A program made the translations under genes and the position numbers. Shown piece by piece: positions 1-64,000 of a stretch of DNA of 64,000 bases. The notes beneath the pieces were generated by a model that saw only the letters and a program-made list of their open reading frames with translations, was not told the DNA's origin and searched no databases. Each line of letters starts with the position of its first letter. The first letter of the stretch is position 1. The stretch is from Octadecabacter ascidiaceicola (GTDB lineage Bacteria > Pseudomonadota > Alphaproteobacteria > Rhodobacterales > Rhodobacteraceae): positions 496,001-560,000 of the forward strand of contig NZ_FXYD01000003.1 in the NCBI RefSeq assembly GCF_900185015.1, read 5' to 3'.

Positions 1-177
1 TATGGGGCCGTAAATCGGTTCAAGCAAACGGGACAAGCTGTACCAAAGCTGGGCAACGAATTGCTGGCGTAGATTGAGAACTTCGAACTGGATCAGCCAT
101 GACATGATGAAGTGCGCAAAAATGAACAGGCGAGCGACGCCGATGATCATCAGTAAGATTTCAAGCAAAGATGCCAT
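1..177 (-). CDS. YggT family membrane protein (partial, 3' end beyond window)
   Basis: The minus strand opens with ATG at 177 and stays open for 59 codons to the window edge, so the C-terminus is missing. The product starts MASLLEILLMIIGVARLFIF, a hydrophobic segment, continues through FAHFIMSWLIQF and ends in a stretch resembling the YggT 'LLEPIYGPI' signature before the second membrane segment. YggT proteins are small inner-membrane proteins of poorly defined role, linked to osmotic tolerance and cell division. It is divergent from the thioesterase gene at 303. Family assignment is from recognised sequence pattern; function is not shown. Confidence 0.8.
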   Translation of the reverse strand, partial: MASLLEILLMIIGVARLFIFAHFIMSWLIQFEVLNLRQQFVAQLWYSLSRLLEPIYGPI

Positions 178-268
178 AGCGAGTCCTAAAGTTTGTTTTC
201 AGAGAGGTAAGCATGGAGGGGTTAAAGGGCAATGACTTTCGCCGTAAACTTTCCGTTGCGTCACCACT

Positions 269-282
269 TGACGTTAACGTCA
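269..282. promoter_or_regulatory. perfect 14-bp palindrome (candidate operator)
   Basis: TGACGTTAACGTCA is a perfect palindrome in the 125-bp space between divergent yggT and the thioesterase gene, 21 bp before the ATG at 303. Such a dyad suits a dimeric regulator. No regulator is identified. Confidence 0.35.
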
Positions 283-302
283 CTTAATCGTCTGTAGGTT
301 GC

Positions 303-836
303 ATGTATCCATTTCTCCGCCTTGGCTGGACATTGATGTCAGCCCGCAAAATGCCCCTGATGAACCCGCTGGACATGCACGTGTCCCAGCACCGCTGTCG
401 GCTGGTTGATTGCGATATCTTCGGCGAGATGAACAACGGCCGAATTCTGACACTTTATGAGATGGGGCGCTTTCAGGCGGCGGTTCGCATGGGGCTTTGG
501 GCGCTGTTAAAGAAACGGCGTTGGGGGCTGACGGTTGCGGGAACGTCTATCAGGTATCGCAAGCGGATCACCCCGTTTGAAAAGTACGAAACACGCACGC
601 GCATTGCCACGTGGGACGAGCGGTTCGTCTATATTGAGCAGGGTATGTTCAAGAAGAATGGCGAATGTGCGAGCAATGTGTTGTTCCGCACGGCAGTCGT
701 ATCAAAGGGCCGCGCGGTTCCTACGGATGAGTTGATCAAGGCGTTGAACATCACCGACCCACGCCCTGAGCCCGCGCCATGGGTCACGAACTGGATAGAA
801 GCCGAGGCGACACGCGTTTGGCCACCTGAGCTGTAG
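303..836 (+). CDS. acyl-CoA thioesterase-like hotdog protein (THEM6-like)
   Basis: A 177-residue protein of the single-hotdog thioesterase type. The segment VDCDIFGEMNNGRILTLYEMGR (about residues 36-57) matches the hotdog active-site helix region of 4-hydroxybenzoyl-CoA thioesterase relatives (D..GHmNN...), and the later RYRKRITPFEKYETRTRI fits the central beta strands. Such proteins hydrolyse acyl-CoA thioesters; the substrate cannot be read from the sequence. ATG at 303 is preceded by a weak AGGT; later in-frame Met codons are alternative starts. It ends three bases before the convergent stop of the ThDP enzyme gene, so the two genes are convergent and nearly touch. Confidence 0.75.
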   Translation: MYPFLRLGWTLMSARKMPLMNPLDMHVSQHRCRLVDCDIFGEMNNGRILTLYEMGRFQAAVRMGLWALLKKRRWGLTVAGTSIRYRKRITPFEKYETRTRIATWDERFVYIEQGMFKKNGECASNVLFRTAVVSKGRAVPTDELIKALNITDPRPEPAPWVTNWIEAEATRVWPPEL

Positions 837-839
837 GTC

Positions 840-2462
840 TCAGATACGCATAGCCGGGACATCGGCGGGATCGAGGCGAAGTTCAATCAAGATCGGACCT
901 TTACGGTTTTCCAGAGCCTGCAGCGCTGTTTCAAGTTCATCGTTTGAGCGCACCTCATACCCTTCCCCACCGAGAGCATTCGCGATTTCAGCAAAGGACG
1001 GCCATGAGAACTCCGTCAAGCTTGGGTCCATTTTACGGTCAACAAACTGAATGTGTTCGGCCCCGTAGGCGGAATCGTTTGCGATGATCACAATCAAATC
1101 AAGCCCAAGGCGCACGGCTGTGTTGAACTCATTGATACCCCCCATCATGAAACCGCCATCACCGCTAAACAGAACGACGGGTTGATCCGGTGCTGCAACG
1201 GCAGCGCCAACTGCGACCTGCAACCCTAACCCGATTGCACCGAAATTAACGGTACCGACGAAACTATGTGGATTAGGGACGGAAATGCGACACCAAACCT
1301 CGGTCATAAAACGTCCGCCATCGGTGACCAATACACGGTCCTTGGGCAGTGCGACTTCGAGACGTTCAAGCGTGTCCACGTAGTTTACGAAACCCTCTGA
1401 AACTTTGCCGGATCCTGGCGTGTGCGCGGTGAGCGTCGCGGTATCCAGTTCACGGGTGAACCCGCTTGCTGGAACTTCGGCTTCGTTCAACCAATACAAA
1501 ATGGTTTCAGCAGTCAGACCCGTGTCTGCGACTAGGGCCGCGTCAGGGTGCAAGCCACCGCCAATCGCAGTTGGATCAACGTCAATTTGAATGATCCGTT
1601 TGTCTTTCATCAGCTTGCCACGGTCAGTCGTGAAATCATGCAGCGCAGTGCCAAAGCAGATGATGCAATCGGATTGTGCGATCAGATCATAGGCGGCAGG
1701 TGTGGAAAGCGTACCAAAGATGTCGATGTTATAGGGGTGGTCATTGAACAGACCTTTGGCGCGCAATGTGGTCGCAAGGGGGGCTTCCAGCCGATCAGCC
1801 AATTGCACGAGTTCATCACGAGCATGAATTGCGCCGCCACCTGCCAAAATTAACGGGCGTCGCGCCGAAGCAATCATGCCAATTGCATTGTCGAGGGTAT
1901 CCCCTTCGGCGACTCCGCCAGGTGTTGTAAAGACATCGAGGATTTTGATGGCATAGCCCGAGTCCTGCCACATGAAGTCTGCAGGCATATTCAAAACGAT
2001 TGGGCGACGTTCGACTTGCGCACGGTAAAACGCCCGCGCCACATCTTCTGTCACAGTTGCTGGTGAGCGAAGCTGAATGAAACCGGCACCTGTGACTTTC
2101 ACAAGTTCGCGTTGATCGATGCTTTGCAGGTGGCGTGGGTTATCAACTGGCGTATCGCCTGCCAGAATAACCATCGGTGTTTGCCCTCTGGCGGCTTCGG
2201 TCATCGCGGTCATACAGTTGGTAAGGGCAGGCCCATGGGTGACGGTTGCGACGCCGACCTTTCCCGAAACATGGGCGTAGGCCTCCGCCATCAAAATCGC
2301 GCTTCCCTCGTGGGCTACGGGGATAAATTTTCCGCCGCATTCCCGCACAAAGCTATCAACCATAAACAGATTCGCGTCCCCCATCAGGCCGAACATGTTC
2401 GTCGTACCGTGATCTTTGGTGGCGCGCGCGATGGATTGGTAGACGTAGGATTGAGGGTTCAT
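840..2462 (-). CDS. thiamine-diphosphate-dependent enzyme, acetolactate synthase-like
   Basis: A 540-residue ThDP enzyme with the three-domain layout of the acetolactate synthase/pyruvate oxidase/benzoylformate decarboxylase superfamily. The N-terminal Pyr domain carries the cofactor-activating Glu in VAHEGSA (E52). The middle domain includes RPLILAGGGA. The C-terminal PP domain carries GDGGFMMGG followed by a conserved Asn in IIANDSAYG, the GDG-X(about 25)-N Mg-ThDP motif. No small regulatory ilvN/ilvH subunit is adjacent, so it is probably not the biosynthetic acetolactate synthase. It is divergent from an Lrp/AsnC regulator gene 139 bp away, which likely controls it. Substrate unknown. Confidence 0.85.
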   Translation of the reverse strand: MNPQSYVYQSIARATKDHGTTNMFGLMGDANLFMVDSFVRECGGKFIPVAHEGSAILMAEAYAHVSGKVGVATVTHGPALTNCMTAMTEAARGQTPMVILAGDTPVDNPRHLQSIDQRELVKVTGAGFIQLRSPATVTEDVARAFYRAQVERRPIVLNMPADFMWQDSGYAIKILDVFTTPGGVAEGDTLDNAIGMIASARRPLILAGGGAIHARDELVQLADRLEAPLATTLRAKGLFNDHPYNIDIFGTLSTPAAYDLIAQSDCIICFGTALHDFTTDRGKLMKDKRIIQIDVDPTAIGGGLHPDAALVADTGLTAETILYWLNEAEVPASGFTRELDTATLTAHTPGSGKVSEGFVNYVDTLERLEVALPKDRVLVTDGGRFMTEVWCRISVPNPHSFVGTVNFGAIGLGLQVAVGAAVAAPDQPVVLFSGDGGFMMGGINEFNTAVRLGLDLIVIIANDSAYGAEHIQFVDRKMDPSLTEFSWPSFAEIANALGGEGYEVRSNDELETALQALENRKGPILIELRLDPADVPAMRI

Positions 2463-2558
2463 CGAAGTGACCTTTTCTTCATGTTCGGAAGGGGTTTTGA
2501 AGATGATACCGTCTGGAATGTAGGATTGTGCTTCTAAATTGACCTGAAATTGGTAGAT

Positions 2559-2606
2559 CTAGGTAAATTTGTGCTGAAATCGTCCAAAGCTAGGTAAATA
2601 TATGCT
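2559..2606 (+). promoter_or_regulatory. two direct repeats before and over the Lrp-type regulator start
   Basis: CTAGGTAAATTTGTGCT (2559-2575) and CTAGGTAAATATATGCT (2590-2606) match at 15 of 17 positions and lie 31 bp apart, about three helical turns. The second copy covers the ATG of the regulator gene at 2602. The layout suits cooperative binding by an Lrp/AsnC oligomer and autoregulation, with effects on the divergent ThDP-enzyme gene. Binding is inferred. Confidence 0.45.
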
Positions 2607-3063
2607 CGATAATTACGAAAAGCTGATCCTGAAGGAACTTCAACGTGAAGGACGTGCCAGTACGCAGGCACTTTCGGATGCCGTGGGTCTGTCGGCGTCC
2701 CCATGTTGGCGACGTGTTAAACGCCTTGAAGAAGAAGGTTACATCACCCGTTACGCGGCAATTGTTGACGGAAATAGACTGGGGCTGCGAGCCCTTGCGC
2801 ACATTCAGATTTCTCTCGTAGATTACGACGCTGCCACGATTGCTAAATTTCAGACCTTCATCGATACCAATGAACAAGTACTTGAATGTTCGTCAATCAC
2901 TGGCGACTTCGACTACATCCTAAAGGTTGCGGCCACCGATCCTGAAAGCCTTGAGCAATTTATTATGCAGAGCCTCTTTAGGCTGAAGGTCGTAAAAACG
3001 ACGGCAACCACCTTTATTCTGCGGCAATTGAAGGTCTCTGGTGCGTTGCCTGTAGATATTTAG
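2602..3063 (+). CDS. Lrp/AsnC family transcriptional regulator
   Basis: A 153-residue regulator. Residues 1-60 form the Lrp winged HTH: LDNYEKLILKELQREGRAS, then a recognition helix around LSASPCWRRVKRLEEEGYI. Residues about 70-145 are the RAM/AsnC ligand-binding domain, including the GDFDYILKV strand typical of the family. Lrp-type proteins act as octamers and sense amino acids or related metabolites. The divergent ThDP-dependent gene is the likely target. The start ATG lies inside a direct repeat that may be its own operator, and the ribosome binding site (AGGT, 2592-2595) is weak. Confidence 0.92.
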   Translation: MLDNYEKLILKELQREGRASTQALSDAVGLSASPCWRRVKRLEEEGYITRYAAIVDGNRLGLRALAHIQISLVDYDAATIAKFQTFIDTNEQVLECSSITGDFDYILKVAATDPESLEQFIMQSLFRLKVVKTTATTFILRQLKVSGALPVDI

Positions 3064-3187
3064 ACCCTGAAATTACTTGGTTCAAATCGCCCAGTAGGAC
3101 CCGCTGCACGGCACCCCGCGCCCGTTAACCCATTGCCAGACCGCTGCTTTGCCTGTCTTATCCGGTTAAGGGAATGAGGGAGCACGA

Positions 3188-4564
3188 ATGTCTACAGTAT
3201 CCAAGAAACGTATTTGGGGCTGGATGGCCTTTGATTGGGCATCGCAACCATTTTACACGCTAGGTTTGACGTTCATTTTCGGCCCCTACTTCGCCGTCGC
3301 CGCTGCCGAGTATTTCCTGAACAGCGGATCGGATGCTGAAGTCGCGAAAGCGAATGCGCAAAGTCTTTGGTCGAGCGGGCAAACCGTTGCAGGCCTTTTG
3401 ATTGCATTTACCGCGCCTTTCCTAGGGGCGTTTGCGGACAATTCTGGACGCAAGATGCCGTGGATCGCGTTCTTTTCCATTATCTATGTGATTGCCACTG
3501 CGATGCTGTGGGGGCTTACGCCAGATGGCGCGAATGTCATTTGGATATTGGTTCTGTTTTACGTTGGCTTCATCGCCGCAGAAAGTGCGTTGAATTTCAC
3601 CAACGCGATTTTGCCAAGCCTTGGGACCAAAGATGAAATCGGGCGGATCAGCGGGTCCGGGGCGGCTTTCGGGTACTGGGGCGGTGTGACTGCGTTGTTC
3701 ATCATGCTGTTGCTGTTCGCTGAGAATGAGCAAGGCGTAACCCTATTAGGGAATGCGCCACTGTTTGGTTTGGATCCTGAAATGCGTGAAGGCACGCGTT
3801 CGGTTGGACCATTCATCGCGTTTTGGTTCGCGCTGTTTATGATCCCGTTCTGGCTCTGGGTGCGGGACGACCCGAAACTTGGTGGCAAGCCAACCGATAT
3901 CCGCGCCGTCGCCGGTGAGCTTTGGGAAACGTTGAAGTCGGTCAAAGACCGCAAAAGCCTGTTGAACTTTCTAGTCGGCTCTATGTTTTATCGGGATGCG
4001 CTGAACGCATTGTACGCTTTTGGCGGCGTCTATGCGGCGCTGGTTCTTGATTGGCAGACGATTGATATCGGTATCTTCGGCATCATCGCGGCAATTGCTG
4101 CGGCCATCACCACATGGCTGGCTGGTCTTGCCGACCAACGGATGGGCCCTAAGCCGGTCATCAAGATGTCTGTATGGGCGTTGATCGTGGTGTCCATTAT
4201 AATTGTAGGCATGTCACGAGAGGCCATATTTGGTATTCCATTGGCAGAAGGATCATCCCTGCCCGATATCATCTTCTTCGTTTGCGGCGCGATTATTGGC
4301 GGCGCGGGCGGTGCGGTTTATGCCTCAAGCCGGTCAATGATGGTGCGCCATACGCACCCCGAACGCCCTGCCGAAGCCTTTGGTCTTTTTGCATTGTCAG
4401 GCAAAGCGACCGCGTTTCTAGCGCCTGCGTTCATCACCCTGTTCACGTATTTGACCAGTAACAACCAGCTTGGATTCCTTCCCGTGATCTTTCTTTTCCT
4501 CGTGGGGTTGTTCTTGCTAAGGTGGGTTAATCCACAAGGAGATCGGGACGAATGGGAAACCTGA
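3188..4564 (+). CDS. MFS transporter, UMF1 (Atg22-like) family
   Basis: A 458-residue polytopic protein with about 12 hydrophobic segments. The opening KKRIWGWMAFDWASQPFYTL is the signature start of UMF1-family permeases ('W..YDWA.s.f.t'), and FADNSGRKMPWIAFF matches the MFS loop 2-3 motif. The family is related to fungal vacuolar Atg22 amino-acid effluxers; bacterial substrates are mostly unknown. GGGAGCACGAATG gives a good ribosome binding site. Its last 13 bases overlap the start of mepA, so the two are translated together. Confidence 0.88.
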   Translation: MSTVSKKRIWGWMAFDWASQPFYTLGLTFIFGPYFAVAAAEYFLNSGSDAEVAKANAQSLWSSGQTVAGLLIAFTAPFLGAFADNSGRKMPWIAFFSIIYVIATAMLWGLTPDGANVIWILVLFYVGFIAAESALNFTNAILPSLGTKDEIGRISGSGAAFGYWGGVTALFIMLLLFAENEQGVTLLGNAPLFGLDPEMREGTRSVGPFIAFWFALFMIPFWLWVRDDPKLGGKPTDIRAVAGELWETLKSVKDRKSLLNFLVGSMFYRDALNALYAFGGVYAALVLDWQTIDIGIFGIIAAIAAAITTWLAGLADQRMGPKPVIKMSVWALIVVSIIIVGMSREAIFGIPLAEGSSLPDIIFFVCGAIIGGAGGAVYASSRSMMVRHTHPERPAEAFGLFALSGKATAFLAPAFITLFTYLTSNNQLGFLPVIFLFLVGLFLLRWVNPQGDRDEWET

Positions 4565-5520
4565 CGAGGAAGAACACGTTCAAACATGCCCTGATGATTG
4601 CCGCGCTCGTATTAACGGCGAGTTGCCGGAATTCCGAAGTGACGCGCAGTGATGTGCAGGGCAACACACGCGCGCCGGCCGCGGTGATGTCTACGCAAAA
4701 TGCCAATGACAACCGTGTGGCAAAGGAAGTGTTCGGGCATATTCCGGCAGCGTCAAATCAACGATCTGAATCCTTTGGCGGGTACGCACGTGGCTGTCAG
4801 GCTGGAGCGGTTCAACTACCCGAAACGGGCCCGACATGGCAGGCCATGCGTTTGTCACGCAACCGCAATTGGGGCCAGCCTGTTCTGATTGACTACGTTC
4901 AGGACCTTAGCCGTTTCGCGGCAACGCTTGATGGTTGGGAAGGCCTGTATGTTGGCGACCTAAGCCAGCCGCGCGGTGGCCCGATGTTGACCGGTCACGC
5001 GTCACACCAGATCGGGTTGGACGCGGATATCTGGATGTTGCCTCCTGATCGTTTGAACCTGTCCCGACAGGAGCGCGAGAACCTGTCGTCGATCTCTATG
5101 CGCCGCGAACGTGGTGCGTTCACCAATTCCAGCTGGACGACCGAGCATATGCAAGTTCTGCGCGCCGCCGCGAGCGACCCGCGCACCGCACGGATTTTTG
5201 TCTTTCCCGGCGCAAAAGTTGCCATGTGCAATTGGGCGACGGGTGACCGGTCTTGGTTAAACAAAATCAGACCATGGTACGGGCACCACTATCATTTCCA
5301 CGTTCGACTGACCTGCCCTGCTGGGGCCCGTGACTGCGAAAACCAAGCGCCACCTCCGGCAGGAGATGGCTGTGCGGATGCGCAAAACTGGGTGAACGAC
5401 ATTCTTAACCCGCCCCCACCGCAACCTGCCGATCCTAACGCGACCCCAAGAACACCACGCGGGCCGCTCACCATGGCGCGCCTGCCCGGGCAGTGTTTGG
5501 CAGTTGCGCAAAGCGAGTAA
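4552..5520 (+). CDS. mepA: penicillin-insensitive murein endopeptidase
   Basis: A 322-residue LAS-type metallopeptidase (peptidase M74) that cleaves D-Ala-mDAP cross-links in peptidoglycan. The N-terminus has a signal segment ending ALVLTASC, consistent with a lipoprotein Cys at about residue 24. Zinc-ligand motifs are visible: GHASHQIGLDADIWM (H and D ligands) and GHHYHFHVRL near residue 245. The C-terminus is proline-rich with Cys pairs. AAGGAG at 4538-4543 is a good ribosome binding site for the ATG at 4552. It overlaps the upstream permease gene and is followed by a strong terminator. Confidence 0.92.
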   Translation: MGNLTRKNTFKHALMIAALVLTASCRNSEVTRSDVQGNTRAPAAVMSTQNANDNRVAKEVFGHIPAASNQRSESFGGYARGCQAGAVQLPETGPTWQAMRLSRNRNWGQPVLIDYVQDLSRFAATLDGWEGLYVGDLSQPRGGPMLTGHASHQIGLDADIWMLPPDRLNLSRQERENLSSISMRRERGAFTNSSWTTEHMQVLRAAASDPRTARIFVFPGAKVAMCNWATGDRSWLNKIRPWYGHHYHFHVRLTCPAGARDCENQAPPPAGDGCADAQNWVNDILNPPPPQPADPNATPRTPRGPLTMARLPGQCLAVAQSE

Positions 5521-5544
5521 CCTAAAGACCGTTTGACAAAGTGA

Positions 5545-5569
5545 ACGCCGCCCCGCATTAGGGCGGCGT
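5545..5569 (+). terminator. hairpin after mepA
   Basis: ACGCCGCCC (5545-5553) pairs perfectly with GGGCGGCGT (5561-5569) around a 7-base loop, 24 bases after the mepA stop. The following CCTTCATTCT is only moderately T-rich. Confidence 0.65.
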
Positions 5570-5589
5570 CCTTCATTCTGGAGGGCCAA

Positions 5590-5619
5590 GTGTCCGACTA
5601 CCTTGTCAAAACGGATTGA
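5590..5619 (+). CDS. possible 9-codon leader ORF before the queuosine transporter
   Basis: GTG at 5590 follows GGAGGG (5580-5585) by four bases and reads MSDYLVKTD then TGA (5617-5619). The stop lies four bases before ATG 5624 of the transporter gene. This is the only strong Shine-Dalgarno in the area, so ribosomes finishing the mini-ORF could reinitiate at 5624. Existence of the peptide is inferred. Confidence 0.3.
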   Translation: MSDYLVKTD

Positions 5620-5623
5620 TAAA

Positions 5624-6259
5624 ATGACCAAGCTTCTACCTGGCGTAATCGCCATGGCCATCGTTGTGGTGGCTTCTAACATCCTCGTACAGTTTCTGAT
5701 CCTTGATGGATTGCTCACTTGGGGTGCATTCACCTACCCGCTCGCATTCCTTGTGACCGACGTGATGAACCGTGTTTATGGCGCAGGCCCTGCGCGGCGC
5801 GTTGTGTTCATTGGTTTTGTGGTGGGTATCATTTGCTCGCTTATCGGTAGCCAGATTATGATCCAAGGCGACGGGTATGAATTCCCTGCCGTTGCACTGC
5901 GTGTCGCGATTGGCTCGGCAACGGGTTTCGTTGTTGCACAACTGATCGACGTTTCGATCTTCCAGCGCCTACGGGACGGCGCGTGGTGGAAGGCGCCTTT
6001 GGCGTCTACTTTTATCGGCTCAACGATCGACACGGTGCTGTTTTTCACCATTGCGTTCAGTGGCTTGCTGTCTTTTGGCGCGAATGCGGATGCTGAGGTC
6101 TCTTGGGCGCTCGATAGCGTTCCGTTCCTCCTTACCGGACCTGAGGCCCCGCTTTGGGTGACACTGGCTGTTGCGGACTGGGGTGTGAAGATCGCTGTGG
6201 CCCTTATCGCCCTAATCCCGTTCCGCCTGATTGTGGGCCGATTGCAACGGAATATCTAA
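5624..6259 (+). CDS. queuosine precursor (preQ0/preQ1) transporter, YhhQ/VUT family
   Basis: A 211-residue membrane protein with about six TM segments. The family pattern is clear: ASNILVQF in the first TM, then LTWGAFTYPLAFLVTDVMNRVYG, and later ASTFIGSTIDTVLFF. YhhQ-family proteins import 7-deazaguanine precursors for queuosine tRNA modification. ATG 5624 (MTKLLPGVIAM) was chosen because family members usually begin this close to the first TM; an in-frame TTG at 5603 would add seven residues. A mini-ORF with a strong ribosome binding site precedes it. Confidence 0.87.
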   Translation: MTKLLPGVIAMAIVVVASNILVQFLILDGLLTWGAFTYPLAFLVTDVMNRVYGAGPARRVVFIGFVVGIICSLIGSQIMIQGDGYEFPAVALRVAIGSATGFVVAQLIDVSIFQRLRDGAWWKAPLASTFIGSTIDTVLFFTIAFSGLLSFGANADAEVSWALDSVPFLLTGPEAPLWVTLAVADWGVKIAVALIALIPFRLIVGRLQRNI

Positions 6260-6338
6260 CCCTCGTCATTTTTTGTTTGGTGATCCCAAGATGTTGTGGT
6301 TTGCTATCACCATCAGAAACAGAAAAGGAGGTGTACCA

Positions 6339-6395
6339 GTGTCTAGAAAGATAGTGGAAGCGTGTGTCGGGACAACTGTGGGGGGCCGTGTCTAG
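6339..6395 (+). CDS. 18-codon micro-ORF with strong ribosome binding site
   Basis: GTG at 6339 lies seven bases after AGGAGG (6326-6331) and reads MSRKIVEACVGTTVGGRV followed by TAG. I do not recognise the peptide. Its Shine-Dalgarno is perfectly complementary to ACACCTCCT at 6502-6510. It may be a leader peptide, a microprotein or a chance reading frame on a small RNA. Confidence 0.3.
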   Translation: MSRKIVEACVGTTVGGRV

Positions 6396-6519
6396 GGCAG
6401 CCCTTGGGCACGATTTACCGCAGGTGAGACGCCGTTGAAGGTCGCGCAATTTACTCCGAAAACCGCACAACACTTTTCGGATTGCGCTTCTCTAACCGGT
6501 CACACCTCCTGAACTTTCG

Positions 6520-6547
6520 AAGGGCCGCCTTACCTTGGGCGGCCCTT
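6520..6547 (+). terminator. Rho-independent terminator of the small RNA element
   Basis: AAGGGCCGCC (6520-6529) pairs with GGCGGCCCTT (6538-6547) around an 8-base loop, and the T run continues to 6550. No protein gene ends just upstream, which supports a short independent transcript. Confidence 0.75.
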
Positions 6548-6563
6548 TTTCGTATGCAGATCG

Positions 6564-6606
6564 CGTACACAACCCGTACACAACCTGTACACATCCCGTA
6601 TGTACA
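6564..6606 (+). repeat. 11-bp phased direct repeats before arfB
   Basis: CGTACACAACC at 6564-6574 is repeated exactly at 6575-6585, then as TGTACACATCC (6586-6596) and a shorter CGTATGTACA (6597-6606). The 11-bp period puts all copies on about the same DNA face, 31 bp before the arfB start. A regulator binding array is possible. Confidence 0.55.
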
Positions 6607-6636
6607 TTTTTCGCACCACAGAACGGACGGACCCGC

Positions 6637-7050
6637 ATGGGACTGAGAATTAACGACAATATCGAGATTAGCGATTGGGAGCTGGTGGAAAGTTTCGTGC
6701 GCGCCTCTGGCCCCGGTGGTCAGAACGTCAATAAGGTGAGCACCGCCGTGGAGCTGCGGTTCGAGGCGGCGCGATCCCCTGCGCTGACGGGTCCGGTGAA
6801 GGCGCGGCTAAAACGGATCGCGGGGCGCAAGTGGACGGGCGACGGCGCGGTGGTGATTTTCGTGCAAGACACACGATCCCAAGCCCGCAATCGGGAATTG
6901 GCACGGGAACGACTGGCCGAGATGATCCGCGCCGCACTGGTGGCCCCGAAACGACGGGTAAAGACTCGCGTGTCGCAAAACCAAAAACGCAAACGCGTGG
7001 AAGCGAAGAAGAAGCGTGGAGAGGTTAAGGCGTTGCGGGGGAAGGTTTGA
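6637..7050 (+). CDS. arfB: alternative ribosome-rescue peptidyl-tRNA hydrolase ArfB (YaeJ)
   Basis: A 137-residue class I release-factor-like protein. The catalytic motif is complete in FVRASGPGGQNVNKV (about residues 19-33), whose GGQ hydrolyses peptidyl-tRNA. The basic C-terminal tail, rich in Lys and Arg (KRRVKTRVSQNQKRKRVEAKKKRGEVK), is the segment that enters the empty mRNA channel of stalled ribosomes. ATG 6637 was chosen because the family starts just before the GGQ fold; longer readings run into the repeat array. ACGGACGG offers only a weak ribosome binding site. Confidence 0.92.
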   Translation: MGLRINDNIEISDWELVESFVRASGPGGQNVNKVSTAVELRFEAARSPALTGPVKARLKRIAGRKWTGDGAVVIFVQDTRSQARNRELARERLAEMIRAALVAPKRRVKTRVSQNQKRKRVEAKKKRGEVKALRGKV

Positions 7051-7060
7051 GGAGTGATGA

Positions 7061-7507
7061 CTACCTTAACCTAGAAACCCTGATTTCATAGTTCGCAATC
7101 TCTAAAACGGACATCTCAGTTTTTGACGCGGAGAAAACTTCGTGAACGATTAACATTACTGATCGATACGCGCGCGACTCTCTCTCTATCCTCGTTTCGT
7201 AGAACCAACGGGCAACGACGCCGGACGCGAAAACGAATCCCATAGCCAAAGGTACCGTAGTCAGGTTGAAACCTTGAACAGCGGTTAGACCATAGAAGTC
7301 GTTGGGAGACCTACCTACTAAAAACGGCGCAAAGGCGGCGATAGTGAACGACATCGAAACCGCAAGTACGGTAGTTAAGAACCTAGTTCTCTTCATCGCT
7401 TCTAGGTCTTTTTGAACGCTTTCAGCAAGTTCCACCAATTGACCAAACGATTTCATGTCACGCTCGTCGTTCAGGCGTAATTCGGATAGTTCTCTGTCTT
7501 CGTTCAT
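7061..7507 (-). CDS. small membrane protein with two TM segments, unknown function
   Basis: A 148-residue protein I do not recognise. Residues 1-40 are charged and helical (RELSELRLNDERDMKSF), suggesting a cytoplasmic coiled coil. Hydrophobic segments lie at about 43-64 and 81-102, joined by a short loop, and the tail is helical and charged. ATG 7507 overlaps the TGA of the GTPase gene (ATGA, 7504-7507), so translation is coupled and the proteins probably act together. Base composition is low in GC compared with neighbours. An upstream TTG at 7513 is a less likely start. It may be a membrane partner or effector of the GTPase. Confidence 0.7.
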   Translation of the reverse strand: MNEDRELSELRLNDERDMKSFGQLVELAESVQKDLEAMKRTRFLTTVLAVSMSFTIAAFAPFLVGRSPNDFYGLTAVQGFNLTTVPLAMGFVFASGVVARWFYETRIERESRAYRSVMLIVHEVFSASKTEMSVLEIANYEIRVSRLR

Positions 7508-8310
7508 CTGCAAAGTTCTCCCATTTTTTGAAGCATCTGGGCAAGATAATGATCCCGCTGAGCTTCATTCAAATTCGGAGAAATCCTTTGCCCCCCCCAT
7601 TCGAAATCATCTAGCTGAGAACATACGGGTACGGAATCCCACTCGAAGTTATCGCTACCGAGCTGTGCTAAAAGTTCATTCAAGCGGGTCGGGAATGGCC
7701 CGGATCCTGATGGGGAATAGTAGTCTTTAACGAGCTCGATATTATGATAATCTAAGTCAATTTTCGTTGCTGCCACTAGTAGCCACTTCGGCTTTCTTGC
7801 TTTCATTTTCAAGGTTCGCAACAGTGTGCAGATTTGGCTTAACTCTTCCAACTCGGTCTGACGGTTGAGATCTCGCCACTTTTCAGTTGTGTTAATGCCC
7901 TTTTCAATCATTAGTCTCATTGCGCGCTCATCTCGAAGAGACACCAAGCCAGATGCTGCTACGAAAACAATGCCATCAACTGCTGTTTTTTCACCGAAAA
8001 TGTTCTCATAACTATCAAGTTTAGGTCCCCCCTGACCTGGTGCGACGATGACCCCTAAGCGGTTCCCATTACTTTTAGCTCCGCCGAATTCCTCTTTCTT
8101 GGACATCGCTGGCGCTTTGTAATTTGGTTTACTAGCTTTGCCATTTAAATGATCCAATAGAACCGACTTTCCTATTCCACCGGGTCCGACAAATGCAATC
8201 CTATGCTTTGTACCAAAAACCTTAGACATAAGGGTATCAAAGCCGGTAAACGCTTTCTCGCGATGCTTGTACGCTTCCTTTGCGACCGGCAAGACCCATT
8301 CAATAGCCAT
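7504..8310 (-). CDS. Ras-like P-loop GTPase, accessory, unknown function
   Basis: A 268-residue P-loop protein. GPGGIGKS (about 42-49) is the Walker A/G1 loop; APGQGG (90-95) sits where Ras-like proteins have DTPGQE, with Ala replacing Asp; ATKID (181-185) is the G4 TKxD guanine-specificity motif; VPVCSQ (227-232) is a possible G5. The set points to a small GTPase related to Ras/SR-beta-like proteins. An amphipathic N-terminal helix could touch the membrane. Together with the coupled two-TM gene it forms a two-gene module with GC of 40-48% in hand-counted lines, against about 60-70% in neighbouring pncB, a sign of transfer. Role unknown; a defence or stress function is only a guess. Confidence 0.7.
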   Translation of the reverse strand: MAIEWVLPVAKEAYKHREKAFTGFDTLMSKVFGTKHRIAFVGPGGIGKSVLLDHLNGKASKPNYKAPAMSKKEEFGGAKSNGNRLGVIVAPGQGGPKLDSYENIFGEKTAVDGIVFVAASGLVSLRDERAMRLMIEKGINTTEKWRDLNRQTELEELSQICTLLRTLKMKARKPKWLLVAATKIDLDYHNIELVKDYYSPSGSGPFPTRLNELLAQLGSDNFEWDSVPVCSQLDDFEWGGQRISPNLNEAQRDHYLAQMLQKMGELCR

Positions 8311-8351
8311 TCAGAAACACCTCAATTTATCAACTTCTTCGTTATAATCTA

Positions 8352-9644
8352 TCATACCACAACCTCCACCCGTTCCTGTTCCCCGACCCCAAACACCCGT
8401 TTGTAGCGTTCGATCTCCGCTTCTGGTCCCATCGCTTTGTTGGGGTTGTCGGAGAGTTTGACGGTGGGGTTGCCGTTGGCCGTGACGGCTTTGCAGACCA
8501 GCGAGAACGGGGCGAGGGTGTCGCCCGTCGTCAGGCCTTTGAAGTCGTTGGTGAGCATGGTGCCCCAGCCGAACGAGACTTTGCAGCGGCCCTGAAATTG
8601 TTTGTGCAGGGCGATGATTTTTTCAGCGTCCAGACCGTCGCTAAAGATCACCAGTTTTTCGCGGGGGTCCTCATTGCGTGATGTCCACCAGTCAATCGCG
8701 CGTTCGGCGCCTGTGGCGGGGTCGCCGGAATCCACGCGGATGCCTGTCCAGCCGGCCAGCCAATCGGGCGCATTATCAAGGAAGCCTTGGGTGCCGTAGG
8801 TGTCGGGCAGGATGATGCGCAGGTTGCCTTCGTGTTCGTCGTGCCAATCGCGCAGAACGTCATAGGGCGCTTGGAACAGGGCGTCGTCATCTTTGGCCAG
8901 CGCGGAGTAGACCATGGGGAGTTCGTGGGCGTTGGTGCCGATGGCCTCGACCTCGCGGTTTTTGGCGATCAGGCAGTTGGAGGTGCCGATGAAGCTGTCG
9001 CCCAAGCCTTCTTGCATGGCGCGCACGCACCAGTCTTGCCACAGGAAGGAATGGCGGCGGCGGGTGCCGAAGTCCGCGACTTTGAGGCCGTCGAGCGGGC
9101 GGAGTTTTTCGACCTTTTCCCAGAGTTTGGTCATGGCGCGGGCGTAGAGGACTTGCAGTTCAAAGCGGCCCATCGTGCCGAGGACCGCGCGGCCGCGCAG
9201 TTCCATCAGGATGGACAGGGCGGGGATTTCCCAGAGCATGACTTCGGGCCATGAGCCTTCGAATGTGAGTTCGTATTGGCCGTCTTTTTTCTCAAGGTGG
9301 TAGGGCGGTAGGCGGAGGTTTTCGAACCAGTCCATGAATTCCGAGCTGAACATCTGGCGTTTGCCGTAAAACGTATTGCCGCGCATCCATGTGGACTCGC
9401 CACGGGTGAGCGAGAGGGAGCGGACATGGTCAAGCTGTTCGCGCAATTCGCCTTCGTCCACGAGGTCCGCGAGGCGCACGTTTTTGGAGCGGTTGATCAG
9501 CGAGAACGTGACCTGCGTATCGGGCTTATTGCGGAACACCGATTGGCACATCAGCAGTTTATAAAAGTCGGTATCGATCAGGGAACGGACGATCGGGTCG
9601 ATCTTCCATTTGTGGTTCCAGACGCGGGTTGCGATGTCGACCAT
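8352..9644 (-). CDS. pncB: nicotinate phosphoribosyltransferase
   Basis: A 430-residue enzyme joining nicotinate and PRPP to give nicotinate mononucleotide in NAD salvage. Family signatures are visible: DTDFYKLLMCQSVF near residue 25, GTRRRHSFLWQ around the activating-His region, GTNAHELPM, and late WIRVDSGDP-like and FSDGLDAEKI/FGWGTMLTND phosphoribosyl-binding segments. Length matches the proteobacterial enzyme. It shares the pathway with pncA at 11.1 kb, which produces nicotinate. It is a monocistronic minus-strand gene with AGGGAGAA before the ATG. Confidence 0.95.
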   Translation of the reverse strand: MVDIATRVWNHKWKIDPIVRSLIDTDFYKLLMCQSVFRNKPDTQVTFSLINRSKNVRLADLVDEGELREQLDHVRSLSLTRGESTWMRGNTFYGKRQMFSSEFMDWFENLRLPPYHLEKKDGQYELTFEGSWPEVMLWEIPALSILMELRGRAVLGTMGRFELQVLYARAMTKLWEKVEKLRPLDGLKVADFGTRRRHSFLWQDWCVRAMQEGLGDSFIGTSNCLIAKNREVEAIGTNAHELPMVYSALAKDDDALFQAPYDVLRDWHDEHEGNLRIILPDTYGTQGFLDNAPDWLAGWTGIRVDSGDPATGAERAIDWWTSRNEDPREKLVIFSDGLDAEKIIALHKQFQGRCKVSFGWGTMLTNDFKGLTTGDTLAPFSLVCKAVTANGNPTVKLSDNPNKAMGPEAEIERYKRVFGVGEQERVEVVV

Positions 9645-9700
9645 GATGTTCTCCCTTAGACTTAGGGAGTTTTGCGGGTTTTAGGCGCAAGGGGCAAGCA

Positions 9701-9805
9701 TTAAGGGCGCTGCATCAATGTGGTTAAGATATCGCGCAAAGCGTCTGTCTGGGCTTCACTGAGGAGAGAGATCAGATCTGCGTTCACTTCCGCGATGATG
9801 CTAAA
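9701..9805 (-). pseudogene. C-terminal remnant of a MarR-family regulator
   Basis: The minus strand reads LFSIIAEVNADLISLLSEAQTDALRDILTTLMQ then a stop at 9701. This matches the C-terminal dimerisation helices of MarR proteins, where '...ln..l...L...E...L..lL..l' is typical. No HTH precedes it: the upstream reading is low-complexity out-of-frame sequence over another fragment. I take it as the tail of a deleted gene. Confidence is moderate because the segment is short. Confidence 0.45.
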
Positions 9806-9825
9806 GAGCGTTGGGGCGAGTTCTG

Positions 9826-9995
9826 TGGCGGCGGGCATGGCAATGGCGCAGATGGCTGTGCTTCCGGCGATTGTTTTTGGTGGATCAGGCGAAGCACTGC
9901 CTGAGAACTTCGACGACCTTGGGCCACGGGCGGCGCATGGTTTGATCGCGCTTCTATTGGGACTTCTTATCGTTGCGCATGTGGTTTGGCGACCG
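9826..9995 (+). pseudogene. internal remnant of a cytochrome b561-type gene
   Basis: The plus strand carries VLPAIVFGGSGEALPEN followed by DLGPRAAHGLIALLLGLLIVAHV, which resembles the third and fourth TM segments of bacterial cytochrome b561 with their haem His pair. The N-terminal TM helices and the terminal 'ALYHHF' His region are absent, and the frame runs on into antisense of the DUF2585 gene. MarR and cytochrome b561 genes are often neighbours, so the two fragments may be one deleted locus. Confidence 0.45.
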
Positions 9996-10029
9996 CAGCT
10001 AACGTCGGCCTGCGTAGGTATAAGACTGT

Positions 10030-10605
10030 CTAGCTTTCGGCGCGTGGGTTCAGTTCTTGTTGCCACGCGTCGATGGCCTCAATCGGGGCGACCAGCTGGA
10101 TCGTTGAAAGCGTCAGATTATCGCGACCAAAGATGCCCGCGACAAGTTCGAGGCCAAGGACACCGAAAAGAACCGCGGGAATGCGCAGTGAATAAGCGGC
10201 GAAGAAACCGCCCATCATGAAGACGTAGTCAGCCACCGCGTTCAACACGCTGTCCCCGTGATAGCCGGCGTTGATCGTTGTCGCGCGGAAGGCATCCAGC
10301 ACCCAGTTCGTGTGTTCGATCACTTCCCAACCGATGCCTGTCACGATGGCGGCGAGAAACGCGCCGTTGAACCCGAAACGCGGGAAGGCCAAGCGACCCA
10401 GCAGCGCAATCAGGACGCCGTGCAGAATGTGCGAAAGCGTGTACCAATCCGCGATATGTTGCGAGTTGCCGCTGTCAAAGATTGTCGGCACCCAGAGTTT
10501 GATGTCGCCACAGGTACAGATCAACGGCTGGCCCCATGCCCAAAGGGTTAGGCCAATGATAAAGAGGCCGCTGAAGGCGAAGATATTTAGGTTCGTGCGG
10601 GCCAT
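10030..10605 (-). CDS. UPF0314 / DUF2585 membrane protein
   Basis: A 191-residue protein with about four TM segments. The family pattern is recognised: WGQPLICTCGDIKLWV near the N-terminus, HIADWYTLSHILHG, GIGWEVIEHTNWVLDAFR, YHGDSVLNAVADYVFM and the end DNLTLSTIQLV. Conserved His, Asp and Cys residues suggest a catalytic or metal site, but no function is established for the family. ATG at 10605 is preceded by AGGAGCC, a fair ribosome binding site. The gene stands alone beside decayed fragments. Confidence 0.88.
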   Translation of the reverse strand: MARTNLNIFAFSGLFIIGLTLWAWGQPLICTCGDIKLWVPTIFDSGNSQHIADWYTLSHILHGVLIALLGRLAFPRFGFNGAFLAAIVTGIGWEVIEHTNWVLDAFRATTINAGYHGDSVLNAVADYVFMMGGFFAAYSLRIPAVLFGVLGLELVAGIFGRDNLTLSTIQLVAPIEAIDAWQQELNPRAES

Positions 10606-10794
10606 TTTTGGCTCCTGTTAACTGCTCTTAGAGCAGGGTTAACGGAGGATTGGGGCAGGAATTTGGCGATGGAGTGAAAGTCCGCTTTGCGGGACAAAGT
10701 TGCCTTTGGTTTCTGGACATAGGTTTGAGTTTTTTTGGCCCTATAGAACTCATAGATCATGCCTATAGTTTTCAAAAATATGGGAGAGAAGCGG

Positions 10795-11094
10795 ATGACA
10801 CGTTGGGTAGTTATTTTTCGAGATACGCCACAAATGTTGGATATTAGAAAGAAAAAGGAACTGCGCGACGCACATGTTGCCTATGCGAAGGATCATCCAG
10901 AATTGTTGATTGGTGGTGGTTTGAAGCCCGAGACGGATGAAGAATTTTGTGGTGCGCTTTGGGTAGTTGAGGCAGAAAACAAACCGCAAGTTGAACATCT
11001 GGTTGCCAATGATCCATTCTATTTTCCAGAGTATCGAACCTTCGAGATTTTCACGTGGGGAAAACTACTCGAAGACCAAACCGCAGTGCTCTGA
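10795..11094 (+). CDS. YciI family protein
   Basis: A 99-residue single-domain protein. It opens RWVVIFRDTPQML, has the helix KKKELRDAHVAYAKDHPELL with the family's His-containing helix, and ends with VANDPFYFPEYRTFEIFTW, close to the YciI 'DPf...glv....i..f' pattern. YciI-like proteins adopt a ferredoxin-like fold; a His-Asp pair is proposed as catalytic but substrates are largely unknown. ATG 10795 after GGGAGAGAAG was chosen over an upstream in-frame ATG at 10759. Confidence 0.82.
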   Translation: MTRWVVIFRDTPQMLDIRKKKELRDAHVAYAKDHPELLIGGGLKPETDEEFCGALWVVEAENKPQVEHLVANDPFYFPEYRTFEIFTWGKLLEDQTAVL

Positions 11095-11131
11095 CGAGCC
11101 AAGAGCTATGGTAACTCTGGGCTCAATGCGG

Positions 11132-11728
11132 TCATTCGCGGATATCAACACCCACAGCCTTCATCCCCTCAATCGCTGCCGCCAAACTGCCGTCAAAATC
11201 AATCGCGCGGCAGAGGTCTGTGCGGACGGTGACGGTGAGGCCGAGGTTTGCGGCGTCTACGGCGGAGTAATTCACACAGAAATCTGTGGCGAGGCCCACC
11301 ATCGTGAGCGTGTCGATGCCCCGGGTTTGTAGGTAGCCGAACAGGCCTGTGGGCGTTGTGTGATCGTTTTCAAAGAACGCCGAGTAGCTGTCGATCAAAG
11401 GGTTGTAGCCCTTGCGGATGATCATGTCGGCGGCGTCGGTGTTCAGATCCATGTGAAACGCCGCGCCGTTTGTGCCGATGATGCAGTGATCGGGCCAGAG
11501 GACTTGGGGGCCGTAGGGCATTTCGGTCATGCTCATCGGGTCGGCGTTGTGGCTGCTGGCAAAGGACGAATGGCCCGCTGGGTGCCAATCTTGCGTCAGG
11601 ATCACGGCATCGAAATCGGGCATAATCGCGTTGATGCCTGTCACGATTTCATCACCACCGGTTACGGCGAGCGCGCCGCCTGGGCAAAAGTCGTTTTGGA
11701 CGTCGATGACGAGGAGCGCGTGGGTCAT
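11132..11728 (-). CDS. pncA: nicotinamidase (pyrazinamidase)
   Basis: A 198-residue isochorismatase-fold amidohydrolase converting nicotinamide to nicotinate. The catalytic Asp is in ALLVIDVQNDFCPGG (D9), the metal-binding DWHPAGHSSFA segment is present, and the nucleophile Cys is in GLATDFCVNYSAVDA (about residue 149). Length is typical. It feeds pncB in NAD salvage. The ATG at 11728 is 17 bp from the divergent truncated hemG reading frame, leaving no room for a normal hemG 5' end. Confidence 0.95.
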   Translation of the reverse strand: MTHALLVIDVQNDFCPGGALAVTGGDEIVTGINAIMPDFDAVILTQDWHPAGHSSFASSHNADPMSMTEMPYGPQVLWPDHCIIGTNGAAFHMDLNTDAADMIIRKGYNPLIDSYSAFFENDHTTPTGLFGYLQTRGIDTLTMVGLATDFCVNYSAVDAANLGLTVTVRTDLCRAIDFDGSLAAAIEGMKAVGVDIRE

Positions 11729-11745
11729 GAAATCACCTTTCTTAC

Positions 11746-12129
11746 GTGTTGCCCTTTCTTACGGTCCTTGATGCATGGGGCCAAGGGGTGGGTTCATTGA
11801 TCCGCATCAAGGCGCAAGAACGGAAGCCTTTGTACACTGCGCCGGTCTTATTCTTGTCGGTATCGCTTGGCGCTGGGGGACATGATGCCGAAGACTGGAG
11901 AGCGCTAGACGGGATTGCGGTGGATCTTCAGGACGCGACCGGTTGGACACCATCCACTGTTGAACACGTGGCGGGTGCTTATCTGCCGTCGAAGTATGAC
12001 CTGTTAACGCGAGTCATCATGCGGCGGATCATTGCAGCGAAGGACCCGGAAGCGGATCTCGGCAAGGATAAGGAATACACGGATTGGGATGCGTTAGGAT
12101 CGAAACTGGATACGTGGTTAGCACCCTAA
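11746..12129 (+). pseudogene. N-terminally truncated HemG-like protoporphyrinogen oxidase
   Basis: The frame encodes up to 127 residues. From APVLFLSVSLGAGG onward it follows the C-terminal half of flavodoxin-type protoporphyrinogen IX dehydrogenase HemG: the AFFSVSL-like strand, GWTPSTVEHVAGAYLPSKYDLLTRVIMRRIIAA, and EYTDWDALGSKLDTWLA. HemG is about 175-180 residues; the first 75 or so, with the FMN phosphate loop, are missing because pncA begins 18 bp upstream. It should not bind FMN normally, so I call it a truncated gene. A short hairpin (GCACC/GGTGC, 12121-12135) covers the stop. Confidence 0.6.
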
Positions 12130-12171
12130 CGGTGCTTGCGCTTAAACAAAGCTGATCGTATTTGGAGGCCC

Positions 12172-13083
12172 ATGTATACAGTCGCAGCATTATATCATTT
12201 CACCCCGTTCAGTGACCCCGCCGCCTTGAAAGGGCCGTTGGCTGCCGTTTGTGCCGCAGGCGATGTTATGGGAACGTTGCTTTTGGCGCCCGAAGGTATC
12301 AACGGGACGATCGCGGGACCGCGCACGGGTATTGATGCCGTGTTGGCGCATATCCGCGCCCTACCCGGTTGTGCAGATTTCGAGTGGAAAGAGAGCGAGG
12401 CCAGCGTGCCGCCGTTCAACCGCATGAAGGTGCGCATCAAGCGTGAAATCGTGACGATGGGACAGCCGGATGTGGACCCAACGGTAAACGTTGGCAACTA
12501 CGTTTCGCCGCAAGATTGGAACGAATTGATCAAGTCGCCGGACGTGGCGGTGATTGACACACGCAATGACTATGAGGTCGCGATTGGGACGTTTGATGGT
12601 GCAATAGACCCTGAAACTAAAAGTTTCGGTGAGTTTCCTGCATGGTGGGACGCCAACAAAGGGCGCTTCCATAATAAGCGGATCGCGATGTTTTGCACCG
12701 GCGGTATTCGCTGTGAAAAGTCGACGAATTATTTGCTCGGGCAAGGAGTTGAGGACGTGTACCACCTGAAGGGTGGGATCCTGAAATACCTTGAAGAGGT
12801 GCCACAGGAAGAAAGCACGTGGGACGGGTCATGTTTCGTATTTGATGCCCGTGTGTCTGTTGGTCATGGGTTGGAAGAAGGGCCGCATGTTTTGTGTTTT
12901 GCCTGCCGTCGTCCGTTGATGCCTGAGGACAAGAACCGCACTGAGTACGAACACGGCGTTTCCTGTCACCAGTGCGCGGGTGAAACGAGCGAGGCAGATA
13001 AAGAGCGGTTCCGCGAACGCCAAAAGCAGATCGCGCTTGCCAAGGAACGTGGTGAAATCCATGTGGGGCCGGCTGCGGGCTAG
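12172..13083 (+). CDS. trhO: tRNA uridine(34) hydroxylase, rhodanese family (TrhO/YceA)
   Basis: A 303-residue protein with an N-terminal acylphosphatase-like domain ([15 protein letters not shown]; later [12 protein letters not shown]) and a central rhodanese domain starting [17 protein letters not shown]. The catalytic loop is [10 protein letters not shown] around residue 180. A C-terminal Cys-rich segment (CFACRRPL...CHQCAG) follows. TrhO makes 5-hydroxyuridine at tRNA position 34 using oxygen. ATG 12172 after TTGGAGG was chosen over an in-frame ATG at 12136. Confidence 0.93.
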
Positions 13084-13153
13084 TTCCGTCGGATTTGTGC
13101 GACTCACCCAGTTGGGTGTTTAATGGTGTCCTTCATGTTTGGGAGGACTTGAA

Positions 13154-13468
13154 ATGCCTAAATTCTTATTCGTTTATCATGGCGGCGGAATGCCGGAGAC
13201 ACCCGAAGAGGGTGCGAAGGCAATGGCTGCGTGGGCCGCTTGGTATGAAACCATGGGGGCGGCAACGGTTGATGGCGGCGCACCTGTCGGGCAATCCCAC
13301 ACCGTAAGCGCGAACGGCCATGTCGAGAACGGCGGCGCCAATCCGGTTTCCGGTTACACAGTGATTGAGGCCGCTGATTACGAAGCGGCCTGTGCCCACG
13401 CCAAGAACAACCCGATGGTTGTCGATGGCAGCGGGACAGTCGAAGTGGCGCAGATGATTGATCTTTAG
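13154..13468 (+). CDS. YCII/DGPF-related protein
   Basis: A 104-residue protein starting MPKFLFVYHGGGMPETPEEG, which matches the YCII-related (DGPF) family N-terminus. It continues with AMAAWAAWYETMGAATVDGGAP and VSGYTVIEAADYEAACAHAKNNPM, the family's helix and strand pattern. A substrate is not known. GGGAGGACTTGAA gives a strong ribosome binding site. It lies 60 bp before the PLP enzyme gene on the same strand. Confidence 0.8.
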   Translation: MPKFLFVYHGGGMPETPEEGAKAMAAWAAWYETMGAATVDGGAPVGQSHTVSANGHVENGGANPVSGYTVIEAADYEAACAHAKNNPMVVDGSGTVEVAQMIDL

Positions 13469-13528
13469 TCGCGATTTTGCTGGTTTTCGGTGGGTCGATA
13501 CGTTGAATTCATTGCAGGGAGACTTGTG

Positions 13529-14776
13529 ATGATAGATGACGAATTGCTGACTGAGATCCGTGGGAAATTTGCCCATGTCGACACCTGCCCGTTTCAGGGT
13601 CCGCGTGTGTTTTTCGAGAACGCGGGCGGGGCGCTGACGTTGAAGTCTGTCGTTGAAACCTCAGCGAAATTCACCGGAATTCCAGATAATCAGGGGCGGG
13701 ACAATCCTGCGTCACGTGCGTTGGTCGACGTTATCGCCAAGAGCAAAGAGGCGGCGCTGGACTGGTTTGGTGCGTCTGATGGAACGGTGTTTGTTGGCGA
13801 AAGCGGGACCGAGCTGTTGTTTCGGCTTATTCGTACGGCCGTTGTCGGGACAAGCGGCGGGGTGTTGATCGGGTCGACGGTTGAACATCCCGCGTCGCAA
13901 TCGGCAATGGCCCATTGGGCGCAAAAGATGGGGCGTGATTATCGATTGGTCAGCCACGACGACACATTGGGTCTGGTCACCGCAGAGGCCTACGCTGATG
14001 CGGTGACGCCGGATACCAAGGTCGCGACGATCTTGCATACCTCGCCGGTCACGGGGATGGGCATGGATGTGGTGGCGATATCCAAGGCCATTCGCGCGGT
14101 CGCGCCTGAGATCTTCATCATCGTTGACGGCATTCAGCACGCGTCCCATGGGCTGGTAGATTTGGTAGCTGCGGACGTGGATGGTTACGTTGTGTCGCCC
14201 TACAAGGTGTTTTCGCGGCACGGGTATGGCGTTGCTTGGGTGAGTGAACGTCTTACGGACTTGGGGCCAGAGAACCTTGATGGCGGACCAGAGCGAAACT
14301 GGGAGATGGGAACGCGGGATACGGGTGCCTATGCGACGTTTCATGATGTCGTTGATTACTTTGATTGGCTCGGGTCGCAAGTCGGTGGTGGTGACACGCG
14401 CCGCGAACGCATTGAGGCCGCTGGTGCAGCAGTCAAAGCGCATGAAAAAACGCTGACAGATGCGATGTTGCATGGCACTGGCAACCTGAAAGGGTTGGCC
14501 GAGATGGAGGGCGTTACGATCATCGGCGGGGTCGATAACCCCGCGCGTGAGGGGTTGGTGTGCTTCTGGGCAGACAGCGTTTCCGCGCCGGATATTGTTG
14601 CTGCCTTAAACGCCGAAGGTGTGCGAACCCATGTGCGTAAAGCGGATCACTACAGCGGGAACATCCTGACGCCTTTGGGCCAAGACGCCGCCGTTCGCGT
14701 GTCTATGTGTCACTATAATTCAATCGACGAAGTTGCGCGGTTCCTGAGCGTGATGGCGCAGGTGCTTGACGCATAA
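13529..14776 (+). CDS. class V aminotransferase / cysteine desulfurase-like PLP enzyme
   Basis: A 415-residue fold-type I PLP enzyme. GESGTELLFRLIRTA corresponds to the cofactor-binding turn, IIVDGIQHASHGLVDL contains the Asp and His that contact PLP, and YVVSPYKVFSRHGYGVAW holds the presumed Schiff-base Lys. The C-terminal part ends with VRVSMCHYNSIDEVARFL, typical of SufS/CsdA-like sequences ('R.s..hYNt..Ei'). No suf or isc genes are adjacent, so a role outside Fe-S assembly is likely. ATG 13529 after GGGAGA was chosen; an in-frame GTG lies at 13490. Confidence 0.83.
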   Translation: MIDDELLTEIRGKFAHVDTCPFQGPRVFFENAGGALTLKSVVETSAKFTGIPDNQGRDNPASRALVDVIAKSKEAALDWFGASDGTVFVGESGTELLFRLIRTAVVGTSGGVLIGSTVEHPASQSAMAHWAQKMGRDYRLVSHDDTLGLVTAEAYADAVTPDTKVATILHTSPVTGMGMDVVAISKAIRAVAPEIFIIVDGIQHASHGLVDLVAADVDGYVVSPYKVFSRHGYGVAWVSERLTDLGPENLDGGPERNWEMGTRDTGAYATFHDVVDYFDWLGSQVGGGDTRRERIEAAGAAVKAHEKTLTDAMLHGTGNLKGLAEMEGVTIIGGVDNPAREGLVCFWADSVSAPDIVAALNAEGVRTHVRKADHYSGNILTPLGQDAAVRVSMCHYNSIDEVARFLSVMAQVLDA

Positions 14777-14801
14777 TCGTTTGCTTTTGTTTCGCAAATA
14801 T

Positions 14802-14824
14802 CCCCGCCGGAAGCTCCGACGGGG
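14802..14824. terminator. terminator between PLP enzyme gene and gyrB
   Basis: CCCCGCCGGA (14802-14811) pairs with TCCGACGGGG (14815-14824) with one mismatch, then TCGATTTTT. It lies between two convergent stops and could serve both strands. Confidence 0.7.
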
Positions 14825-14833
14825 TCGATTTTT

Positions 14834-17266
<2,433 letters not shown>

Positions 17267-17354
17267 TTAAGTTCCCAAATATATAGCGATTTGGCGTGGC
17301 AATGTCACGCATTTGGGCCATATTTTGTGGGTGAAAGCGGGGCTTTGGTGCGGG

Positions 17355-17882
17355 TTAGAAATTCCACCCAAGAAGGTCAAGCGGGGCGGCCTCATCCCAC
17401 GGCTGATCGGTAAGGGGTAGAACCATTAGCGCCTGTGTTTCGCGAGTGATAACTTGACCTGTTTTGGCATAGTCTAGCGATGTGTAGGTGATGACATTTC
17501 CAACGGTTATAAACCCATGGCCAGCGTAGATCGGGCGGTCCCCGAACAGCACGAAGAACTTCGCTTGTGTGGATTCTGCGAAGGTAATTGCCGCCTTCAG
17601 AAGCTGGGTAGCGACCCCCTTACCGCGCGTTTCAGGGGCGGTGACGACCTCGGCCAAGCCACAGATCGTTGTGAGGTTCTCCCCAAGGCAAACATCCCGA
17701 TAGCAGATCGCCATGTGGCCGATCATGGCGCCGCCGTTGCGGGCAATGATGCGCATGTGGTGGCGTTGCTGGTGATAGCTGCGTCCGCCGAAATCCTCAG
17801 CAAAGCCGCGCAGCAATAGATCGGCGATGCTTTGGTCATCAGCCGCGGTTAAGGCGTATTCGGGGATGCATTCGATCTGCAT
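17355..17882 (-). CDS. GNAT family N-acetyltransferase
   Basis: A 175-residue acyl-transferase-like protein. The acetyl-CoA motif A is visible as VVTAPETRGKGVATQLLKAAI (about 79-99), where RGKGVA is the Q/RxxGxG/A loop. YAGHGFITVGN near residue 122 fits the C-terminal 'F..G' part of the fold, and the SYHQQRHHMRIIARNGGAMIGHMAI stretch resembles NodA-like members. Substrate unknown. It sits between recF and gyrB, three bases after recF ends, so it is probably cotranscribed with the replication genes. Confidence 0.8.
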   Translation of the reverse strand: MQIECIPEYALTAADDQSIADLLLRGFAEDFGGRSYHQQRHHMRIIARNGGAMIGHMAICYRDVCLGENLTTICGLAEVVTAPETRGKGVATQLLKAAITFAESTQAKFFVLFGDRPIYAGHGFITVGNVITYTSLDYAKTGQVITRETQALMVLPLTDQPWDEAAPLDLLGWNF

Positions 17883-17885
17883 GAG

Positions 17886-18998
17886 TTACTCCACCAATTG
17901 AGAATGTGAGACACCATCAGACTCGTTGACTTCGACGTATTGAGCCCTTGGGCCCAGGTCTTCGAACAGATTTCGTTCGGTTCCTGTCATGAAGGCCTGC
18001 GCGCCCAATGTCGTGATTTCTGAATAAAGGGCGGCGCGGCGGTCAGCATCGAGGTGTGCGGCGACCTCGTCTAGCAGCAGGATGGGGGGCGCTCCGAAAT
18101 CATCCGCCAAAGCGCGAGCGTTGGCGAGAATAAGGGAAATGAGAAGCGCCTTCTGTTCGCCAGTCGAGCAATCCTTTGCGGGAACGTCTTTGGCGGCAAA
18201 AACTGCGCCGAGATCCGAGCGGTGCGGACCGATGAGGGTGCGGCCTGCGGCCATGTCGCGGGAACGGCTGCCAGCAAAGGTCGCAAGCAATGCTTCGGGG
18301 TCTTCAAGTGCGTCGCACGCGGGGTCAGAATGCGTGAGGGATAGTGTAGCTGTTGGGAAGGCCGTTTCAGCGGCGGCCTGCGCGGTGGACAGCAATTCAA
18401 GCGCATGCGTTCGGTTACGGTGGATCTGTGCGCCGGACTCAGCCATCTGACGTTCCAGTGCTGCGTACCAATGGGCGTCGCGCACCATGTCCTTGAGGAG
18501 GCGGTTACGTTCGCGCATGGCCTTTTCGTAGGTCAGGACCGCTTCGGCGTGGAGCGGATCAAAGGACAGCGTGGCGCGGTCTAGGAAACGGCGGCGGCCT
18601 TCGGCACCTTCAATCCAAAGGCGGTCCATCGCGGGAATGAGCCAAAGGACGCGCCCGATGCGGCCTAGTGCGACCTGCGCGGCGGCTTTACCATCGATCT
18701 TGGTTTGACGGGACGCGCCATTTTCGGACCACGCTTCGATTTCATGCTGTTGGCTTAATGACGTGAGGTCGGCGGTAACTTTCCAGCCGAGCGCCTCTGG
18801 GCGGCGGGTCATGTCATCGGAACTTGCACGCCGCAGGCCACGGCCTGGTGACAGGATTGAAACCGCTTCGAGGATGTTGGTTTTGCCTGCCCCGTTCGGC
18901 CCATAGATGGCGACCGGACGCCCGTCGAGGTCCAGACTGGCCCGCTTATGCGAGCGGAAATGCGAGAAAGTGAGCCGAGACAGAAAAAGGGCCGACAT
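17886..18998 (-). CDS. recF: DNA replication and repair protein RecF
   Basis: A 370-residue SMC-like ATPase. Walker A is GPNGAGKTN (about 34-42) after the typical LTFSHFRSHKRASLDL start; the signature LIGPHRSDL and CSTGEQKALLISL precede Walker B LLLDEVAAHLD near residue 315. RecF loads RecA at gaps with RecO and RecR. It is the third gene of the dnaA-dnaN-recF set, 48 bp after dnaN. A small hairpin (AAGCGCA/TGCGCTT, 19032-19048) overlaps the dnaN stop. Confidence 0.96.
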   Translation of the reverse strand: MSALFLSRLTFSHFRSHKRASLDLDGRPVAIYGPNGAGKTNILEAVSILSPGRGLRRASSDDMTRRPEALGWKVTADLTSLSQQHEIEAWSENGASRQTKIDGKAAAQVALGRIGRVLWLIPAMDRLWIEGAEGRRRFLDRATLSFDPLHAEAVLTYEKAMRERNRLLKDMVRDAHWYAALERQMAESGAQIHRNRTHALELLSTAQAAAETAFPTATLSLTHSDPACDALEDPEALLATFAGSRSRDMAAGRTLIGPHRSDLGAVFAAKDVPAKDCSTGEQKALLISLILANARALADDFGAPPILLLDEVAAHLDADRRAALYSEITTLGAQAFMTGTERNLFEDLGPRAQYVEVNESDGVSHSQLVE

Positions 18999-19046
18999 TA
19001 TGCGCGGCCCCTTTTCAAATTCTCAATCGTGAAGCGCACCGTGCGC

Positions 19047-20165
19047 TTATACCCGCATTGGCATAACGACGTAGATCGCGCTGGTGTCATTGCCTTCGCG
19101 CATCAGGGTCGGGTCGCCGGATGAGTTGAACATGAACACGGCATTCTCGCGGTCAACTTGGGATGCGATTTCGAGGAGGTACTTGGCGTTGAAGCCGATC
19201 TCGAGGCGTTCGTCGCCGTAAGCCACGGCGAGTTCTTCTTCCGCAGCGCCCGAGTCCGGTGCGTTGACTGACAGGATCAGACGGTCTTCGTCCAGCTGTA
19301 GTTTCACAGCACGGGACCGTTCGGAAGAAACGGTTGCAACACGATCAACGGCCTTGGCGAATTCGGCAGCGTCGACTTCCATTTTGCGGGTGTTCCCTTG
19401 CGGGATCACGCGGGTGTAATCGGGGAAGGTGCCGTCGATAACTTTGGACGTCAGGGTGATGTCAGGTGTGGCGAAACGGATTTTTGTCTCAGACACGGAC
19501 ACGGCGATTTCCATGTCGTCGTCATCCAGAAGCTTGCGCAACTCACCCACAGTTTTGCGCGGCACGATAACGCCTGCCATACCGTCAGCGCCCTCGGGCA
19601 GGTCAGCGTCGATGCGGGCCAAGCGGTGACCGTCAGTCGCGACGCAGCGCAATACCTTGCCGCCATCGGATTCGGAGACGTGCATGTAAACACCGTTGAG
19701 GTAGTACCGGGTTTCCTCAGTCGAAATCGCGAATTTGGATTTGTCGAACAGACGACGCAGGACTGGCGCGGGGCACGCGAAGTTTGCGGCGTAGTCGGAT
19801 GTTGCCATCACAGGGAAGTCTTCCTTAGGCAAAGTCGCGAGAGAGAAGTTGGAGCGGCCTGCTTCGATGGTCAAACGGCCGGATGCGCTGTCTTCGGTCA
19901 GCGTCACAAGCGCGCCGTCTGGAAGTTTGCGGACAATTTCGTTCAGTGTCACTGCGGAGACCGTCGTAGCCCCTGCCCGTTCAACAACGGCTGCGGCTTT
20001 GTCGACGACTTCGATGTCGAGGTCTGTCGCGCGGAATGTGGCTTCGGCACCTTCGGCTTCGATCAATACATTTGCGAGGATCGGGATCGTGTTGCGGCGT
20101 TCCACAACGGATTGAGCTTGTGCCACGGCTTTAAGCAGTGTTGCGCGTTCGATGCTGAGTTTCAT
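19047..20165 (-). CDS. dnaN: DNA polymerase III beta sliding clamp
   Basis: A 372-residue clamp with three repeated domains. The start MKLSIERATLLKAVAQAQSVVERRNTIPILANVLIEA and the end NDTSAIYVVMPMRV are diagnostic of DnaN, as is YYLNGVYMHV in the middle. The dimeric ring tethers polymerase III to DNA. The gene lies 81 bp after dnaA on the same strand and before recF, the conserved order. Confidence 0.98.
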   Translation of the reverse strand: MKLSIERATLLKAVAQAQSVVERRNTIPILANVLIEAEGAEATFRATDLDIEVVDKAAAVVERAGATTVSAVTLNEIVRKLPDGALVTLTEDSASGRLTIEAGRSNFSLATLPKEDFPVMATSDYAANFACPAPVLRRLFDKSKFAISTEETRYYLNGVYMHVSESDGGKVLRCVATDGHRLARIDADLPEGADGMAGVIVPRKTVGELRKLLDDDDMEIAVSVSETKIRFATPDITLTSKVIDGTFPDYTRVIPQGNTRKMEVDAAEFAKAVDRVATVSSERSRAVKLQLDEDRLILSVNAPDSGAAEEELAVAYGDERLEIGFNAKYLLEIASQVDRENAVFMFNSSGDPTLMREGNDTSAIYVVMPMRV

Positions 20166-20246
20166 GGCTTGTCTCCGCTAGTGATGCCCGCAAGGTGTCG
20201 GGACGCCAAAACTAGCGGATTTTAGCCCATCCACAAGGGTTTAATG

Positions 20247-21587
20247 CTAGTCTTCGAGCGCGCGACGCAGCATTTCCAGATCATCGGCAATTTGGCTGTC
20301 AGATTGGCGTAGTTCATCAATTTTACGCACACCGTGCATGATCGTCGTGTGGTCGCGCTTACCGAACTTGCGGCCGATTTCGGGCAGGCTGCGGCTGGTG
20401 AGCTGTTTGCACAACCACATTGCGACCTGACGCGGGCGGGCCAGCGTGCGCGTGCGCTTTGGGCCGAGCATATCTGACAGGCGAATGTCGTAGTGTTCAG
20501 ACACCTTGCGCTGAATTTCTTCGATGGTGAGTTTGCGATCAGAAGCACGCAGAATGTCGGAGAGGCAATCCTGTGCCATCTCAACAGAAACGGTGCGACC
20601 CACGAGGGACGCCAGCGCGTAAAGGCGGTTCAAGGCGCCTTCAAGAACGCGGACGTTGCTGGAAATGCGGTGCGCGAGGAATTCAAGAACGCCCGTGGCG
20701 ATTTCGACGCCGGGGTAGACGTTGACGAACATTTCTTGCTTGGCATGCAGGATGCCGAGGCGGAGTTCGTAGTCTGTCGGGTGCAGGTCGACGACGAGGC
20801 CACACTGGAGACGGGATTTGATACGCTCGGACAGGTCGCGGATTTCACCAGGTGCGCGGTCAGCGGAAATGATGATCTGTTTGCCTTGGTCCACCAGCGC
20901 GTTGAACGTATGGAAGAATTCCTCTTGTGTGGATTCTTTGCCTTCAAGGAACTGGATGTCATCGACCATCAGTACGTCGACGGAACGGAAGTGCTGTTTG
21001 AAGTCCATCATCTTGCGATCCCGTAGCGCGGAGATGAAGCGGTAGATGAACTGATCGGCGGAGACGTAAAGCACGTTAAGGTCAGGGCGTTTTTCGCCGA
21101 GCTCGTGTGCGATGGCGTGCATCAGGTGCGTTTTACCAAGACCAACGCCGCCATAAAGGAACAGTGGATTGAAGGTGGTTGGACCCCCTTCAGCAACGCG
21201 TTTGGCAGCAGCGTGAGCGAGCTCGTTCGGTTTACCGACGACGAAGCTGTCGAAGGTGAAACGCTGATCGGGCTGCGCATCGGACTGAGCGTTCGCGGGT
21301 TTGCTTTCAACGGGTTTGGCCACGGGCTTGGCCGGAGTGTTAGCAGCACCTTCAACGTCAAACGCGAGGCGCTGAACGGCCATGCCATGACGGTTGAGGT
21401 GGTAGATGATTTGGTCGCCGTAAGTCTTGCCGACATAGTCGCCGACGAAAGGGCTTGGGGCGCCAAGACGTGCAACGCCTTCGGAAGCTGTCACGAGTGT
21501 CAGCGGTTCAATCCAACTTTTGTAATTGCCTGCGCCGATAGCCGCACGCATGTCCGATTTCACCTTGTCCCACTGCACGTTCGTCAT
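20247..21587 (-). CDS. dnaA: chromosomal replication initiator protein DnaA
   Basis: A 446-residue initiator. Domain I is WDKVKSDMRAAIGAGNYKSWIEPL; domain II is a short Pro/Lys/Asp-rich linker; domain III is the AAA+ ATPase with Walker A LYGGVGLGKTHLMHAI and Walker B VDVLMVDDIQFLEGK; domain IV has the DnaA-box-binding signature KRDHTTIMHGVRKI near the end. It opens the origin with ATP bound. The leader of more than 500 bp back to rpsT shows no clear cluster of TTATNCACA boxes, so the origin is probably elsewhere. Confidence 0.98.
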   Translation of the reverse strand: MTNVQWDKVKSDMRAAIGAGNYKSWIEPLTLVTASEGVARLGAPSPFVGDYVGKTYGDQIIYHLNRHGMAVQRLAFDVEGAANTPAKPVAKPVESKPANAQSDAQPDQRFTFDSFVVGKPNELAHAAAKRVAEGGPTTFNPLFLYGGVGLGKTHLMHAIAHELGEKRPDLNVLYVSADQFIYRFISALRDRKMMDFKQHFRSVDVLMVDDIQFLEGKESTQEEFFHTFNALVDQGKQIIISADRAPGEIRDLSERIKSRLQCGLVVDLHPTDYELRLGILHAKQEMFVNVYPGVEIATGVLEFLAHRISSNVRVLEGALNRLYALASLVGRTVSVEMAQDCLSDILRASDRKLTIEEIQRKVSEHYDIRLSDMLGPKRTRTLARPRQVAMWLCKQLTSRSLPEIGRKFGKRDHTTIMHGVRKIDELRQSDSQIADDLEMLRRALED

Positions 21588-22080
21588 ACTGTCCCCGTTG
21601 TCCTGTTCTTAGTTGCTCGCGTGGCTGCCACCACCGTTAGCGCCCCATCTGTTCCCCGCAGCCCGCAAGATAGACGCACCGCAAATACCCTTGCGGAGGC
21701 TTGTCTTGCTTCTATGCGTTGAGCCCGCTGCACCAAGAGAAAACGTCTCGGAGACAGCAGGCGCTGGAGAATGAGCGGTCGACAGACTGCGCTAAAAGGC
21801 TCCCACACCTTCGCGCATCAAATTGTCAAAACATGGTTCGGTTCACGACCGTTTTGCACCAACCTACTGTTGTGTAGATCTCGGCGCTTTCCACGTTTTA
21901 AAGTACCACGCTCCCCCAGGAACAAAATGAATCACTCAGCAAAACTAGCCGTGTGTCGTGCTTCATTTCAACAGCGTTGATGGTCTTGACAGAGCTAGGG
22001 ATGAAACGAATCTGATCAACCTTTGAATCTCAACGAAAAGTCGTAACCCATGGTGACAAAAATGAGACCGCAAAAACAAA
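21588..22080. other. dnaA leader region without a recognised gene
   Basis: About 490 bp between the dnaA start and the rpsT terminator. I find no convincing gene, no cluster of DnaA boxes and no clear AT-rich unwinding element. A minus-strand TTGACA (21823-21828) could be a -35 for dnaA, but no good -10 follows at the right distance. Confidence 0.5.
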
Positions 22081-22101
22081 AGGCGGCCCAGTGGACCGCC
22101 T
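22081..22101 (-). terminator. terminator of rpsT
   Basis: Read on the minus strand, AGGCGGTCC-ACT-GGGCCGCCT forms an 8-9 bp stem (one G-T pair) followed by TTTGTTTTTG, 38 bases after the rpsT stop. Confidence 0.8.
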
Positions 22102-22138
22102 AAAGTTGAAAAAATTTAAGAATCGGTAGGGCCCGAAA

Positions 22139-22402
22139 TTAAGCGATCGCTTTAACGCGTGCGCTCAGGCGGGACATTTTGCGTGCCGCTGTGTTCTTGT
22201 GGAAAACGCCCTTGGAAACGCCGCGCATCAATTCAGGCTGGAGAGCGCGAACAGCTGCTGCTGCTGCTTCTTTGTCGCCGGACTCAATCGCTTCTTCAGC
22301 TTTGCGCAGGAATGTGCGGATACGGGAGCGGCGTGCTTTGTTTACTTGAAAACGTGCTTCGTTCTGACGTGCACGCTTTTTAGCCTGTGGAGTATTTGCC
22401 AT
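22139..22402 (-). CDS. rpsT: 30S ribosomal protein S20
   Basis: An 87-residue, strongly basic and helical protein. It starts [34 protein letters not shown] and ends [17 protein letters not shown], the standard S20 pattern. It binds 16S rRNA in the 30S subunit. ATG at 22402 is preceded by GAAAGAGA. It is upstream of dnaA on the same strand with its own terminator, a common arrangement in alphaproteobacteria. Confidence 0.97.
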
Positions 22403-22559
22403 GTGTTCAGTCTCTTTCGGTTCGTGTGTTCAAATTTCTATAACGCACGTCAGCCGCCGGGTTCACTGAACCGGTTGATTCGAGCCATAGCGGGCTACAC
22501 GCGCATTTCAGCGCTGCGTATAGGCCGTAGCCTCGCGTATTGCAAACTTCTATTTCGCG

Positions 22560-22984
22560 TTAGGGAATGAAGGTCGATAGAAGTGACCGCAGCGTGGTTT
22601 CGAATGGGCCGTCTGCAACACCCGCAATGAGCGCGATCTGAGATTTGACGGTTTTCTTGAACGGCATCACGAGGGAACCATCGGCAACTGCATTTTCCAG
22701 AAGTGCTGTGTGACCGATCAGAACGCCGACGCCCGCCTTGGCCTCGTCAACAGCCATAGAATAGAGAGAGAAGCGTGGGCCGTCTTCGGGGCGAGCCAAA
22801 GGTGCGCGACGCTCGGGAGGGCGGGGATTGTAACAGTCCGGTCTTTTGAAATGTCGCGAAGGCTGCGAACGGCCAGCCCGAGTGCATCTGCCGCTGCGGC
22901 GAACCCACCCAATCGCGCCGCTGCTTCGAACGCGCGCAAGGCATTGAGGGGTGGCCCTTTTGGGCGTGGCGGTACTACTGGCAT
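22560..22984 (-). pseudogene. decayed LysR-family (GcvA-like) regulator
   Basis: Two frames together give the pieces of a LysR regulator. From 22984 the minus strand reads PPLNALRAFEAAARLGGFAAAADALGL, the start of a GcvA-like HTH, then jumps to VTIPALPSVAHLWLAPK, which belongs to the beginning of the ligand domain, so most of the HTH and linker are gone. In another frame, DGPRFSLYSMAVDEAKAGVGVLIGHTALLENAVADG to the stop at 22560 is the C-terminal part of the ligand domain. At least two deletions, one changing frame, have occurred. A normal protein would be about 300 residues. It is divergent from the SHMT-like gene, its probable former target. Confidence 0.75.
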
Positions 22985-23084
22985 TTTCTAGCCTTAGTTT
23001 TTCTAATCGCATTCACGTGGTAATCTGCTTTGCGCCACAAAGAAAGACGTTCCATGATCGACACAGCATCATAGGGAGATTGAG

Positions 23085-24395
23085 ATGGGACTGGCCAAAC
23101 GTACATGGGTGCCTGCGGGTTGCGAAACACGCGTGCAGTCAATCGCGGATAATGTCGGCAGTTCAGCGAGCGTGTTGGCGCGGCTGGATGCGCTTGTGAC
23201 TGAAAACCGCGACATACATGAAAAGGCCTGTTTCAATCTCAACCCTGCGACCAACGTTATGAACCCGCGTGCCGAGGCGATGTTGGCATCCGGTATCGGG
23301 TCGCGGCCGTCGTTGGGGTATCCTGGAGATAAATACGAAATGGGCTTGGAGGCGATCGAGGAAATCGAGGTCATTACCGCTGCGCTTTGTGCTGAAGTGT
23401 TTGATGCAGAGTTTGCGGAAATCCGTGTACCGTCTGGCGCGATTGCAAACCTGTATGGATTCATGGCGACGTGTAAGGCAGGCGATACAATCATCGCGCC
23501 GCCCGCATCTGTTGGCGGACATGTGACGCATCATTTGGCGGGATGCGCTGGGTTGTTCGGGCTGCGTACAATTGAGGCCCCTGTTTTAGCGGACGGGTAC
23601 ACCATTGATGCAGGCGCGTTGATGGGTGTCGCGCAAAAGGAAAAGCCCAAGCTGATCACAGTGGGATCGAGTTTGAACCTTGATGAGCATCCGGTGCGGA
23701 AAATTCGTGCTGTTGCGGATGCCGTTGGCGCCAAGGTGATGTTTGATGCAGCCCATCAATGCGGGATTATTGCGGGCAAAGCGTGGCGTGATCCGTTGGC
23801 AGAGGGTGCGCATTTCATGACGATGTCGACCTATAAATCCCTTGGCGGGCCTGCGGGTGGTTTGATCGTTACGAATGATGCGCAGATGGCTGAGGCGTTT
23901 GACGCGATTGCGTTTCCGGGAATGACAGCGAACTTTGATGCGGCGAAATCAGCGGCAATGGCGGTGACGATGCTGGATTGGCGCGATCATGGGCAAGCCT
24001 ATGCGGCCAAAATGATCGAGGTCGCGCAAGGGTTGGCGGCTGCGTTGATGACGCGCGGTGTTCCCGTGTTTGAAACGGCAAATGGCGCGACGTCTAGCCA
24101 CCAGTTCGCAGTTCGCGCCGCGGGTTATGGCGGTGGGCAAGCTGCATCAAAGCAGTTGCGCAAGGCGGGCTTTTTGGCTTGCGGGATTGGATTGCCGATT
24201 GAAGACGTTGCGGGCGACATGAACGGATTGCGGATTGGCACGCCGGAACTGGTCCGCTGGGGTGTGGATATGGAACACGTTGACCAGATGGCAGATTTGA
24301 TTGCCGAAGCGCTGGGCAGCAATGACCCGTCAGCGATGGCCCCGCGCGTACGTGACTGGCGCGAGACGTTCGATAAGCTACACTATATTACGTAG
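23085..24395 (+). CDS. serine hydroxymethyltransferase-like PLP enzyme
   Basis: A 436-residue fold-type I PLP enzyme of the GlyA family. GYPGDKYEMG near residue 79 corresponds to the 'EGYPG.RYYGG' motif, SGAIANLYGF to the cofactor turn, MFDAAHQCGIIAG to the D-A-x-H PLP-stacking segment, and MSTYKSLGGPAGG to the Schiff-base Lys loop. In GlyA that loop is TTTHKTLRGPRGG; here Tyr replaces His and Gly replaces Arg. It is therefore probably a divergent paralogue acting on a related amino acid such as 2-methylserine rather than housekeeping GlyA. AGGGAGATTGAG precedes ATG 23085. The adjacent regulator gene is broken. Confidence 0.75.
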   Translation: MGLAKRTWVPAGCETRVQSIADNVGSSASVLARLDALVTENRDIHEKACFNLNPATNVMNPRAEAMLASGIGSRPSLGYPGDKYEMGLEAIEEIEVITAALCAEVFDAEFAEIRVPSGAIANLYGFMATCKAGDTIIAPPASVGGHVTHHLAGCAGLFGLRTIEAPVLADGYTIDAGALMGVAQKEKPKLITVGSSLNLDEHPVRKIRAVADAVGAKVMFDAAHQCGIIAGKAWRDPLAEGAHFMTMSTYKSLGGPAGGLIVTNDAQMAEAFDAIAFPGMTANFDAAKSAAMAVTMLDWRDHGQAYAAKMIEVAQGLAAALMTRGVPVFETANGATSSHQFAVRAAGYGGGQAASKQLRKAGFLACGIGLPIEDVAGDMNGLRIGTPELVRWGVDMEHVDQMADLIAEALGSNDPSAMAPRVRDWRETFDKLHYIT

Positions 24396-24411
24396 GTTAT
24401 ATTACGTAGGT
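24384..24411. repeat. 14-bp perfect tandem duplication at convergent stops
   Basis: TATATTACGTAGGT occurs twice in tandem (24384-24397, 24398-24411). The first copy contains the TAG of the SHMT-like gene and the second ends at the stop codon of the enoyl-CoA hydratase gene. It looks like a recent slippage duplication. Confidence 0.85.
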
Positions 24412-25187
24412 TATTTGTCGCGGAACTGTGGTTCGCGTTTTTCAATGTAAGACCCCATGCCCTCGGCCTGATCTTCGGTAGAGAACAGGGCTTGGAACAT
24501 GCGGCGTTCATAATTGACGCCTTCGGCGAGGGTCGTTTCATAAGCGCGGTTAACGGTGTCTTTAACGGCCATCGTTGCGAGTAGAGACTTTTCTGCGATC
24601 TTTTGTGCTGCGGCCATGGCTTCGTCTTTGAGCTTTTTGGGGGAAACAACGCGGCTCACAAGACCGGATGCTTCCGCTTCTTCGGCGTTCATGAAGCGGC
24701 CCGTTAGATGCATATCCATTGATTTCGACTTGCCCACGTAGCGCGTGAGGCGCTGAGTGCCGCCGATTCCTGCGATAACACCGAGGTTGATTTCCGGCTG
24801 GCCGAATTTTGCGTTGTCTGCGGCGATAATGAAATCGCACATCATCGCCAGTTCACATCCGCCGCCCAGCGCGTAGCCGGAAACGGCTGCAATGATAGGC
24901 TTGCGAACGCGCAGAAAGCGGTCTGATTCATCACCAAAGAAGTTGGCGCGGTACATGTCGACGAAGGATTTGTCGGCCATTTCTTTGATATCAGCGCCCG
25001 CAGCGAAGGCTTTTTCTGAACCTGTAAGAACAATGCAGCGCACTTTGTCGGATGCGTCAGCGTCTTCAACCGCACTCGCCAGTTCACCCAAAAGCTTTGA
25101 ATTCAATGCGTTGAGGGCATCCGGACGGTTGAGAGTGATAAGCGCGACGTCGTCCGCGATTTCGACAATGATGGTTTCATAGGCCAT
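24411..25187 (-). CDS. enoyl-CoA hydratase
   Basis: A 258-residue crotonase-fold enzyme hydrating 2-trans-enoyl-CoA in fatty-acid beta-oxidation. The oxyanion-hole stretch AFAAGADIKEM (near 62) and the ALGGGCELAMMCDFIIAADNAKFGQPEINLGVIAGIGGTQRL block contain both catalytic Glu residues in the expected places (about 112 and 132). The C-terminus SYIEKREPQF is the usual ending. ATG 25187 (MAYETI) with GGAGC upstream was chosen; a longer reading begins at 25247 but lacks family similarity. Confidence 0.93.
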   Translation of the reverse strand: MAYETIIVEIADDVALITLNRPDALNALNSKLLGELASAVEDADASDKVRCIVLTGSEKAFAAGADIKEMADKSFVDMYRANFFGDESDRFLRVRKPIIAAVSGYALGGGCELAMMCDFIIAADNAKFGQPEINLGVIAGIGGTQRLTRYVGKSKSMDMHLTGRFMNAEEAEASGLVSRVVSPKKLKDEAMAAAQKIAEKSLLATMAVKDTVNRAYETTLAEGVNYERRMFQALFSTEDQAEGMGSYIEKREPQFRDK

Positions 25188-25248
25188 TTGAAACAGCTCC
25201 GCTTGTTCATGAGCGTTCAGGCTTACCAAAGCCACGGGCGCAATCAAG

Positions 25249-26100
25249 CTATCTTTGACATTTAGGGCAGTAGAATGTTGAGCGGCCAGATTGGGTTATG
25301 CGGGCAATTGTACCGCCACAGTCAGGTGTTTGGCAGGGGTCGTTTTCACGGTCATAGGCTTGAAAACCATGTTGAAAATAGCCCAATTCCCCATCCGCTT
25401 GGCGATAATCCTTGAGCGATGAGCCCCCTGCGGCGATTGCTTCGGACAGAACATCACGGATAATGGGGACGAGGGACGCGATGCGCTTTTTTGACAAGTC
25501 TTTTGCTTTGCGGGTCGGGTTGATGTGGGCGCGAAACAGGACTTCGCAGACGTAAATATTCCCGAGGCCCGCAACGACATGCTGATCCAATAGTGCGGTT
25601 TTGATCGGCATGTTTCGCTTGGAAAGTGCGACGCAAAGGTAGGATTCGTTAAAGTCGTTGCCTAGCGGTTCAGGGCCGATTGATTCGATCAACCAGTGTT
25701 CATCCAGCATCGCAGTGTTTGCGAGGTCCATTGCACCGAAACGCCGTGCATCGTTGAACGTAACACGCGCGCCGTTGTCCATGTGAAAGACAACGTGATC
25801 GTGTTTTGCGGGTGCTGGGTGGTCATGATGGAACTGACCGAGCGGATCACCGGACACGGTCATTCTACCTGACATACCAAGATGAATAATGAGGGTTTCG
25901 CCAGTGCTAAGGTCCGCGAGGATGTATTTGGACCGGCGACGTAACGCAGTAACTTTGGCACCCGTTAGCCGGTCGGCCATGTTTTCAGGAAAAGGCCAAC
26001 GAAGGTCGGCGCGGTTCACATCAGCGCGGGCGATGACCTGCCCCTCCATTGAAGGGGCAAGACCACGTCGGACGGTTTCGACTTCGGGTAGTTCAGGCAT
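25249..26100 (-). CDS. mutM: formamidopyrimidine-DNA glycosylase
   Basis: A 283-residue bifunctional glycosylase/AP lyase that removes 8-oxoguanine. The mature N-terminus [13 protein letters not shown] supplies the catalytic Pro and Glu. HLGMSGRM and the helix-two-turn-helix around [18 protein letters not shown] are present, and the C-terminal zinc finger is C-x4-C...C-x2-C (CQTPDCGG ... YCPKC). ATG 26100 was chosen because the Pro must follow the initiator Met; longer readings cannot be active starts. It is divergent from ubiE by 84 bp. Confidence 0.97.
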
Positions 26101-26184
26101 CTGCACACCCCGCGCTGATTTGGCCGTTTGTATCTGAGTGTTGGACGCTATATCTGCAAAGTAAGCTACGCAAGGTACCCTACA

Positions 26185-26931
26185 ATGACGGACAATCAGA
26201 CAACGCATTTCGGTTTTGAAACCGTGCCGGAAGGCGACAAAGCGGGCCTAGTGCAGGGCGTGTTTTCAAGTGTTGCCAGCAAATATGACGTGATGAATGA
26301 CGCCATGAGCCTTGGTATCCATCGCATCTGGAAGGATGCGATGATGGATTGGCTTGCGCCGCGCGAGGGGCAAAAGCTGCTGGATGTTGCTGGCGGCACG
26401 GGGGATATTTCGTTCCGTTTTCTAAAACGCGCGAAGGTTGGGCATGCCACGGTGTTGGACCTGACCGAACCTATGTTGATCGAAGGGCGCAAACGCGCTG
26501 AAGCGGCGCAATTGGACACGTCGCTCGATTGGGTTGTGGGGGACGCGATGGCGCTGCCGTTTGAGGACAACACGTTTGACGTTTACACGATCAGCTTTGG
26601 CATTCGAAACGTCACGCGCCCGCAAGAGGCGCTGAACGAGGCCTACCGTGTTTTGAAACCGGGCGGTCGTTTGATGGTTTTGGAGTTCAACCGGATTCCA
26701 AACGACATGCTGCAAAAGATGTATGACGTCTATTCGTTCAACGCGATTCCGGTGATGGGTAAGGTCATCACGGGGGACCGCGACAGTTATCAGTATCTGG
26801 TCGAATCGATCCGCAAGTTCCCAGATCAGGATACGTTCCTTGGGATGGTGAAGGAGGCGGGGTTTGATAATGCAAAGTACCGCAACCTGAGCCTCGGGAT
26901 TGCGTGTCTGCATTCCGGTTGGAAGTTGTAG
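26185..26931 (+). CDS. ubiE: ubiquinone/menaquinone biosynthesis C-methyltransferase
   Basis: A 248-residue class I SAM methyltransferase. After [21 protein letters not shown], the ubiE signature [18 protein letters not shown] appears, then the SAM motif [13 protein letters not shown] (about 65-77) and [31 protein letters not shown]. It methylates the quinone ring carbon in ubiquinone synthesis. ATG 26185 was chosen over an in-frame ATG at 26128 that overlaps mutM's control region. The stop lies one base before the ubiB start, so the two are one operon. Confidence 0.97.
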
Positions 26932-26932
26932 C

Positions 26933-28465
26933 ATGCGCGGCCCGCACAATATCTGGCGGCTGATCCGAACCGGCGCAACGCTGGAACGGACTGGCGCGAT
27001 GAAGATCATTCTGGACGCCGCAGAAGCCCCGCGCATGATGCGCATTGCGGTGCGTGGGATGGCATGGCCGTTTCAATGGCTTGGATTGAAGGGCGATGTG
27101 AACCAGCCGCCGGTTACGCGGGCGTTGCAAGCGCTGGGCCCCGCCTACATCAAATTCGGGCAAGTTTTGTCGACACGGCCTGATGTTGTCGGGTCTGAGC
27201 TGGCGATCCAGTTGCGGGTGCTGCAAGACAAGTTGCCACCGTTCCCCGTGGAGGTTGCCAAGGCCGAGGTCGAGAAAGAACTCGGTGTGTCAGTGGATTC
27301 TGTTTTTAGCGAGTTTTCAGAACCTGTCGCCGCCGCGTCGATTGCGCAGGTTCATAAGGCACGGTTGGCGTCTGACGGTGAATATGTCGCTGTAAAGGTT
27401 TTACGGCCGGGAATTGAAAAGGCGTTCCAGAAAGATCTGGACGCATTTTATCTGGCGGCTTCGGCATTCAATGCGCTGTCGCCCTCTGCCCGCCGGTTGA
27501 AACCGCTGGAAGTGATCGAACACTTCGAGGGCGTTGTCGTGAGCGAGCTGGATTTGCGGATGGAAAGTGCATCCGCTTCTGAGTTTGCGGACAATACCGA
27601 GAAAGACGAAGGCTTTGCATTGCCGCGTGTTCGCTGGGCTTTATCCGCGCGCCGCGTCATGACGCTGGATTGGGCGGAAGGGATTAATGCGGCCGATGTC
27701 GATGCGATTGCTGCGGCGGGCCATGACCTGACGGATTTGTCACGGCGTGTTTTGCAGCTGTTTTTGAACCACGCGTTGCGCGACGGGTTTTTCCACGCAG
27801 ACATGCACCACGGCAATCTAAAGATCGCGCCTAACGGCGATATCATAGCCTATGATTTCGGGATCATGGGGCATTTGGACGAGTATACCCGCCGCGTTTA
27901 TGCGGAGATTTTGTTTGGGTTTATCCGGCGCGATTACAATCGCGTGGCCGAAGTGCATTTTGAAGCGGGCTATGTGCCGGCGGACCGTGACGTTAATGAA
28001 TTTGCGCGGGCGCTGCGGGCGGTTGGAGAACCTATTTTTGGCATGAACGCCGAGCAAATCTCGATGGCGAAGCTGTTGTCGTATTTGTTTGAGGTGACGG
28101 AGCGCTTCGGGATGGAAACCCGCACTGAGCTGATCTTGCTGCAACGAACGATGGTTGTTGTTGAAGGTGTCGCGCGCACGTTTGATCACCGGATGAATAT
28201 TTGGGACGCCGCCAAGCCGATTGTTGAGAACTACATCAAGGACAGCATAGGCCCGCGGGCTATGACTAAGGACTTGGTGAAAACTGCACGCGTTTTGGCG
28301 CGGTTTGGCCCGAGATTGCCCGCCCTTGCCGAGGCCGCATTGGTACGCTTGGGCGAGGAGCCACCTGCCCCACCAAAGCAGAGCAAGTGGACAGTATTCG
28401 GATGGGCGCTGCTAGGTGCCGGTTTCACCACGGTTGCGGCTGTTGTGATTGCTGCGCTTAGTTGA
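26933..28465 (+). CDS. ubiB: ubiquinone biosynthesis protein UbiB (ABC1/COQ8 kinase-like)
   Basis: A 510-residue atypical kinase-like protein. The KxGQ family motif is in AYIKFGQVLSTRPD (about residue 65), the nucleotide loop with Ala-rich AAASIAQVHKARL and the VAVKVLRPG Lys follow, then the HADMHHGNL catalytic loop and YDFGIMG metal loop. A hydrophobic C-terminal segment (WALLGAGFTTVAAVVIAAL) anchors it in the membrane. It supports the ubiquinone complex, probably by ATP hydrolysis. ATG 26933 directly follows the ubiE stop. Confidence 0.96.
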   Translation: MRGPHNIWRLIRTGATLERTGAMKIILDAAEAPRMMRIAVRGMAWPFQWLGLKGDVNQPPVTRALQALGPAYIKFGQVLSTRPDVVGSELAIQLRVLQDKLPPFPVEVAKAEVEKELGVSVDSVFSEFSEPVAAASIAQVHKARLASDGEYVAVKVLRPGIEKAFQKDLDAFYLAASAFNALSPSARRLKPLEVIEHFEGVVVSELDLRMESASASEFADNTEKDEGFALPRVRWALSARRVMTLDWAEGINAADVDAIAAAGHDLTDLSRRVLQLFLNHALRDGFFHADMHHGNLKIAPNGDIIAYDFGIMGHLDEYTRRVYAEILFGFIRRDYNRVAEVHFEAGYVPADRDVNEFARALRAVGEPIFGMNAEQISMAKLLSYLFEVTERFGMETRTELILLQRTMVVVEGVARTFDHRMNIWDAAKPIVENYIKDSIGPRAMTKDLVKTARVLARFGPRLPALAEAALVRLGEEPPAPPKQSKWTVFGWALLGAGFTTVAAVVIAALS

Positions 28466-28466
28466 A

Positions 28467-29123
28467 TTAGCCTTCGCGCAGCGCGCTAACGTCTGATGCC
28501 GGCACTGAAATCCCGCCTTCGAGTAAGAGAACTGAATTGCCGTTCTCGCTCTGGACTTCTTGAACGCGGGTATAGACGTCTGCGGTTTCTGTTAGAACGA
28601 CCTCTCCGTTAGACGAACTGACGACTTGGAACCGGTAGAGGCCTGCCGGGAATGGTGTTCCGTCTGTATCGGTGCCAGCCCATTCAATAGGGTCGGTTGA
28701 TTTTGGAATCTCGCTGCGCTGAACCTCATTACCGTCAGTGTCATATACAACAAGTTCCACTTTATCAGCGACGGACGCTGGGTTCGGTGCGATTGTGATT
28801 GGGCTGCCGTCAAATTGAGCGGGGACTGCTGCGCGGGCTTCTTTGCCGACCCAATCTGCCATTTGCGCCATACCGGTCGTCGTCATCTGCACCATCAAAG
28901 AAGAAAGAAGTTTATTGGTCAAAACAGCCTGTTCGACACCGGAGAACGTTGCGAGCTGTTGGGCGTATTCGGACGAATCTGTTGGTTTAAGCGGATCCTG
29001 ATTTTCCATCTGAACCGTCAACATTTTCAAGAACGTCTCAAAGTCCGAACTTAGAACTGCTTCTGATGTTTTGGCCTGAGGTGTGGAGGACGACGCGGTC
29101 GTGGTGGTTTGGGTGATTTCCAT
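28467..29123 (-). CDS. flgD: flagellar hook capping protein FlgD
   Basis: A 218-residue hook-assembly cap. The conserved N-terminal region is clear: DFETFLKMLTVQMENQDPLKPTDSSEYAQQLATFSGVEQ (about 27-65). The C-terminal part holds the FlgD beta domains, with EWAGTDTDGTPFPAGLYRFQV matching the Fn3-like 'W.G.d..G...p.G.Y.f.v' pattern. It scaffolds polymerisation of FlgE. It follows fliK by 14 bp on the minus strand and marks the left end of the flagellar locus, one base after ubiB ends. Confidence 0.95.
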   Translation of the reverse strand: MEITQTTTTASSSTPQAKTSEAVLSSDFETFLKMLTVQMENQDPLKPTDSSEYAQQLATFSGVEQAVLTNKLLSSLMVQMTTTGMAQMADWVGKEARAAVPAQFDGSPITIAPNPASVADKVELVVYDTDGNEVQRSEIPKSTDPIEWAGTDTDGTPFPAGLYRFQVVSSSNGEVVLTETADVYTRVQEVQSENGNSVLLLEGGISVPASDVSALREG

Positions 29124-29137
29124 AGGTTTCGCTTTCG

Positions 29138-30616
29138 TTACAATTTGAGGTCGAGGCCGCCGTTCAGTGTGACGCGCAAGTTGGGTGTTGGTGGCTCTGT
29201 TGTGTTGCTTGGATTGTTTGGCTCTGGCTCCGGATATTCATCGTTCCACTCTTCGTTTGACCCATCCGGGCGCTCGCCGAAGGTGAAACTTGGGTTCTCA
29301 AAACCCATGTCTCGCAAATCCCGTTCGAGGATTTCGATATTGCGACGCATCAAATCAGCCGTTTCCGACCGTTCCGTGAGAATATTCACTATTATTCCCG
29401 CATCCCCATTCGACAGAGAGATTCGAACGCGACCAAGTTCATCGGGGTTAAGGAGAATTTCAGTCGTTGAGCGGGAAGACTGTGTAACCGCAGCAACAAT
29501 TTGTGCGGCAACTTGTGGTGCGTGTGTTGGCGGTGTCGCAGCGACAGTTGTCGCGGTGCTCGCCGTACCTGCGTGCTGCAACATGGTCACAGTTGCTTCA
29601 GCGTCTGGCACGGCAGACAGCATCTGCGTTGTTGTTTCGTCCATTGACATTGAGGACAGCGGTAGCGGAGGTATCTTCGCAGGATCTACCGGGTTAGAAT
29701 TCGCCATAGGTTTTGAGGCCCAATTGTATTCCTGGGACCGGTGCGCAGGCGGCGGGCCATTCTGTTGCAGATTGTCTGTGAACCGGGTCGGTATCGGCGC
29801 GGTTACCGAAGGGGGGCTTTGATCTGTTCGGCTTGTGAGCACAGGAGCGATACGCGTCGACTGAGCAACAGCACCTTCATCCAACTTTGGTGTATTTCCG
29901 TTTTGAATGCGCTCAATCATTTTCATCGGAGCGCGCTCAATACCCAACGGAACTCGTAACTGCGCGTCTGTTTCATTCGCAATTGGCAAGATCGGATTGG
30001 ATAGGGGAACACCCATGGCCTTCTGGGGTGGAGCGGCTGCCTCGTCTTGAACTGTTAGAGTCTCTGCCACTTGCTGGGCCTTGAAAGGCCGAATGACAGG
30101 GTCGCCTGCAACCGTGATTAATTGGGTTGGATTTACTGTTTCAGCCTCAGCAATTGGCATGGCTGATCGCGTCTCACTATAGGGCGTTTGCGCGATCTCA
30201 GGATCGGCAACTTCTAACATGTGGCTTCGATCCAGCACCCTAGCCATAATTGGTGTCTGGCGCCTTTCGGGACTCGTTTCGCCATTTTCCGAAACCATCA
30301 CACGGGCTTCACTTGGCGGCGGGGCCTTGGTCCTAACCTGTTCGATCAGGTCAGACTCTTCGGTATGAAATTCTGGCTGAACCTCGGTCGCCTCTGTATC
30401 AAGTGAAACCCGATCTAAAGTCGTATCACTATGTAGAGCGACTGATGATCGTGCATGGGGTAGCGCAGGAACTGTCGGTGTATCATGCTCCATAACCTCC
30501 GACCAAATTTCAGAAAACTCGATCGAGTCTTCAGCGGTTTTCTCGGGAAGGGTATTGCGCAGACCATGTTGTGCAGTCTGCCCAGTTTCAGGCGCGTTCG
30601 TGTCAAAAAGGATCAT
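29138..30616 (-). CDS. fliK: flagellar hook-length control protein FliK
   Basis: A 492-residue protein. Most of it is low-complexity and rich in Pro, Thr, Glu and Ala, typical of the unfolded ruler part. The C-terminal FliK domain is shown by TEILLNPDELGRVRISLSNGDAGIIVNILTERSETADLMRRNIEILERDLRDMG (about 385-440), where LNPDELG matches the family 'L.P..LG.v.v' core. It measures hook length and triggers FlhB specificity switching. It is cotranscribed with flgD and divergent from the rod gene at 30727. Confidence 0.9.
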   Translation of the reverse strand: MILFDTNAPETGQTAQHGLRNTLPEKTAEDSIEFSEIWSEVMEHDTPTVPALPHARSSVALHSDTTLDRVSLDTEATEVQPEFHTEESDLIEQVRTKAPPPSEARVMVSENGETSPERRQTPIMARVLDRSHMLEVADPEIAQTPYSETRSAMPIAEAETVNPTQLITVAGDPVIRPFKAQQVAETLTVQDEAAAPPQKAMGVPLSNPILPIANETDAQLRVPLGIERAPMKMIERIQNGNTPKLDEGAVAQSTRIAPVLTSRTDQSPPSVTAPIPTRFTDNLQQNGPPPAHRSQEYNWASKPMANSNPVDPAKIPPLPLSSMSMDETTTQMLSAVPDAEATVTMLQHAGTASTATTVAATPPTHAPQVAAQIVAAVTQSSRSTTEILLNPDELGRVRISLSNGDAGIIVNILTERSETADLMRRNIEILERDLRDMGFENPSFTFGERPDGSNEEWNDEYPEPEPNNPSNTTEPPTPNLRVTLNGGLDLKL

Positions 30617-30726
30617 CGGTTTCTCCGAAGGCGAGCGGTTTAACCGTTTCTACTGCACAAAAACTTACTCAATCTTTACCGCTGGGACCTAATGATCAGG
30701 AAAATTGTCAGCATCGGAGTTTCAAA

Positions 30727-31011
30727 GTGGAAATACAGCAATCAGTCGCGGCTTCTCCGCCCCAAACGTCACCTTCCGCATCACATGAAGCACAGTTGAT
30801 GGCGGTCGCGCAGTCATTGGAGGCAGCATTTCTCTCGGAAATGTTGAAATCTGCGGGAATCGGGGAGACTCCTTCGGAGTTCGGTGGCGGCGCTGGCGAG
30901 GACCAGTTCGCCTCTTTCATGCGAGACGAACAGGCAAAGCAAATGACCGCCGCCGGAGGAATCGGGCTAGCACAGTCTATGTTTGACGCGATGATGGCGC
31001 GATCCCAATGA
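30727..31011 (+). CDS. flgJ: rod-binding protein, FlgJ N-terminal-domain type
   Basis: A 94-residue protein equal to the rod-capping domain of FlgJ, without the muramidase domain of enteric FlgJ. The motif AVAQSLEAAFLSEMLKSAG and the later FASFMRDEQAKQMTAAGGIGLAQSMFDAM match the FlgJ/rod-binding family. GTG 30727 with CGGAG upstream was chosen because the reading before it is not conserved-looking. The stop overlaps the next gene's ATG by four bases (ATGA). A separate peptidoglycan hydrolase is presumably needed. Confidence 0.85.
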   Translation: MEIQQSVAASPPQTSPSASHEAQLMAVAQSLEAAFLSEMLKSAGIGETPSEFGGGAGEDQFASFMRDEQAKQMTAAGGIGLAQSMFDAMMARSQ

Positions 31012-31340
31012 CGAATGCAGTAGATCGATTAGCGCGCCTATTAGAGGTTGAGCGCCTAGCCCTTCTGAACGGCGACTTTGACGCCGTGAACGGATTGGTC
31101 GCAGAGAAAGAAAAGTTGTCGTCCCAGTTCAATGACGCAAACGCTAGGGAGTTACGCCTTCTTTCAGTCGCGTTGGCCCACAATAGCAGTCTGTTTGCGG
31201 CCGCGCGTGAAGGTGTCACGACTGTTGTAACGACTTTGCGCCAACAGCATGCTGCCCGGACGACTCTTTCCAGTTATGATTCTTCGGGCAAAGCTACACA
31301 AATTTCCCAGCCTGAACGCAGTACAGAAAGGCGTTACTAA
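31008..31340 (+). CDS. FlgN-like flagellar chaperone
   Basis: A 110-residue, mostly helical protein: VDRLARLLEVERLALLNGDFDAVNGLVAEKEKLSSQF is close to the FlgN pattern of a long helix with 'E...l..gd...l..l...K..l'. FlgN chaperones the hook-filament proteins FlgK and FlgL during export. The gene overlaps the rod gene by four bases and precedes flagellin. The family call rests on helix pattern and position. Confidence 0.7.
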   Translation: MTNAVDRLARLLEVERLALLNGDFDAVNGLVAEKEKLSSQFNDANARELRLLSVALAHNSSLFAAAREGVTTVVTTLRQQHAARTTLSSYDSSGKATQISQPERSTERRY

Positions 31341-31377
31341 AATTGTCTTCAAAGGCCGCGAATTTCAATTGCGGGCG

Positions 31378-31392
31378 TTAAGGCATCGTTAG
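31378..31392 (+). promoter_or_regulatory. CtrA-like site upstream of fliC
   Basis: TTAA-GGCATCG-TTAG matches the TTAA-N7-TTAA CtrA consensus at seven of eight fixed positions, 153 bp before the flagellin start. Binding is inferred. Confidence 0.45.
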
Positions 31393-31544
31393 TTGGTTCT
31401 GGTCATGTTGTCCCTGCACCTCAGAAAGGTGGCACTGGTCCGAATTGGATCAGATATCCGTCAGAATGGCGTCCCTTCCAACTTCAATAAGTTGGTTCAT
31501 GAAAACTTGGCGCAAAACGCGCCCTAAAATGTAGGACCCAAATT

Positions 31545-32816
31545 ATGTCCAGTATTCTGACAAACAACAGCGCAATGGTTGCGCTTCAAACTCTCAAATC
31601 CATCAATGGTGATCTCTCCAAAACTCAGTCGATGATCTCGACCGGTAAGGATGTAGCGTCTGCAAAAGACAACGCCGCTGTTTGGTCCATTTCCAAAACG
31701 ATGGAAAGCGACGTTAAGGGCTTCAAGGCCATCTCTGACAGTCTGAGCCTTGGTGAATCGACTGTTGCCGTTGCACGGAATGCAGCCGAAACAGTGACCA
31801 ATCTTTTGACGGACATCAAAGGCAAGATTGTCGCCGCACAAGAAGAAAACGTTGATCGTTCCGTTATCCAAGACGATATCAACGCCCTGACAGATCAGAT
31901 CAAATCTGTCATTGGTGCTGCGCAGTTCAATGGGCAAAACCTTGTTGACGGCTCCAACACCGGCACCAATACGAACGGCAATACCGGTATCAACGTTCTG
32001 TCGTCGCTTGATCGCGATAGCTCGGGTGGCGTTGCTGCAAGCTCCATTGGCGTCGATACGCAAAACCTGTCGACATCTGCCGGTTTGGATATCACAGCTG
32101 GTACGGGAACAGGTAGCGCCAGCGTTGCAACGCTTGCCGCTAACGGCGGCGCGGATGAAGTTGATATCACTGGCTTTACGTTCTTGGATACATCCGGGGC
32201 AGCCGGTGGAACAAGCGCGCTGAAAACTTCTACAGCTGGTGTTGATGATACCGTCGTAAACGGTCTTGCTGTCGGTGATGTGGTTGAGCTGAAGATCGGC
32301 GATATTCAGGGCAACTACCGTGTTAGCGAGGGTGATACGGATGCATCTGTCGCGAGCGGTCTAAAGGATGCCCTCCAGAATGCAGGTCTATCAACTGATG
32401 ATTTCGCTTTCGACCTGACTACAGCAGGTACTCTGACAGTTGAGAACCTGACAAGTGAAGCAGGTATCGATATCGAATATGGTGTGTCACGTGGGTCAGG
32501 TGCGTTAGCTGGCTTGGAAAACATCGATGTCGTCAATGATGCAGCCGGAGCCCTTTCGGAAATCGAAGGAATGCTCAGTGGTGCAATCGATGCTGCCGCT
32601 TCTTTCGGTTCCGTTGAAGGACGCCTCGAAACCCAAACTTCGTTCATCAGCAGCCTCTCTAATAGCCTGACCTCTGGTATTGGCTCGATGGTAGATGCGG
32701 ACATGGAAGAAACATCAGCTCGCTTGCAGGCGCTTCAGGTCCAGCAACAACTTGGTGTACAGTCCCTGTCCATCGCGAACTCTTCCCCAAAGTCAATCCT
32801 ATCACTGTTCAAATAG
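31545..32816 (+). CDS. fliC: flagellin
   Basis: A 423-residue filament protein. The N-terminal D0/D1 region SSILTNNSAMVALQTLKSINGDLSKTQSMISTGKDVASAKDNAAVWSI (1-50) and the C-terminal D1/D0 region ending QQQLGVQSLSIANSSPKSILSLFK are conserved. The central 150-300 region is Gly/Thr/Ser/Asp-rich and exposed, a likely glycosylation target. A 200-bp leader, a CtrA-like site and a strong downstream terminator point to a separate, highly expressed transcript. flaF and flbT follow, the usual alphaproteobacterial arrangement. Confidence 0.96.
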   Translation: MSSILTNNSAMVALQTLKSINGDLSKTQSMISTGKDVASAKDNAAVWSISKTMESDVKGFKAISDSLSLGESTVAVARNAAETVTNLLTDIKGKIVAAQEENVDRSVIQDDINALTDQIKSVIGAAQFNGQNLVDGSNTGTNTNGNTGINVLSSLDRDSSGGVAASSIGVDTQNLSTSAGLDITAGTGTGSASVATLAANGGADEVDITGFTFLDTSGAAGGTSALKTSTAGVDDTVVNGLAVGDVVELKIGDIQGNYRVSEGDTDASVASGLKDALQNAGLSTDDFAFDLTTAGTLTVENLTSEAGIDIEYGVSRGSGALAGLENIDVVNDAAGALSEIEGMLSGAIDAAASFGSVEGRLETQTSFISSLSNSLTSGIGSMVDADMEETSARLQALQVQQQLGVQSLSIANSSPKSILSLFK

Positions 32817-32823
32817 GTTAGTC

Positions 32824-32860
32824 GCCAGAGGCGCTCAAGTAGAGCGCCTCTGGCCCTTTT
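32824..32860 (+). terminator. strong terminator after fliC
   Basis: GCCAGAGGCGCTC (32824-32836) pairs perfectly over 13 bp with GAGCGCCTCTGGC (32842-32854) around AAGTA, then CCTTTTT. It lies seven bases after the fliC stop and separates it from flaF. Confidence 0.93.
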
Positions 32861-32913
32861 TCACCACATAGCAAAGCTGTGTGATCTTGACTTCCGTCTC
32901 GAAAGGACCAGCC

Positions 32914-33288
32914 GTGAATATCGCAGAACAAGCCCAACACGCATACGCCCCCAAAACATCCGTTTTACGTACTGGGCGCTCCGCCGAACACCATTTGTTC
33001 AGCGAAATCACGAGCCGCCTCAGAAACACCGCCAAGCACCAAACTTCAAATTTTCCCGCGTTCGCCGAAGCCGTCCACGCCAACCGCGCCGTCTGGACGC
33101 ACCTCGCCTCGCAAGTCGCAGACGATGACAATGCACTTTCTGAAGATCTACGCGCACGGATTTTCTACCTTGCAGAATTCACGTCCTTTCATTCTCGCAA
33201 AGTTCTCAAGGGTGACGCCGATGCCGGTCCACTTGTTGAAATCAATACCGCCATGATGCGCGGCTTGGCCGCCAAAGGGGGGCAATGA
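32914..33288 (+). CDS. flaF: flagellar biosynthesis regulator FlaF
   Basis: A 124-residue helical protein. LRTGRSAEHHLFSEITSRL and FAEAVHANRAVWTHLASQVADDDNALSEDLRARIFYLAEFT match FlaF, which in Caulobacter acts with FlbT in flagellin secretion and translation control. GTG 32914 with AAAGGA upstream was chosen over an earlier non-conserved extension. It overlaps flbT by four bases. Confidence 0.92.
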   Translation: MNIAEQAQHAYAPKTSVLRTGRSAEHHLFSEITSRLRNTAKHQTSNFPAFAEAVHANRAVWTHLASQVADDDNALSEDLRARIFYLAEFTSFHSRKVLKGDADAGPLVEINTAMMRGLAAKGGQ

Positions 33289-33698
33289 TGTCTGGTCTTG
33301 TTCTCAAACTCGGGCCGAAAGAACGTGTTCTCGTGAATGGAGCTGTAATCGAAAACGGTGACCGTCGTTCCCGGCTTTCCATTCTAACACCCAATGCAAA
33401 TATTCTTCGGCTGCGCGATGCCATTCGACCAGGTGAAGTCAACACACCCGTCCGTCGAGTCTGTTATATCGCGCAACTTATTCTGTCAGGCGACGCCGAT
33501 ATCGAAGAAGGCAGAATTCAATTGATGCGCGGTGTCGAGCAGCTGAGCCAAGCGCTTTCAGATGATGACAGTCGGCAGCAATTGTCCGACGCCACTGAAG
33601 CTTTTCTAGAAGGTGAGTTTTATCGCGGACTGAAACGGTTGCGTAGTCTGTTACCAAGGGAAGAACGCCTAATGGCATCGCGCCCGAGACCGTCATGA
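33285..33698 (+). CDS. flbT: flagellin translation repressor FlbT
   Basis: A 137-residue protein beginning MSGLVLKLGPKERVLVNGAVIENGDRRSRLSI, the FlbT signature, followed by REERL-type helices (CYIAQLILSGD, LMRGVEQLSQAL, EFYRGLKRLRSLLPREERL). In Caulobacter FlbT binds the flagellin mRNA leader and destabilises it until the hook is complete, so the long fliC leader here is a probable target. Tandem ATG codons at 33285 and 33288 overlap the flaF stop. Confidence 0.93.
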   Translation: MMSGLVLKLGPKERVLVNGAVIENGDRRSRLSILTPNANILRLRDAIRPGEVNTPVRRVCYIAQLILSGDADIEEGRIQLMRGVEQLSQALSDDDSRQQLSDATEAFLEGEFYRGLKRLRSLLPREERLMASRPRPS

Positions 33699-34486
33699 CT
33701 TTTCAGCCTGTTCTTCCCTTGTCCGGTTATGCTGGTTGGCTGTTCTTAGAACGGACAGTCGATCAGCAACGCGCAACTTTCAATGATAGTTCTTCAATGA
33801 CTCGCCTCACGGACACGTTTCGTGAGCGCATTGGCGGCGTCAGGACGGCAGAAGATCTTGTTCAAGATCGCGAGCTTCTTGAGGTTGCATTGGGCGCATT
33901 CGGTTTAGACGATGACATCAACAACACTTTCTTCATCAAGAAAGTTCTTGAGGAAGGGTCTATTGAAACTGGTGCCCTTGCGAACCGGTTGTCTGATAGT
34001 CGCTATGCTGACTTTAGCAAAGCGTTTGGGTTCGGTGATTTTGACATCCCGCGCACGGCGTTATCCTTTTTCGCCGACGAAATTGTTGACCGCTACGAGG
34101 CGGAACAATTTGGGCAGGCCGTTGGCGAAAAAGACAATGATATGCGCCTGGCGCTTAACCTTGGGCGTGCGTTGGATGACGTGGTGGACGGGAACAGCTC
34201 GAACAATGGTCGTTGGTACGCGATGATGGGAAACGCGCCGTTGCGCGGCATGTTTGAAACTGCGCTAGGGTTCCCGTCTAGCTTCGCTACGCTTGATATC
34301 GACAAACAGCTAGAACAGTTTCAGGCGCGTGCTAAGGCGACGTTTGGCTCTGATGAGATGAGCGATCTTGCCAGCTCTAAAAACCAAGAAAAGATGATCA
34401 GGCTCTTTATGTTACGATCTGAGATATCAGCGTCGTCTGCAACATCCGGCGCGTCAATTGCTCTTAGTCTATTACAACAAATCTAA
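33695..34486 (+). CDS. DUF1217 flagellar protein
   Basis: A 263-residue soluble, helical protein starting FQPVLPLSGYAGWLFLERTVDQQRATF, recognisable as DUF1217. FGLDDDINNTFFIKKVLEEG and the YADFSKAFGFGDFD segment belong to the family pattern. DUF1217 genes occur almost only in alphaproteobacterial flagellar clusters; no biochemical role is known. It overlaps flbT by four bases (33695-33698) and ends 12 bp before the convergent fliI stop, so it closes the fliC-flaF-flbT unit. Confidence 0.82.
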   Translation: MTFQPVLPLSGYAGWLFLERTVDQQRATFNDSSSMTRLTDTFRERIGGVRTAEDLVQDRELLEVALGAFGLDDDINNTFFIKKVLEEGSIETGALANRLSDSRYADFSKAFGFGDFDIPRTALSFFADEIVDRYEAEQFGQAVGEKDNDMRLALNLGRALDDVVDGNSSNNGRWYAMMGNAPLRGMFETALGFPSSFATLDIDKQLEQFQARAKATFGSDEMSDLASSKNQEKMIRLFMLRSEISASSATSGASIALSLLQQI

Positions 34487-34498
34487 CCTGTTTCATAC

Positions 34499-35815
34499 TT
34501 ACACGCCCGACGACTGAATAGCGCGTTGGAGCAACAGGAAAGCGCCTGCGGGACCGTGGGAGCCCTCAGTTGAAATAAACGCTTCCAATGCGTCGCGTGT
34601 GGCAATAGCTGCATCTATTTTTGCGTCTGTTCCCGCGGTGTAAAGGCCCGCTTGAATCATGAGTTCGGCTTGCGCATATGTGCCCATGTGCAGGCGTGCG
34701 GCGCGAATAAGTTTATTCTCAGCTGCATTGGCCGCGTCAGGCAAAGAGCGCGAAACCGAGCGTGTTACGTCAATCGCGGGAAAACGACCACGTTCCGCAA
34801 TGGCGCGATCAAGAACCACGTGCCCATCCAGCACACCGCGCAGCATATCGGCGATTGGTTCCTCCATGTCAGAGCCTGCTACGAGAACTGTGTAAAGTGC
34901 AGTGATGTCACCGGCATGTCCCGTGCCCGGCCCAGCGCGTTCACATAATCCAGCGATCGCATTTGGTGTTGATGCTGGATGACCGCGTAAGTTCGCCGGT
35001 TCGCCGGCGGCTACAGCGACTTCACGGTGCGCCTCAGCAAAACGTGTGACACTGTCCACAAGCAAGAGAACCTGCAAACCTTGTTCGCGGAAGAACTCGG
35101 CAACGGCCGTCGCGGCGAGGGGGCATCGGCGCCGAACTTGCGCAGCACGATCTGAGGTTGCGGCAACAATTACGCTTCTCTTCATTCCTTCCGGACCGAG
35201 AGATTTTTCGACGAACTCACGTAATTCGCGACCCCGTTCCCCGACCAGACCAATAACAATCACGTCTGCTTCTACTGTTTTTGCCAGAGACGATAGCAAC
35301 GTAGATTTCCCAACGCCTGATCCGGCAAAGAGCCCGATGCGCTGCCCACGAACGATTGGAAGAATCGTGTCAAAAACTGCAAAGCCTGTTGAAAGACGGG
35401 GGCCCATTTCCCGCCGTGCACTGGCCGGCGGTGGGGGTGCTTGAACGGGTTGCCGCTGAAGTCCGGGCAATAAGGGGCGGCCATCTAGCGGTTTGCCGTC
35501 TGGATCAACCACACGGCCGATCCAACCGGAATGCGGCGCGAATTCTGGCCGCGGAAGCAGAACAACTTTCGCACCAAGCCCGAGGCCTTCAGTGGAGCCA
35601 TCCATGATGGCATCGAGCCCTTCCTGCGCTGTGCGCACGACCTCGCCATACGTATTGCCACCGATGACTTTGACGCGGTCACCAACGCGGGCAAATTGAG
35701 AAATCCCCCCGATCTGCAGTCGATTCCCAGCAATCTGCAACACGACACCGACAGGGCGTGTCAGCGTCGTTTTTCCGACGGCGGCGCCCATCTGGGCAAA
35801 AATATCTTCAGTCAT
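34499..35815 (-). CDS. fliI: flagellar export ATPase FliI
   Basis: A 438-residue F1-ATPase-like hexameric ATPase powering type III flagellar export. Walker A is GLFAGSGVGKSTLLSSLA (about residue 165), with VIVIGLVGERGRELREFVEKSL and the Walker B segment VLLLVDSVTRFAEAHREVA, all typical of FliI/SctN. It is monocistronic on the minus strand, convergent with DUF1217 and divergent from flgB across 84 bp that contain a CtrA-like site. Its partner FliH is at 51.2 kb. Confidence 0.96.
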   Translation of the reverse strand: MTEDIFAQMGAAVGKTTLTRPVGVVLQIAGNRLQIGGISQFARVGDRVKVIGGNTYGEVVRTAQEGLDAIMDGSTEGLGLGAKVVLLPRPEFAPHSGWIGRVVDPDGKPLDGRPLLPGLQRQPVQAPPPPASARREMGPRLSTGFAVFDTILPIVRGQRIGLFAGSGVGKSTLLSSLAKTVEADVIVIGLVGERGRELREFVEKSLGPEGMKRSVIVAATSDRAAQVRRRCPLAATAVAEFFREQGLQVLLLVDSVTRFAEAHREVAVAAGEPANLRGHPASTPNAIAGLCERAGPGTGHAGDITALYTVLVAGSDMEEPIADMLRGVLDGHVVLDRAIAERGRFPAIDVTRSVSRSLPDAANAAENKLIRAARLHMGTYAQAELMIQAGLYTAGTDAKIDAAIATRDALEAFISTEGSHGPAGAFLLLQRAIQSSGV

Positions 35816-35861
35816 TTGGCCTCACGCATTCTTGCGACAACCAATTCTTAGGGAATCATCC

Positions 35862-35876
35862 TTAAGGCTTAGTTGA
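35862..35876. promoter_or_regulatory. CtrA-like site between fliI and flgB
   Basis: TTAA-GGCTTAG-TTGA matches TTAA-N7-TTAA at seven of eight positions, in the 84-bp divergent spacer. It could serve either or both genes. Confidence 0.4.
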
Positions 35877-35899
35877 AGTCACTCGAGGGAGAAGCCCCG

Positions 35900-36283
35900 A
35901 TGTTTAAAAATTTGGAAATTTTCCAGGCATCATATGCCATGGCACGCCATTCTGGCGCGCGGCAGGCCGTTACCGCGGCGAATATGGCAAACGCCGACAC
36001 ACCTGGATATCGCGCGCGTACGCTCGCGCCATTCGCTGAGAGTTATTCAACTGGAACGGACTCAAGTCTGCGTACGACACGGGCTCAGCACCTTTCTTCG
36101 AGCGCTATCGCAGGGTCTTCGACGGTTCAGTTTTCAGACGCAGAAGCGGCCCCGAATGGGAACTCCGTTTCGCTTGAACAAGAGATGGTTAACTCGGTCG
36201 AAATCCAACGCGAACACAACCGCGCGTTGGCGATCTACAAGCATTCACTAGATGTTTTGCGCATTTCGATTGGGAGGGGCTGA
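35900..36283 (+). CDS. flgB: flagellar proximal rod protein FlgB
   Basis: A 127-residue rod protein: MFKNLEIFQASYAMARHSGARQAVTAANMANADTPGYRART has the rod/hook N-terminal motif with ANADTPGY. The C-terminus SLEQEMVNSVEIQREHNRALAIYKHSLDVLRISIGRG is the matching helix. ATG 35900 with GAGGGAGAAG upstream was chosen over the in-frame reading from 35873. It is first in a nine-gene rod/ring operon and is two bases from flgC. Confidence 0.94.
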   Translation: MFKNLEIFQASYAMARHSGARQAVTAANMANADTPGYRARTLAPFAESYSTGTDSSLRTTRAQHLSSSAIAGSSTVQFSDAEAAPNGNSVSLEQEMVNSVEIQREHNRALAIYKHSLDVLRISIGRG

Positions 36284-36285
36284 GT

Positions 36286-36678
36286 ATGGCTGATTTCTCG
36301 GATGCTATGCGGATCACATCGAGCGGAATGCGGGCACAAGCAGCGCGATTGCGCCATGTCTCAGAAAACATCGCGAACGCTGATACGCCCGGTTACCATC
36401 GGAAAACGATCAGCTTTGCTGCTGAAGTCGAGTCCGGCCAAGAAACTGGTGCTGTACAAACAGGGCGAATGCGCTTGGACCGATCGGCGCTTGATCAAAT
36501 CTATGACCCCTCGCACCCGTTGGCAAATGCGGACGGGAACTATGACGGTTCAAACGTCAATCTCCTCATTGAAATTGCGGACGCGCGTGAAGCGCAGCGC
36601 AGTTATGAGGCCAACCTAAAATTGTTCGATCAGGTGAGGCAAATGTCGACATCCCTGATGGATTTGCTCCGCAGATAG
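36286..36678 (+). CDS. flgC: flagellar proximal rod protein FlgC
   Basis: A 130-residue rod protein. ADFSDAMRITSSGMRAQAARLRHVSENIANADTPGYHRKTI carries the family N-terminal helix and ANADTPGY motif; the C-terminal DAREAQRSYEANLKLFDQVRQM is the paired helix. DPSHPLANADGNYDGSNVN is a typical FlgC loop. It forms the rod with FlgB, FlgF and FlgG. Confidence 0.96.
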   Translation: MADFSDAMRITSSGMRAQAARLRHVSENIANADTPGYHRKTISFAAEVESGQETGAVQTGRMRLDRSALDQIYDPSHPLANADGNYDGSNVNLLIEIADAREAQRSYEANLKLFDQVRQMSTSLMDLLRR

Positions 36679-36690
36679 AAAGGTAGAATT

Positions 36691-36978
36691 ATGGAAATCA
36701 GATCAAACCCAGTCGCGCAGGCCTATGCCGCCAACAAACCAGCAACGGCGCCGGACCCAACGTCGAATGCCGGAAACGCGTTCGGAAAAGCCGCCACCGA
36801 TTTCATTGACACGCTTAGACAAAGCGAACAAACGGCGATGTCGGCAATGTCAGGTGGGGCGGATCCACATGCGTTGGTTCAAGCACTCGCTCAGACCGAA
36901 CTTGCCGTTGAAACGGCCGTAACGGTGCGTGACAAAGTCGTAGAGGCCTATCAGGAAATTCTTCGGATGCCTGTCTAA
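36691..36978 (+). CDS. fliE: flagellar hook-basal body protein FliE
   Basis: A 95-residue helical adaptor. FGKAATDFIDTLRQSEQTAMSAMSGGADPHALVQALAQTELAVETAVTVRDKVVEAYQEILRMPV is the standard FliE pattern of two helices ending in 'R.k...AY.ei..M.v'. It links the MS ring and export gate to the rod. The stop is immediately followed by fliQ. Confidence 0.95.
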   Translation: MEIRSNPVAQAYAANKPATAPDPTSNAGNAFGKAATDFIDTLRQSEQTAMSAMSGGADPHALVQALAQTELAVETAVTVRDKVVEAYQEILRMPV

Positions 36979-37245
36979 ATGGACGATGCGCTTTTCTATG
37001 ACACGCTACGTCAGGGCCTTTGGATCGCGACGCTTGTCTCGCTTCCGATCTTGTCAGTCGCACTATTGGTTGGTCTTGTGATTGGCCTCTTTCAGGCGCT
37101 GACTTCCATTCAGGAAATGACGTTAACCTTCGTTCCAAAACTCGCCGCAATTGTGAGCGTGTTCTGGGTCACGATGGGGTTCATGACCGAGACGTTGGTT
37201 TCGTATTTCAAGACGACACTCGTTCCAATTATCGCTGGGGGCTGA
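36979..37245 (+). CDS. fliQ: flagellar export gate protein FliQ
   Basis: An 88-residue protein with two TM helices: LWIATLVSLPILSVALLVGLVIGLFQALTSIQEMTLTFVPKLAAI contains the family core 'GL..aifQA.TqiqE.tl.fvPK', then VSVFWVTMGFMTETLVSYF. It forms the FliPQR core of the export gate. fliP and fliR are in other units of the same locus. It starts directly after the fliE stop. Confidence 0.96.
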   Translation: MDDALFYDTLRQGLWIATLVSLPILSVALLVGLVIGLFQALTSIQEMTLTFVPKLAAIVSVFWVTMGFMTETLVSYFKTTLVPIIAGG

Positions 37246-37248
37246 TCA

Positions 37249-37965
37249 ATGGAAAATGCAACATACACGGCCCTTACGCGGCAATCAGGTTTGATGAACG
37301 AAATGCGGATTGTTGCGAATAATATCGCGAATCTGTCCACGACCGGTTTCCGTTCAGAAGGCGTCATTTTCGCGGAACACGTCAAGGCGCTCGGTCCGAA
37401 TGATCCGTCGTTGTCGATGGCGACTGCATCCGCACGCGAGACGCTTTCGTCCCAAGGCACGCTAACCCAAACCGGTGGTTCTTTCGATCTTGCGATTGAA
37501 GGTGACGGGTTCTTTTTGGTCGCGACCCCGCAGGGCGAGCGGTTGACCCGCGCAGGTGCATTCACGCCGAATGAGAACGGCGATTTGGTAACACCAGAGG
37601 GATACAATGTGTTGGATGCGGGCGGCGCGCCTGTGTTTGTCCCACAGGGTGCAGGTCCCGTCGGGATTGCGCCAGACGGAACAATAAGTGCGGGCGGCCA
37701 ACCTGTTGGCCAGATCGGACTCGTAAACCCGATTAATCTGGCGGGAATGGTGCGCGAGGATGGCGTAAGGTTTCGCGCTGATGATGGACATGAACCCGCT
37801 CTCGAAGGGCGGATGCTGCAGGGTTTTGTCGAGGAATCAAACGTCGACCCAGTTCTGGAAATCTCACGCATGATTGAAGTTCAACGCGCCTATGAGCTTG
37901 GCCAAAGCTTTCTCGACAAAGAAGACGAACGTATTCGAAGCGCGATCCGTGCGCTCGGTAAGTAA
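37249..37965 (+). CDS. flgF: flagellar proximal rod protein FlgF
   Basis: A 238-residue rod protein. The N-terminal TALTRQSGLMNEMRIVANNIANLSTTGFRSEGVIF has the NNIANLSTTGF motif; SFDLAIEGDGFFLVATPQGERLTRAGAF is the conserved core; the C-terminal SNVDPVLEISRMIEVQRAYELGQ is the paired helix. It sits three bases after fliQ and just before flgG. Confidence 0.94.
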   Translation: MENATYTALTRQSGLMNEMRIVANNIANLSTTGFRSEGVIFAEHVKALGPNDPSLSMATASARETLSSQGTLTQTGGSFDLAIEGDGFFLVATPQGERLTRAGAFTPNENGDLVTPEGYNVLDAGGAPVFVPQGAGPVGIAPDGTISAGGQPVGQIGLVNPINLAGMVREDGVRFRADDGHEPALEGRMLQGFVEESNVDPVLEISRMIEVQRAYELGQSFLDKEDERIRSAIRALGK

Positions 37966-37986
37966 CCCCATTCAGGAGGCATAAAG

Positions 37987-38772
37987 ATGCGAGCCCTTAG
38001 AATAGCTGCCGCTGGTATGGCGGCCCAACAAACCCGCGTTGAAGTGATTTCAAACAACCTCGCGAACATGAGCACGACTGGATACAATACGCGCCGCGCC
38101 GAGTTCGCAGACTTGCATTATCAACAAATGCAACGACCAGGGACGATAAACGCCTCTGATGGCACGGTTCTGCCAACTGGCGTTCAGCTGGGCCTCGGGG
38201 TTCGCCCCACGTCGGTTACCGTCATGCTTTCGCAAGGGTCTCTCGCGGCAACGGGTGGTGACCTTGATATCGGTATTGAAGGCAACGGATACCTTGAAGT
38301 TACGCTTCCTGATGGCCGTGCCGCATACACGCGAGACGGTGGTTTAAAGCGTACTGGAGATGGGTTGATTGTTACATCGGATGGCTACCCAGTCGTCCCA
38401 AACATCACAATTCCATCCGACGCTCGGTCGATATCAATTAACTCCGTAGGAGAGGTTTACGCCTACTTTGTTGATCAGGTTGAACCGCAATTATTAGGGC
38501 AGTTCACGTTGTCCGGCTTCACGAATCCGAAAGGATTGGAGGCTATCGGGTCGAACCTGTTTCTAGAAACACCTGCTTCGGGGCCGTCGGCAGTGACCAC
38601 TCCCGGGCAAGACGGATTAGGAGTATTGCGGCAAGGATATCTTGAAGACAGCTCCGTTGACCCAGTTCGCGAGATCACGGACCTTATCAAAGCCCAACGA
38701 GGCTACGAACTGAACTCAAAAGTCATCTCCGCGGCAGATCAAATGCTGGGTGCGATGGTGCAAATCCGATGA
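37987..38772 (+). CDS. flgG: flagellar distal rod protein FlgG
   Basis: A 261-residue rod protein: MRALRIAAAGMAAQQTRVEVISNNLANMSTTGYNTRRAEFADLHYQQM is the FlgG signature, and DSSVDPVREITDLIKAQRGYELNSKVISAADQML the C-terminal helix. TGGDLDIGIEGNGYLEVTLPDG is the core. AGGAGGCATAAAG gives a strong ribosome binding site. It overlaps flgA by four bases. Confidence 0.96.
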   Translation: MRALRIAAAGMAAQQTRVEVISNNLANMSTTGYNTRRAEFADLHYQQMQRPGTINASDGTVLPTGVQLGLGVRPTSVTVMLSQGSLAATGGDLDIGIEGNGYLEVTLPDGRAAYTRDGGLKRTGDGLIVTSDGYPVVPNITIPSDARSISINSVGEVYAYFVDQVEPQLLGQFTLSGFTNPKGLEAIGSNLFLETPASGPSAVTTPGQDGLGVLRQGYLEDSSVDPVREITDLIKAQRGYELNSKVISAADQMLGAMVQIR

Positions 38773-39185
38773 TCCGCTTATTCGCGTTCTTTATTGCGCT
38801 GGCTGCGCCAGTTTCTGCGGATACCATTGTCGCGGCGCGTACGATACCAGCCCGCAGCTTGATTGGAGCCGATGACGTATTGATACGAGACGTCGATATT
38901 GCTGGGGCGCTAACCACTCCTGATTTGGCTATCGGGAAAGAAACACGCGTGGCGCTATATGCAGGGCGTCCGATCCGCGCGGGTGATATCGGACCACCCG
39001 CAGTTATCGAACGCAATCAAATCATTACCCTCGTGTATCAGCGAGGCGGTGTCGTGATTTCCACCGAAGGTCGCGCACTTGATCGCGCTGGTCCTGGTGA
39101 CGTGATTCGCGTGATGAATTTGGCTTCCCGATCAACAGTGAGCGCGCAAATTGATGCGACGGGCACTGCATTAGTTAACCGTTAG
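38769..39185 (+). CDS. flgA: flagellar P-ring assembly chaperone FlgA
   Basis: A 138-residue periplasmic protein with a signal peptide (IRLFAFFIALAAPVSA, 2-17). The SAF/FlgA domain shows as TIVAARTIPARSLIGADDVLIRDVDI, LAIGKETRVALYAGRPIRAGDI and the C-terminal AGPGDVIRVMNLASRSTVSAQIDATG. It is shorter than enteric FlgA (about 220) because it lacks the N-terminal domain. It assists FlgI ring assembly; flgI is 15 kb away in this locus. Confidence 0.92.
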   Translation: MIRLFAFFIALAAPVSADTIVAARTIPARSLIGADDVLIRDVDIAGALTTPDLAIGKETRVALYAGRPIRAGDIGPPAVIERNQIITLVYQRGGVVISTEGRALDRAGPGDVIRVMNLASRSTVSAQIDATGTALVNR

Positions 39186-39194
39186 GAGTTTTGC

Positions 39195-39929
39195 ATGCGA
39201 ACCACCACAGTAGTTATGCTGGCGACACTGATGTTGATAACCGCCTGCGCACGCATGCGTGAGGTAGGCAGCCCCCCTGAATTTACACCGCCCCAGGCAT
39301 CGCCCGAGGCGACAGCGATGCTGACCTATGGAATCACAAGCGACCTTGTGGTTTCCGAGCCCCGAGACGGAACGCCGTCGCTTTGGACGGGCGAGCGTGG
39401 ATCGCTTCTTGGTGACCGCCGAGCTGTGCAACGCGGTGACATTCTCACGGTGGTTATCAAAATTGATGACAGCGCGTCTATCTCAAATTCAACTGACCGC
39501 TCACGTAGCGGATCTGAAAGCCTTTCCATTCCAAACCTGTTTGGTGTGCCTCAGCGCATCGATGAAACGATGCCTGACGGTGCGAGTTTGAGCTCTGCGG
39601 TAAATCTAAACTCGAGCTCTTCGTTTGGTGGCGCTGGTTCCGTTCGGCGCAATGAGAAGCTTGAGCTACGGATCGCTGCAACGGTCGTTGATGTGATGCC
39701 CAACGGAGTGCTTTCTATCCAAGGTACCCAAGAAGTCCGCGTTAACTATGAAATGCGCGAGCTATTGGTATCCGGCTTTGTTCGCCCGGCGGACATCAGT
39801 CGGCAGAACGAGATCACGTATGACAAACTCGCCTCTGCACGGATTTCATATGGCGGTCGCGGCCAGATTTCAGACGTTCAACAACCCCGAATTGGTCAGC
39901 AAGTCGCTGACATTATCTTGCCCTTTTAG
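39195..39929 (+). CDS. flgH: flagellar L-ring protein FlgH
   Basis: A 244-residue outer-membrane lipoprotein. The lipobox ends LMLITAC with Cys at about residue 17. SLWTGERGSLLGDRRAVQRGDILTVVIKIDDSASISNSTDRSRS is the family core, and IQGTQEVRVNYEMRELLVSGFVRPADISRQNEITYDKLASARISYGGRG the conserved C-terminal half. It forms the bushing in the outer membrane with FlgI below. Confidence 0.96.
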   Translation: MRTTTVVMLATLMLITACARMREVGSPPEFTPPQASPEATAMLTYGITSDLVVSEPRDGTPSLWTGERGSLLGDRRAVQRGDILTVVIKIDDSASISNSTDRSRSGSESLSIPNLFGVPQRIDETMPDGASLSSAVNLNSSSSFGGAGSVRRNEKLELRIAATVVDVMPNGVLSIQGTQEVRVNYEMRELLVSGFVRPADISRQNEITYDKLASARISYGGRGQISDVQQPRIGQQVADIILPF

Positions 39930-39938
39930 GAGCGCACT

Positions 39939-40451
39939 ATGAAGAAACTGATCCTCCCAATAATTCTAATGCTTGTTGGTGTTGGCGGGGGCGTTGGGGC
40001 TGGTTTAGCTTTGATGCCTGCGCCAGAAGAAGAGGTGGCCGTCGCCATTTGTGTGGACGGTGAGGTCATGGACCCCTTACCCGAGCAAAGCGAACCGGTT
40101 GCTGAACCGGTCTCACTGGATTCACGGGAATATGCGCGCATGAACAACCAGTTTGTCGTTCCTGTCGTGGTGAACGATCGCGTAGCTTCGCTGATGGTCA
40201 TGTCGTTGAGTATTGAGGTCGAGGCGGGGGGCCAAGAAGCTGTGTTCTCTCATGAGCCCAGATTGCGGGACGCGTTTTTACAGGTGATGTTTGATCACGC
40301 AAATATTGGCGGCTTCAACGGCGCGTTTACGGCTTCATCAAACATGCGGATTCTGCGTGAAGCTTTGCAAGATGCCGCCGATCAGGTGATGCGCGGGCAC
40401 ATTACAGACGTCCTAATCGTGGATATCGTTCGTCAAGACGTCACCAACTAG
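39939..40451 (+). CDS. FliL-like flagellar protein (second copy)
   Basis: A 170-residue protein with an N-terminal TM segment (LILPIILMLVGVGGGVGAGLALM) and a periplasmic domain with ARMNNQFVVPVVVNDRVASLMVMSLSIEVEAG and a C-terminal GHITDVLIVDIVRQDV, the FliL arrangement ending in a hydrophobic strand. It differs strongly from the canonical fliL at 48.96 kb. FliL proteins are scaffold partners of the stator. It closes the flgB operon and its last 11 bases overlap the convergent fliJ-like gene. Confidence 0.75.
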   Translation: MKKLILPIILMLVGVGGGVGAGLALMPAPEEEVAVAICVDGEVMDPLPEQSEPVAEPVSLDSREYARMNNQFVVPVVVNDRVASLMVMSLSIEVEAGGQEAVFSHEPRLRDAFLQVMFDHANIGGFNGAFTASSNMRILREALQDAADQVMRGHITDVLIVDIVRQDVTN

Positions 40452-40815
40452 CACGCCGTGCTTTGGTTTGGCGCGCTTGCGCGACCGCATTCGCGTGCAT
40501 CTTCTTGGCGGCTTCAAGTTTTGAAAGTGCCGCGATCATATCACCTCGAATTTGCTCACGATCACGCATTGCCAGTGCCAATTCCTGATTAATGACTGTC
40601 TTGCGATCTTGAGCCCATGTGTCCCAACGCAAGTCCGCCCCCGCTCTGGTCGCGGCGCTAAGTGGTTCGGCGCGGACAGGGCGATCGATCTCTTGCAACT
40701 TTTCGTTCAGTTGATTGATGCGCTGTACGATCTTCGACATCTTCACTTGTTCGGTTTGGAAGGCCATCTCTAACAGCGGCAACAACCGTTTTGTGGCGTT
40801 CAATGCGCTAACCAT
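40441..40815 (-). CDS. coiled-coil flagellar protein, FliJ-like candidate
   Basis: A 124-residue, almost wholly helical, charged protein (LLEMAFQTEQVKMSKIVQRINQLNEKLQEI and ALAMRDREQIRGDMIAALSKLEAAKKMHANAV). Size, coiled-coil character and place directly after flhB resemble FliJ, the stalk-like export cofactor that binds FliI and FlhA, but no diagnostic motif proves it. Its start overlaps the flhB stop by one base and its end overlaps the FliL-like gene. Confidence 0.55.
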   Translation of the reverse strand: MVSALNATKRLLPLLEMAFQTEQVKMSKIVQRINQLNEKLQEIDRPVRAEPLSAATRAGADLRWDTWAQDRKTVINQELALAMRDREQIRGDMIAALSKLEAAKKMHANAVAQARQTKARRASW

Positions 40816-41891
40816 CAGCGGGCCGCCTTTCTGATGCGATCTGCAAACCGGATCGCCGCTGCAACCGGCTTAAACTGCTCGTTAGGTATTTGCTCACCAA
40901 TCACAACAGTCGCATAAAGTGCACGTGCTGTTGGCGGGTCAGAATGGATTGGAACGCCGTTTTCATTTGCAATCTCACGGATTTGCGCTGCGACAACGTC
41001 GACACCCTTAGCCACACATTCTGGCGCACCACCCCCTGTTCGGTTCCACTTTAATGCAACAGCGTAATGCGTGGGGTTAACGATTATAACGTCCGCTTCG
41101 GGTACGTCGCTCATCATTTGGTTCATCGCAATCGCGATGCCTTTCTGCCGGCGCTGTTGCTTCATCGCCGGGTCACCATCCGAATTTTTTGCCTCGTCTG
41201 TCAGTTCTTTTCGGGACATCCGGTTCTTCCGAAGATGTTCAGCCCGCTGCCATGTGAAATCAATAATCCCAAGGGTGAGTGCGATGATCAAAACAATCGA
41301 CATTAACGACGCACATAGGTCCAGTAGGGTTGCTATTACCTGGCGTGATGACAAAGCAATTGCGCCCATTATGTCCGGCAGACGGCCGAGCAAAAAAATG
41401 AACAGCACCGTCGAATACAAGATCAGCTTCGAAAAGCTTTTGCCAAATTCAAATAATCCGCTGCGGCCAAATTTGTTTTTCGCTTGTGAAATTGGCGATA
41501 TGCGCGAAGCCTTAAAAGCCAGTTTCGAGGGCGCAATAACGAAGCCGCGCTGCGCAATAATTGCGAGAATAACCAAAACTGCGGGAATGCTGAACCAAGG
41601 GCTAACCGCCGTTCCAACACCGAACATCAAACCACCCATCATTGGGGAACCATTCGCCGCAAACACCGCTGTGGAAATTGTGTCTGAATGCCCTAATAAA
41701 CCCGAAAGGATTTCCCCTAGTTTCACAAGGGAGAATGCGCCAACAGAAAGACCGGCAATAAGAATGCCCGCGTATGCGGCGGCCGTGTTCAGATCGGCCG
41801 AGCGAGCAAAATCCCCTTTCTTGCGCGCCTCGTCCAGTTTGTGTTGGGACGCTTCATATTGCTTATCATCGTCGCCGCTATCGTCGCTCAT
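40815..41891 (-). CDS. flhB: flagellar export switch protein FlhB
   Basis: A 358-residue export protein. Four TM helices occupy the N-terminal half, and the cytoplasmic C-terminal domain holds the autocleavage motif NPTH in ADVIIVNPTHYAVALKWNRT (about 268-275), with GVPIHSDPPTARALYATVVIGEQIP after it. The start KQYEASQHKLDEARKKGDFARS is typical. It switches substrate specificity from hook to filament with FliK. It overlaps fliR by four bases. Confidence 0.96.
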   Translation of the reverse strand: MSDDSGDDDKQYEASQHKLDEARKKGDFARSADLNTAAAYAGILIAGLSVGAFSLVKLGEILSGLLGHSDTISTAVFAANGSPMMGGLMFGVGTAVSPWFSIPAVLVILAIIAQRGFVIAPSKLAFKASRISPISQAKNKFGRSGLFEFGKSFSKLILYSTVLFIFLLGRLPDIMGAIALSSRQVIATLLDLCASLMSIVLIIALTLGIIDFTWQRAEHLRKNRMSRKELTDEAKNSDGDPAMKQQRRQKGIAIAMNQMMSDVPEADVIIVNPTHYAVALKWNRTGGGAPECVAKGVDVVAAQIREIANENGVPIHSDPPTARALYATVVIGEQIPNEQFKPVAAAIRFADRIRKAAR

Positions 41892-42661
41892 CGCGTGCCC
41901 CGAAATGGATCGAGTATAAACGTGCCCATGGCGTCCACCCAGATTGACAACATAAGCGGCGCGGCAAGCATTAGTAGTACTAGCCCGCCAGCGGTTATCG
42001 CAGGCGCACCCACAAATGCGACCATGAGTTGCGGCATCGCTTTGTTAATGACGCCCAGAGTTACGTTGTAAATCAGCGACGAGATGACAAACGGTGCAGC
42101 AAGTGTGAAACCCAGTGTAAAGGCGCGTGAAATTTCTGTGACGCCAGCGCGCGTCAGTACATCTGACGGGATGACGTTGCCCATCGGAACTAGGTTGTAA
42201 CTGTTGATCATAAATTCCGCGATCTGAACATGCAGGCCCATAATGCTTGCGAGCGCGAGGCCACCAATTACCAAAACGTGCCCCATCGCTGGTAGCGGGT
42301 CACCGCCAGCGCCACCGAATAGCTGGGACAACGATGTCGATTGAGCAGCGATAGAACCCGCGATCTGAAGTGCAAAGATGAATAAGCGCAACATGAGTCC
42401 TAAGAACAATCCGGTAAGTGTTTCGGCCAAGATGAGCCCAATGGTTTGCGATGCCGTAAGCACGGTTTCCAGGCCCGGGATCGCTGGTGCAACGATTGCC
42501 GTGAACGCCAATGCGAGCCCTAATTTCACTCGGGTCGGGACGGATTGTTCACCGAAGGCTGGTAGCAAGGCCATCATTGCGCCGACCCGCATGAAGACGA
42601 GAAACCCCGCCCAAAGAACGTCTTGGCTGATCGATGAAATTTCCGCCAACACTTCGATCAT
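41888..42661 (-). CDS. fliR: flagellar export gate protein FliR
   Basis: A 257-residue polytopic protein with about six hydrophobic segments. WAGFLVFMRVGAMMALLPAFGEQSVPTRVKLGLALAFT and the later LAAPFVISSLIYNVTLGVINKAMPQLMVAFVGAPA are characteristic of FliR/SctT. It joins FliP and FliQ in the export gate. It overlaps flhA and flhB by four bases each, so the three are translationally coupled. Confidence 0.95.
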   Translation of the reverse strand: MIEVLAEISSISQDVLWAGFLVFMRVGAMMALLPAFGEQSVPTRVKLGLALAFTAIVAPAIPGLETVLTASQTIGLILAETLTGLFLGLMLRLFIFALQIAGSIAAQSTSLSQLFGGAGGDPLPAMGHVLVIGGLALASIMGLHVQIAEFMINSYNLVPMGNVIPSDVLTRAGVTEISRAFTLGFTLAAPFVISSLIYNVTLGVINKAMPQLMVAFVGAPAITAGGLVLLMLAAPLMLSIWVDAMGTFILDPFRGTR

Positions 42662-44748
42662 GCGGGAACCAATCCGACGAGCGATGGTTTAGCGTCTACG
42701 CCGATTTCCTCAAAACTTAGCACTGGATTAGGGATACCTTTTGCCGTCAGGACCGTACGCAGAAAGCGGCGGCGTTTCATCGACGTCACGATCGCCGGGT
42801 ACGAGCCAGCTTCGCCCGCAGTTGTGACTTTTTCGGAGATCGCCGAAGCGAGGCGGTTAAATTCGTCTGGTGGCAGGGCGACATCGCCAAGCCCACGTTC
42901 GGAAGTGATTTGGTAGGTCGCAAACGTGTCCTCCCATTCAGGTGCAAGCTGAACGAGTGGGATGGTTCCATCAGGGCGGCGCATTTCGGCAACCAATTGA
43001 AAGCCCAGTCGTTGACGTACATGTTCCGCCACACCTTCTACACTAGGATAAAGTTGCCGACCTTCCGCTGTGGCCTCGATGATGAGGGACAGATTTCGAA
43101 TAGAAACACGTTCTTCCAAAAGCAGTCGAAGTACGGAAAGCAGCATATCGACAGGCACTTTTTCGGGGACAAGTTCATCTAACATTTTACGATTCGCATC
43201 TGACCTTGCGGTGTCACCGAGATTGCACATTTCATCCATCAACCGACGAAGTGCTTTTAGGGTCATGAGACGTGAGAAGTTCTTTTTGATGACCTCAAGG
43301 AGATGCGTTGCAAGCACTTCTGTCGGGTGGACCGTGGTCAAGCCATTAAGCGAGGCGGCGTCTTGATCGTCAGGGCTGATCCATCGCGCGGGCGCACCAT
43401 AAACAGGCTCCTTTACGTCTTGACCGTTCGGCGCAGGAGTTTCCGGGCCCGACAACAGAGTCAGCACGCGACCCGGCTGCAGTGTGTCGCGTACTTGTTC
43501 GACCCCCTGAACGAGAATTCTGTAGTTGCCGCTTGCGAGCGAAACATTATCCGTGAGGCGAATTTCGGGGAGCAACACCCCAAATTCGGTGGCGACATGA
43601 TTGCGCATATTGCCGATCCGAACATCCAATCCGACGCCGGGGTCCAGCACCATATCTACAAGATCCGGCGCAAATTCGACATGGATGTCGTCTAGATCGA
43701 GAAGGTCGCCAAGACTTTCACGAACAACTGGCGCGTCTGGCTTCGCCTTGGCGATCTCAGCTTCTTTGTCTCTACGTTCGGCGGCCTTCATCCCGTACCA
43801 AGCCGCGATACCAAGCGTTGCAGCGCCCGCGACGAATGGCAAAAAGGGTAAGCCCGGAACCAGCGCGAACATAAACATTAGCACACCAACAGTCGCGAGT
43901 GCCGCCGGGTGGCCGCCGAGTTGAGCAACAATTGTTAAATCAGTTGCACCGGTTGCGCCGCCACGGGCGAGTAGCAACGCCGCCGCTATTGAGATGATTA
44001 CGGAAGGGATTTGGTTTACTAGACCGTCACCAACCGTAAGAATCGCATAGGTTTCGAACGCGACGCCAATTGGCATCCCGTGAACGAACGCGCCCATGAT
44101 CAACCCCATCACGAGGTTCAAAGCCGTTATCAATAGGCCCGCAACAGCATCCCCTTTCACAAACTTTGAGGCGCCATCCAAGGACCCAAAGAACGTCGTT
44201 TCGGCCTGTTCGGTTTCACGTCTGCGCTTTGCCTCTGTGTGGTCAATCGCGCCAGCACTCATATCACTGTCAATCGCGAGTTGTTTCCCCGGCATACCAT
44301 CAAGGGCAAATCGAGCGCCTACTTCCGCCATTCGAGTTGCGCCCTTGTTGATAACAACAAAGTTAACAATCAGCAGAACACCAAAGACGACGAGGCCTAG
44401 GAAAACGCTACCTCCCATAACGAAGTCGGCGAACCCTTCAATAACATTCCCAGCTGCGCCGGTTCCGGTATGGCCTTCTCCGATAATGAGTTTGGTTGAG
44501 GAAACATTCAATGAAAGTCGTAGCATAAGCGACGCGAGTAAGATCGTCGGGAAGGCAGAGAAATCTAACGGGCGTTCAATAAACAAAGTGACCGTAAAGA
44601 TAAGGATTGCGAGGGCAAAAGAAGCGGCGAGCCCTATATCAAGCACCCATGATGGCATCGGCAGAATCATCATCACAATGATAGCCATGAGGGCCAACGC
44701 GAGCAGAATTGTCGGTTGGAATATTGTTCGAAGCGTCAGATCAGGCAT
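42658..44748 (-). CDS. flhA: flagellar export protein FlhA
   Basis: A 696-residue export-gate protein of normal length. The N-terminal half has about eight TM helices; FVVINKGATRMAEVGARFALDGMPGKQLAIDSDMSAGAID is the FHIPEP signature. The cytoplasmic half includes HVRQRLGFQLVAEMRRPDGTIPLVQLAPEWE and the C-terminal FLRTVLTAKGIPNPVLSFEEI. It docks chaperone-substrate complexes. There is a 139-bp spacer upstream, which may hold a separate promoter. Confidence 0.97.
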   Translation of the reverse strand: MPDLTLRTIFQPTILLALALMAIIVMMILPMPSWVLDIGLAASFALAILIFTVTLFIERPLDFSAFPTILLASLMLRLSLNVSSTKLIIGEGHTGTGAAGNVIEGFADFVMGGSVFLGLVVFGVLLIVNFVVINKGATRMAEVGARFALDGMPGKQLAIDSDMSAGAIDHTEAKRRRETEQAETTFFGSLDGASKFVKGDAVAGLLITALNLVMGLIMGAFVHGMPIGVAFETYAILTVGDGLVNQIPSVIISIAAALLLARGGATGATDLTIVAQLGGHPAALATVGVLMFMFALVPGLPFLPFVAGAATLGIAAWYGMKAAERRDKEAEIAKAKPDAPVVRESLGDLLDLDDIHVEFAPDLVDMVLDPGVGLDVRIGNMRNHVATEFGVLLPEIRLTDNVSLASGNYRILVQGVEQVRDTLQPGRVLTLLSGPETPAPNGQDVKEPVYGAPARWISPDDQDAASLNGLTTVHPTEVLATHLLEVIKKNFSRLMTLKALRRLMDEMCNLGDTARSDANRKMLDELVPEKVPVDMLLSVLRLLLEERVSIRNLSLIIEATAEGRQLYPSVEGVAEHVRQRLGFQLVAEMRRPDGTIPLVQLAPEWEDTFATYQITSERGLGDVALPPDEFNRLASAISEKVTTAGEAGSYPAIVTSMKRRRFLRTVLTAKGIPNPVLSFEEIGVDAKPSLVGLVPA

Positions 44749-44887
44749 AGACTACCCGATTTGCGATTTCTGATTTCAACGAATGCGAATGTAGCGAGCC
44801 TTCTGGCATCATAAATAACCCTGCACTTTTTCTAGCTGGTGATGCATGGGTAAGGCGTGATCCTTTCAAATTGGTAAGGATGGCCAG

Positions 44888-47083
44888 TTAATTTTCGGGA
44901 CTCTCCAAACTGAACCGCTGCAATAGATCTTCAACGGATTGGCGGCTGTTTCGCGATTGCGTCAGAATCTCTCGTCTCTCCGCGAGGGTTGCAACCGGCG
45001 TTTCGTTTGGAGGCTGCAGCACGGAATTGGCGAACGTCGATAGAATCTCATCCTCCTCGACTGTTAGCCGTTCCCATGCACCCGCGCGAAATTGCAACGC
45101 TGGGGAGGATGCGGGCTGATCAACGGACAGGGCCGCCAATGCGGCACGATGTTGACCCAGTCCTTCAAATGCCCGCGCGCGCAGCGTGCGTGCGCGCTCA
45201 TCTGTCATCCCAAGTAGCGCGTCTATCGCTACGTCAAATTCGCCGGTGCCAAGCGCAGTTTCTGCTAACAGGTATCTGCGTTCAGAGGCTTCTTCGCCGT
45301 TTGCATTACCAATAAGGAATGTCGACGCGCGCTCAAAGAAACCAAGATCAATCAAACGACGAGAAACCGCATTCTCAGTTTCTGATGATAGTTCCTCTGG
45401 CGTTTCACTAAATGTAAACTCCAGAAACGTTCCAGTCTCAGCATGAGCGACAATATGTGCAAACGTTTGATCAACGATATTATATGCTTCAGCATCGTCG
45501 CGGCTCTGTACCAAGTCTAGTGCGACTTGATACTGGCCGGAGGCAATTCGACCTAATGCTTCTGCATTCGCAAGGTCATTTTCGATCGGTGTATCCCGAT
45601 GTTCTTGTCGCAAAGCCCCTGCCAAAAGCAGATTCGCTTCAGACGGAATCAATCCTTGTTCAAGCTCCAACTCGATTAACCGAATCAATGATTGCGGCGT
45701 TGTTCGAGCATTGTCATCTGCCTCGTTTGACAAGACGGTCACCGCAGCCTCTGGGTCATTTGCGCTTTCAGAAATCAACGCCCGTGCGGATTGTACCTCG
45801 TGTGTTGTATTGGCGTCCTGACTGTCAGCCGCATTCAACAGTTGGTTCGCTGCATCTAAATCGCCAACGTCCAGAAACCTGCGCGCTAAACGAGGGGATA
45901 TCTGGCTCCTGAGAGGTTGCGGAAGTGCCAAAAAGTCATGGATGAGTTTGTTTCTATCATTCGCTTCCAGCTTTGTTGGGTGAAGTAGAAAGGCCCACAA
46001 TGCGCCCGGAGAATTGCAGCCTTCCTGCGCCCGTATTGCGGGATATTCGCCATCGTAGTCGTCGATGATTCCCGCCAATTCCGTAAGAATAATGCGTGAC
46101 TGACTGGACGCAGGATCGGCGGCGAGAACCAACTTCGCCTCCGCCCCAAATCCAAAATGTAAGTAGAGCCGTGCGAGGCTTTCTTGAGCCTCACGTGGTT
46201 CAACACCGAACTCGCCGGCCAAGGCTTCAGTAAGCGAAGAGGCTTGCTCATGAAACCCTCGGAAATCACCCCAAGCGTCAATTTGAAACAAATCCGCGGG
46301 GAGGCATTGTTGGTCAAGCGACCTTCCCAACTCAATCCCTAACTGCGCTAGATCTCTGTCCATTGCCGTCGAAATTCCGACCCCAGGACGACCCGGTGCT
46401 ACAATCGTATCGGTTTCTTCTTGTGTGTGAATCTGCTCCAGTTCAGGCACTTCATTCGAAATTTCGGGCTCTTCATTTACGACTGTAGCGGGCTCCAGAA
46501 ACCCTTGTGACGCTGCGCGCGCGATTCCTATTGCGAGCGCTTCTTCGGTTGCAGACAGGTCCGTGGGGGCCTGTTCATTTTTGCTAGGCGCTTCGTCATT
46601 TGTTTCAGTCGGGAGAGGCGAAAAAGTCAAAAAATTCGGAAATATTTGCGGATAATCTTCCAAGCTTTCAGGAGGCGGGTTCGCAACAATGTTCAAAGGT
46701 CCAAATCCAACACTTGATCGTATGGGATTGGGTTCGGGCCCTTCCTTGATGTCGACGACCAAATAGCCCGGTTTCCACAAAAACGCCTCTACTTCGCTAT
46801 CGACGCCAACAAGTAAATTCAGCGCGTTCGGTGCTGATTGCCGAAGGTCATTGAGGCGGGCCCGTTGTATGCGTTCAAAAACTTGCGACGTGTCAAAGCC
46901 GTCTGATCGCCCTTCTAGTTCCAAAACGAAACCGCCCTCGTTTGGCTCAACGGACCACCCCGTATTTGGGCCGATAGAGATCACCAACCTTGAGAACGTA
47001 TCGTGTTCGCCGCTTCGAATTGTGACTGGGTCAGCGAACGCAAAGAATGGAAGAACGGACAGTATAACAGCAATTCGGATCAT
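44888..47083 (-). CDS. secreted AMIN-like / helical-repeat protein of the motA-flhA operon
   Basis: A 731-residue protein. Residues 1-17 are a signal peptide (IRIAVILSVLPFFAFA). Residues about 20-115 look like an AMIN-type beta domain (TIRSGEHDTFSRLVISI, WSVEPNEGGFVLELEG, WKPGYLVVDIKEG), then an acidic Pro/Glu-rich linker to about 240, then helical repeats of TPR type (ESLARLYLHFGFGAEAKLVL, ARRFLDVGDLDAANQLLNAA, LLAETALGTGEFDVAIDALLG). It overlaps motA by four bases. Position and periplasmic location recall MotC of rhizobia, but I see no clear homology. A stator- or peptidoglycan-associated role is inferred. Confidence 0.7.
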   Translation of the reverse strand: MIRIAVILSVLPFFAFADPVTIRSGEHDTFSRLVISIGPNTGWSVEPNEGGFVLELEGRSDGFDTSQVFERIQRARLNDLRQSAPNALNLLVGVDSEVEAFLWKPGYLVVDIKEGPEPNPIRSSVGFGPLNIVANPPPESLEDYPQIFPNFLTFSPLPTETNDEAPSKNEQAPTDLSATEEALAIGIARAASQGFLEPATVVNEEPEISNEVPELEQIHTQEETDTIVAPGRPGVGISTAMDRDLAQLGIELGRSLDQQCLPADLFQIDAWGDFRGFHEQASSLTEALAGEFGVEPREAQESLARLYLHFGFGAEAKLVLAADPASSQSRIILTELAGIIDDYDGEYPAIRAQEGCNSPGALWAFLLHPTKLEANDRNKLIHDFLALPQPLRSQISPRLARRFLDVGDLDAANQLLNAADSQDANTTHEVQSARALISESANDPEAAVTVLSNEADDNARTTPQSLIRLIELELEQGLIPSEANLLLAGALRQEHRDTPIENDLANAEALGRIASGQYQVALDLVQSRDDAEAYNIVDQTFAHIVAHAETGTFLEFTFSETPEELSSETENAVSRRLIDLGFFERASTFLIGNANGEEASERRYLLAETALGTGEFDVAIDALLGMTDERARTLRARAFEGLGQHRAALAALSVDQPASSPALQFRAGAWERLTVEEDEILSTFANSVLQPPNETPVATLAERREILTQSRNSRQSVEDLLQRFSLESPEN

Positions 47084-47949
47084 GCTGCATCCTGCTTGGC
47101 TGCTTTCAATGCCTCTTCGAGATCAGAGAAGCTTGGGCGGCATTGGCCAGGTGTGTTTTGGCGACCGACTTCGATGCAAATGTTCGGGGCGTGCTGGTGC
47201 AAGTTGGCGACAAGGACCTCGCGGATAAGTTGATAGAAATGCGCGTCTTCTTCGACCACAGTTTTTACCCGCCCTGCGAATGGCCCAACGAGACCATATG
47301 CGAGGAACACGCCCAAGAACGTCCCAACGAGCGCACCGCCGATCATCTTTCCGAGAACCTCAGGCGGTTGATCAATTGACCCCATCGTTTTGATGACGCC
47401 AAGAACCGCGGCAACGATACCAAGCGCGGGTAGGCCGTCTGCGATGGTTTGAAGAGCGTGGGTGCCATGCATGCTGTGGTGCATGTTCGCCTCGATTCGC
47501 TTTTCGAGCACTTCTTCAACCTGGTGTGGATCGTCGTAGTTCATCGAAGCTGACCGCAGTGTGTCACAGATCAGGGCGACGGCTTCTTTGTCAGCTAAAA
47601 CCTTGGGATACTTTCCGAAGATGCTGCTTTCTTGTGGTTCTTCGATGTGTGCCTCAAGTCCCACGGGATTGGCGCGCGCGAGTCTGATCAATTCAAACAG
47701 AAGGCAAAGAAGATCTCGGTAGTCGTCGGGTTTCCACTTCGTTCCTTTGAAGACTTTCCCCATATCTTTTAGCGTGTGCTTAATCCCAGACATGTCGTTC
47801 GAAATTACAAATGCACCGACTGCGGCCCCGCCAATCATGATCATTTCAAACGGCAATGCTTTTAGGATCATTCCCATTTTGCCGCCGGCGAGCGTATAGC
47901 CCCCGAAGACCATTACAAAGATGATAACTATGCCGATCAGACCGATCAT
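47080..47949 (-). CDS. motA: flagellar stator protein MotA
   Basis: A 289-residue stator subunit with four TM helices. IGIVIIFVMVFGGYTLAGGKMGMILKALPFEMIMIGGAAVGAFVIS is the start of the family; the cytoplasmic loop carries RANPVGLEAHIEEP, charged residues that contact the rotor; ADGLPALGIVAAVLGVIKTMGSIDQPPEVLGKMIGGALVGTFLGVFLAYGLVGP is the conserved TM3-TM4 core. It conducts protons with MotB, whose gene is 10 kb away. Its stop overlaps the next gene's start. Confidence 0.97.
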   Translation of the reverse strand: MIGLIGIVIIFVMVFGGYTLAGGKMGMILKALPFEMIMIGGAAVGAFVISNDMSGIKHTLKDMGKVFKGTKWKPDDYRDLLCLLFELIRLARANPVGLEAHIEEPQESSIFGKYPKVLADKEAVALICDTLRSASMNYDDPHQVEEVLEKRIEANMHHSMHGTHALQTIADGLPALGIVAAVLGVIKTMGSIDQPPEVLGKMIGGALVGTFLGVFLAYGLVGPFAGRVKTVVEEDAHFYQLIREVLVANLHQHAPNICIEVGRQNTPGQCRPSFSDLEEALKAAKQDAA

Positions 47950-48000
47950 GATTCTTGCCCCAATTGTTGTCCCATTGGTATTCGCACGGAACTGGTTAAA

Positions 48001-48021
48001 GATTAGTCTTCAAGACTAATC
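48001..48021. repeat. perfect inverted repeat at the motE stop
   Basis: GATTAGTCTT and AAGACTAATC (10 bp each) flank one central base and cover the motE stop codon, 52 bp before motA. On the minus strand it folds as an 8-bp stem with a 5-base loop followed by TTTAACC. It could weakly attenuate motA or act as an operator. Confidence 0.5.
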
Positions 48022-48597
48022 AGTCGGCGCATTTGCATTGCGACCCGCGATAATAACGCTGATGGAATAGGCCGTTTGAGGTTCTAATCCGGCTAAAATC
48101 GCCGCCGCAGCCTCAGGGCGCATTCGAACGAGGAAGCCTGACGCAAAGTCGGGGTCCATTTCCTGAAAAAGGCTTGCAGCGTCAGCGGGCTTCATATTCT
48201 CGTACACAGCCGTCAAACGCGTGATATCGCTATCGTTCGCAGTTTCTGAAAGCGTAAGGGCTGCAATAAGAGATTGCTCAGCCGCCTCTAATTCAGCCAA
48301 TCGTTTGGTGACTTCCTCTTCCGCAGCGCTTAACGCATACAACCTATCCTCTAAGGCCACTTCCCTTTCTGAAACTCGACTTTCGCGCGCCTGCAAAGCC
48401 GCTAACAAAGGCTCAACCTCGGGTGCCTCTGGAATGCTGTCAGGCTGATGAGATTCAGTCGTTTCCATTTGCTCTTCCGCGAAGGCGATTGCTGGCCCCA
48501 TACCCGTTCCGAGCCGGACACCACCCGAAGCGAACAAAAGAGCCGCAGCGAAAACGAGAACGTTCTTTGGCTTTTTAGACACAGACATCGGTGTCAC
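48016..48597 (-). CDS. motE: MotE-like protein with MgtE N-terminal domain
   Basis: A 193-residue protein. A hydrophobic segment at about 12-32 (KNVLVFAAALLFASGGVRLGTG) acts as signal or anchor. Residues 60-118 form a coiled coil (LQARESRVSEREVALEDRLYALSAAEEEVTKRLAELEAAE). The C-terminal part LTAVYENMKPADAASLFQEMDPDFASGFLVRMRPEAAAAILAGL is an MgtE-N domain, distantly FliG-like. In rhizobia MotE is a periplasmic chaperone for MotC. Its start overlaps the preceding gene by four bases. Confidence 0.8.
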   Translation of the reverse strand: MTPMSVSKKPKNVLVFAAALLFASGGVRLGTGMGPAIAFAEEQMETTESHQPDSIPEAPEVEPLLAALQARESRVSEREVALEDRLYALSAAEEEVTKRLAELEAAEQSLIAALTLSETANDSDITRLTAVYENMKPADAASLFQEMDPDFASGFLVRMRPEAAAAILAGLEPQTAYSISVIIAGRNANAPTD

Positions 48598-48947
48598 GCG
48601 TCCCTTGAAACGAGTGGCTGGCGGACAAAGAATGGGTCGGTCGGCCGTTCGGATTGCGCAGGCTCAGGCAAGTCGTGCAAGGACGCAATCAACAGCTCTA
48701 ACCGTTTGGCGGCATCTTGTGCGGACTGTGATTGTGTTGCGAGAGATGTGGCGGAGGTTGCTGACGCTGCCTCAGCCTTGGCGAGTGCTTTTGAAAGCTC
48801 ATCGACTTGAACCGACAAAACCGCAATCGCTCCACCAACACCGTTTTCAAGGTCGGTGAATCGACGCAGTCGACGCGAAAGTACAAAGCAATAAAACCCA
48901 ACGGCCAATGCGCCCGCTGCGAGAAGAATGTCTGCGATAAACGCCAT
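48594..48947 (-). CDS. small TM and coiled-coil protein in the fliL-motE operon
   Basis: A 117-residue protein with one N-terminal TM helix (FIADILLAAGALAVGFYCFVL), a basic RRLRRF stop-transfer, then a helical region of heptad type (AIAVLSVQVDELSKALAKAEAASATSATSLATQSQSAQDAAKRLELLI). No named family is recognised with certainty. It lies 12 bp after fliL and overlaps motE by four bases, so it is likely to assist the stator or the FliL ring. Function unknown. Confidence 0.65.
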   Translation of the reverse strand: MAFIADILLAAGALAVGFYCFVLSRRLRRFTDLENGVGGAIAVLSVQVDELSKALAKAEAASATSATSLATQSQSAQDAAKRLELLIASLHDLPEPAQSERPTDPFFVRQPLVSRDA

Positions 48948-48959
48948 AACTGACCCTTT

Positions 48960-49457
48960 CTAGTTCAGTACAAATTCCATGATGAGGATGTCTTTCACGC
49001 GCCCTTCACCGACAACGACCTGAACACGCCTTAGCATTTGGGCGCGGAGCCGAATCAATGCGGTGGGATCCTCGAGTTCTGCGACGCGCACAGCACGTAG
49101 ATAGCCATTTAGGACATCAACAATACGCGGCATCAGGTCTGTCACTTCCTGAGAAAAAGCCGGTTCAACTTCGAGCTGGGCAGTGAACAGCAAATGTTTG
49201 GCTTGCGCGTGATCCGGCAAATTGATGACGAGCGTCTCCATAGGAACAAACGCCAACGCTGGAAGGTCTTCTGCGACAGGAACTTCCTCTTCGTGGGCTT
49301 CCTCGCTCGATCCTCCAATCATCCCGGACTGCACGGCAAAAAATCCACCACCGCCACCGAGAATCGCCAGAACAAGGCCGAGAATGAGGGGCATCTTAGA
49401 CGCCTTCTTCGGCGATTCTTCACCTGTATCGTCAGTAGTTTCTTCGATTTCAGCCAT
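48960..49457 (-). CDS. fliL: flagellar basal body-associated protein FliL
   Basis: A 165-residue protein with an acidic N-terminus, one TM helix (PLILGLVLAILGGGGGFFAV, about 24-43) and a periplasmic stomatin-like domain (FVPMETLVINLPDHAQAKHLLFTAQLEVEP ... VLNGYLRAVRVAELEDPTALIRLRAQMLRRVQVVVGEGRVKDILIMEFVLN) that is classic FliL. It rings the stator MotAB. ATG 49457 with AAGGACAG upstream was chosen; an in-frame upstream reading is not FliL-like. Divergent from fliF. Confidence 0.95.
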   Translation of the reverse strand: MAEIEETTDDTGEESPKKASKMPLILGLVLAILGGGGGFFAVQSGMIGGSSEEAHEEEVPVAEDLPALAFVPMETLVINLPDHAQAKHLLFTAQLEVEPAFSQEVTDLMPRIVDVLNGYLRAVRVAELEDPTALIRLRAQMLRRVQVVVGEGRVKDILIMEFVLN

Positions 49458-49501
49458 GTGAACTGTCCTTATGTGTCTCCTCCTCATTACCGTGAAAGGC
49501 A

Positions 49502-49516
49502 CTAACCGATTGTTAA
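49502..49516. promoter_or_regulatory. CtrA-like site between fliL and fliF
   Basis: CTAA-CCGATTG-TTAA fits TTAA-N7-TTAA at seven of eight positions, in the 116-bp divergent spacer, 45 bp from fliL and 58 bp from fliF. Confidence 0.5.
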
Positions 49517-49573
49517 TCCTGTGCAGTCTATTGATGGGCATCGGCAGAAAGCCATTGGTAGGGAGAAACCCGC

Positions 49574-51169
49574 TTGGGAAGCGCAAACACAATCTGGGCG
49601 AACTTGGACGCTCGTCGTCGAATCACAGTGATCGGGGCATCGCTTGCGGTTTTCGCTGCGGTTCTATTCATGGCGCGTGCCACCACGTCGTCTAATCTTG
49701 CGCTGCTATATGCGGGTCTGGACAATGGTACGGCTGGTGACGTCATTGCCGCGTTGGATCAACGCGGTGTTGAATACGACGTTCAGGGTGGTTCGATCTT
49801 TGTCCCAGCGGCGGATCGGGATCGTCTTAGAATGACTCTGGCTGGCGAAGGACTTCCCGCGAACAGTTCTCAAGGGTATGAACTGCTGGATAAACTCTCG
49901 GGTTTTGGCACGACGTCGCAGATGTTTGATGCTGCGTACTGGCGAGCAAAAGAAGGTGAGTTGGCAAGGACAATCCTTGCGAGTCCTCATATTCGAGCAG
50001 CGCGCGTCCACATTTCAGCGACATCGGCACAGCCGTTTCGACGAGAACAAGCACCCACCGCTGCGGTGACCGTAACCACAGTAAACGGGACCTTAGACAC
50101 TGGTCAGGCAGATGCATTGCGGTTCCTTGTGGCGTCCGCCGTTCCGGGTCTCGCACCAACTGATGTTGCCGTGATCGATGGTGTGAGCGGATTAGTTTCC
50201 AGCGCAGACAGTAGCTCGGTTTCAGTCGACACACACGAAAGAGCTGCCGAACTGAGAAGTCGGGTTGAACGTTTGCTGGCAGCGCGCGTCGGCCCCGGGA
50301 ATGCGGTGGTCGAAGTCAGTGTCGACACAGTAAACGAAACCGAATCGATCATTGAGCGCAGTTTTGATCCTGAAACCCGCGTTGCGATCAGCACCGAGGT
50401 TCAAGAAAGCAGCGCCTCATCGCAAGATAGCCTGTCTGGTGACGTGACAATCGCGTCTAATTTACCGGATGGTGACGCGGCCGGGAACACTGGCGCAGCA
50501 TCCAATGAGAACACCGAGAGCAGGTCGGTGACTAATTATGAAGTTTCCGAAACACAGCGCGAAGTTCTTCGCGGTCCAGGAGCGGTAAAGCGTATTAGCG
50601 TCGCCGTGTTGGTTAACAGTGTGACCTCAGTCGATGAGACCGGGGAAACCGTTACAACTGCCCGGCCAGCGGAAGAACTGGAAGACCTACGTCTTTTAGT
50701 GGCATCCGCTGTTGGTCTAGATGAAGGCCGAGGCGACGAAATTACTATTCGTTCAATGGCCTTTGAGTCCTTGCCAGCTATAGGCACAGAGGCTGGTTTG
50801 GGCGAGGTCCCGTCTCCACCACTCAATATCATGCAATTGGTCCAAACAGGGGTTCTGGCACTCGTCGCCTTAATCCTAGGACTATTTGTTGTGCGACCGA
50901 TTCTGACGTCTAACCGCACGGTACCTACTTTACTTGACAACAGCGGTGCTGGTGTTCCCAGTCCAGCATTGGGGTCGGATCCAACCGTAATCGATGGAAC
51001 CGCATCGCCGGTACAGTCGCCCGCAGCATCACCAAGCATCGCGGACAGCCAGACACAGACGGACGACCCGGTCGACCTACTCCGTGGATTAATTGAGGAA
51101 CGCCGCGACGAGGCTGTTCAAGTTTTGCAGAGCTGGATTGATGAACCTAGTTCGGAGCTTTCGGAATGA
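49574..51169 (+). CDS. fliF: flagellar MS-ring protein FliF
   Basis: A 531-residue ring protein. TM1 is about 18-34 (TVIGASLAVFAAVLFMA), the periplasmic ring-building motifs include SNLALLYAGLDNGTAGDVIAALDQRGVEYDV and GFGTTSQMFDAAYWRAKEGELARTILASPHIRAARVHIS, and TM2 is near 425-445. The C-terminal ERRDEAVQVLQSWIDE resembles the FliG-binding tail of other FliF proteins. The TTG start at 49574 follows TAGGGAGAAA; no ATG start fits. It overlaps fliH by four bases. Confidence 0.95.
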   Translation: MGSANTIWANLDARRRITVIGASLAVFAAVLFMARATTSSNLALLYAGLDNGTAGDVIAALDQRGVEYDVQGGSIFVPAADRDRLRMTLAGEGLPANSSQGYELLDKLSGFGTTSQMFDAAYWRAKEGELARTILASPHIRAARVHISATSAQPFRREQAPTAAVTVTTVNGTLDTGQADALRFLVASAVPGLAPTDVAVIDGVSGLVSSADSSSVSVDTHERAAELRSRVERLLAARVGPGNAVVEVSVDTVNETESIIERSFDPETRVAISTEVQESSASSQDSLSGDVTIASNLPDGDAAGNTGAASNENTESRSVTNYEVSETQREVLRGPGAVKRISVAVLVNSVTSVDETGETVTTARPAEELEDLRLLVASAVGLDEGRGDEITIRSMAFESLPAIGTEAGLGEVPSPPLNIMQLVQTGVLALVALILGLFVVRPILTSNRTVPTLLDNSGAGVPSPALGSDPTVIDGTASPVQSPAASPSIADSQTQTDDPVDLLRGLIEERRDEAVQVLQSWIDEPSSELSE

Positions 51170-51723
51170 ATACCTCTCGCATTCAACTAGAGAAATTTGA
51201 GGGCGATGGCGCAAGTCTACAAATCGAAAGCCCAGACTATCGGCGAGGCAAAGCTGATGGGCTCCTCCACGCCGAAACATTAAACGCCACCAAGGTCGCG
51301 CAATCCATTAGTGAGATTTCGTCCACGCTGAACGATATGGCGTTTGGGTATGAGGAAGCGCGCCATCATCTTCTCGGGCAGTTGCAACCGCTCGTTCGCC
51401 AGATCGCAGACAAGGTTCTACCTGATATCGCTAGGGTCGGATTTGGTGCCCATCTGTCCGAATTGATTAACCTTGAACTGGAGGCTTCCGCGAGTTTGCC
51501 AATTCATATCGGGGTGGCACCCGAGGTGCTGGGCGCATTGGACAGTCTGGAAAAACAAGCGCATTGCGTGTTCGTTTCCGACCCAAACCTCATCGAAGGG
51601 CAGGCCGTGATTCAACAAAACGGCGTAGAAGTTTTCTTGGATATCCCGTCGTTAGTTCTCGACCTTCAAACCGCATTAAACGGGCTTGAAAGCCCCGAAA
51701 GGAGTACCGCCAATGGAACATGA
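51166..51723 (+). CDS. fliH: flagellar export ATPase regulator FliH-like protein
   Basis: A 185-residue helical protein between fliF and fliN. RGKADGLLHAETLNATKVAQSISEISSTLNDMAFGYEEARHHLLGQLQPLVRQIADKVLPDIAR resembles the long helix of FliH and the b-subunit-like part; IHIGVAPEVLGALDSLEKQAHCVFVSDPNLIEGQAVIQQNGVEVFLDIP resembles its C-terminal domain. It regulates FliI. It overlaps fliN by 11 bases. Confidence 0.8.
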   Translation: MNTSRIQLEKFEGDGASLQIESPDYRRGKADGLLHAETLNATKVAQSISEISSTLNDMAFGYEEARHHLLGQLQPLVRQIADKVLPDIARVGFGAHLSELINLELEASASLPIHIGVAPEVLGALDSLEKQAHCVFVSDPNLIEGQAVIQQNGVEVFLDIPSLVLDLQTALNGLESPERSTANGT

Positions 51724-51994
51724 GGCGCTCGCGACCCCGTCCAATCCGCTGCAAAATGTCCCCATCGAAGTAACGATCTCAGTCGGCCGTGCGCGCCCAC
51801 TTGTTCGGGATCTTCTAGATTTAGGCGAGAACGCTGTTCTTTCGCTTGATAAGCGCATCGATGACCCTGTTGACTTGCTGGTCGGTGGCCGCTTGATCGC
51901 GCGCGGTCAACTTGAACAACTTGAAGGAAGCGATTCTGGGCAGCTCGCAGTTCGCCTCACGGAAGTTATTGCTCCAGGTCAGTATGAGACCTAA
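51713..51994 (+). CDS. fliN: flagellar motor switch protein FliN
   Basis: A 93-residue single SpoA-domain protein. NVPIEVTISVGRARPLVRDLLDLGENAVLSLDKRIDDPVDLLVGGRLIARGQLEQL is the FliN signature, with 'G...lDk...dpVdllv.g..ia.G'. It forms the lower C-ring. ATG 51713 with AAAGGAGT upstream was chosen. It overlaps fliH and fliP by 11 bases each. The partners fliM and fliG are not recognised in this window. Confidence 0.94.
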   Translation: MEHEALATPSNPLQNVPIEVTISVGRARPLVRDLLDLGENAVLSLDKRIDDPVDLLVGGRLIARGQLEQLEGSDSGQLAVRLTEVIAPGQYET

Positions 51995-52721
51995 GCGTGC
52001 TATTCTCGCGATCGCATTGGTCGGCACATTACTCGTAGTAAGTCCGGCCTTCGCACAAGAGGTTTCGATCACACTGGACAACGACGGGTCGCTCGCGACG
52101 CGGTCGATTCAGCTGTTTGTCTTGATGACAATCCTAAGCATCGTTCCCGGAATCGCGATTATGATTACCTGCTTTCCTTTCATGGTAACTGTCCTCTCAA
52201 TTCTGCGGCAGGGAATAGGACTTCAGCAATCTCCTCCAAACATGCTGATCATTAGTCTTGCGTTGTTTCTGACGTATTTCGTAATGGAGCCAGTATTCAT
52301 CGCAGCTTGGACGTCGGGAATTGATCCGCTTCTGAATGATGGCATGCCCCTCGAAGATGCGTTTGTTCGAACCATGGAGCCATTTCGGTCATTCATGGCA
52401 AATCGTATCGCACCGGATACCTTTGAAGAACTCGCAAGCCTAAGACCAAACTCCGTCTCCAGTCAGCCGATAGAAACATCCCCTTTGTCGGTGCTCATCC
52501 CGTCGTTTTTATTGAGTGAAATTGAACGTGCTTTTCAGGTCGGGTTTATCGTCTTTCTTCCCTTTCTGATTATCGATCTTGTCGTCGCTGCCGTCCTGAT
52601 GTCGATGGGCATGATGATGGTACCGCCTGCCATCGTATCGCTGCCATTCAAACTCGCCTTCTTTGTCGTCGCAGATGGTTGGAGCTTAATCGCAGCAAGC
52701 CTCGTTCGTAGTTATTTTTGA
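51984..52721 (+). CDS. fliP: flagellar export gate protein FliP
   Basis: A 245-residue protein with a signal peptide (AILAIALVGTLLVVSPAFA). Family blocks are intact: SIQLFVLMTILSIVPGIAIMITCFPFMVTVLSILRQGIGLQQSPPNMLIISLALFLTYFVM and LLSEIERAFQVGFIVFLPFLIIDLVVAAVLMSMGMMMVPPAIVSLPFKLAFFVVADGW. It is the core of the FliPQR gate. ATG 51984 lies inside the fliN end. It is last in the fliF-fliH-fliN-fliP unit. Confidence 0.97.
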   Translation: MRPKRAILAIALVGTLLVVSPAFAQEVSITLDNDGSLATRSIQLFVLMTILSIVPGIAIMITCFPFMVTVLSILRQGIGLQQSPPNMLIISLALFLTYFVMEPVFIAAWTSGIDPLLNDGMPLEDAFVRTMEPFRSFMANRIAPDTFEELASLRPNSVSSQPIETSPLSVLIPSFLLSEIERAFQVGFIVFLPFLIIDLVVAAVLMSMGMMMVPPAIVSLPFKLAFFVVADGWSLIAASLVRSYF

Positions 52722-52726
52722 TTACG

Positions 52727-52756
52727 ACTTGAGCGTTTAATTTTTCCGGCTCAAGT
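52727..52756 (+). terminator. hairpin after fliP
   Basis: ACTTGAGC (52727-52734) pairs with GCTCAAGT (52749-52756) around a 14-base AT-rich loop, five bases after the fliP stop. There is no T-run after it, so termination efficiency is uncertain. Confidence 0.45.
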
Positions 52757-53166
52757 GTGCTGCTGATCGAAATACCCAACCAGTCAAGTTGGATGAATCC
52801 GTACTTAATAAACCATGACGACGTTCTCGTGTGACACTTCCGAAAACTGAAGTCCTTGATAAGCACTCGCCTCATTCAGTCTGAAGTTGGGCTGCGCATC
52901 CATGATCTTTGATCCGCATAGCAATTTTTTACATTCGATTCAAAATCACCGTTTGGCAAACCCTGTGCGTAACCGATCTGTGGAGCTAACATCCTAACTT
53001 ACTCTTGACCGCTTTGCGCTTCGAAGTTCAACTTGATCATGGAAACAAGATTATATCGCTTTCCGTATGCCATACTTGTTTTTCTTCGCATTGAAGACTG
53101 GAAGAATACAAATCAAGCGTTCCGTCTGTCTTCAAATCTCTGAAAATACCATTTTTTTAACTTTAA
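52757..53166. other. gene-free spacer between convergent fliP and flgI
   Basis: About 410 bp, AT-richer than the flanking genes. I find no supported gene. TTGAAGAC (53091-53098) and GTCTTCAA (53128-53135) form an inverted repeat around 29 bases, and a T7 run lies near 53153, beside the flgI stop. No recognised RNA motif. Confidence 0.4.
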
Positions 53167-54267
53167 CTATCGGACAACGAACTCTGCGTGAAGCGCACCG
53201 GCCGCCTTAATGCTTTTGAGGATATCGATCATATCACGTGGCGATACGCCTAGTGCATTCAGGCCCGCGACGACTTCGGATAGAGACGTTCCTTCTTGAA
53301 TTTCAGCTAAGCCGATGCCTGGCTCTTCGTTTATTTGTGCGTTGGTGTTTGGGACTACCACTGTCTGCCCATCTGAGAATGGGTTGGGTTGAACGACCAA
53401 GGGCGCTTCTTCGATGCGTATTGTGAGATTTCCCTGGCTAACTGCGACCCTCGATATCCGTACATCGTCACCCATCACAATCGTTCCCGAACGCTGGTCA
53501 ATAACAACGCGCGCGCGCCGCTCGGGCTCAACCAAAATGTTCTCAACTTGGACGAGTGCGTGTGCTGGGGACGCTGCTCTTGTCGCTCCGATATCGATTC
53601 GTACTGTTCCAGAATCCAACATGACCGCAACACTTCGACCATAGACTTGATTGATTGCAGTTTCAATTCGGGCGGCAGTTGTAAAATCTGGCGACCGCAA
53701 TGCCAAACGGATGACTTCGAGATCCGCGAGTTCAAATGCGACTTCCCGCTCAACCGTGGCACCTGAGGGAATGACACCAGCGGTTGGGACGCCCTGCACC
53801 ACGCCTCCACCGTCACCTTCAGCTGATACCCCGCCGGCGATTATTGTTCCTTGGGCTACAGCATAGATCTCACCATCAGCAGCATTCAGCGGGGTCATTA
53901 TGAGTGTTCCGCCGAGCAAACTGTCTGCGTCACCAATTGCAGAAATCGTAACGTCGATCGGGCTTCCGGTGCGAGCAAACGGAGGCAGGCTTGCCGTCAC
54001 CAAAACAGCAGCGACATTATTCGGTCGGAACTGTTCACCTGTTACGTTCACGCCCAATCGTTCTAATATGTTGCTCATGATTTCTTCGGTAAACGGTGAG
54101 TTACGCAAACCGTCGCCGGTGCCATTTAGCCCAACTACAAGACCGTAACCGACCAAGTCATTTGACCTAACACCGTCGAATTCGACCAAATCCTTAATGC
54201 GAATTGGAGAAGCACATGCAGTCGAATGGAAAAGTACGAGAGCAAGTGCGGCTAAAAGTCTGATCAA
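53167..54267 (-). CDS. flgI: flagellar P-ring protein FlgI
   Basis: A 366-residue periplasmic ring protein. Signal peptide IRLLAALALVLFHSTACA (2-19); then RIKDLVEFDGVRSNDLVGYGLVVGLNGTGDGLRNSPFTEEIMSNILERLGVN, the family core. The C-terminus SLSEVVAGLNALGVSPRDMIDILKSIKAAGALHAEFVVR is typical. It needs FlgA for assembly. It overlaps flgL by four bases and ends the flgE-flgK-flgL-flgI unit. Confidence 0.97.
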   Translation of the reverse strand: MIRLLAALALVLFHSTACASPIRIKDLVEFDGVRSNDLVGYGLVVGLNGTGDGLRNSPFTEEIMSNILERLGVNVTGEQFRPNNVAAVLVTASLPPFARTGSPIDVTISAIGDADSLLGGTLIMTPLNAADGEIYAVAQGTIIAGGVSAEGDGGGVVQGVPTAGVIPSGATVEREVAFELADLEVIRLALRSPDFTTAARIETAINQVYGRSVAVMLDSGTVRIDIGATRAASPAHALVQVENILVEPERRARVVIDQRSGTIVMGDDVRISRVAVSQGNLTIRIEEAPLVVQPNPFSDGQTVVVPNTNAQINEEPGIGLAEIQEGTSLSEVVAGLNALGVSPRDMIDILKSIKAAGALHAEFVVR

Positions 54268-55274
54268 CGCAAATACTCCGTCAGGGATAAGTTCGAAAGG
54301 CGTGCCGTTAATGTGTAATGGGTTTTGAGTTGAAGTTGGACGGATTGCAGTCGAGTTGCTGTCTCAAATGGATCAGCTGCTACGAGATCGTTTCGAGCAA
54401 TGCTAAGGGACGATATTTGCGCTGTTGTCCGGACTGATGCTTGTTCGATCCGCTGCTCGGCATATCCGATACGGGCTTGTAGGCCAGTCAGTCCCGAGGC
54501 GCTCGAAAGTAGGTCGATACCTGCTCTTTCCTGTAGTTCTTGTTGGGTTTCAGTTCCAATCCCGAGCGACGGCTCGCCAGCAAGTGCGCCTTTGGCGAGT
54601 GCCTTAAGCGTGTCTCGGATCGCTTGGTCATCGGCACGAACTCCAATTTCGACTGTTTGTTCCGCCGCTGAAAGTCGAGAGATGTAACCACTCGCGTCAC
54701 CAAGGTAGCCATCTGTTTCAAACCCCCCTGCTGGCGCGTCAAACCAGGCGTCTATTGCCGAGTTGATATCGCCGGCAGTCGTTAAACCGACCACCGCACT
54801 CTCTAGGTCAGCCATAATTACTTCCGGATCAGCGAGCGCGTTTGAGCCGAAATTGTTTCCGCCAAACATTGTATTGCCTGCAGAGCGTACATTCAGCGTT
54901 TTGACAACTGCATCAAAACTTCCTCGTGCAACTTCGGCGGCGTTCTCAATTTGTGACGGGGTGCTTGAGGTGTTAATCGAAAGCAACGCGGCGTTCGCTG
55001 TTTCACGATGGCTATCAACACCTGCTATCGTCGTTTGCATAAGTGAAAGAAACTGGCCCGTCTCGACGTTTGACTGAGAAAATTGTTGAAGCATTTGCAG
55101 TTGGCGGTCTAGGCCCGCAAGAATAGTCTGATCACCATTCAGATGTGATGTAAGGTCGCTTTTTTCGCCTGACGTGAGTTCTTGCACAAGCGTATTAAGA
55201 TCATTTTTCAATGAGGTGTTGTGACGCGTTGTCACGAAGTGTTGGCGTAAGTCGCCGATCATCGAAATTGCCAT
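54264..55274 (-). CDS. flgL: hook-filament junction protein FlgL
   Basis: A 336-residue flagellin-like junction protein. The N-terminal MIGDLRQHFVTTRHNTSLKNDLNTLVQELTSGEKSDLTSHLNGD resembles a diverged D0/D1 helix, and the C-terminal IEQASVRTTAQISSLSIARNDLVAADPFETATRLQSVQLQLKTHYTLTARLSNLSLTEYLR is the FlgL/flagellin C-terminal helix. It lies three bases after flgK. Confidence 0.88.
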   Translation of the reverse strand: MAISMIGDLRQHFVTTRHNTSLKNDLNTLVQELTSGEKSDLTSHLNGDQTILAGLDRQLQMLQQFSQSNVETGQFLSLMQTTIAGVDSHRETANAALLSINTSSTPSQIENAAEVARGSFDAVVKTLNVRSAGNTMFGGNNFGSNALADPEVIMADLESAVVGLTTAGDINSAIDAWFDAPAGGFETDGYLGDASGYISRLSAAEQTVEIGVRADDQAIRDTLKALAKGALAGEPSLGIGTETQQELQERAGIDLLSSASGLTGLQARIGYAEQRIEQASVRTTAQISSLSIARNDLVAADPFETATRLQSVQLQLKTHYTLTARLSNLSLTEYLR

Positions 55275-55277
55275 GGT

Positions 55278-56729
55278 TCAGATCTCCATCAGTCTTTGCA
55301 TGAGGGTTTGAACAGTTTGAATGACACGCGCGTTTGCCGCGTAGGCCTGTTCAACACGTAGTAGCATTTGCATTTCGTAATCAGTGTCCACGCCATCCGC
55401 GGATTCCGCTTCTTTCAAGCTCGACCATCGGGCGTTTGCGAAACTGACTTCAGATTCAAATTCAACACGCCTGCTCCCCATTTCACCTTCGAAGCTAGAG
55501 GCGCGGCTAGCAACACTTTGTTGCACAGGATCGGTTGCCGTTGTTCGAGGCTCTGCTATGGCGGTCGAAAGCGCCTGAAGCAAACTGGAGTTTCCGCTCG
55601 CCCCAGGTGTGGCCGCGTTAAGTCCGTCACGTAGCTTCGTTATATCGCCGCCATTGGAAGGGTCCACAAGCGCATTGAGCGAAATTCGTGACGATAAACC
55701 AAGGGTGTTTGCAACATCAAAGACGGCACCGGCATCGGTTAAGATGCCCGCTTGGCCAACAGCTAATGTGGGGTCGACGTTTGGATCTTGAAGTCGACCA
55801 ATTAGGTCAGCTGCAATTGTGTCCAAACCTGCTTGTGCTGAGACAAGTTCCGAATCTCGTGCTTGAAACGCAGCCCCAAGCGTTCCTCCAGCGAGCTTAC
55901 CGACGCCGTCGCTCCCGATCTGCTGCCCGTCCAGTGTAATGCCATTCAGGCCACCACTTTGAAGGGTCATATCAGGTGTGATAACAGGATTTTGAACAAA
56001 CCCGAAAACCTTAGCTTCACCATCAATCAAGGTTTCGCCGCTTGGAGACATTAGTGCTATTTGACCGCCACTTCGGTTCATCTCTCGCACAGGGACAATT
56101 TTGGAGATCTCATCAATGGCCAGCTGTCTTTGGTCCATCAAACCCGACGCATCGTAACCCGAATTCTTTGCATTCGTGATGTCTTTATTGAGTTGTTCGA
56201 CCTGTCCAAGCGCCGTGTTCAACCTCGTGACTTGATCAGAAATAGAAGCATCCGCGCGTTCTCTTTCGGTTTGGATTCCTTGTGATGCAGTGTTCAAAGT
56301 GGCGGCGACATCGCTAAGCTTTTCGGCCAAAACCGATAGATTGATGCTTGAAGACGGGTCAGACGCGGCGCCGATTAGCGCAGTCTCTACAGCGACAATT
56401 CGGTCTGAAATTGATCCGGTGCTACCGGCCTCTCCGACCACATCTTGGACGCGAGTCATAGTCGAAACCAAGGAGCTGTATTCCCCCAAACTCGCACCAG
56501 CCAAACGTCGGTCGCCAAGAATTCCACGATCAACGTGACGCGTCACTGACCCGATTTCGACGCCTGCACCGCGCCCACCAACAACTGCCGATGATAGGTT
56601 TAGAGACCGGCGTCCGTATCCGTCCGTCAGAGAGTTGGACACGTTTGAGGACACAACCTCGGCCATGCGTGACGCGGCAGTCATTCCTGATAGTGCGTTA
56701 GAAAGTGAGCTGGAAATACTCATGGCCAT
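55278..56729 (-). CDS. flgK: hook-associated protein FlgK
   Basis: A 483-residue junction protein. SISSSLSNALSGMTAASRMAEVVSSNVSNSLTDGYGRRSLNLSS is the N-terminal rod-like motif; ERADASISDQVTRLNTALGQVEQLNKDITNAKNSGYDASGLMDQRQLAIDEISKIV is the FlgK signature helix; the end VDTDYEMQMLLRVEQAYAANARVIQTVQTLMQRLMEI is the paired helix. It lies 13 bp after flgE. Confidence 0.95.
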   Translation of the reverse strand: MAMSISSSLSNALSGMTAASRMAEVVSSNVSNSLTDGYGRRSLNLSSAVVGGRGAGVEIGSVTRHVDRGILGDRRLAGASLGEYSSLVSTMTRVQDVVGEAGSTGSISDRIVAVETALIGAASDPSSSINLSVLAEKLSDVAATLNTASQGIQTERERADASISDQVTRLNTALGQVEQLNKDITNAKNSGYDASGLMDQRQLAIDEISKIVPVREMNRSGGQIALMSPSGETLIDGEAKVFGFVQNPVITPDMTLQSGGLNGITLDGQQIGSDGVGKLAGGTLGAAFQARDSELVSAQAGLDTIAADLIGRLQDPNVDPTLAVGQAGILTDAGAVFDVANTLGLSSRISLNALVDPSNGGDITKLRDGLNAATPGASGNSSLLQALSTAIAEPRTTATDPVQQSVASRASSFEGEMGSRRVEFESEVSFANARWSSLKEAESADGVDTDYEMQMLLRVEQAYAANARVIQTVQTLMQRLMEI

Positions 56730-56742
56730 TTACCTCAGTTAA

Positions 56743-58047
56743 TTATCTTTTGATGTTGGTGGTTTCTTGCAGCATTTCATCCACGGTCTGAATGACCTTA
56801 GCGTTGGAAGAATAGGCGCGTTGAGTTTGGATCAACTGTGTAAGTTCGCCAGCCACATCAGTGGCGGATTCTTCGCGCGCAAAACTTACGATGTCCCCTG
56901 TCGGGCCATCACCAGCATCCCAAAGGTAGAACGGCCCACTCTCTGGCGTCACGGTGTAGCTTTGGTGGTCTTGTGTGACCAGCCCGTTTTCATTTGGGAC
57001 ATCAACGATTGGGACTTGGTAAATCGTTCGAGAAACACCTGTGTCAAAGAATGCATGAACGAAACCATTTGCATCGACTTCAACAGAAGTCATGTTGCCA
57101 ACAGGTGAGCCATCTTTCGTCACCGAAACGGGGGCGAACGCATCTGAAAGTTGCGACAACCCGCCTGCTTCACCTAACACGCCAATGCCGATGGAAACAT
57201 CGCCTCCGTCAACCGCGACGGTGACGGACCCGTCAGCGGCATCGTAAGGGTCACCGACTGTGTCTGTGACCGACAGAAGACGACCACCTAGCCCGGGCGT
57301 ATCATCAAACTGGAGCGTATAATTTCCAACCACTGCGCCTCCACTCGCGCTGTCTTCAATCAACATTGTCCAAGTATTCGACGATCCCGTAACTGGGACA
57401 GTAGGGACAAAACTAACCGAAAGGTTTTCAGCGATGCCAAGGTTGTCGAAGTACTCAATAGATAGCGATTCAGTATCACCAGTTGCGCCGGCCGACGTTT
57501 CAGTAGCAGGAAGGTTAACCGACAGCTGAATCGCAGTAGTAGGGTCGCTGACGAATTGGTTTGTGTCGACGCGAACCGGTTCCAGTCCTCCGGAACTGTC
57601 ACGCGGGAGGGTTGGGATAGATCCGTCTGGATTGGCCGGCCATCCCAGTAAAACCAAACCCGACTCCGTGGTGAGATAACCGTCCGCATCCGCGCGAAAC
57701 GATCCTGTTGTTGAAAGGAGCATGGGGAAGTCTGTTGCTGCACCAACGCCAAGGGCCGACCCTTCTGTAACGGGCAACATACCGCGGCCGCGCACGGCAA
57801 GATCTGTAGGGTTTGACGTAGATACGAGCGGTCCACGTTCATCAATCAGACGCTGTGTCGTGACGCGAACACCGCCTGCTGCATAAGTGCCTTTACCACT
57901 ATCAATCACCATTGAGTGAAAGTCGGCGACTGCACGCTTGTAGCCGTAGGTTGAGGAGTTCGCGATATTGTCTGAAATTGTAGCAAGGCGGCTCGCATTG
58001 GATGCGAGCCCCGCTACGCTGGCATTTAGGGAAGATGAAATCGTCAT
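56743..58047 (-). CDS. flgE: flagellar hook protein FlgE
   Basis: A 434-residue hook subunit. TISSSLNASVAGLASNASRLATISDNIANSSTYGYKRAVADFHSM has the N-terminal motif; PTDLAVRGRGMLPVT is the core; VAGELTQLIQTQRAYSSNAKVIQTVDEMLQETTNIKR the C-terminal helix. It is first in the flgE-flgK-flgL-flgI unit and has a CtrA-like site 61 bp upstream. Confidence 0.96.
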   Translation of the reverse strand: MTISSSLNASVAGLASNASRLATISDNIANSSTYGYKRAVADFHSMVIDSGKGTYAAGGVRVTTQRLIDERGPLVSTSNPTDLAVRGRGMLPVTEGSALGVGAATDFPMLLSTTGSFRADADGYLTTESGLVLLGWPANPDGSIPTLPRDSSGGLEPVRVDTNQFVSDPTTAIQLSVNLPATETSAGATGDTESLSIEYFDNLGIAENLSVSFVPTVPVTGSSNTWTMLIEDSASGGAVVGNYTLQFDDTPGLGGRLLSVTDTVGDPYDAADGSVTVAVDGGDVSIGIGVLGEAGGLSQLSDAFAPVSVTKDGSPVGNMTSVEVDANGFVHAFFDTGVSRTIYQVPIVDVPNENGLVTQDHQSYTVTPESGPFYLWDAGDGPTGDIVSFAREESATDVAGELTQLIQTQRAYSSNAKVIQTVDEMLQETTNIKR

Positions 58048-58107
58048 GTGCTTGGCCTTTCTGTCGCAAGGTTGGACGTACTTGTGTCAGACCTACCCCC
58101 AAGCCAC

Positions 58108-58122
58108 TTAACGTTCGGCTAA
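58108..58122 (-). promoter_or_regulatory. CtrA-like site upstream of flgE
   Basis: Plus strand TTAA-CGTTCGG-CTAA (minus: TTAG-N7-TTAA) fits TTAA-N7-TTAA at seven of eight positions, in the 107-bp spacer between motB and flgE. Confidence 0.5.
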
Positions 58123-58154
58123 TAGATAAAATGCAGCGGAAATTTTCTTCTTCG

Positions 58155-58973
58155 TTACTCCACAACCCGCAGCAATGTGATCTCGATCCGGTTGTTTCGG
58201 ACTGACACAGAGCTTTCACGTGCAAGGTCCCGATCAGCGTGCCCGGTCATGCGAGCAATTCGCTGCGGATCAAGATCGCCCGCCTCCAATAAACGACGCA
58301 CGGTCTCAGCACGGCCAGAGGAAATGTCCCAGACCGGACGTTCTGCAACAACGAGCGGCAGCGTGCGGGTATGGCCATCGACGGCGACAGGATTTGTGAC
58401 CAAGTCGAACACCCGCGCAAACATCGTTGTCAGCTCTATCAAGACAAGGGTCGGTTCAGTGCCTTCGTCAACAAACAATGGTGCATTCTCACGGGCGAAA
58501 ATCTCAATGATCAGGCCTTCGTCAGTCAGACGCGTAATAACGTGGCGCAAGGCCTCTTGTTGAATTAGGCTTTCACCGCCGATACCAAGAAGCATTGATT
58601 CAACTTCCTGCAGCGCCGCAATTTCGGCCGCCCGTTCTAGCGCACCAGCGTCTTCACCAATCGTAGGAACGCCACCGGATTGCCCTGTACCGTCTTGTAC
58701 CAACGTATCGTCGGTGAAGATGTTGGTGCCACCAAACATCCCCTCGCCGCCGCCGGAAATCCGGTTCACCGGAATCGTTGGTGAAAAGTAATCGGCAATG
58801 CCTTTGCGCTGTTGTTCGGTTGTCGCGTTCAACAACCACATAAGTAAAAAGAACGCCATCATCGCGGTCACGAAATCCGCGTAGGCAACTTTCCAAGCGC
58901 CACCGTGGTGCCCACCACCGGCGACAACTTTCTTACGTTTGATGATGATCGGTCTATTTGATAGATCTGACAT
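58155..58973 (-). CDS. motB: flagellar stator protein MotB
   Basis: A 272-residue stator anchor. GGHHGGAWKVAYADFVTAMMAFFLLMWLLNA (about 17-47) is the single TM helix with the proton-binding Asp in YADF. The C-terminal OmpA-like domain has DGHTRTLPLVVAERPVWDISSGRAETVRRLLEAGDLDPQRIARMTGHADRDL, which binds peptidoglycan. It lies downstream of the four-gene modification cassette and upstream of flgE on the same strand. Confidence 0.95.
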   Translation of the reverse strand: MSDLSNRPIIIKRKKVVAGGGHHGGAWKVAYADFVTAMMAFFLLMWLLNATTEQQRKGIADYFSPTIPVNRISGGGEGMFGGTNIFTDDTLVQDGTGQSGGVPTIGEDAGALERAAEIAALQEVESMLLGIGGESLIQQEALRHVITRLTDEGLIIEIFARENAPLFVDEGTEPTLVLIELTTMFARVFDLVTNPVAVDGHTRTLPLVVAERPVWDISSGRAETVRRLLEAGDLDPQRIARMTGHADRDLARESSVSVRNNRIEITLLRVVE

Positions 58974-59049
58974 GGCCCACTCCAGTTCTGTGTTGAACAG
59001 GAGCCTATCAACGACGCCTAGCGCTCAGCGTGATCGAAATGTGTTGGCC

Positions 59050-59811
59050 TTATGACGAACGTTTAAAATAAATCTCATCTGGTCCGCAAAATTCGACTAA
59101 ATCATACTCGTTTTCGTCCATGAGCTTTTTAATTTCAGACGTGCCAGTATTGTTCTCAATCGCCCATGCTTTGACATTATGATCTTTGAAGGGGAAGCTC
59201 TTTAGGCAAGCAATTTCGCCGCCTTCTATATCTAGAGAAAGAAAGTCTGGATCGGGTATTTTGGCAAATTCCAGAATGCTCGATAGGGTTCTGGTTTTGA
59301 CCTTCGTTACGTTCTCTTGGTGGCGTTTGTCATTGCGCACTGTTTGCAACAGCTTTTTGTCGTAGGTAGCCGCCAATCCACTCATCTGGGTGAAGCCTTC
59401 GCTGATTTCGATGAACTCCGCCTCACCTTCGGTCGGTGCAATCGCGGCTTCAATGCAGGGGCACGTTCTATACGCAGCCGCCTTAACGAGCTGTGCCTTT
59501 ACGGGTTCAACAAGTGCGCCCGTCCAGCCACGGTTTGTTTCAAGAAAAAACGTATTTGAGCCTGTTACACCGTCGTAACCACCAACGTCGATGAACGTAC
59601 CCTCGCGTTTGTTTTTCATGATTTGGTCAATTACGTAATCCTGTCCGGCTTGCGACGTGTACGCATACCGGGGCGATAACATCTGCCGAACCTCGTGAAA
59701 CCGGCGGACCAAAGGACCACGTTCGCGCGTTCGGTTGTTTTCGAGAGCGCTCTGAAGCTTTCTGGCTTCTTTGCGCAAAAGGCGGCGTGCTTCGGTTACG
59801 TTCTCGGTCAT
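59050..59811 (-). CDS. FkbM family methyltransferase
   Basis: A 253-residue SAM methyltransferase. The SAM loop is FIDVGGYDGVTGSNTFFLE (about 74-92), followed by WTGALVEPVKAQLVKA, and the FkbM core LSLDIEGGEIACLKSFPF near 195. FkbM enzymes O-methylate sugars or natural products. ATG 59811 overlaps the stop of the DUF6165 gene by four bases. Its place beside motB suggests methylation of a flagellin glycan, an inference. Confidence 0.87.
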   Translation of the reverse strand: MTENVTEARRLLRKEARKLQSALENNRTRERGPLVRRFHEVRQMLSPRYAYTSQAGQDYVIDQIMKNKREGTFIDVGGYDGVTGSNTFFLETNRGWTGALVEPVKAQLVKAAAYRTCPCIEAAIAPTEGEAEFIEISEGFTQMSGLAATYDKKLLQTVRNDKRHQENVTKVKTRTLSSILEFAKIPDPDFLSLDIEGGEIACLKSFPFKDHNVKAWAIENNTGTSEIKKLMDENEYDLVEFCGPDEIYFKRSS

Positions 59812-60212
59812 GTTTCGACTCCATGATCGCTGTAGGATTTCTCTTCGACCAAGGCCGAACCTAGCAACAGGTTGATTTTCTTTTTTATGTCGGCGCGCTT
59901 GTCGTTGGTGATATAAACGGCGCGAGCAAGGCGAATGAATTCATCGCCAAAGTCCTTGGCCTTTTCGCAATCGCGAATGTCATCTTCGATGACCCAAAGA
60001 TCGGCATTGATCGCATATAGTTCATCCCAGAGAGCCGTGAGCGCGGCGCTGGGCGGAACATGAGCATTAGCTGTGTCCATGAGGGCCGCCTTTTCAACGC
60101 GAACATTGTGGGCCTTTGCTGGATCTGAAATGCGTTCTTCTTTCAAACGAAGGATCGTCAATTTGTCGATCAACTCGCCAGGGGCTGTCGGAACAAGAAT
60201 ATGATCAGCCAT
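59808..60212 (-). CDS. DUF6165 family protein
   Basis: A 134-residue helical protein: ILVPTAPGELIDKLTILRLKEERISDPAKAHNVRVE, then ALWDELYAINADLWVIEDDIRDCEKAKDFGDEFIRLARAVYITNDKRADIKKKIN, recognisable as DUF6165. No biochemical role is known; such genes commonly neighbour TPR glycosyltransferase genes. It overlaps both neighbours (8 bp with the TPR gene, 4 bp with fkbM), so it is produced with them. Confidence 0.75.
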   Translation of the reverse strand: MADHILVPTAPGELIDKLTILRLKEERISDPAKAHNVRVEKAALMDTANAHVPPSAALTALWDELYAINADLWVIEDDIRDCEKAKDFGDEFIRLARAVYITNDKRADIKKKINLLLGSALVEEKSYSDHGVET

Positions 60213-61575
60213 GTTTCGAAACCTCTTTAGCCAGCGCTTTGTTTACTGCATCAAATGCTGATGCCCAGTCTTGTGGTTTTGCCTGCCGGAATAGCCGCAT
60301 CGACGGATACCACGGTGTCGTTTTGCCTTTGTGCCGGTAGACCCAGAAGGCGTCCCAATGAAGCATGACCCAAACGGGAATCCCAAGTGATCCAGCGATG
60401 TGTGCAGTGGCAGTGTCTGATGTGATGATCAGATCCATTTCTTGCATCGTTGCAGCGCAATCCGCGAAATCGCGGTCCGTGCTTGCGGTGTCGATGATTA
60501 GCGCCGAACTTCCGTCCTGATGAAAGGCCTCTAAGAACGGCCCCTTATAGAGGGAGAACAGTTGGATGTTTGGGATATTTGCCATTGGCAGAAATTCGCG
60601 ATGTGTAAACGAGCGGAACGTGTTGCCTTTATAGGTCGCGGACCCTGACCAAACGACACCAACCTTAAACATGTCACGATGCTTTGCGGTTAGTCCTTTA
60701 GCGCGATCAATTGATTCTACAGGGATATTCAATTTGACGGGCGTAGGAACGGCGCCGCTTTCGTTTGGACCGTAAACAAGTTTTGGCATGTCCATCAGGC
60801 TAAGCCACATATCAACCGGATCGTCCTTGGATGCAGCCGGACCGACCCAGTCAACGCCCTCCATTCCTTCAAACATGCGCAACAACGGCTTCTTAGCAAC
60901 GAGGCGGACCCTTGCACCCATGGCGACGATAAGGGGAATAAATCGCGCCATTAGGACCATGTCGCCGAACCCCTGTTCCGGCAGGATTAAAAGTGTTTTA
61001 CCGTTGACTGAAAGGCCATCTTCCCACTTCGTAAACGGGAGTTCAGGGCGGTCTAATTCGTCACTATTCCAACGTGAGTCATAAGAACGGAATGCGGCGC
61101 CGTACTGCCCAGCGCCCAGCTGAGCAAACGCGAGTTGGAGCTTAATTTCTGTCTCGTTTGGATAAGCTTCAATCATCGGGACGAGATAATCGATCGCGTC
61201 CTGATACCGCCCCAAACCACGCAAGCACCGGCCAATCATTGCGTGGTGCATTAGGTGGCTCGGATCAATCTGTAAGGACTTATTGCGAAGTTCAATCGAA
61301 TGCTCGTAGTCCCCAAGATCGGACAAGATGTTGGAATAGTTGTTGAGGACCCCTGCGTCGTTTGGCGCGAGGGCGTATGCCCGAATTTGTGCGGTTCGGC
61401 CCATTTCATGGCGGCCAATCGAGCGATAGAGCGCCCCGAGGTTGGTCCAAATTCCAGCATCCGAAGGGTGCTGCTGCAAGACACGTGAATACCCTTCAAG
61501 TGCCTCGTCATAACGGCCGGCTCTATGCGCTTTCACAGATTGGTGGCGCACGTCGGCCCAAGTCGCAATGGCCAT
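60205..61575 (-). CDS. TPR protein with GT9/GT41-like glycosyltransferase domain
   Basis: A 456-residue protein. Residues 1-170 hold about four TPR units (AHRAGRYDEALEGYSRVLQQHPSDAGIWTNLGALYRSIGRHEM; NNYSNILSDLGDYEHSIELRNKSLQIDPS; RCLRGLGRYQDAIDYLVPMIEAYPNE). The rest is a GT-B-like domain: TLLILPEQGFGDMVLMARFIPLI, VGVVWSGSATYKGNTFRSF, and the nucleotide-sugar-binding part DLIITSDTATAHIAGSLGIPVWVML. It probably attaches sugar to a protein such as flagellin. It follows the upstream gene by three bases. Confidence 0.82.
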   Translation of the reverse strand: MAIATWADVRHQSVKAHRAGRYDEALEGYSRVLQQHPSDAGIWTNLGALYRSIGRHEMGRTAQIRAYALAPNDAGVLNNYSNILSDLGDYEHSIELRNKSLQIDPSHLMHHAMIGRCLRGLGRYQDAIDYLVPMIEAYPNETEIKLQLAFAQLGAGQYGAAFRSYDSRWNSDELDRPELPFTKWEDGLSVNGKTLLILPEQGFGDMVLMARFIPLIVAMGARVRLVAKKPLLRMFEGMEGVDWVGPAASKDDPVDMWLSLMDMPKLVYGPNESGAVPTPVKLNIPVESIDRAKGLTAKHRDMFKVGVVWSGSATYKGNTFRSFTHREFLPMANIPNIQLFSLYKGPFLEAFHQDGSSALIIDTASTDRDFADCAATMQEMDLIITSDTATAHIAGSLGIPVWVMLHWDAFWVYRHKGKTTPWYPSMRLFRQAKPQDWASAFDAVNKALAKEVSKHG

Positions 61576-61578
61576 GGA

Positions 61579-62367
61579 TTAGGCCTTGCTTCGCTTACGT
61601 GTGATTGGCTTGAGCAGCGTGTCTGGCCGCCTCTCTTCAGCGGCCTCAAACAGCGAGAATGTCTGGTTTACGTAATTCACCGCGCCAGAGATCATTTCCA
61701 TGTAGTCGTTCAGTTCCGGCGTGACCTCAGTCTCAGTCACAACGATGCTACGTTCGGGAGACTGCGTTTCAAACCCAGCGTAAAACAAAGGATCGCCGCG
61801 TTTGATTTTGATCGGTTTGTCTGGCTCGTGCCATTCAAACGCCCACATCAACGGACGCGGCCAGACATTGATCGGGAAACGGCCACCAAAGATCGTGCCG
61901 GGAAGCGGGTCTTTGGTGTAATGCATGAACGGGCTTACTTGACTCATGTAGACCGGCTCGTCTGAGATGAAGACATATGGCAGCGAAAGCTGAATCGTCG
62001 GGACGCCCTTTGTGCGCCATTCGACCTCGGACGTGATGTGTAGCTTATCGCCAAGTTTGCTTGCACGGATGTTGGACTGCGTTCCCGCTAGGTTTCGCAA
62101 TACAGGCTTACCCTTATCGTCACGCGCAAAGCCGATGTGGATATCAAAAGGACACTTCACCATGAAGTATCTGCTTTCCATGTTGATAACGGCAGGGCAG
62201 CGAGATGCAGACTTTGCATGTTCGCGGTTCACCTCAACAGACCGGACACGCTCAGGTGCATCATAAATTATGCCACCTTTTTTATCGCTGAGGAACCAGC
62301 CCACTTGTACAGGACCACGTCCCTCAGGAGTGTCTTTTGTGTTCTCAAATGCCACTGACAACCGCAT
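61579..62367 (-). CDS. conserved-looking protein of the modification cassette, unknown function
   Basis: A 262-residue soluble protein I do not recognise. It starts MRLSVAFENTKDTPEGRGPVQ and contains VKCPFDIHIGF, LSLPYVFISDEPVYMSQVSPFMHYTKDPLPGTIFGGRFPINVWPRPLMWAFEWHEPDKPIKIKRGDPLFYAGFE, a beta-rich central part that could be a cupin- or lyase-like barrel, though no motif proves it. It ends basic (LLKPITRKRSKA). ATG 62367 was chosen; an in-frame start at 62421 adds a stretch without character. It is first in the four-gene run toward motB. Confidence 0.6.
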   Translation of the reverse strand: MRLSVAFENTKDTPEGRGPVQVGWFLSDKKGGIIYDAPERVRSVEVNREHAKSASRCPAVINMESRYFMVKCPFDIHIGFARDDKGKPVLRNLAGTQSNIRASKLGDKLHITSEVEWRTKGVPTIQLSLPYVFISDEPVYMSQVSPFMHYTKDPLPGTIFGGRFPINVWPRPLMWAFEWHEPDKPIKIKRGDPLFYAGFETQSPERSIVVTETEVTPELNDYMEMISGAVNYVNQTFSLFEAAEERRPDTLLKPITRKRSKA

Positions 62368-62571
62368 CGCCGTCTCCAATAATACTCTTTTTAGGGGATA
62401 GAATCGTAAAGCCCCCCACAAGTCAAAACCAATGCTGCAATAACTTGCCCGCGTGACAACAAAGCAGCGCGAGCTAGGAAAAACTGTGGCGACATATGAT
62501 GTCCAGACGACACTAGACAGAAAATTGCTTCGCTGGTTCTGTTGAAAAAGTCGTTAACCTGAGGATCCGCC

Positions 62572-63306
62572 ATGAAAGACTAGTACCGCGTCGTTGCAAT
62601 TGGAGGCGGCGGCGTCGGCGCATCCGTTCTGTATCACCTCGCGAAATTCGGGTGGACTGACGTCGCATTAATCGAGCGCAATGCGCTGAATGCAGACCCT
62701 AACATGAACTCTTTGTAGGCATACACGATTGACTTGCTTTCAGAAGTTGAAGAAGAATCCGGTATCTAGCGTTTGAGCGCTATCCTTGTTTGAACGATGT
62801 TGGCATTTCTAACTGGGTCAACGGCGCATTCACCTTCTCACCAGATGGAAACCTTCTGGTTGGGCCAGTGCAATCGGTGCCAAATTACTGGCTCGCCTGT
62901 GGCGTTATGGCTGGTTTTCTTCAGGGTGGCGGAGTTGGCAAAACTCTCACGGAATGGTTGATTTATGGCGATACAGAGACTGATACCCGGTCTATGGACA
63001 TCGCGCATCAGTCGAACAAAGAGTACATCAAGCAAACGGCTGGCCAATTCTATTCTCGTCGCTTTGTGATGTCGTACCCGAACGAACAGCTCCCTGCTGG
63101 GCGCTACTACTTGCGTGAATGGCATAAGCGTTGGTTCGAAGACCATATGGCCACACGTTAAAGCAGTCGATCGCGATGGTGATGGCCGACAAGGCTTATG
63201 CCGAACTGGGCACCGAATTCTCCGTTCATGTTGTCGGCATCGAACGAAACGCGAAGGTACTTGCGCCATCACCCTACGACCCGGACGGTTCAGCCATGCG
63301 AGGTTA
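62572..63306 (+). pseudogene. decayed FAD oxidoreductase / GcvT-type (dimethylglycine or sarcosine dehydrogenase-like) gene
   Basis: ATG 62572 is followed by an in-frame TAG at 62581, then [32 protein letters not shown], a complete FAD Rossmann motif. A second TAG lies at 62716. After a large deletion and further stops, WVNGAFTFSPDGNLLVGPVQSVPNYWLACGVMAGFLQGGGVGKTLTEWLIYG gives the end of the FAD domain, with a linker REWHKRWFEDHM and a final fragment ELGTEFSVHVVGIERNAKVLAPSPYDPDGSAMRG, the GcvT C-terminus. The intact protein would be about 800 residues; only pieces remain. Confidence 0.85.
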
Positions 63307-63397
63307 AGCAACAGCGCTGTCGGTGGTTTCATTTCGGACCCTTGCGCTTTCTGATTTGAGGGGTGAAACCTATTGCCTCACATACGGAGGCAGCGCG

Positions 63398-64000
63398 ATG
63401 ACTTTCAAACCCGCCAAATGGCCACGCAAGTTGCGTTCACAAAAGTGGTTCGGTGGAACTGGCAAAGATGCGATTTATCACCGTGGCTGGATGAAGAACC
63501 AAGGGTATCCGGATGACTTGTTCGATGGCCGCCCTGTTATCGGAATTTGCAATACATGGTCGGACCTAACGCCGTGCAACGGGCACTTGCGTGAACTTGC
63601 CGAGAAGGTGAAGAACGGCGTCTGGGAGGCGGGCGGTTTCCCTGTCGAGTTCCCTGTCTTTAGCCCATCGGAATCCGCGCTTCGCCCAACGGCGATGATG
63701 TTTCGCAACCTATGTGCAATGGATGTCGAAGAGGCCTTACGAGGTAAACCGGTCGATGGCGTCGTACTCATGGCGGGCTGCGATAAAACCACCCCCGCCC
63801 TTTTGATGGGCGCGGCCTCTGTCGATTTGCCGGCGATCGTTGTTTCTGGTGGGCCGATGTTGAACGGTCATTTCCGTGGCGAGCGGGTTGGCTCTGGCAC
63901 CCACATTCGACGATTCAACGAGGCGGTGAAAGCTGGCGAGATGTCTCCGGAGGAGTTCGTTGAAGCTGAGGCATCTATGTCTCGCAGCGCAGGCGGCTGT
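63398..64000 (+). CDS. IlvD/Edd family dehydratase (partial, 3' end beyond window)
   Basis: The frame from ATG 63398 stays open for 201 codons to the edge. KWFGGTGKDAIYHRGWMKNQGYPDDLFDGRPVIGICNTWSDLTPCNGHLRELAEKVKNGVWEAGG has the Fe-S Cys of CNTWSDLTPCN, and VVLMAGCDKTTPALLMGAASVDLPAIVVSGGPM carries the second Cys (GCDKTTP) and Mg-binding Lys. SAGGC at the edge supplies the third Cys. The N-terminus resembles sugar-acid dehydratases such as L-arabonate dehydratase more than biosynthetic IlvD. CGGAGG at 63385-63390 is a good ribosome binding site. Confidence 0.88.
   Translation, partial: MTFKPAKWPRKLRSQKWFGGTGKDAIYHRGWMKNQGYPDDLFDGRPVIGICNTWSDLTPCNGHLRELAEKVKNGVWEAGGFPVEFPVFSPSESALRPTAMMFRNLCAMDVEEALRGKPVDGVVLMAGCDKTTPALLMGAASVDLPAIVVSGGPMLNGHFRGERVGSGTHIRRFNEAVKAGEMSPEEFVEAEASMSRSAGGC

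Follow-up and report, generated by a model that had tools for sequence, protein, structure and literature searches.

Within the window, a 64,000-nucleotide stretch of the Octadecabacter ascidiaceicola genome, there is at about positions 6306 to 6550 a conserved RNA gene that is apparently its own transcription unit. Comparison with relatives shows a very strong Shine-Dalgarno sequence (SD), a micro-ORF whose length is fixed, and a pair of predicted helices, P1 and P4, to which the segment just before the terminator contributes. We favor, with moderate confidence, the reading that this is a small mRNA or dual-function RNA of about 190 to 240 nt, transcribed on its own, whose start site would be open in the nascent RNA and closed in the complete one. 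The SD, the complementary anti-SD, and the 18-codon ORF that an initial annotation described are real and lie in the sequence where it placed them. Its proposal of a small RNA with a probable micro-ORF and an SD/anti-SD pair able to switch its own translation is supported by conservation in relatives.

The RNA gene and its micro-ORF

The features of the locus are as follows.

6277-6305 (+): promoter-like sequence, recognized by eye, with -35 TTGGTG at 6277-6282, a 17-nt spacer, and -10-like TTTGCT at 6300-6305
6326-6334 (+): Shine-Dalgarno sequence AGGAGGTGT (usual family form AAAGGAGGTGATCC), from the sequence and relatives' rows
6339-6395 (+): 18-codon ORF VSRKIVEACVGTTVGGRV, GTG start and TAG stop, with length and stop kept in relatives
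6346-6350 (+): 5' strand of P4, GAAAG, in codons 3 and 4; pairs with 6514-6518, from covariation
6376-6381 (+): 5' strand of P2; pairs with 6418-6423, 5 of 6 pairs changing on both sides in 25 rows
6389-6410 (+): P3 hairpin, 6389-6397 paired with 6402-6410, which contains the stop codon; 6 of 9 pairs changing on both sides in 25 rows
6443-6488 (+): dispersed palindromic repeat (bulged hairpin 6444-6487) in a variable linker, outside the core RNA
6502-6510 (+): anti-SD ACACCTCCT, whose core CACCTCC (6503-6509) pairs with the SD core (6327-6333) as P1
6514-6518 (+): 3' strand of P4, CTTTC
6519-6549 (+): intrinsic terminator

In the 64-kb window, the SD 9-mer and its exact complement occur at these two places only, where 0.19 occurrences are expected per shuffled window and none of 100 window shuffles held two. 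The folded window RNA is 4.9 standard deviations more stable than its shuffles.

Relatives were compared in several overlapping samples. Counting the window's own genome, 113 of 159 family genomes match a pattern for the SD and start that allows at most two mismatches, and a reversed control gave none among the matches listed. Seventy of these 113 genomes provided the 70 family loci, which became 68 when two loci with a different, MSS-type RNA (L248 and L250) were left out. Row set A1 was picked for an 18-codon ORF and holds 25 of 26 rows (L012 left out). Row set A2 holds 73 rows, 57 of them from the 68 family loci (the other 11 were dropped when a pattern missed their terminator) and 16 others; one truncated row, L256, was left out of the full-RNA and masked folds, for which 72 were used.

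The promoter-like stretch of the window sits at the position where relatives carry TTGAC: 43 of 68 family loci have it at -60 to -40 of the SD, versus 7 of 68 in a control stretch. In other orders, promoter-like sequence upstream is visible by eye. Consensus scans of the window listed neither the promoter nor the terminator of the RNA, and a -35/-10 scan of relatives rose barely above shuffles. Matches to a queuosine-precursor transporter (TIGR00697) and to ArfB (NF006718) flank the window RNA, both on the same strand. A TACACAACCCGTACACAACCTGTACACA-type repeat with six more matching places in the window's own genome occupies 6555-6613, after the terminator and before arfB.

The bulged hairpin at 6444-6487 had been included in the element by the initial annotation. 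Its full form is absent from 72 of 73 A2 rows, similar copies lie elsewhere in genomes G017, G005, and G045, and it has a weak minus-strand match to Rfam BASRCI408. This hairpin is an inserted copy of a dispersed repeat. Such a palindromic repeat interrupts the RNA in a few members of the genus.

The micro-ORF has exactly 18 codons in 62 of 70 family loci and 17 to 26 in the remaining ones. Codon 19 of the 68 loci with the VSR-type peptide is TGA in 32, TAG in 23, TAA in 7, another codon in 6, and TGG in none, so that a stop stands there in 62 of 68. Because ORF length and the codon-19 stop are conserved, the micro-ORF is probably translated. Copies of the MSHG type have 18 codons in 17 of 18 cases, the remaining copy being truncated, and Bradyrhizobium copies have 14 codons in 4 of 4. 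In L248 and L250, which belong to the window's family, an MSS-type RNA of 26 codons replaces the VSR type, and neither the transporter nor ArfB was found adjoining it.

Amino acid constraint on the micro-ORF appears weak. Across 85 ORFs picked for 18 codons (62 of the 70 family loci plus 23 others; 83 distinct), pN/pS is 0.66 for codons 2 to 12, versus 0.82 and 0.94 in the other frames. A plain small mRNA, with the 18-residue peptide as its product and the folds as ordinary autoregulation or by-products, would account for the retention of stop and length while TGA, TAG, and TAA are all used, and also for the conserved peptide pattern VSR..LE.GVGT, in which the serine at codon 2 uses all four TCN codons. 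We nevertheless consider that reading rather unlikely, since the peptides of other orders look unrelated (MSHGSA.., VSHCH.., MSSDF.., and VSYLKRCHLAGIAR), codons 13 to 18 show no amino acid constraint (pN/pS 1.13), and several conserved codons are nearly invariant at third positions.

Helices reaching back to the start site

In A2, 97.3% of P1 cells are paired. The SD side of P1 is invariant, a constancy that was partly chosen because 57 of 73 rows were fetched by the SD-start pattern with at most two mismatches; the anti-SD side was not part of that pattern. The anti-SD side varies, mostly toward G-U and U-G wobbles (49 changed cells keep the pair and 14 break it), and no compensatory change on both sides was found in the 73 rows. 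Among family loci, C[AG][CT]CTCC occurs downstream of the start in 59 of 68, versus 2.4 expected from shuffles. Three of the 25 A1 rows, those of the window and two close relatives, have GTGTACC in place of GTGATCC at the SD and read ACACCTCC at the anti-SD; P1 is therefore longer in those three rows. This is not clean covariation, because four GTGATCC rows also read ACACCTCC. A second partner for the anti-SD, at codons 6 to 11, was rejected as not clearly above shuffles (48 of 73).

The initial annotation saw the anti-SD as exposed between the bulged hairpin and the terminator, and suggested that it might act in trans. Thermodynamic prediction over 72 relatives gives a different picture. In full-length folds, the SD is predicted to be buried in 71 of 72 relatives, and pairing between the anti-SD and the SD region has a mean probability of 0.91. 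The anti-SD is predicted to be unpaired at a mean of only 0.03, rising to 0.23 with the start site masked, in which case it mostly re-pairs inside the RNA, chiefly with codons 2 to 12. Before the anti-SD is made, the SD is predicted to be 0.52 unpaired on average.

The SD in its usual family form is presumably complementary to the 3' tail of 16S rRNA; a 16S 3' end was looked for in the genomes examined and was not found. With an assumed tail, the SD:16S duplex is stronger than SD:anti-SD in 71 of 73 rows (medians of -29.7 versus -16.1 kcal/mol). The window copy is one of the two exceptions, its SD:16S duplex (-19.6) being weaker than its SD:anti-SD duplex (-20.7).

These predictions bear on the idea of a trans-acting anti-SD small RNA, in which the ACCUCC segment would block the SDs of other mRNAs. 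The frequency of the anti-SD motif in the family speaks in favor of such an RNA. However, the SD and anti-SD are predicted to be paired with each other, masked-start folds, in which the anti-SD mostly re-pairs internally, do not favor its being set free to act in trans, and beyond the family the strict motif is about as common as expected by chance (4 of 59 named non-VSR loci versus 3.1 expected). We regard a trans-acting role as improbable, and the same count led us to reject the strict SD/anti-SD pair as a class-wide feature. The count covers 59 of 62 loci; L135, L173, and loci whose sequence was too short were dropped. When wobbles are tolerated, a 7-nt partner of the SD core is present in 39 of the 59 versus 18.7 expected under plain shuffling, an excess that perhaps reflects pyrimidine-rich terminator tails alone. 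An earlier energy test on 52 loci (mean z of -0.95) was set aside as too blunt; of its five family copies, only two reached a z of -2, one of them away from the anti-SD.

Two groups of known RNAs invite comparison here. The CcsR/CCUCC-loop RNAs of Rhodobacter carry CCUCC in hairpin loops and are cotranscribed with a DUF1127 gene. They share the presence of an anti-SD with the RNA described here, which differs in having a single CCUCC, predicted to lie in a long-range helix rather than in hairpin loops, and in having adjoining transporter and ArfB matches rather than a DUF1127 neighbor. SisA-D of Caulobacter crescentus contain a 10-mer with an anti-SD signature and base-pair with targets (PMC12559287). 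They too are small RNAs with such a signature, and the accessible part of that source mentions no ORF for them (PMC12559287).

P4 joins codons 3 and 4 to the stretch immediately preceding the terminator. At the middle pair of this helix, 36 rows have GC, 34 have AU, and 1 has GU, with none broken among 71; the two outer pairs toward codon 4 fail to form in 18 and 26 rows. When the changes are placed on a tree of the transporter protein, 13 fall on each side of the middle pair. The supported branches offer 3 independent pairs, and in most pairings all 3 go in step; because there are only 3 such pairs, the test falls short of significance (sign test, p of 0.25). A duplex-energy swap test on 86 of 91 rows (5 without an anchor were dropped) found nothing, with -5.58 for a row's own partner versus -5.56 for shuffled partners. 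We think that this null result arises because TCTAGA/TCGAGA can pair with every variant, and position-wise counting was used instead. A nested pairing of leader GAAA with CUUUC, which appears in a single-sequence fold, was rejected, as the 3' segment varies with codons 3 and 4 and not with the leader (by eye).

Because their strands run in the order 1-2-1'-2', P1 and P4 would be either a pseudoknot around the GUG start or alternatives to each other. Acting jointly, the two helices would clamp the start codon, possibly as a pseudoknot. Terminator cells are paired at 97.9% in A2, with changes on both sides at 7 of 10 pairs, in rows that had been picked for a parsable terminator; in A1, 8 of 13 terminator pairs change on both sides. 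Overall, 95.1% of cells pair across the 73 rows, versus 45 to 58% in slid controls, which a structure drawn from the same rows tends to beat. None of 500 shuffles, which ignore kinship, reached the observed pairing values.

That the helices covary strongly could suggest a purely structural RNA with an accidental ORF. This is quite improbable, given that ORF length is fixed while the linker varies, that the stop codon is kept while its letters vary, and that the start codon is GTG, ATG, or TTG by group.

The least probable reading is a transcription attenuator of arfB, the ribosome-rescue gene downstream, in which a ribosome halted on the stop codon would release the 3' strand of P3 for pairing with the terminator. 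In its favor, GCCCTT in P3 and AAGGGC in the terminator are complementary in the window (by eye), and in the 70 family loci the transporter lies upstream in 65 and arfB downstream on the same strand in 57. Against it, several relatives have a shorter match between P3 and the terminator (by eye), arfB was not found within 1.3 to 1.5 kb downstream in 11 of 68 VSR-type copies, and neither gene was found in the flanks (up to 1.5 kb) of loci from other families.

Relatives within and beyond the family

By blastn, 26 of 61 genomes, counting that of the window, match the locus; this count takes in at least one genome (G045) that matches the inserted repeat only, as well as some that match the 3' part only. 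A lack of conservation or covariation would, by the initial annotation, have counted against the element; both were observed. A covariance model (R1) built from 73 relatives matches 148 of 159 family genomes at an E value of at most 0.001. Rows for training came from 64 of the 159, and R1 matches 84 of the 95 that gave none. Some of the family matches are weak (e.g., E values of 4.8e-5 and 7.5e-5) and may represent other types or terminators.

In the window, every Rfam family scores below its cut-off. The initial annotation did not recognize the RNA and counted a match to a known Rfam family as evidence against its proposal; there is a full-length match to one, RF01867 (CC2171), at a score far below its cut-off. 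This is the best weak Rfam match at the locus, at 27.7 bits versus a cut-off of 75 and with an E value of 2.6e-4. The window copy aligns to model positions 1 to 159, including the AAGGAGGUG..CCAGUGUCU block. The gathering score of 75 bits, which the window copy does not reach, is exceeded in 5 of 142 class genomes.

RF01867 shares with the window RNA the AAGGAGGUGAUCCAGUGUCU block, the long-range helix that links the first codons past the start to the pre-terminator segment (present in the family as P4), and the terminator. The peptide of the window copy differs, and the Rhodobacteraceae form adds the SD/anti-SD helix and a P2/P3 domain; eight RF01867 copies over the cut-off have ORFs of 21 to 26 codons. 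RF01867 matches 26 of 142 class genomes, including the window's own and one family genome, and in 22 of the 24 non-family genomes its match (E of at most 0.001) coincides in position with that of R1 (E of at most 0.01). R1 itself matches 34 of 142 class genomes at an E value of at most 0.01, namely, two family genomes, 22 at the RF01867 place, two more at full length (G127 and G141), and eight with short matches of 69 to 109 bases that are probably terminators. Shared terminators alone seem to account for L060, L065, and short R1 matches such as G061:C1:1208615-1208688, which inflate raw match counts. The Caulobacter branch of this RNA is Rfam RF01867, which has been catalogued without a function; in the literature searched, CC2171 or RF01867 turned up in two papers. 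Genome G048 has two RF01867 matches, L045 and L064, one a CC2171-like copy and the other a sphingomonad-like MSHGSA copy.

A P4-like helix of 7 to 8 bp is present in 15 of 18 parsed VSHC-type (CC2171-like) copies, with a p value of <0.05 by shuffling in 6 of 18, and one of 7 bp is present in 7 of 10 sphingomonad copies, with a p value of <0.05 in 1 of 10. It is not clear in MSS-type (0 of 10) or Bradyrhizobium (0 of 4) copies.

The exact motif AAGGAGGTGATCCNDTGTC occurs in 44 of 289 class genomes, always at a single place per genome. A motif scan of named genomes found at least 117 stretches, of which 80 are listed. Among these 80 are four from Gemmatimonadetes/Gemmatimonadaceae, one from an actinomycete, one from Prochlorococcus, and three named only as "Proteobacteria"; the others carry the names of groups that we take to be alphaproteobacterial. 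The ORF that follows the motif has 14 to 33 codons in 78 of the 80 matches listed; of the two exceptions, one runs off its contig, and the other, from the actinomycete, has 201 codons. In the four Gemmatimonadota records (L134, L168, L187, and L202), the exact motif precedes an ORF of 20 to 22 codons starting LSS, and a terminator was parsed in one of the four. Related RNAs with the same SD block and a short ORF are present across Alphaproteobacteria and in the four Gemmatimonadota records listed.

Published work touches on these RNAs at several points. In Mesorhizobium huakuii, the CC2171-annotated MH_s33 is listed with a 215-nt sequenced product, and, riboswitches apart, all predicted small RNAs but one had RNA-seq products, according to the accessible part of the source (PMC5596092). 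Two earlier Caulobacter noncoding RNAs are reported to be translated, their names not being given in the accessible part of that source (PMC4117421). A further comparison is rnTrpL of Sinorhizobium meliloti, a trp attenuator and dual-function RNA with a leaderless ORF of 14 residues (PMC10117765). With rnTrpL and its product peTrpL, the RNA described here shares a short ORF on a small alphaproteobacterial RNA, translated there and probably translated here; it differs in that its SD is very strong, that it has its own promoter-like sequence, and that it lacks a run of regulatory codons. The letters of the motif were not found in the literature searched, and the main-text passages covered gave no account of the micro-ORF, of the SD/anti-SD helix, or of relatives in Rhodobacteraceae and other orders.

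Possible gating of translation by the 3' end

We propose that the small mRNA or dual-function RNA favored above would work as follows. The nascent RNA would have a partly open start site and be translatable. Once its last 50 nt are made, the RNA would close on its own start site, and initiation would then stop unless a 30S subunit holds the SD. Nascent RNA could load ribosomes and finished RNA could close on itself, because the SD is predicted to be half open before the anti-SD is made and the SD:16S duplex is the stronger one in 71 of 73 rows. A strong SD would let 30S subunits compete with P1, and output would therefore depend on free ribosomes.

A bolder version, which we consider unlikely, is that the RNA is a class-wide sensor of translation capacity. 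The RNA would carry a near-maximal ligand of the 30S subunit, the complement of the 16S 3' tail, it would close when 30S subunits are scarce, and the output of the micro-ORF or the exposure of the 3' half would report free ribosomes. That the orders keep the SD and the ORF length while they swap the peptide would be expected if translation itself, and not the peptide, were the signal.

An RNA gene retained in most of the family, with relatives through the class and in the four Gemmatimonadota records, has been catalogued only as a narrow Rfam family. It unites a very strong SD, a micro-ORF of set length with a peptide that differs between orders, and helices predicted to close the start. With these features, it would allow a direct test of whether the 3' end of an RNA can gate that RNA's own translation.
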